DNA of 29,356 bases from Parvularia atlantis (Eukaryota > Opisthokonta > Rotosphaerida), in the NCBI GenBank assembly GCA_943704415.1, contig CALSCO010002191.1, forward strand, positions 1 to 29,356. Reading direction: 5' to 3'. The notes beneath the pieces were generated by a model. The model searched no databases, was not told the DNA's origin, and saw nothing but the letters and a program-made list of their open reading frames with translations. The number at the start of each line of letters is the position of its first letter. The stretch's first letter is position 1. Position numbers and translations under genes: made by a program. Positions 1 to 29,356 of this stretch are shown one piece after another.

Positions 1-17
1 CCGCTTGCTTGTTGCAG

Positions 18-86
18 GTCGGCGACCTGACGGTCGAGGTCACCGCGTTGGTGGTCGGACGACTCGGAGACGCGAGCGTTGCTTGA
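18..86 (+). CDS. Possible last exon of an upstream gene (partial)
   Basis: After a 3' splice-like GTTGCAG ending at base 17, an open frame of 22 codons (starting VGDLTVEVTALVV) runs to a TGA at 84-86. This is the pattern expected for the terminal exon of a plus-strand gene that begins outside the window. The peptide is too short for a family assignment. It could equally be chance coding potential in GC-rich DNA, so confidence is low. Confidence 0.25.
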   Translation, partial: VGDLTVEVTALVVGRLGDASVA

Positions 87-299
87 CGTGACGGGCGTGT
101 GGTTTTGGAAGAGAACACGAACGTCGTCGAGGTTGTACCGGCGACATTGCCCGACCGTGCGCACACACGACACCGAGGCTTGCCGAGGCTTGCAAACATT
201 TTGTGCAAAAACAAACAAAGCGGAGTCGCTCACTGGAGCAGAAGTGGGTACTTTGCTTCATAAAGCGCGGAAAGGTCATCAAAGCGCTTGTAGCCTCAG
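87..299. other. Spacer upstream of endonuclease V, no gene recognised
   Basis: About 210 bases between the putative upstream stop and the first recognisable endonuclease V exon. The stretch near 190-290 is noticeably richer in A and T than the rest of the window, as expected for a promoter or 5' leader. No ATG occurs on the plus strand anywhere in it. I see no other structure. Confidence 0.4.
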
Positions 300-1279
300 T
301 GTGCCCTGCAGCGCAACGACCTGGCGCTGGACGAGTGGGCGCGGTGCGGTGCGGTTGCTGTGCCGCCACGTCGCTGTTGCTTACGCCCGCCACAGCGAGC
401 AGGATGCGCTGCGCGCGCGTGTGCGCGAGGCAGATGACGACGGCTTCACGCCTGACGCGGCCGTGCTGGTGGGCGGCGTAGACATCAGCTTCGTGAAGGG
501 CAGCGCGGCGGGCGACGCCTGCGCCTCGTTTGTCGTCGTGCAGCGTCCCGGGCTGGAGGCACGCCGGCACGCCCGGCTGCCCGCACGGCACGCTCCAACG
601 CACGCCCCCGCACAGGTCGTGTACGAGGACTGTGTCGCCGTGCAGATGGACCCGACGCGGCCGTATATCCCGGGCTTCCTCGCCTTCCGCGAGGTCGAGC
701 ACCTGGTGCGGCGCGTCGAGCACCTGCGCGCGACGCGGCCCGAGCTCGTGCCGCACGTCATCCTCGTCGACGGCAACGGCGTGCTGCACCCGCGCGGCAC
801 GTCTGCCGCCCGTGCACCCTTCCTGGCTGGTGGTTGAACGACGTCGCCGCAGGGCTCGGCCTCGCGTCGCACCTGGGCGTGCTCGTCGACATCCCCACGG
901 TCGGCGTCGGCAAGACGCTCTTCGCCGTCGACGGCCTGGACGAGCGCGAGATCAAGCGCCGGGCCGCGGTCGAGCTGCTGCACGGCGGCGACGCGATGCC
1001 GCTGGTCGGCACGAGCGGGCGCGGGTGGGGCATGGTCCGCGCGCCGGCCCCGTCTGCGCGCTGGACCGGCTGCTCACACGCGCGCACGCGCAGGCCCTGC
1101 GCACGGTCGACGGCGCGCCCAACCCGCTCTTTGTCTCGGTCGGGCACCGCATCAGCCTGGCGTCGGCGCTCGCCGTCGTGCGCACGTGCTCGCGCTTCCG
1201 CGTGCCCGAGCCCGTGCGCCAGGCCGACATGCGCTCGCGCGCCTTCCTGCGTCTGCCTGCCGCGGCTGTACCGCCCTAG
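300..1279 (+). CDS. ENDOV: Endonuclease V (inosine-specific nuclease), start unresolved
   Basis: Endonuclease V cleaves nucleic acid one nucleotide 3' of deoxyinosine or inosine; eukaryotic forms act mainly on inosine-containing RNA. Family motifs appear in order: GGVDISF (catalytic Asp), PYIPGFLAFREVEHL (wedge plus catalytic Glu), ILVDGNGVLHPR (Asp), IPTVGVGKTLF, and SVGHRISL (catalytic His) near the end. All four metal-site residues are therefore present. Four introns fit the family alignment: 344-395, 559-615, 797-852 and 1035-1093. The second and third only work with GC donors. The stop is TAG at 1277-1279, 20 bases from the stop of the convergent ZW10 gene. The first recognised exon reads ALQRNDLALDEWAR. 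No ATG lies upstream in the window, so the true first exon is unresolved. Confidence 0.88.
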
Positions 1280-1299
1280 TCTCCGAAGAGGGGCGCCCA

Positions 1300-4200
1300 T
1301 CACTCGCGCATCTTGCGCAGGACGGCCTCGCGCTTGGGCGTGTCGGTGAACAGCGCGCAGACGAGCTGGCGCAGCTCGGCGCGCGGCAGCAGCGCGAGCT
1401 TGCCCGCGCTGAAGCTGTTGTCGATGTCGGTGAGGCTGGCGCAAGCGCGGGTCAGAGGCGACCGTGACGGCAGTGGCGCGCGCTCACTCACCTCATCTCC
1501 AGCAGCCGGTCAAGCAGCTCGAGCCGCTCCCAGTGCGCGCAGTGCTTGGCCGGCGGCACAGTCTGCCCCGCCCCAGGTCGTCAGCCGCGCGCGCGCGCGC
1601 AAGCGTGCGCGGAACGCACCGTCGGCGCCGCACTGGCCGCCGTCTTGATCATAAACAGCGGCGCCACCTGCCGCAACACGTGCTGGCACAGCTGGTGCAG
1701 CTGGTGTGCCTCCTCCTCGGAAATGTCCTTCAGCGCCTGCACACCCGCGCAGACGGCCTCGAGCAGCGCGTTGGCAAGCGAGCCCATGCTTGCGCAGTAG
1801 AGCTGCGTGGGCATGATCGGCTGCGACGCCCGCCGTCAGCGTCGCCCAGGCGCCAGCTGCCGCGCACCTTCCACACGCGCGCCAGCAGCCCGAGCAGGTG
1901 CAGCGCCTGCTTCAGGCCGCTCTCCACCTCGCCGTAGCGCTTGTCCGTGTGCGTGTTGGCAAAGCCGTTGCACGACCCCATAAACTCGAGGATCTGCATG
2001 CGTTGCTTCGTCTGCCCGGCCACGCGTCAGCGCACCACAACGTTCACGCGTGCGCACCATCTGCTGCTGGTACTGCAGGTCCGCCAGGCGCCGAAACATA
2101 GGCACCATGTCGACAAACGTCGCCGTGTCCTTCAGCGGGGGCGGCAGGTACTCCTGGCGACGCCAGTGCGCGTCAGTTAGCGCGGCGGTGGTCGAGTGCG
2201 CGCGCCGGGCCCACCTGGAACTGCGGCCCGAGCGTCATGAGGTGGTGCGCGATGTACAGGCAGTCGCAGACGAAGAGCATCGACAGCAGCGGCACGTTGT
2301 CAATCTCGTTAGCGTGGAGCACGGGCACGACCGCGCGGAACAGGTCGAGCATGTCGCGCGCCGAGTAGTACAACTGCACCGCGCTGGACGCAGCGTGCAG
2401 GCACGTCAGCACGCAGCGCGGGCAGGGTCGAGGCTCCAGCACACCCTGCCGGCTCAACGTTGGCGCACTCGCCCAGCGTCTGGTACACGAGCTCGACAAA
2501 CGACTGCGTGCGCACCGAGACGTGGCAGGTCTGCAGACGGAACACGCCCTCCTGTGCGCGCGCCACACGCAAGCGCGCTCAGCCCGCGCCGTGCTGCGCT
2601 CCAGCGCGCACACCGTCGACACCTCCAGGCCCTCCTTGCCGGCCTTGCCGGGCGCAGGTGCTACGGCAGCGTCCGCCGGCCCCTTGGCCTTCTCCTCTGG
2701 GCTCACCGTGAGGCCGCCTGCGCTCGCGGCTGCGTGAGTGGTCGCATGGGCGTGCCGGGCACCGTGGCGGCGCACCGCGCTCGGTCGCGTCGGTCACCTG
2801 CACCGAGTTGTGGTCGGCCGACGCCAAGATGTCGCGCGCCATCATCAGCGCGGCCGAGCGCCGCTTGGCCCAGAAGTGCACGTGGATCTCGCGCGCCCAT
2901 GCCGACAGACGCCGCTTGTCGTCGGCGCACACCCCTGCGCCGCTGCGTCAGGGCCGTGGGCCAGACTGCGCGCAGACGATTCGCACTGAGCCGCGCCATC
3001 TCGTCCTCAAACTGCCGCGTGATCACGCCCTGCTTCTGGCTGAAGGCGAGCAAGCCGGGCTCGTCGTCCGGCACACTCGGCTTGAGCACGTGTGCGATCA
3101 CCGCCGCCGCGAGCGCGTCCCAGCACTGTGGCAGCACCGCGGCCCCGTACGGCCTGCGCGCGCATGGCCCGGCTGAGCACGCGCGTCAACGCAAGGGCAG
3201 GCGGCGAGCGCACTTGGGGAAAACATCGCCGGCCAGGAACTCAAACACGTGCAGCAGGTTCTTGTACACCGTGCCCATGACCTGCTGCGTGATCACGCGC
3301 GCTGCGGGCGACGCCGCTGCCGGCTCGCTGGCCGCGGCGTGTGTGCGGTCCTTCGGGCGCTGCACCACGAGCGACGTGCTCACCTTCGGCACCTGGTGCA
3401 CGGCGCGTCAGCCACACGCACACACACGTCCACCACGCGTACGCGGGCGGCGCACCGAGGCCAAGTCGATCTTCACGTCGGGCACTTGCACGATCGGCAG
3501 CACGACCAGCTCCATCACCCGTCCGAGCAGCGCCGAGGCCGCCATGCTGCGCACGGGCGCTTGAACACGCTGCTGCACGTGCGGCAGAGGACCAACGCAC
3601 TTGAGCGTGCCGAACGTGTCCATGGCCCCGAGCACGTCTGTCAGCGACGCCGGGTTGTCAAAGTGCTCGTTGGCCAGCGTCCCTGCAGCGGCGACGGTCA
3701 GGGGGCCGTCCGAGCGTGTGCGTGCGCACCCGTCAGCCGCGGCGTGACGGTGATCACGCTCTCCGCGCCGGACGCGCGCACAGACACGGCCTTGGCAAAG
3801 AGCTCGGTTAGGCGCGCGCGCAGCGTGGCCTTCTTGCGCTCGTACTCGCCCTGCCGGCGCGCTCAGTGGTCGCCCGTGCACACGGTCGTGGTGGCGCGTG
3901 CCTTGATCAGCTGGAGCACGTCGGCGTCGAGGCTGTTCTCCTTGTTGCGCGGGAGCTCGCGCAGGATACCGCCCTGGCGCGCGTCGTGCGTGCGTGAGCG
4001 CGAGGTGCGTCACACTTGGGCGACCGCGCACAATCTCTCTGAGTGTGGCCGCGGCGCGCTGGTACTCGCCCAGCTCAAGCGTGCTGTCAAACTGCTGCAG
4101 CAGGTCGTGCATGCGCGTGAGCTGGCGCAGCGCCGCGACGACGCCGTCGGTCGCCGACAGCTGCTGCTTGAGCTGGGCATACTCGCGCGCTGGGTTGGTC

Positions 4201-4549
4201 AGGCGCGCACGCAGGCCGCCCTGGGGGTCGTCCAGCCGCTGCGTGAGCGTCTCGACGGCCTGACCGAGTTCGACCACGCGGCTGTGGATGTCGAGCGCGG
4301 ACGCGAGCGTGGCGCTGAACTCGCGGTAGTGCTGGTTGACGGTTTCGTACACGTTGGCGCGCACCTGCCCGCACGCGCGCGCGCCTGTCACGCCCCCCCC
4401 GCGCACGGCGGCGCACCGTGGCGCACCTCGTCGATGCGCGCGTTCAGCCGCAGCACGCACGACGTCAGCGCCGCCGGGTCACCCACGGCCGCCGGGTCGA
4501 CGGCAAGCACGGCCGCGAGCGAGTCGCCGTTGCCGCCGCGGCGCGCCAT
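1300..4549 (-). CDS. ZW10: ZW10-like kinetochore / Dsl1-NRZ tethering protein
   Basis: ZW10 is a subunit of the ER tethering complex (NRZ/Dsl1) for Golgi-to-ER vesicles and, in animals, of the RZZ kinetochore complex. The N-terminal part reads VRANVYETVNQHYREFSATL, then a helical stretch with ELGQAVETLTQRLDDPQGG and QQFDSTLELGEYQRAAATL, as in ZW10. The C-terminal part has ALKDISEEEAHQLHQLCQHV and ends LRQLVCALFTDTPKREAVL, the typical ZW10 tail before the stop. The start ATG at 4547-4549 gives MARRGGNGDSLAAVLAV. The first intron (4365-4426) joins LNARIDE to VRANVYETV in frame. The gene is split into roughly ten exons and the middle is weakly conserved, so exact boundaries there are uncertain. 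It starts 56 bases from the divergent formin gene. Confidence 0.85.
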
Positions 4550-4605
4550 GTGACGTAGGCTGACAGCGCGAACTTCGACCCTAGTTCGCGCGAACTTGGC
4601 CCTCG
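4550..4605. promoter_or_regulatory. Divergent promoter between ZW10 and formin
   Basis: Only 56 bases separate the two start codons. The stretch holds a TGACGTA (CRE/ATF-like) element next to the ZW10 ATG, a GCGCGAACTT at about 4566, and a palindromic TTCGCGCGAA at about 4585 that repeats the same core. The repeated, partly inverted core suggests a bound factor, possibly E2F- or MBF-like. That is inference from motif shape only. Confidence 0.5.
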
Positions 4606-7600
4606 AATGGGCGGCGCGTCCTCTCGGCCCGTGGTGCGTGCTGGGCGTCGCCACCGTGGCGCGTGTGCGCGCGCAGTGTGCTGACGGTGCGCCGCGCTGC
4701 GCGCTGGCCAGGCCGAGCCGGCCGCGGCGGCGCCCAAGCCGGTGCGTGCTGCACCGCGCCCGCTGAGACCCTTGCCCACCACAACAACGACGCGCAGATG
4801 CCGCCCGAGGCCGAGCTCGAGGCGCGTTTCGTCAAGAGCATCAACGACCTCAACCTGCCCAAGGCCGAGATGGAGCGCATGATGGCCCTGCCGCCCGAGA
4901 AAAAGTGGCAGCTCGTGCAGGAGTCGGAGCAGAAAGTACGCGGCGTCGCGCGGCCGAGGCGTGAACGTGACGCGCACGCGCGCGCAGGACGAGGGCAAGC
5001 CGCCCGAGCACTACCTGTTCCAGCTGCGGCGGCACCTCGACCCGGCCATCGTCAAGCGCAAGCAACGCAAGCGCGCCTTGCCGCGCGACCTCGCGCCGGC
5101 GGCCGACGTGCTCAAGTGCACCCGCTCGAGATTTGTCGGCGCATGCTGACGCGGCGCACACGCACAGGGAGATCGAGATCTCACTCCGCACGCGCCCGCT
5201 CAAGTGGGTCAAGGAGTTTGTCGACGACCCCAACCGCGGCTACTTCAAGGTCGTCGAGTACCTGCAGACGCTTGGCGGCGAGGACGATCGGCGCGAGATC
5301 TTCCTCTGCGTGCTCGCGCTCAAGGCGCTCAGTGCGTGCGCGTGCGCGCCGCGCGCCGCCCGCACTGAGCGCCTCACACGCCGGCAGTGAACAACGACTA
5401 CGGCTTTAGCCACGTGATGGAGCACCCAGAGTCGATCGACATCATCACCCACTGCCTGCGCTGGAACGACGCCAAGACAAGCGCGCTCGTGCTCGACCTG
5501 CTGGCGGCCGTGTGCCTCGTGGGCATCAAGGACGGCGGGCACGCGCGCACGCTCGCGGCGTTCGAGAAGTTCAAGAAGACCATGGACGAGCCCACGCGCT
5601 TCATCACCCTCGTCGAGCGTCTGCGCGACCCGGACAGCCCCGTCGAGCTGCAGGTGCGCTACGTGCGCGCGCCCGCACCGACCGCCGCTGCTCACTGCGC
5701 GCACGCGGCGGGGGGCGTCTGCGCAGGCCGCGTGCCTGTCGTTCATCAACGTGCTCGTGCACTCGGTCGACGACCTCAACTTCCGCGTCTACCTGCAGGC
5801 ACGCCGCAGCCCAACATGGTGCGGGCGCTGACCGGCAGTGCGCTGCGTGCACAGTATGAGTTCACACTGCTCAAGCTCGACGAGATCCTGCAAGAGCTGA
5901 CGCGGCAGGACGCGGACCAGCTCAACCTGCATCTCGACAGCTACCGCGGCAACTTTGTTAACGTCGAAATGCTCTCGCTCGGCATGGGCATGGCCACGCA
6001 CACGTCCACCTCGGGCCTGACAACCGTCGTGCACAAGGCCGAGCCAAGCAAGTCCAACGTGATGAACGTCGTGCCAAAGGAGTTCCTGGACGAGCAGGAG
6101 CGGCTCAAGGCCGAGCACGCCGCGGCGCAGACGACCGTCCAAGGGCTCGAGAAGACCGTGACCGACCTCAGGGTCGCGCGCGACCTGCTCGAGGCCACCG
6201 TGAGCGAGCGCGACGCCGAGCTGCAGCGCCTGCGCCAGGCGATCGCGACCAAGGACGAGGAGATGACGCGGGCGGTCGAGGCGGCCAAGGCCGCTGGCGC
6301 CGCTGGCGCACCCGCTGCGGCGCTTGCAGGGGCGGCGACAGTCGAGAGCAAGCCACCCGCGGGCGATGAGAACGCCGCGCCGAGCAGCACAGGACCGCCA
6401 CCGCCACCGCCTCCACCCGGCCCGGAGACCGCGGGCGGGGCGCCTCCGCCGCCACCACCACCGCCGCCGCCACCGGGCCCGGGCGGTGCAAGTGGGCCAC
6501 CACCGCCGCCGCCGCCGCCACCGCCACCGCCCGGTGCGATGCTACTGGAGGCTGATGCGCACGGCTGACACACACGCGCGCCAGGTCCCGGAGGCGCGCC
6601 GCCGGCCCCGCCGCCGCCCGGCATGGGCATGGGCGTGGCGTCGCCGGTGCAGAAGCGGCGCATCGCGACCGACCTGCCGCTGCCCGCGCTCAACTGGACA
6701 CCGTTGACGGCGATCGAGAACACGGTCTTCAAGCAGCTTGATGACGAGGCCGTGCTCGCCAAGATCGACCAGCGCGAGTTTGAGCAAAAGTGCGTCCCCG
6801 CCTGCGGTGACGTTGCGCGTGCGCTTGCTCAGGCGCGCGCGTGCGCAGGTTCCAGCGTGTGTCCAAGAAGGACGCCGAGGCGCTCGAGGACGCCGACATG
6901 CCGCAGTCCAAGCCGACCAACGCGAGCAAGATGAAGATGGCCGAGGTGACGCGCGCGCTGCCCGGCCGCGCACCCGCTCATGCACTGACCCGCGCGCGCA
7001 GGTGGCCGTGGTCGACCCGAACCGCTCACGCAACACGGTCATCGCCAAGCGGCGCGTCGGCCTCAAGGTGGACGACCTCAAGGATGGTGCGCGTCCTTCC
7101 GTGCGCAGTGGGCGGCCTCGCGATGACCGCGCATCGCAGCGATCAATACGTGCAACACTGGACGCCTGCGCGGCGAGCTCGTCAACCTGTTGCTCAAGGT
7201 GCTGCCGACGCCGGACGAGAGCGCGGCGCTGGCGGACCACGCGCACGAGCTCGACAAGCTCGCGGTGCGTGCGTGGCGCATGCGAGGGCCGTACTCTGAC
7301 GCGTGCTGCAGGAGGGTGACGTGTTCATGTACCACCTGTCGACGATCGAGCGCGTCGAGCAGAAGCTGCGCGTGATGCTCTTCATGGAGACGTTCGAGGA
7401 CACGTACGCGAGCGTTGCGCCCGACGTGGCCGCCGTGATTGCCGCGTGCACGGCCGTACGCAACAGCAAAAAGCTCCAGCGCGTGCTGGAGGTCGTGTTG
7501 GGTGCGCTGCCAAACCCGCGCGATACGGGCGTGCTGAGGATGGTCGCCAGCGCTCGGCAACGTCATGAACAGCGCCAAGCGCGGCGGCGCGTGGGGCTTC

Positions 7601-8478
7601 AAGCTGTCGATCCTCGAGCGGGTGCGCGCACACGCACGCACGCGCAGCACGCGCAGCACGCGCAGCTGTGCTAACGCAGCCCACGCGGCAGCTGCGCGAC
7701 GTCAAGAGCGCAACGCAGCGCGGCATGACGCTGCTGCACTACGTGGCCGACGTGGTCACGACACGCTTCACCGACGCCGCCGACTTCCACGTGGCCCTGG
7801 CCAACGTCCTGCCGGCCGCTGCCGCCAGTGCGTGCGGGCTGCGAGCGCGAGGCGGCGCGCTGAACGGCATGCACGCGCGCAGTCTCGGTAGTGGCGCTGG
7901 GCGCGGACGTCAACGAGCTCGTGACGGGCGTGGGCCTGACGGGCAAAGAGGCCATGGCGCAAGACAACCTTGAGCTGCAGGCGCGTCCTGGGCATCGTGC
8001 GGGTCTGCCTGTCGGTCCTGACCTGCCGCCGCACTGCGCAGCGCTTCTTCGGCCAGGTCAAGAGCAGGACCGAGGCCCTCAGCGCCGACTTCAAGCGCGC
8101 GCAGGAGATGTACGCGGGCACGCTCGAGTTTTACGGCGAGGACAAGAAGACGGAGCCGAGCGACTTTTTCGGTGCGGCGAGCGCGCGTCTGTGGCGCCCG
8201 CAGGCTCACGCGGCGCTCGCAGGCCTGCTCATCCGCTTCAGTGACGACTTTAAGAAGGCGCTGAAGGAGCTCGAGCCGCTCAAGGCCAAGCCGAAGCTCG
8301 GACGGGTGCGTGTGCACGCGTCACATAGCGCGTCGTCGCGCTCAGTCGCGCCGGTCAGCCAAACTCGTCGCTGCTGCTCGAGCTCGCAAGCGGGCCCGCG
8401 CAGCCGGGCAAGCGCGGCAAGGACGGGGCGGTCGACGCGGTCATCTCGGAGATCAAGCTACGCTCGTTCCGCAAGTGA
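4606..8478 (+). CDS. Diaphanous-type formin (GBD/FH3-FH1-FH2)
   Basis: Formins nucleate and processively elongate unbranched actin filaments and are controlled by Rho GTPases through the GBD/FH3 region. The conserved N-terminus reads PPEAELEARFVKSINDLNL and PPEKKWQLV, then ISLRTRPLKWVKEF and MNNDYGFSHVMEHPESI (armadillo/FH3). A coiled coil (FLDEQERLKAEHAAAQTTV onward) precedes FH1, which has three proline runs of about 8, 11 and 12 at 6391-6535. FH2 follows with LNWTPLTAIENTVFK, LGNVMNSAKRGGAWGFKLSI and FYGEDKKTEPSDFF. The C-terminus ends ISEIKLRSFRK at the TGA 8476-8478, a basic tail where a DAD might sit. The start is uncertain: ATG 4606 (MGGASSRP) joined through one or two introns, or the conserved-exon ATG at 4798. 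About a dozen introns are present, including one inside FH1 and several in FH2. Confidence 0.9.
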
Positions 8479-8583
8479 TGCACCGGGACTGCCTTTGTTT
8501 GGTTGCATGATGCTGCTGCTGCGTGGTTGCGGTGCTGGGACGCGCGTGGGGCGTGCGTGCACCAAAAAACCATCGGGATCAAC

Positions 8584-9883
8584 TCATGAACTTTTGGACC
8601 CGGCGGCCTTGTGCGCCCGGTGGGCGGCCACGAGCGCCATCAGCCGCACGGTCGCCGCCGCGATCTCCTCCTTGGCCATGAGCTGGATCGCCTGCGTCAG
8701 CACGGCCTTGAAGATCTGCGTCTCGAGGCCCTGTCGGGCCGCTGTCGATCAGCGGCAGCCGCGGCGTGACGGGACGCGCGCGGCACGCACGGTGACCCAG
8801 CCGAGCAGCCCCTCGGACCGGTACACCTTCCTCAGCACGTCGAACGTGTTCTTGTACTTGAGCTCCTCCCGGTCGTCCTTGTACTTGGACTGGAGGCGCG
8901 TCTGCGCGTTGCGGGCGTCAGACTGCGAGCGCCGTACCGCTGCCGCCGCAACTGCACCTTGGCCATGATATACGGGTACGTGACCACGGTCGCGATCGTC
9001 TTGGCGACGGCGCCGATGACGAAGAACTGGAACGACGACAGCCGCCCCTTGGGGTCGTGTGCGCGGATGCGCGTCTCCCAGATGGCTGAGCGCACGGACG
9101 CCGCCGTGAGGAGACGCGCACTGCCCGCGCGCGTGCCTGCCGCACTCTTCAGCTTCTCGTAGAAGAGAAAGGTGATGGCCGGGTTGATGCTGAGCACGAG
9201 CGCGGGCTGGATGCCCTTGTACAGCCCCGCGACGCCCTCCTCGCGCACGATCTCCATCATCGTGCCGACAATGCCCTGGCCGGATGCGCCTTGAGCGCAC
9301 GGGTGCACGGGCGCATGGACACGCGGCGTGCACCTTGCGCTGGTCGGGCAGGGCCGTCTGGATGCGCGTGTTGATGACCGTTATGGGCAGAGTCGTAATC
9401 GAGTTGAACGACGCGGCGTGCACGCCCAGCAGCAGCTGCGGGGCCGCGGGCTCAGCGCCACGCCGCGCACGGCCACCGCGCAACGCCCCGGGCGCACACC
9501 TGCCAGAACGTGCTCAGCTCGGCCTTGCGCAGCCCCTGGTAGACCGGCTTGAGGAGCTCGTACCAGTAGAAGTATACAAACTGCTGCATCAGCGTCGCCA
9601 GCAGGCCCGAGCTCAGCCCGACGTAGAGCCCGTGCACGCCGTCGGCCGCGAGGATCTTGCGCGCGGCGTCCCACGCGTTCTTGTAGTCGGTGCCGTGCGC
9701 GGCGACCTTGCTCTGGGCCTGCGCGTGCCGCGGGCGTGAGGCTCGCGCGCGCGCTCGCGGCGGCCGGCTGCGGCGCACCTGCATGCGCGTCTTGATCACG
9801 TCCAGCGGGTACGTGCACGCCAGCCCGACCATGCCGCTGATGCCGCCGGCCACGGCGTGGCCAAACGGACTGAGTTCGCTCAT
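8584..9883 (-). CDS. Mitochondrial-carrier-family protein, peroxisomal PMP34/PMP47 type
   Basis: An SLC25-family membrane transporter. Three carrier signatures can be read: TYPLDVIKTRMQV at the start of repeat 1, TTLPITVINTRIQT in repeat 2, and TVVTYPYIMAKVQLR in repeat 3. The first and third carry the Pro-x-x-x-x-Lys/Arg helix kink. GAVAKTIATVVTYPYIMAKV with a following KYKNTFDVLRKVYRSEGLLG strongly resembles peroxisomal ATP/adenine-nucleotide carriers (PMP47, PMP34), which import ATP for fatty-acid activation. Peroxisomal location is inferred from this similarity. The ATG at 9881-9883 begins MSELSPFGHAVAGG. The last exon reads GLETQIFKAVLTQAIQLMA and stops at 8584. About five introns are present. 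The gene sits 47 bases downstream of the RPRD1-like gene on the same strand and is convergent with formin (105 bases between stops). Confidence 0.85.
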
Positions 9884-9930
9884 CCGACGAGGGGCAAGGT
9901 CGGGTGCCTTATAGAGCCTACACTTAGCAA

Positions 9931-11485
9931 TCAAACAGAATAAGGGCTGTATCTAGCGGAACCGGTCGCCGACGGCATCATCTTGCCGCCGCCGCCGCCG
10001 CTGCCGCCGCCGCCGCTGCCACCGCTGCCGCCGTCCAGCCCCCCGGACGGCACGGCCGCGTACGCCCCGGGCACGTAGTCGTCCGCCAGGTCGCTGCGTC
10101 GGTGCAGGTCAGGCAGGCAACGGGCCGAGATGCCGTGGAGCACGCACCGCGACGAGCCGGCCTCAAAGATGTCGCTCGACGACAGCATCGGCGGCGGCTG
10201 GCCCGCGCTCAGCGCTGCCGCGGCGAGCTCGTCGGCCTTGGCCTTGGCCAGCCTCCGCACGGTGCTCAGCGACGCCAGCTTCTCCTGGTACGCCTGGCCG
10301 CTGCCTCAGCCACGACCGCGACGGCAGCGACGCGGCCACGGCACCTGCCGCCCGTTGCCGGTCGTCGCCAGAGCAGCCTCGTGGCGCCGCAGCGCGCGGC
10401 CGAGCATGTCAATCAGCTGCGTGCGGTCGGCGCTCTGCGCCTCGACGCGCACGAGCGTGCGGTCGACGAGCGCCGTCGCGTCCTCTATGCTGGCCTGCAG
10501 CTGCGAGATCTCGGCGATGGCTGCCCGGTCGCGCGTGAGGACGGAGCGCACGGCCACTGCCACGCTCCTTGGCACGCACTGTTGGCGCGCATGACGCTCT
10601 CGCGCGAGAACAAGGCGTCGCTCAGGCCTTGCACCTGCGCGGCCAGGCGTGCCTCCTCGGCCGCGGCCTCGTCCAGCTGGCGCGCGAGCTCCGCGATCTG
10701 CGCCTCGAGAGTGCGCGCGCTGCCCTCGTGGGTGCCCGCAGCCCGCCCGGCCGCCGCTGCCGTGCGCTGCGTCGCGTCTCGCCCGGTCAGCGCCGCGGTT
10801 TGGCCCGTGCGCGCTGCGCCGCACCGGAGCGCCCTCCTCGCCGGGTGCAGCTGCGTCTGGCGAGCCGGCCGACGTGTCAGTTGCCACGTCGCCGCAAGTA
10901 ACGGGCGGCGGCGGCGACGGCGCACCGAGCGCGCGGCGCAGGTTCTGGATGTAGGACGACGAGTACAGCTGGCGCTCCTCCCAGACCTGCACGAGGCGGC
11001 GCACGGCCTTGCGCGTCTTGTCGTCGCCGTCGCTGCGCAGTGCCAGCGGGCCGCGTCGGCTCCCACAACGCGCGGCACGAGCACGAAGCGCGCTCACCGC
11101 AGCGCGAGCGGCATTGCCTCGACAAACGCCGGCGCAAACTCGCTGATCAGGTGTGGCAGCTTCTTGCGGTTGCTCTGCAGCAGCTCGTTGGCGACGTACA
11201 GCAGACGCACCTTCTGCGCCGGGTCGGCTGAGGCGCGCGCACACGTCAGGCGCGGGCCCCCTTCGCGCCGCGCGAACAGGGCACACAGCGCGCGAGCTGC
11301 TTCTTCCACACGTCGATGTACGTCCGGCTGTGCTTCTGGTGGTACGCGAGCCAGTGCGAGACGGTCTGGATGCTCTCGGTGCTGTCGTTGAGCGTGCGCA
11401 GCTTCTCGGCCACAGAGGCCTGGCGCGCGGTCAACGGTCGCGCGGTCAACGGTTCGCAGAGACGTGCCTCGCTCAGAGCGGACAT
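9931..11485 (-). CDS. RPRD1/Rtt103-like CTD-interacting (CID) protein
   Basis: Members bind the phosphorylated C-terminal repeat domain of RNA polymerase II and act in transcription termination and CTD dephosphorylation. The N-terminal CID is clear: AEKLRTLNDSTESIQTVSHW, HQKHSRTYIDVWKKQL, QKVRLLYVANELLQSNRKK, ISEFAPAFVEAMPLALR, then TRKAVRRLVQVWEERQLYSS. It is followed by coiled coils (AQIAELARQLDEAAAEEARL; AAIAEISQLQASIEDATALV), the usual place of the dimerising RPRD/CREPT coil. The C-terminus is Gly/Ser-rich, ending SATGSARYSPYSV. The ATG is at 11483-11485 and the stop at 9931. Introns split the CID after the first helices. The start codon is 34 bases from that of the divergent Dug3-like gene. 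Confidence 0.85.
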
Positions 11486-11519
11486 CTTAGCCGTCAGCAG
11501 TTATCTGACGCGCACCCAC
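11486..11519. promoter_or_regulatory. 34-base divergent start-codon spacer (RPRD1-like / Dug3-like)
   Basis: The two ATGs face away from each other with only 34 bases between them. The spacer contains CTTAGCCGTCAGCAGTTATC and no TATA box. Core promoter elements and 5' leaders must overlap each other or the neighbouring first exon. Confidence 0.5.
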
Positions 11520-12890
11520 ATGTGCCGGTTCCTCGTCTTCCGCGGTCGGTGCGCGGTCGGGTGCGCGGTCGGGTGCCGTGCGCCGTACTGACGGGCGGGC
11601 TGGCGGGCCGCGCAGACACCCAATCCGCGTCGCCGACCTGATCACGCGGCCCGTGCACTCGATCATCAAGGTGCGCACGCGGGCGCGCGCTCCGTCGATG
11701 ACGCGCGCCAACGCGACGCGCGCGGTGTGTGCAGCAAAGCTACGACTCGCGGCTGCGCGTGGACGATGCGCGGCCGCTGAACGGCGACGGCTTCGGCGTC
11801 GGGTACCGCGCCCGTGTCGCGCAGCGGGTCCGGCCGTCCTGACGCGGACGCGCGCGCGCCAAGGTGGTACGACCCGGATGAGAGAGGGCAGACGTCGTCG
11901 ATCCCGTGCGTGTTCACGAGCGTCATGCCTGCGTACGCCGTGCCAGTGCGACGTGCGTGGCATCTTCGCTGACACGCAGCGCGCACACGCAGATGGAACA
12001 ACCCCAATCTGCTGCGGCTCGGTCTGCGCCGCCGCGTCGTGCACGCGCGCACATGCGAGGCTAACGCACGCCGCGGCAGCCGACAAGATCACATCGCACC
12101 TCGTCTTCGCGCACGTCCGCGCCGCCAGCAGCGACACGCCCGTGTCCGAGACCAACTGCCACCCGTGGCAGCACGGCAACTTCCTGTGGATGCACAACGG
12201 CTTCATCACGGGCTTCAGCAAGATCAAGCGGCGCCTGCGCGAGACCCTGCCGGACGAGCTGTACCTGATGATCTCGGGCAACACCGACTCGGAGACGGTC
12301 TTTGCGCTCTTCCTGAGCATGGTGAGCGGCGGCGCGGCACCGACGCTTGGCCCGCTGAGCCGCGGCGCGCAGCTGCACAAGCCGTATGACGCCGCGTTCT
12401 CGCTGGACGAGCTGCAGGCGGCCATGCTCCAGACCATCGCTGCGCTTAACCGCTGGCTGGACGAGGCCGGCGTGACCGAGGCGAGTCTGATGAACTTTGC
12501 CGTGTCCAACGGGACGCACGTGCTCGTGACGCGCTACAACAACCGCAACCCGGCGCAGGCGGCCTCGCTTTTCTACTCGTCCGGTGCGCGCGTGCGGGCG
12601 CGCGCGCGGTGTCGCGGCGCTCACACCGCACGGTGTCCCAGGCTCGCGCTTCGAGTCGTACCGGCCCGGTTACTACCGCATGGTCAAGGAGGACCGGCGC
12701 GAGAATGTGATCATCATCGCGTCCGGTGCGGGCCGCTCGCGACGGCGCCGACAACGACTGAGACGCAAGCGCGCGGGTGTGCACAGAGCCGACGACGTAC
12801 GACGAGCTCGACTGGCTGCCGGTGCCGCCCAACGCGATGGTCTGCGTGACGACGAACCAGAACGTGGTCGTGTACCCGATACCGCTCTAA
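11520..12890 (+). CDS. DUG3: Class II glutamine amidotransferase, Dug3-like
   Basis: Dug3 is the amidotransferase-fold subunit of the fungal Dug1-Dug2-Dug3 route that degrades glutathione and gamma-glutamyl peptides in the cytosol. The protein begins MCRFLVFRG, so Cys2 is the N-terminal nucleophile after Met removal. Next come ADLITRPVHSIIK, QSYDSRLRVDDARPLNGDGF leading to GVGWYDPDE, and CVFTSVMPAWNNPNLLRL across an intron. The substrate region HLVFAHVRAASSDTPVSETN leads to CHPW, then WMHNGFITGF and SGNTDSETVFALFLS. The C-terminal exons give FYSSG, ESYRPGYYRMVKEDR and PTTYDELDWLPVPPNAMV before TAA at 12888-12890. All expected amidotransferase motifs are present. About six introns of the local type are needed. 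It is convergent with eIF2B beta. Confidence 0.9.
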
Positions 12891-13108
12891 GCAAAGTGTC
12901 GGCTGCGTATCTGTCTCGCGTCGCAGCGGCCTCGCGCGACCGAGTCATCTTTCAGCCGCAGGAGCGTTGCTTTGGCCACGGGCAGTGTCCGCGCCACGCC
13001 CATGGAGGGTAGGGCGGGCGGGCTTGATAGTCCCGTGGCGGCCACCCCAACCGCCGCCACACCCTCGCCGCACCAGCCACACGCGTGTCGTCAGCATGCA
13101 CCGCTGCC
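12891..13108. other. Convergent spacer between Dug3-like and eIF2B beta genes
   Basis: About 218 bases between two stop codons, the longest clear intergenic gap among the recognised gene pairs. It should hold both 3' untranslated regions. No tRNA cloverleaf, repeat or convincing open frame was seen. A short GGGCGGGCGGG run lies near 13012. Confidence 0.5.
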
Positions 13109-14540
13109 TCAAATCACATTGTCCTCCGCGTTGTACTGCTCGCTCAGCAAGCGGTAGATGTACGACGGCGGATGCCCGGCACTGCGCGCACCGAGTGTGA
13201 GACATGTGCACGACGGAAGCAGCGCGGCGCAGCGCGCACATGTTGGTCACAAACAGGCTGACAAGCTCAGGCGGGATGTAGTCGAAGAAGGGCACGGAGA
13301 CGCTGACCTTTTCGGTGAACTCGGCTGCGCGGCACGCCGTCAGCAGCACGCGCGATGCGGTCGGCGTGCGCCGCACCGTCGTCAAACGGCAGCGCGGCCG
13401 CCGGCGTTGAGAGCAGGTTGAACGTATCCTGGTTGAACGCGTACAGCGGCGCGAGCTTAAACAGGCCCGTGAGCACGACGACGGGCGTGGCGTGGTGCTT
13501 CGCGGCTGACGCGACGAGGTGCGTCCCGCTGCGCGCGATCAGCCCGCCGTTGGCCAGCACTTTTGTGCGCGTGTAAATTGCGCAGCCGCTCGTCATGCAC
13601 CATCACCGCGCACCGGCGTGCGTGCCGATGATGACCTTGTTGACGCGCGCCATCATCGCAAAGACGGCGGCATCGGTGACGACGGTCGTGTCGATGCCGG
13701 CCCGCGACAGCTCCACGGCCGCCGTGTGCCCGTCGTACCAGGGCGCGGTCTCGGCCACGATCACCTGGAACTTGCGCTTGCGCGCGGCGGCCTTGAAGAA
13801 CTCGTTCACGGTGCGCGAGGTGCCGAGCGTGAGGATGACCTCACTGCGCGGCGCGTGCGCATCAGGCAAGACCGCGCAGCTCCGTCAAGCGCGCACTTGG
13901 TGTGGATGTACTCGAGCGCCTGCGCCGACACGGACGAGTAGAGCGTCTCGAGCTCGTCCAGCATCTGGTTGACGGCCTCGACCACAGCCGCCTTGAGGTC
14001 CGAGTGCGCCTTGGGCAGCGCGGCCGTCTGGGGCGACAGCGCGAGCACGTTGTACATGCTCGTCTGCGACGACAGCGGCAGCATGCCCGCGCGGTTGATG
14101 TCGGCGCTCGGCGCTGGCCCGCCCTCCTCGCTGCTGGCCTCCTCGCGCACGACCTTGAGCACGCGCCGGACGCTGTTGCCGATCGACAGCTCTGCCGCGC
14201 TGCGTGAGCCGAGCGCTGCACGCGCGACAACACACGAACGCCCACGCACCGAGCGGCGCCGCTTCGACCAGCGTGCGCCCGATCCCGCGCACGACGTCGA
14301 GCAGCGTCTCGACGGCCGCGACGCGCGTCTGCGTGATGGCCTGCAGCAGCAGTTGCAGCGTCTGCACGGCGGTCGCGTACGCGCCCACGACCTGCCTGCG
14401 GTGCGCCGTCAGCGCTGCAGGCTGTGGCGTTCACGTGCGCGCGCGCACCGCCGCTTGAGCTTGACGACGAGCGCGTCCACGTCCGCGGCCACGGCCGGCG
14501 GCAGCTGCGCGGCTGCTTCGGCTTGTGATACCGCAACCAT
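13109..14540 (-). CDS. EIF2B2: Translation initiation factor eIF2B subunit beta
   Basis: eIF2B is the guanine-nucleotide exchange factor for eIF2; beta is one of the three regulatory-fold subunits that sense eIF2 phosphorylation. The N-terminal helices read [20 protein letters not shown] and [20 protein letters not shown], with [15 protein letters not shown]. The Rossmann-like half has [38 protein letters not shown] and [20 protein letters not shown]. It then has [20 protein letters not shown] and [17 protein letters not shown], ending [18 protein letters not shown]. The last motif separates beta from alpha and delta. The start ATG at 14538-14540 gives [15 protein letters not shown]; an upstream in-frame ATG would overlap the NVL start. 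Five to six short introns are present. Confidence 0.9.
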
Positions 14541-14568
14541 CGCGAAAGACAAAGCAAGCACTCCTAGC
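14541..14568. promoter_or_regulatory. 28-base divergent start-codon spacer (eIF2B beta / NVL)
   Basis: Only CGCGAAAGACAAAGCAAGCA and eight further bases lie between the two ATGs. The stretch is purine-rich on the plus strand and less GC-rich than its flanks. Both genes serve protein synthesis (initiation and 60S ribosome assembly), so shared regulation is plausible. Confidence 0.5.
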
Positions 14569-19293
<4,725 letters not shown>

Positions 19294-19443
19294 GGCTGTG
19301 TGGAGGGCGGGGGGGTCGGGGCGCGGAGGGGCTGCGCGGCGGCGTCGTGAGGCGGCGGCGGCGGCGCCACAATCCGTGCGCGCCGGAAAAGGAGGAAGAA
19401 TTTGCGCGCCGGCGCCAAAACCCACATCGGATGGCCAAAGAGC
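19294..19443 (-). promoter_or_regulatory. PCNA promoter region with an E2F-like site
   Basis: The 150 bases between the PCNA start and the TTLL12 stop hold, at 19401-19420, TTTGCGCGCCGGCGCCAAAA. On the PCNA strand this reads TTTTGGCGCC, a match to the E2F consensus TTTSGCGC, followed by GGCGCGCAAA. PCNA is a classical E2F/MBF target, so cell-cycle control through this site is likely, though not shown. Confidence 0.6.
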
Positions 19444-21355
19444 TCACTGAAGCGGGCGGAACGACGGCGGCGGCGTGGCCTCGGCGCCGCACAGCACGGC
19501 GACGAGCTCGGTGGCAAAGGCCGGGTGGTATGCCGTGACCTGGTCGAGGTCCGGAAAGAAATTGCACTCGAGCAGCTTGGGACAGAACGCCTGTGCGCGC
19601 GCGCGCGCGCGCTGTTGCGGTCAGTGATGGGTAGCAGTCTCGGAAGCTTCGGGCACATGGCGCGCCTCGTCGAGCAGCACGTCGAGGCCGTAGTACGAGC
19701 GCGACCCGGGCCAGACACCGATGTGCTGCGCAGCGGCCAGCAGCAGCTCGCGCGCGAGCACGGCGAGCGCGTCCTCGACCTATTTGTCGCGGTCCGCCGG
19801 GTCACGCCGTCGCACATCCGCGGTCGTTTGCGCACACCTGGGCGACCCGCGCGGCCGAGAAGTGCTCCTCCAGGGCGGCGCGGTCGCGGTAGAGCTGCCG
19901 GCCGGCCACGTACTTGTGCACCGTGAACTGCACGTCAAACTCCAGCGACTCGTCCGGCGGGCGGTACGGCGCTGTGCGCGTTCGCGGTTTGCGTGCGGCG
20001 ACGGCGCACGACGCGGCTACGTGCACTCACCCTCGGCCAGGCGCGCGTAAAAGCCGCGGAAGAGAAACGCGCGCAGCGGCACAAACGAGCGCACGGCGAC
20101 GTACACGCGCAGGTCAAACTTGCGTTGCTCGCACAGCAGCGGCCGATCGACGTACTCCTGCACGACCAGGTCGGCCGGCGCGGCGGTCTCGATCGCCCGC
20201 ACGACCGCCAGGGGCGACCGAGTGAGGAACAAGCCGAGCGACCGTGCGGCCTGGGCCGGCTTGACGAGCCAGTACCGCGCGCGGCCGCGCCGAGCCTCGC
20301 ACCAGAAGTGGTGCACCTCCGTCGCGAGGTCGAACGCGCACGGGATCATGTGCGCGGCCGCCGCACCCACGCCGCGCACCGTCTGCACCAGCAGGTCCTT
20401 GCGCACGAGGCAGCCCTCGTACGGAAACTGCATCACGAGCTGGCCCACGGGCACCGCCAGAAACGCCCGTATGTTCGCGTGCTGCCACACGATCTGCGCC
20501 TGGTCGGGCGTGCTCACGAGCTCCACCAGCTTGTCGCCGGTGCGCTCGAGGCTCTGCCGCGCCACGGCGTAGTCGGTGAACAGTCGCGGCCGCTCGCCCG
20601 ACATGAACAGCGTCGCGAGGGCCTGGGTGCGCTCGCGCGCCTTGGGGTCGACGCGCGCTGCACACGGCGGTGCGTCAGGGTGCGTGCGCGAGCGTGCAAC
20701 GGCGCGCACGCACCCGCGACTGGAGTCGGCGCCACCACAGACCCCGGCAGCGGCGCCTGCAGGGCCTGGTCGATCGCTGCTGCCAGGGCATCGCGCTCGG
20801 CCACGTTGCACCATCGCGCGGTGTCTTCGCCCAGCCGCGCCACGAGCCGCGCCGCGCGCTGCACCGTCGGCTTGAGCTCGCCCATCAGCCGCACGCGCGG
20901 CGCCTCGCCCGCAGCCACCGGCGCGACCGCCTCGAGCTCGAGCGCGCCGCCGACGCAGCGCAGCGCGACGTTGGGCGGGTCGCCGAGCTCGGTGTGCGCG
21001 ACCCACGCCAGCTCGCGGTCAGGCAGCAGCCAGCGGTTGTCGGCGCGCACGAGGTGCGCCAGCACGGCCTGCTCGAGCGCCCACGCGTCCGCGCCGGCGT
21101 CCGCGCGCACCGCCCGCCGCACGGCCGCGCGCACCTCCTCGTCCAGCGCGGCAAGGCACGCGCCGAGGCCCGCCAGGTCCGCGCAGGCGAGCAGGCTCGG
21201 CACGGCGAAGCGCAGACCCGCAGGCACGGCTTCTGCGCCGCACCGTCAGCGCACGCGCGCACAGCCACGCGGCGGCAGCCCGCACCGCGCGCCGTCCACG
21301 CCATGCGCCCGTCGTGAGTCACGAAGCAGTCCGACCACGTGGCCGGCGCGCCCAT
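19444..21355 (-). CDS. TTLL12: Tubulin-tyrosine-ligase-like protein 12
   Basis: TTLL12 joins an N-terminal SET-like domain to a TTL (ATP-grasp) domain; it is considered a pseudo-ligase that affects tubulin tyrosination, histone H4 methylation and mitosis. The start ATG 21353-21355 gives MGAPATWSDCFVTHDGRMAW, and one intron leads to AVPAGLRFAVPSLLACADL. The SET-like part includes WLLPDRELAWVAHTELGDPP and ELKPTVQRAARLVARLGED. The TTL part has VRKDLLVQTVRG, DLATEVHHFWCEARRGRARY, WLVKPAQAARSLG, LVVQEYVDRPLLCEQRKFDL and RVYVAVRSFVPLRAFLFRGF. The tail reads LLECNFFPDLDQVTAYHPAF and stops at 19444. About six introns are present. TTLL12 is not general in yeast-like fungi, which argues against a reduced yeast. 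Confidence 0.87.
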
Positions 21356-21370
21356 GGTGCGGCGATTGTC
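21356..21370. promoter_or_regulatory. 15-base divergent start-codon spacer (TTLL12 / COG2)
   Basis: The TTLL12 ATG (21353-21355, minus) and COG2 ATG (21371-21373, plus) are separated by GGTGCGGCGATTGTC. Both starts are supported by in-frame splicing to conserved downstream exons. If TTLL12 instead starts at its second Met (MAWT), the gap would be about 50 bases. Confidence 0.5.
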
Positions 21371-24300
21371 ATGGCCGCGCAGGTGCGTCGCTGTCTGCGC
21401 GCCCTGCGCCCTGCGCCCTGCGTCCCTCACGCCCGCGCCGCTGCAGGACAACGGCGCGGGCCCCGCCCTGCCGGTGCTGTGCTTCGCACCGGCCGCGTTC
21501 GGCGCGGCGCAGTTCGACGTCGACGCGTTCATCAGCGCGCAGCGCTCGGTCGTTTCGCTCGAGCGCCTCCTGGCAGACCTGCAGGTGCGCGTGGCACCGT
21601 GCGCACCGCCCGCCGCGTGACGGGCCGGCGCACGGGGCAGACGTTCCAGCGGCACCTCAAGAGCGACCTCGTGGAGCTGATCAACAACGACTACGCCGAC
21701 TTCATCAACCTCTCGACCAACCTCGCCGGCCTCGACAAGGCGCTCGAGCACATCCGCGCGCCCGTCGGCGGCGTGCGCGATGACATCCAGGCGCGTGACG
21801 ACCCGCGGTATCTGCCCGCTCCGTCTTATGGGCGCACGTGGCACGCAGCGCACGCGCGACACGCTCAATGAGATCGTCGAGACGCTCGAGCGCAAGTTGG
21901 CCGAGCGCGCGGCCGTGCGCGAGAAGAAGGTGCGGCGCCGCGGCTGCCGAGCGCCGCACGCCTGATCGGGAGGGGGTGCAGACCGTGCTGCAGCTGCTGC
22001 TCAACATCAACGACTCGGTGCAGAAGGTCGAGGAGCTGCTCGGGATACGGGAGCGCGGGACGAGGTGCGTGTGCACCTCGCGTGCGCAGTCTGCTCGCGC
22101 TCACGCACCTGCGCAGAGACGTGCTGCAGGCCGACGGTGCCGGGAGCAGCACCGAGCGCGTCGCGAGCGTCTTCAACCAGCTGCAGTTCTACGTGTCCCA
22201 GGCGCGCGGTCTACCGCTGCTGACGATGCTGCAGCCGGTGCGCGTCGCGATGCGCCTCGGCTGCCGCTGGCTGCTGAGTACCGCACGCACCGCACACCGC
22301 AGCGCATCGTCAAGATCACCGAGATGCTCAAGCAGAGCCTCGAGGCGCTCTTCCTCGAGGGCATCCGCCAGAACGACCCTGAACGTCTGACGCAGGTGGC
22401 GACACGGCGAGGCACGCATGCCGTCAGCTCACGTGCACGCGCGCGACACAACAGAGCCTGCGCACGTACGCGCTCACCGACAAGACGAGCGATGCCGAGA
22501 ACCTGTACCGCGTCACGGTGGTGGCGCCGTTTGTGCAAAAGGCGCGCGGAGCTGCGTGCTGGACGCCAGAGCGATGCGCTAACGTCGGCCGTGCAGACGA
22601 TGACGAGCGAGTACCTCGAGACGCTGTGTGCGGGCGGGAGGTCCAAGACAGACGCCCTCGCCGTGCTGTACCAGGTGCCGGCGACCGCGCGCGCGCAGCG
22701 CTCTGGCGCACAAACGCGCACTCGCGGCGCCAGGAGGTGCTCAACTTCATCCGCATGGACCGCGCGTCCGTCCTGGGCATCACCAAGGGCATGCTCCGCG
22801 GCGCTGGCTACGACCTGTACTCGAACGGTGCAGTCGCGCGGCCCAGGGAACACAGACCTGCTGACGCACCGGTGCCGCAGCCATTTGGCCCGAGATCGTC
22901 GGTGCGATCAACAGCAACCTCACGGCCGTGTTCAACGCGGGCATCCCGGACGTGTTTCACAAGGCACATTGACGACACCGTGCTGCGCTCCGTCGCTGAC
23001 GCGCTCGCACTGGCAGAACTACTCGCACACGATGCGCTTCGTGGGCGACTTTGAGGCGCAGCTGCCGTCCGTGGCCGCGGTGCAGGCGCTGCGCGCGAGC
23101 GCACCGTACCGCCGCTTCATGGAGAAGTGGCATGAGCGCCAGCTGCCGATCTACTACCAGATCCGGTGCGCGTCGTCTTGCACGCCGCCCGTCCGCCGCT
23201 CACGCGCACGCGTGTTTGCGCAGCTTCAAGGAGATCTTCACCATCGTCGACAATGCCGTGCAGGGGCCAGACGTGGCGCGCGCCCCGAGCAACGGCAGCA
23301 GCGTCAGCCACGAGGCGCACTCTGCGTTCCAGCTGCAAGCGACCGCGGCCGTCTTCGCCGCCGTCGAGCGCTGCTGGCACCCGGACGTGTTCCTGATCGG
23401 CTTTGCGCACCGGTTCTGGAAGCTGACGCTGCAGGTGCGCGCACTGTGCTCGCGGCTGGTGCGGCTGCTGACGCCGCACGTGCAGCTGCTCGCGCGGTAC
23501 CAGTCTTGGGTCGAGACGCTCGTGCGCGCTGAGTCGAGCAACGGCAGCGCTGGGGAGGACGCCGCGGCTGCGCACACCGTTGCAGGCGTGGACATCGCCG
23601 CGCTCGTGCGCGTCATTGCCGACGTCGGCACGCTCGCCGCCAAGGTGCGCCTGCGCCTGAGTTATGCCCACGTGGCCAACGATCCCGTGCGCAGACCGAG
23701 GCGCTTTTTGAGAGCGGCATCGTCCCAACGCTGCCGCCGGCCTTTGTCGCCTTGCCAGCATTCCGCGGTGTGCACTGTGCCCGCTGGGCGGCCGCGACTA
23801 GGCCTGACGACGTGCGCAGAGTCGTTCAACACAGGGATAGCGCGGCTGCGGGCGCAAATCCCGACGGCGCAGGCGCAGCTTGTGCAGGTGCACATGGTTG
23901 CCGTCACGCGCTCGGCACGGCGAGCGCTCACCCGGCGGCGCAGGTGCTGACATCGCAGAGCGCGGATGCGCTCGAGGGCGTACGCGCGATTCCGGGCATG
24001 TACCGCATGACGAACCGCGAGACGCCCACGCGCGCACTCGCCTACGTTGACGAGGCGCTGGCACCACTGCAGACCTTCTTCGGTGGGCCACAACTCAAGC
24101 ACGTGCCCGCGGGCATGCCGGACGCGTGGCTCATTGCCGTGTGCACGGGCCTGGCGCAGCGGTGCGCGGTTGACTGCGCCACGCGCGCCGCGTGTTGACG
24201 CATGTACACGCGTGCTGCAGCTACGGCGCGCTCGTGACCGAGGTGTTGCAGACGGTGCGCAAGACCGAGGACACGCTGCAGCGACTGAAGAAGACCAAGC

Positions 24301-24503
24301 GCAAGACCACGACGACCGCGACGGCGGCGGAGGCAGACGGCGCGGCGATGTCGGACGAGGACAAGATGCGTCTGCAGCTGTCGCTTGACACAGTACGGTT
24401 CGAGCAGGAGCTGTGCGCGCTCGCGCGGCACTCGCCCAGGCTCGAAGACGTGCGCCGGGCGGCGCTGGCGCTGCAGCAGGCACAGGCCGACACGCGGCCC
24501 TAG
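21371..24503 (+). CDS. COG2: Conserved oligomeric Golgi complex subunit 2
   Basis: COG2 is a lobe-A subunit of the COG tether for retrograde intra-Golgi vesicles. Exon 1 is only MAAQ, followed by an intron ending 21466; exon 2 reads DNGAGPALPVLCFAPAAFGA and QFDVDAFISAQRSVVSLERL. After the next intron, HLKSDLVELINNDYADFINL and STNLAGLDKALEHIRAPV form the COG2 N-terminal signature. Middle exons include LLNINDSVQKVEELLGI, VTEMLKQSLEALFLEGI-like sequence and MRFVGDFEAQLPSVAAVQAL. The C-terminal exon has LVTEVLQTVRKTEDTLQRLK, then DEDKMRLQLSLDTVRFEQEL and ends QADTRP at 24503, matching the COG2 tail. The gene contains about a dozen GTGCG-type introns. Its stop is 47 bases from the stop of the methylase gene. 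Confidence 0.9.
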
Positions 24504-24550
24504 AAACACTCTTTTGCTTTGTTTTGTGGTACAGTGCGTGTCGCTCTACA

Positions 24551-27500
24551 TCACTCGCCTGGTGCTCCGGCAGGCGCCCTCTTCACAAAAATGAGCAGGA
24601 GATCGTGCACGATCGGCAGATGCTCGATCTCGTGCGCTGCGCGCTGCGCCTGGGGCTCGGTCGGCACAAACGCGTCGCTCCTGGCGGCGTCGGCGTACGT
24701 GAGCGCGGGCGGAACGAAACAAGCGATCACACGCGCGACACACTTGGTCTTGGAGAAGCGTTGCGGCGCAACCGCGACGATCTCCTTCAGCGCCAGGCCC
24801 AGCGCCCGCAGCGGGCCCTCGAGGTCGCTCCAGATCAGCAGCCCGAGCGGCCATAGCGTGATGCACTTGCACGTCTCGCACGGGAAGCGGCGGTCGCGCG
24901 CACCAACGGCAAGCACACTGCATCGGCGTCAGACCGCGCGGAGAGTGCACAGCAAGGCGCACCCGCCGAGGCAGAGGCTGCGGGCTGCTTCGGTGCTGCG
25001 CGCGAGCACCGTACCGCGCCACTGCTCGACCTCGCGCAGTGACGTGACCGTGAGCGGGTCAATGAACACCAGGTTGACCGCCGGCTGGCTTGCGATGGCG
25101 GCAAGCGGCGCGGCGCCAGGCTCGGGCGCGGCGGCGTCGAGCTCGATGAGGTCGCTGCGCTCGCGCGCGAGGCGGCGCATGATGCCTGCAACACACGCAG
25201 TGCATCAGCACCGTCCGTTCGGCAGCGGTCCGCCGCACCCTGCAGGTCCTCGTCCAGGTCGCGCAGCGCCGCGGCCGACGCGCCCGCCATGCTCTCGTCG
25301 GTCGACAGCAGACCGAGCACCTGCAGCAGGCGGTTGTTGCTCTGCACTCGGCGGTTCTTCTCGACCTCGTAGGCCGACAGACCCTCGCCCTCCTCCTGCG
25401 CCGGCAGCTGCGCGCGACGTCAGACACCATTGCTTGCCCACGCGAGAGTACACGCACCTCTGTCTCTATCGGCACGTCTTCGGCCGCGGGCGCTTCACCG
25501 GACACAGGTGCAACAGGCTCCATGGCAGACGGCTCGGTCAGCCACCGCACGTGGTTCCAGCGCTGGCCCGGCGAGGCGAAGCGGCCGACCTGCACGCGCA
25601 TCAGGCCATCAGCGGGCGGCCAGCTCGCGTGCGCGAGGGAGGCAGCCGCACCACTTGCGCGCACGTGCGGTCGACGAGGTCGCGCGTCGTCGTCGTCGGG
25701 AAGCACCACACCGTCCCCAGCACCTTGCACTGCGCCGAGAACGACGACGGCGGCACGACATCGCGTGCGCACTCGGTCGGCAGCAGCGAGACGTCGACGA
25801 CACGTCTTTCCGCGAGCGCCTGCAGCGGCGCCGTGCGGCAGAGGCAGGCTGCGGTGGCGTAAGCCCTTCAGCGCTGCCCTGGCCATGCTTGTGAGCGCGC
25901 ACCGTCCAGCTCGACGAGCGGGTCCGGGTTGCGCAGCACGGCGATAAACTCGTGCGTGATTATCAGAAAGTCGTGCAGCATCGAGAGCGACGCGCCCTTG
26001 GCCGTGCCCGAGCAGCAGCGCTGGCGCTTGACGATCTGTCGCGACGGGCGTGAAGCCAGCGCGCACGACCGAGAGCGCCCGCGCCGCACCAGCTCCTCGA
26101 GCGCAAAGCCGGCCTCCATGTACGCCCGCACGGTCACGAACGAGACCGGGATGACGAAGCAGTGCTCTCGGTTGTCGCCGATGCCGAGCGTGCACCGCTT
26201 GCCCGGCTTGAGGACGCGGCTATGTGCATGCACGCGCACGTGAGGCGACGCGCGCAGCTGGCGCGTGCGCGCAGTCGTCACGCACCGCGTCTCGCACGCG
26301 ACATGGCCGATCTGTTGCGCAAACGTCTGCACGAGCGCGGGACCGTGAGCATGCGTTGCACCCGGCCGCAGCAGGAGCGAGCACACCTGCAGGTCCGGGC
26401 TGCGCGACAGGTCCTCGTCCAGGTGCGCCGAGTATACGATGCAGCGGAAGTAGGGCGGGTGCGAGAGCACGTGGTCGAACGACGCGGCGCGGAAAAGGTG
26501 CCCTGGACGACCGCGCGCAGCGCATCAGCACGCGCACGCACGCAGTCGCGCAGCGTTCACGCGTGCACCCTGCAGCTTGAGCGCATTGGCCATGATCAGC
26601 GTCGGGCGGCGGTCGGCGCGCATGACCGCCTGCAGCTCGGGCGGGACCGCAAACGTGCAGTTGCGCTGCGACAGGGCTGGCCACGGGGGAGGCGGGCATC
26701 AGCGACTGCTCGCGTGCACGTCCGCAGCCAGCGCGCACCGACGGCCATTGCGTTGATGTCAACGCCGACGGCCTTGCGCCCGAGCAAGAACGCCTCAATT
26801 ACATCGGTGCCGCGGCCGAGGAAGTTGGACAAGACGCGGTCTGCGGCGCGAGCGCGTGCTCAACGACCGCGGCTGCGCGTCAAGCCCGCTCAGGCGCACC
26901 GCCCTCGTCCGTGAAGCGCTGCAGCGCCCAGCGCACGATCTGCGGCAGCCACGTCCCGCTGTAGTCCGAAGACGAGTGCGAGGCCCCTGCCCACGATCGC
27001 CAACGGTCAGTGCGCGAGCGCACGGCACGCAAGCGCGGACGCACAGCGCGGGGCGCGCCCGGGGACGTCGAAGAACGTCGTCGGCAGACCGAGTGAGTAG
27101 AGCTGGTCCGCCGCGGGCGCGTACGACGGCAGGTATAGCGGCCGCTGCGAGCGCGCGACGGCGGCAGCGCTCTCGTCCGTGCGCGTGGACGAGCTGTGCG
27201 CGCGCACAAGTCACTGTGAGCAACACACGCCGCGGCGCTTAAGCGCTCTGGCGCACAAGACGCGACGCGTGAGGTACGGCTGGTGCGCGTAATCCTCAAC
27301 CGCGGCCGTGTACTCAGTGCGGTCTTCGCCCAGCCTGCGCGCCAACCATCAGTCGCGTGCGCTCACACGTGTCGGTGCACACGCACGCGTCAAACATGTC
27401 CTCCTGCGCCAGGTCGTCCTGGCCCGCCAGCTGGTCCACCATCGACTCGCTGGCGCAGCGGCCGCACATGATCACGCCGTGGAAGCCTGCTCGCCGCACA

Positions 27501-29241
27501 TGAGCGGTGCCACCACAACGGCACGTCGCGCACCGCGTCGCCACTCGGTGCTGTCCGTGGTCGAGCAGTAGAAGCACTGCGTGGACACCGCCGCTTGCTG
27601 CTCAGAGCGGTGCCGCCTTGGCCGCGCCTTGGCCGTGTGCTTGGGATCCTGCGCGCCGTTGGCGGCGTCGCTCACGAAGGCTGCCGACGCGCTGAGCACG
27701 ACGCACGGCACACACCAGCCGGGCACGCACCATTCTCGTCGGTCGTCTTGAAGCACTCGCGGCCGTGCATGTGGTACAGAGGCTCGCGCTGCACGGGCGG
27801 CGACGAAGGCGCAGCGGTTGCCGTGCTGGGCTCGCGCTCGGCCTCGTGCATGGCGTCGCTCCCGACACGCTCGAGGACAGGGCTGGCCTCGGGCGTCAGC
27901 GTGTGCTCGACTCGGGCCTGCTTGGCCGGCGGCGCGTCAGTCTCGAGCCTGCGGCGCCGCCAGCTCAGCGTTCGCGCGCAGTCGTCTCTCATCGGGTCGG
28001 TGCACCGCTCGAAGCACTCGTGGCACAGGTCGAAGCCATTCCAATACGACTCGCACTGCTCGCACGAGCGCCACGAGTCCTGGAGCAGCTTCTGGCAGCC
28101 GTCGCAGTTGATCAGATACTTGTACGTCTCTGCCGCGCGGACGTAAGTGCCCGGACAACGCCACCACGGGCTGCACCGCACACCGCTCGTGCGCGTCTCG
28201 TCGTGCTGCGCACACCAGTACAGCACGCCGCGCTCAAACGACTCGGGCGCTCGGCCGCAGCAACGCACATGGAAGCTGCGCGTGCGTGAATCGTCAGCGG
28301 GCGTCAGCTTCCCGTGCGGGCTGCGCACCTCTTGTTGCAGCGGATGTCGAGGCAGCCGATTGTCGCACCCTTCTTGCCGCACCCGGTGCACTTCTGCAGT
28401 CACGCGCAGCACGTCAGGCGTCTGGCACGGCGGGCCACGCACAGGCACGCACGATGCGCTTGCCGCGGCGCACCGCGCTGGCCACGTTGAACCACGAGCC
28501 TGCGTCCCGGCAGAGCACCTCGGGCGACGCGAGCGCGCACGCTGCACACGCACGCGTGAGCGCCACAGAGCCCATCGGCTGGCCACGCACCGCGGTGGAT
28601 CCAGAAGTACGACACAGGGCCGCGCGGGTGCGTGAGTGCAAACGGCACGCTGCTCACGAACGGCCCGTACTCGGGTCCCTCGGCCTCGTCGCACAGCTCG
28701 CACACAAGGTCCTTGCTGCGGGTCGCGCGTGGCGTGCGTTAACGACACGCCGCCGCCGCCGCGGGGACGCACCGGCTCAGCAGCATCTCGAACTCCGACT
28801 GCGGCTGGCGCAGGGTCTCCCACTCGGGCAGGAAGCGGTCGGGCTTGAGCACCTTGCCCGCCGCGCTGGCGTCTGGTTGCACATGTTGCTCAGTGGCGCC
28901 GTCACAAGCGCAGCACGGCCGCGCACCCTCGGTCCAGAGGTCCTCGCGGATCGCCTCGAGCGCAAACGACTCACGCGGGTGCGGGTGCGACAGTGGGAAG
29001 TTGAGCTGGAAGCACGCGGTGCACAGGTCATAGCTGCGACACGAGCGCGTGAGCAAGAAAGACCATATGCACGGAATGCCGGTCCGACGCGCGTGTTGAG
29101 CGAGTCCTCGCGCGTCTCGCAGTACTGGCACGAGTAGCGCACGTGATGGATGCCTGCGTGCGGCGTCAGCGGCTGTACTGCGCAAGGGCAGGGCGCCCGG
29201 CGCACCGTGCTGGCAGTTGTCGCAGCGGAACCACGCGGAAG
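24551..29241 (-). CDS. Multi-finger (ZZ-ePHD-ZZ-GATA) DNA methylase fusion, 5' partial
   Basis: Spliced reading gives one continuous frame of roughly 1,100-1,200 residues. In order: a ZZ-like finger (AWFRCDNCQ then YDLCTACFQ); an ePHD (VCELCDEAEGPEYGPF, WIHRACALASPEVLC, CTGCGKKGATIGC, NKSFHVRC, YWCAQHDE); a second ZZ-like finger (INCDGCQ, SCEQCES, FDLCHECFE); and a GATA-type finger (CFYCSTTDSTEWRRG then MCGRC). Next comes a methylase domain (LYLPSYAPAADQLYSLGLP, GTWLPQIVRWALQRFTDEG, NFLGRGTDVIEAFLLGRKAV, LSHPPYF, RVLKPGKRCTLGIGDNREHC). The tail has LSAYEVEKNRRVQSNNRLL, LVFIDPL, CETCKCITLWPLGLLIWSDL and HLPIVHDLLLIFVKR. About 22 introns are used. The gene starts beyond the window. One intron inside the first ZZ-like finger could not be fixed. 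The base modified (N6-adenine or N4-cytosine) is not known. Confidence 0.72.
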
Positions 29242-29255
29242 CTGCGCGCGCGCGC

Positions 29256-29270
29256 GAGAGAGAGAGAGAG

Positions 29271-29356
<86 letters not shown>
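29256..29356. repeat. (GA)n microsatellite at the window edge
   Basis: About 100 bases of GA dinucleotides with one interruption (AGCGAG at 29271). Read on the minus strand it is a (CT)n tract followed by GCGCGCAG, so it would be the pyrimidine tract of the intron just before the first visible ZZ-like exon of the methylase gene. It continues to the end of the window and may mark an assembly break. Confidence 0.95.

Follow-up and report, generated by a model that had tools for sequence, protein, structure and literature searches.

Captured prokaryotic enzymes that mark eukaryotic DNA are known from a few cases, namely 4mC in bdelloid rotifers and Marchantia and 6mA in fungi, according to the portion of PMC12344493 drawn on here. 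In bdelloid rotifers, the amino-methylase N4CMT (N6_N4_Mtase family) is a bacterial capture that has been joined to a chromodomain (PMC8885841, section cited), and MetB of early-diverging fungi is an adenine methylase that these eukaryotes acquired from bacteria (PMC11258239, section cited). Within the MT-A70 family, METTL3/4-type enzymes carry a DPPW motif (PMC8885841, same section), whereas AMT2/5 bear ZZ fingers at the C-terminus (PMC12695648, section cited). The preliminary description of the locus studied here had held that related fusions exist, and the chromodomain-bearing N4CMT and the ZZ-bearing AMT2/5, as presented in these sections, bear this out.

We analysed a 29,356-nt contig of Parvularia atlantis (the whole stretch is referred to as the window) that carries a further gene of this kind. 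We conclude that it probably encodes a captured Type II amino-methylase, of a family found with GATC-site systems, brought to chromatin by N-terminal reader-type fingers within one gene.

The spliced frame and its host genome

All features described below lie on the minus strand, and the splicing of the fusion gene is a manual prediction from the genomic sequence. As far as the contig reaches, the gene occupies positions 24551..29241, and joining 23 exons by hand gave one frame of 1141 residues without an internal stop, running from 29241 to 24551 and closed by a TGA at 24553-24551. The earlier claim that one spliced frame leads from the fingers to the methylase is thereby upheld; of the interval first proposed for the gene, the 3′ limit stands at this stop codon, but the gene start seems to lie upstream of 29241, off the contig. 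The predicted product contains, from the N- to the C-terminus, a ZZ finger, an extended PHD finger (ePHD), a second ZZ-like finger, a GATA-like finger, the methylase domain and a C-terminal region of 365 residues.

The 22 introns are 45–84 nt long, with GT-AG borders in 21, a GTGCG start in 17 and a CAG end in 21, a regularity that is partly one of choice, because sites were picked to preserve the frame. Intron 2 (29034..29101), taken as GC-AG in the hand splicing, is the weak point of the gene model; an in-frame GT-AG join was sought there by eye and none was found, and the GC-AG assignment is uncertain. Also by eye, exon 3 holds a possible extra in-frame intron of 54 nt near 28927, and a CT repeat on the contig-end side of 29241 resembles the end of another intron. 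Codon positions 1/2/3 of the frame have GC contents of 0.67/0.51/0.89; since the third-position value stays between 0.80 and 0.93 in all eight blocks, the coding signal is unbroken from the fingers into the methylase.

It had been asked earlier whether two separate messages might meet near 27211. On such a reading, a finger-only protein would end near 27315, where an unspliced reading of intron 9 does meet a stop, and a methylase message would start from an ATG in the GATA exon. The exon does have in-frame ATGs past its last CxxC, which could in principle start a shorter message. Against this reading, the frames used have no ATG between the end of the GATA exon and the first conserved methylase block. 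Moreover, intron 9 is shaped like the other introns (GTGCGT...CAG), the finger/methylase junction lacks an AT-rich gap such as the one that separates the fusion gene from its neighbour at 24502, and two genes would have to overlap. We regard two genes or products as quite improbable.

The neighbours of the fusion gene on the contig include PCNA, a mitochondrial carrier and TTL, and nine of the ten ORFs scanned were matched, all to ordinary eukaryotic families; the fusion gene is therefore not a bacterial contaminant. We read it as a nuclear gene, its host being a single-celled eukaryote rich in GC. No cognate restriction enzyme was found among the 10 contig ORFs scanned, the 5′ side of the fusion gene lying off the contig. 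The same genome has MT-A70 matches on four other contigs, and the MT-A70 domain (PF05063) was not matched in a Pfam search of the spliced fusion protein. It also has a second PHD-methylase gene, C525 (L103), in whose product an N6_N4_Mtase domain comes after a PHD finger. Compared with the fusion gene, C525 is permuted, with DPPS (identified by eye) before the SAM motif, and its PHD finger is a simple one; it is therefore a fusion separate from the ZZ-ePHD gene.

Zinc fingers and methylase domain

The N-terminal ZZ finger (C-x2-C ... RYSCQYC ... YDLCTAC; exons 1-3, 29000..29239) matched Pfam ZZ in the spliced protein (1.5e-4, 21.9 bits against a cut-off of 21.4), a match that depends on intron 1 and on the uncertain intron 2. 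The ePHD finger (exons 4-7, 28203..28710) was matched by Pfam zf-HC5HC2H (7e-9, 36.2 bits against a cut-off of 29.1) and zf-HC5HC2H_2 (2.8e-8) and, among PDB sequences, by the KMT2D ePHD (1.9e-8) and PHF6 (3.4e-7). The second ZZ-like finger (CDGC ... CEQC ... FDLCHEC; 28005..28106) reached 15.2 bits with Pfam ZZ_ADA2 (0.025), under the cut-off of 27.5, and the GATA-like finger (CFYCSTTDSTEWRRG ... CGRC; exons 8-9, 27455..27576) reached 18.0 bits with Pfam GATA (2.1e-3), under the cut-off of 26.8; the latter keeps the cysteine pattern and WRRG and matched a GATA-3 chain among PDB sequences at 0.006. Thus, of the two ZZ-like, ePHD and GATA fingers originally proposed, the first ZZ and the ePHD are recognised by Pfam above cut-off, while the second ZZ and the GATA finger fall below it. 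ZZ and ePHD domains elsewhere are histone-reading modules, and by analogy the ZZ and ePHD fingers of the fusion protein would be expected to bind histones or chromatin.

Exons 11-18 (25903..27144) encode the Type II restriction-modification amino-methylase domain, which matched the PADLOC model PDLC03376 over model positions 35-247 of 249 (2.8e-34, 117 bits) and Pfam N6_N4_Mtase (5e-9, 36.9 bits against a cut-off of 26.7). These matches, together with the prokaryotic relatives described below, lend good support to the bacterial-like amino-methylase of the preliminary description. On the coding strand, NFLGRGTD (SAM-binding motif I, 26826-26803) is followed by HPPY (catalytic motif IV, 26461-26450), an unpermuted order. 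The G-x-GT of motif I is present in 85/85 relatives, and each of the 85 relative loci has, like the fusion gene, an ORF with both the SAM motif and HPPY in this order.

The 85 relatives share a residue, in at least 85% of cases, at 99 columns (10 further columns, gapped in most relatives, were excluded), and the fusion methylase agrees at 60 of the 99. The residues kept include G-x-GT, the D and N of DIN, HPPY, GDxR, KxQ and HE, among others; otherwise fixed residues are altered from VLD to VLS, from GNWSP to GTWLP and from W to G. In a tree of 86 rows, the end branch of the fusion methylase is 4.9, compared with a median of 0.12. Since the SAM core and HPPY are kept, methylase activity is likely, judging from sequence; however, the altered fixed residues and the strong divergence may mean that activity was changed or lost.

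The methylase domain could accordingly now be directed at RNA or protein, or could have lost catalysis and serve as a SAM or DNA binder, a reader on a borrowed scaffold, an outcome that we consider unlikely. Besides the long branch and the altered residues, it would fit the Trm11-type tRNA methylases that rank near the top when the bacterial relatives are searched by fold and by profile. An AlphaFold model of the bacterial relative L005 (mean pLDDT 77, pTM 0.54) placed two-domain small-molecule and tRNA methylases at the top of a fold search of the PDB, and none of the 50 fold matches listed was named a DNA methylase. The best NCBIfam match of the fusion methylase is TIGR01177 (2e-5, far under cut-off), and RNA-methylase Pfam models also touch many of the relatives scanned. 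A DNA-directed enzyme is favoured by the retained SAM and HPPY motifs, by the Type II DNA methylase as the nearest family model and by the location of most relatives in restriction-modification loci; in addition, a PDB-sequence profile search with 20 relatives and the fusion methylase gave the putative DNA modification methylase 2zie as best match (2.9e-17), ahead of the tRNA enzyme. The best PHROG match (5.7e-15) is to a family with no assigned function.

Prokaryotic relatives, the GATC site and the C-terminal region

Among contigs of prokaryotic genomes, 509 of 539 candidate stretches were confirmed by tblastn to encode methylase relatives. The 80 that were kept are 34-39% identical to the fusion methylase (tblastn), and the highest identity in the alignment is 40% over 219 aligned columns. 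Viral contigs yielded four relatives via a two-row alignment search; with the fusion methylase alone as query, none was found among 54 viral candidate stretches, and a scan of viral contigs for the NFLGRGTD coding pattern gave four stretches, none of which reads NFLGRGTD in any frame. Pfam N6_N4_Mtase was matched by all 46 relatives scanned, which at E 0.001 matched methylase families only, without a zinc-finger family. A viral origin was rejected, the four viral-contig relatives falling among bacterial rows in the tree; with the fusion methylase on its long end branch, the tree gives no donor group of the transfer.

A DpnII-, D12/Dam- or DpnI-like gene lies in the available flank of 75 of the 85 relative loci, and all three are absent from the available stretch in the other ten, including L005, L016, L019 and L084. 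DpnII-, Dam- and DpnI-like proteins are enzymes of the GATC site, and DpnI cuts methylated GATC. DpnI adjoins six relatives (L011, L017, L025, L050, L072 and L082; Pfam 4.3e-63 to 2.8e-77), which argues against G6mATC at those loci and weakens any reading of 6mA directly from the DpnII neighbourhood. Overall, these bacterial neighbourhoods indicate GATC as the likely site, with which both 6mA and 4mC are compatible, although DpnI blurs what the neighbours say of site and base.

The C-terminal region (24554..25848, about 365 residues) may be a degenerate second methylase copy that forms an intramolecular pseudo-dimer, a reading that we consider less likely than not. A second domain is fused to the methylase in bacterial L005 and is a separate gene in viral-contig L084 (ORF 5632-6168, 39% identity to the L005 tail); the L005 tail matches the methylase profile with an hhalign probability of 96.5, and the predicted model of L005 repeats the helix-strand order. 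With profiles built without the fusion protein, the C-terminal region outscored 98/100 and 99/100 shuffles as well as its own reversed sequence, and its short motifs are, by eye, in matching order. However, its hhalign probabilities were 0.7 and 2.9 (E-values 0.077 and 0.015), a simple pairwise comparison with the L005 tail was not significant (24/300 shuffles as high), and hmmsearch with the family model gave an E of 0.34 and a negative score. The second domain is also rare: L005 is the only one of the 85 relatives with a long tail, and in the L016 and L019 genomes, of the same clade, the L084 second-domain ORF matched the main methylase or noise only. The same ORF found only L084's own contig among 19 viral-contig candidate stretches, and the L005 tail matched only an F. 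vincentii methylase (6e-3) when compared with plasmids. Because the tests are weak, the second-methylase reading is kept only as a rival.

Proposed function and comparison with known systems

For a captured methylase brought to chromatin by its own fingers, the catalytic domain would have been acquired long ago from bacteria or archaea, its source being a Type II restriction-modification methylase of the family found with GATC-site systems. The ZZ, ePHD, ZZ-like and GATA-like fingers would dock the enzyme on nucleosomes or on DNA in a certain state, and the docked methylase would methylate adenine or cytosine of the adjacent DNA at the exocyclic amino group. The protein may thus place bacterial-type DNA marks according to chromatin state. 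Among active outcomes we lean slightly towards 6mA as the putative mark, 4mC being a plausible candidate as well. In a more elaborate form, ePHD and ZZ would sense nucleosomes, the HPPY domain of this multi-reader GATC-type enzyme would write 6mA or 4mC, and a degenerate second methylase, derived from the bacterial two-domain form, would act as its partner in cis; we consider this combination speculative and rather doubtful. METTL3 and AMT1 are each served by an inactive partner, to which such an in-cis second domain can be likened.

On this more elaborate reading, the separate PHD-methylase C525 would give the lineage a second captured system for writing on DNA, next to the MT-A70 and C5-methylase genes of its own. 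Another capture, from a different methylase subfamily and with several readers, would show that restriction-modification enzymes repeatedly become chromatin writers. Because the MT-A70 genes share the genome, native-DNA sequencing of one organism could assign marks, and the chromatin state that directs them, to each enzyme.

The order ZZ-ePHD-ZZ-GATA-methylase is not described in the literature searched, a scope outside which the main survey of such fusions falls. Fungal MetB was excluded as a relative of the fusion methylase, since it belongs to another Pfam family (PF02384); it is MmeI-like, with a target recognition domain, and chromatin fingers go unmentioned in the section of PMC11258239 cited. 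AMT2/5 resemble the fusion protein as eukaryotic amino-methylases bearing ZZ zinc fingers, but MT-A70 is another methylase family, their ZZ fingers are C-terminal, and the section of PMC12695648 cited mentions no ePHD or GATA finger. The prokaryotic Type II THPPY methylases (PDLC03376; loci L003-L087) have the same methylase domain as the fusion gene and the same motif order; they lie near restriction-modification genes in 75/85 cases and, unlike the fusion gene, are without a zinc-finger family in the 46/46 scanned. N4CMT is permuted, with a catalytic SPPY before the SAM motif and a C-terminal chromodomain (PMC8885841, section cited), whereas the fusion gene has the SAM motif first, HPPY, N-terminal ZZ/ePHD/GATA-like readers and a long C-terminal region; no chromodomain occurs among Pfam matches up to E 1 in the spliced protein, whose 5′ end is missing. 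What the fusion gene shares with N4CMT, as described in the same section of PMC8885841, is a captured N6_N4_Mtase joined to a chromatin reader in an intron-bearing nuclear gene, and with it the idea of an enzyme that would read histones and write on DNA.

Gene model and finger domains

The minus strand of the window, contig C527 of an assembly of 616 contigs and 16.25 Mb, was read in three frames, and the finger and methylase pieces, which lie in different frames, were joined by hand through introns. The preliminary description had proposed a single spliced frame at 24551..29241; joining gave 1141 residues, stop-free up to the TGA at 24553–24551, across 22 introns of 45–84 nt, of which 21 are GT–AG and one GC–AG (29101–29034), the sites having been chosen to keep the frame. 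GC content of the window is 70%, and third-position GC stays at 0.80–0.93 in all eight blocks of the joined frame, running on unbroken from the GATA-like finger into the methylase. Directly beyond the stop codon, at 24502, comes an AT-rich stretch; within 24600–29200, no 40-mer exceeds 55% AT, a value reached at ∼25945 in a methylase exon. Because third-position GC is unbroken and nothing comparable to the AT-rich stretch past the stop occurs within the gene, one continuous gene would be the simplest reading, in line with the frame first proposed. The contig ends in a CT/GA dinucleotide repeat (29242–29356), and since it breaks off there, the 5' end of the gene is missing.

None of 10 unspliced pieces passed a Pfam cut-off. 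The profile search of the spliced protein, which the preliminary description had called for, placed the ePHD (zf-HC5HC2H, 7e-9; zf-HC5HC2H_2, 2.8e-8), ZZ (1.5e-4) and N6_N4_Mtase (5e-9) families above their cut-offs. Two ZZ-like fingers, an ePHD and a GATA finger had been claimed; of these, the ePHD and one ZZ pass, and GATA (2.1e-3) and ZZ_ADA2 (0.025) fall below cut-off. A search of PDB sequences returned the KMT2D ePHD (1.9e-8), PHF6 (3.4e-7) and GATA-3 (0.006); its match to the methylase was 2zie (1.4e-5), a putative modification methylase. The original observation is real and the fusion of fingers to methylase probable; from its domain families, the protein would be expected to read chromatin.

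The methylase family and a possible degenerate second domain

The PADLOC Type II methylase model PDLC03376 matches the methylase domain (25903..27144) at 2.8e-34 over nearly its full length. By contrast, the best NCBIfam match, TIGR01177 (2e-5), is far below cut-off, and the best PHROG match is to a family of unknown function. In tblastn searches, the best of 13 matching plasmid records was from Fusobacterium vincentii (30% identity, 97% of the domain, E = 4e-32), and four phage records matched, each partially. An alignment of the window and F. vincentii methylases was then used to scan 84,980 prokaryotic species, one genome each; relatives were encoded in 509 of 539 candidate stretches, of which 80 were kept, and four viral contigs also carry this THPPY methylase. 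G-x-GT precedes HPPY in an ORF at all 85 loci with prokaryotic or viral-contig relatives, the ORFs having been chosen by these motifs and none having failed. Leaving out 10 columns gapped in most rows, the window has the consensus residue at 60 of the 99 columns in which one residue is shared by 85% or more of the 85 rows. It retains GxGT, the D and N of DIN, HPPY, GDxR, KxQ and HE, bearing out the claimed SAM-binding and catalytic signature, and is altered at VLD (VLS), NWSP (TWLP) and a fixed W (G). N6_N4_Mtase was found in 46 of 46 relatives scanned, and zinc-finger families in none of them. With an end branch of 4.9, the window methylase is not placed by the tree. That the domain is a methylase is firm, and the bacterial likeness first noted is borne out by these matches; on balance, it is by descent a restriction-modification methylase.

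In bacterium HR19 (locus L005, 2743–4257), a fused, degenerate methylase copy follows the active domain (hhalign probability 96.5), and the AlphaFold model predicts a repeated order of helices and strands. This is the only long tail behind the methylase among the 85 relatives. On viral contig L084, where methylase and tail domain together span 4839–6168, the tail domain forms its own ORF, 39% identical to the HR19 tail; no second copy was found in the genomes of two members of the same clade, L016 and L019. By eye, the 365 residues following the window methylase (24554..25848) contain comparable short motifs, ordered alike (TVWCFP, VFIDPL, AVGARDRR, LALKEIV, LPIVHDLLLIFVKR). Shuffles scored as high in 2 of 100 cases against the two second-domain rows, in 1 of 100 against the family profile without the window row and in 0 of 100 with that row included; in a pairwise test, 24 of 300 did so. 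The scores top most shuffles yet are not significant as support for a putative second methylase.

GATC neighbours and the methylated base

Among 51 neighbour ORFs scanned (49 of the 88 nearest listed, plus two more at L003 and L004), 18 matched DpnII, 11 D12 (Dam type), four DpnI, one AlwI and one Mrr. Profiles made from some of these ORFs gave counts of loci that are lower bounds, many flanks being truncated: DpnII-like ORFs at at least 50 of 85 loci, D12-like at at least 65, DpnI-like at at least six, and one or more of the three at at least 75. The 10 loci lacking all three in the flank covered include L005, L016, L019 and L084, the clade holding the second-domain cases. Dam acts at GATC and AlwI at GGATC.

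The THPPY methylase directly adjoins a DpnI gene at L011, L017, L025, L050, L072 and L082, all six with Pfam DpnI and DpnI_C. Within the flank covered, a D12-like ORF is absent at five of these (L011, L017, L050, L072, L082) and a DpnII-like ORF at the same loci except L017. Because DpnI cuts methylated GATC, this adjacency would be odd if the THPPY enzyme made G6mATC, and it counts against 6mA at GATC; N4-cytosine methylation would avoid the conflict. On the other side, DpnI and DpnII are described as acting at GATC, and in the Streptococcus pneumoniae DpnII system a second methylase, DpnA, accompanies DpnM (PMC3573125). By analogy, the THPPY enzyme may occupy DpnA's place as second methylase of a DpnII-type system, and this possible role, together with the GATC-type neighbours, would favour 6mA at GATC. 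Either base, N6-methyladenine or N4-methylcytosine, would fit.

Other methylases of the genome and known fusions

Nine of 10 neighbouring ORFs scanned in the window had a family match (endonuclease V, diaphanous formin, mitochondrial carrier, TTL, PCNA, AAA ATPase, class II amidotransferase, eIF2B type and Zw10 type), and this neighbourhood is ordinary for a eukaryote. A protein search of the genome found no match to the window methylase outside C527. MT-A70-type methylases are present, since six exon matches lie on four contigs (C481, C550, C304 and C191), and there is one C5-cytosine methylase match (PF00145; C471, 47720–47902). Six further zf-HC5HC2H exon matches, three above cut-off, lie on C29, C602, C495, C273 and C614. 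A second N6_N4_Mtase gene, on contig C525 (L103, ∼480–2420; also L002), likewise joins a chromatin reader to a DNA methylase (PHD, 1.7e-6; N6_N4_Mtase, 7.8e-10). Its order is permuted, with DPPS (by eye) upstream of a GSGT-type methylase piece; a CW-type finger, matched weakly at 0.12 and below cut-off, perhaps stands in front. The gene is a separate fusion.

Chromatin-fused amino-methylases of protists were reportedly surveyed by Iyer, Zhang and Aravind in 2016. Among the matches listed in a literature search, with most subscription papers outside its scope, none described ZZ-ePHD-ZZ-GATA joined to a THPPY methylase. C-terminal ZZ fingers of unknown function are described in AMT2/5 of the MT-A70 family (PMC12695648), and 4mC enzymes captured by Marchantia and A. 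vaga are cited alongside a prokaryotic 6mA enzyme in early fungi (PMC12344493). Related fusions, as the preliminary description noted, do exist: bdelloid N4CMT is described as an SPPY enzyme of permuted order that bears a chromodomain at its C-terminus, and its 4mC is abolished when SPPY is replaced (PMC8885841). Whereas the reader of N4CMT is that chromodomain, the window gene carries the order ZZ, ePHD, ZZ-like, GATA-like, and it is a variant of a known theme, in which restriction-modification methylases have been captured and coupled to chromatin readers.
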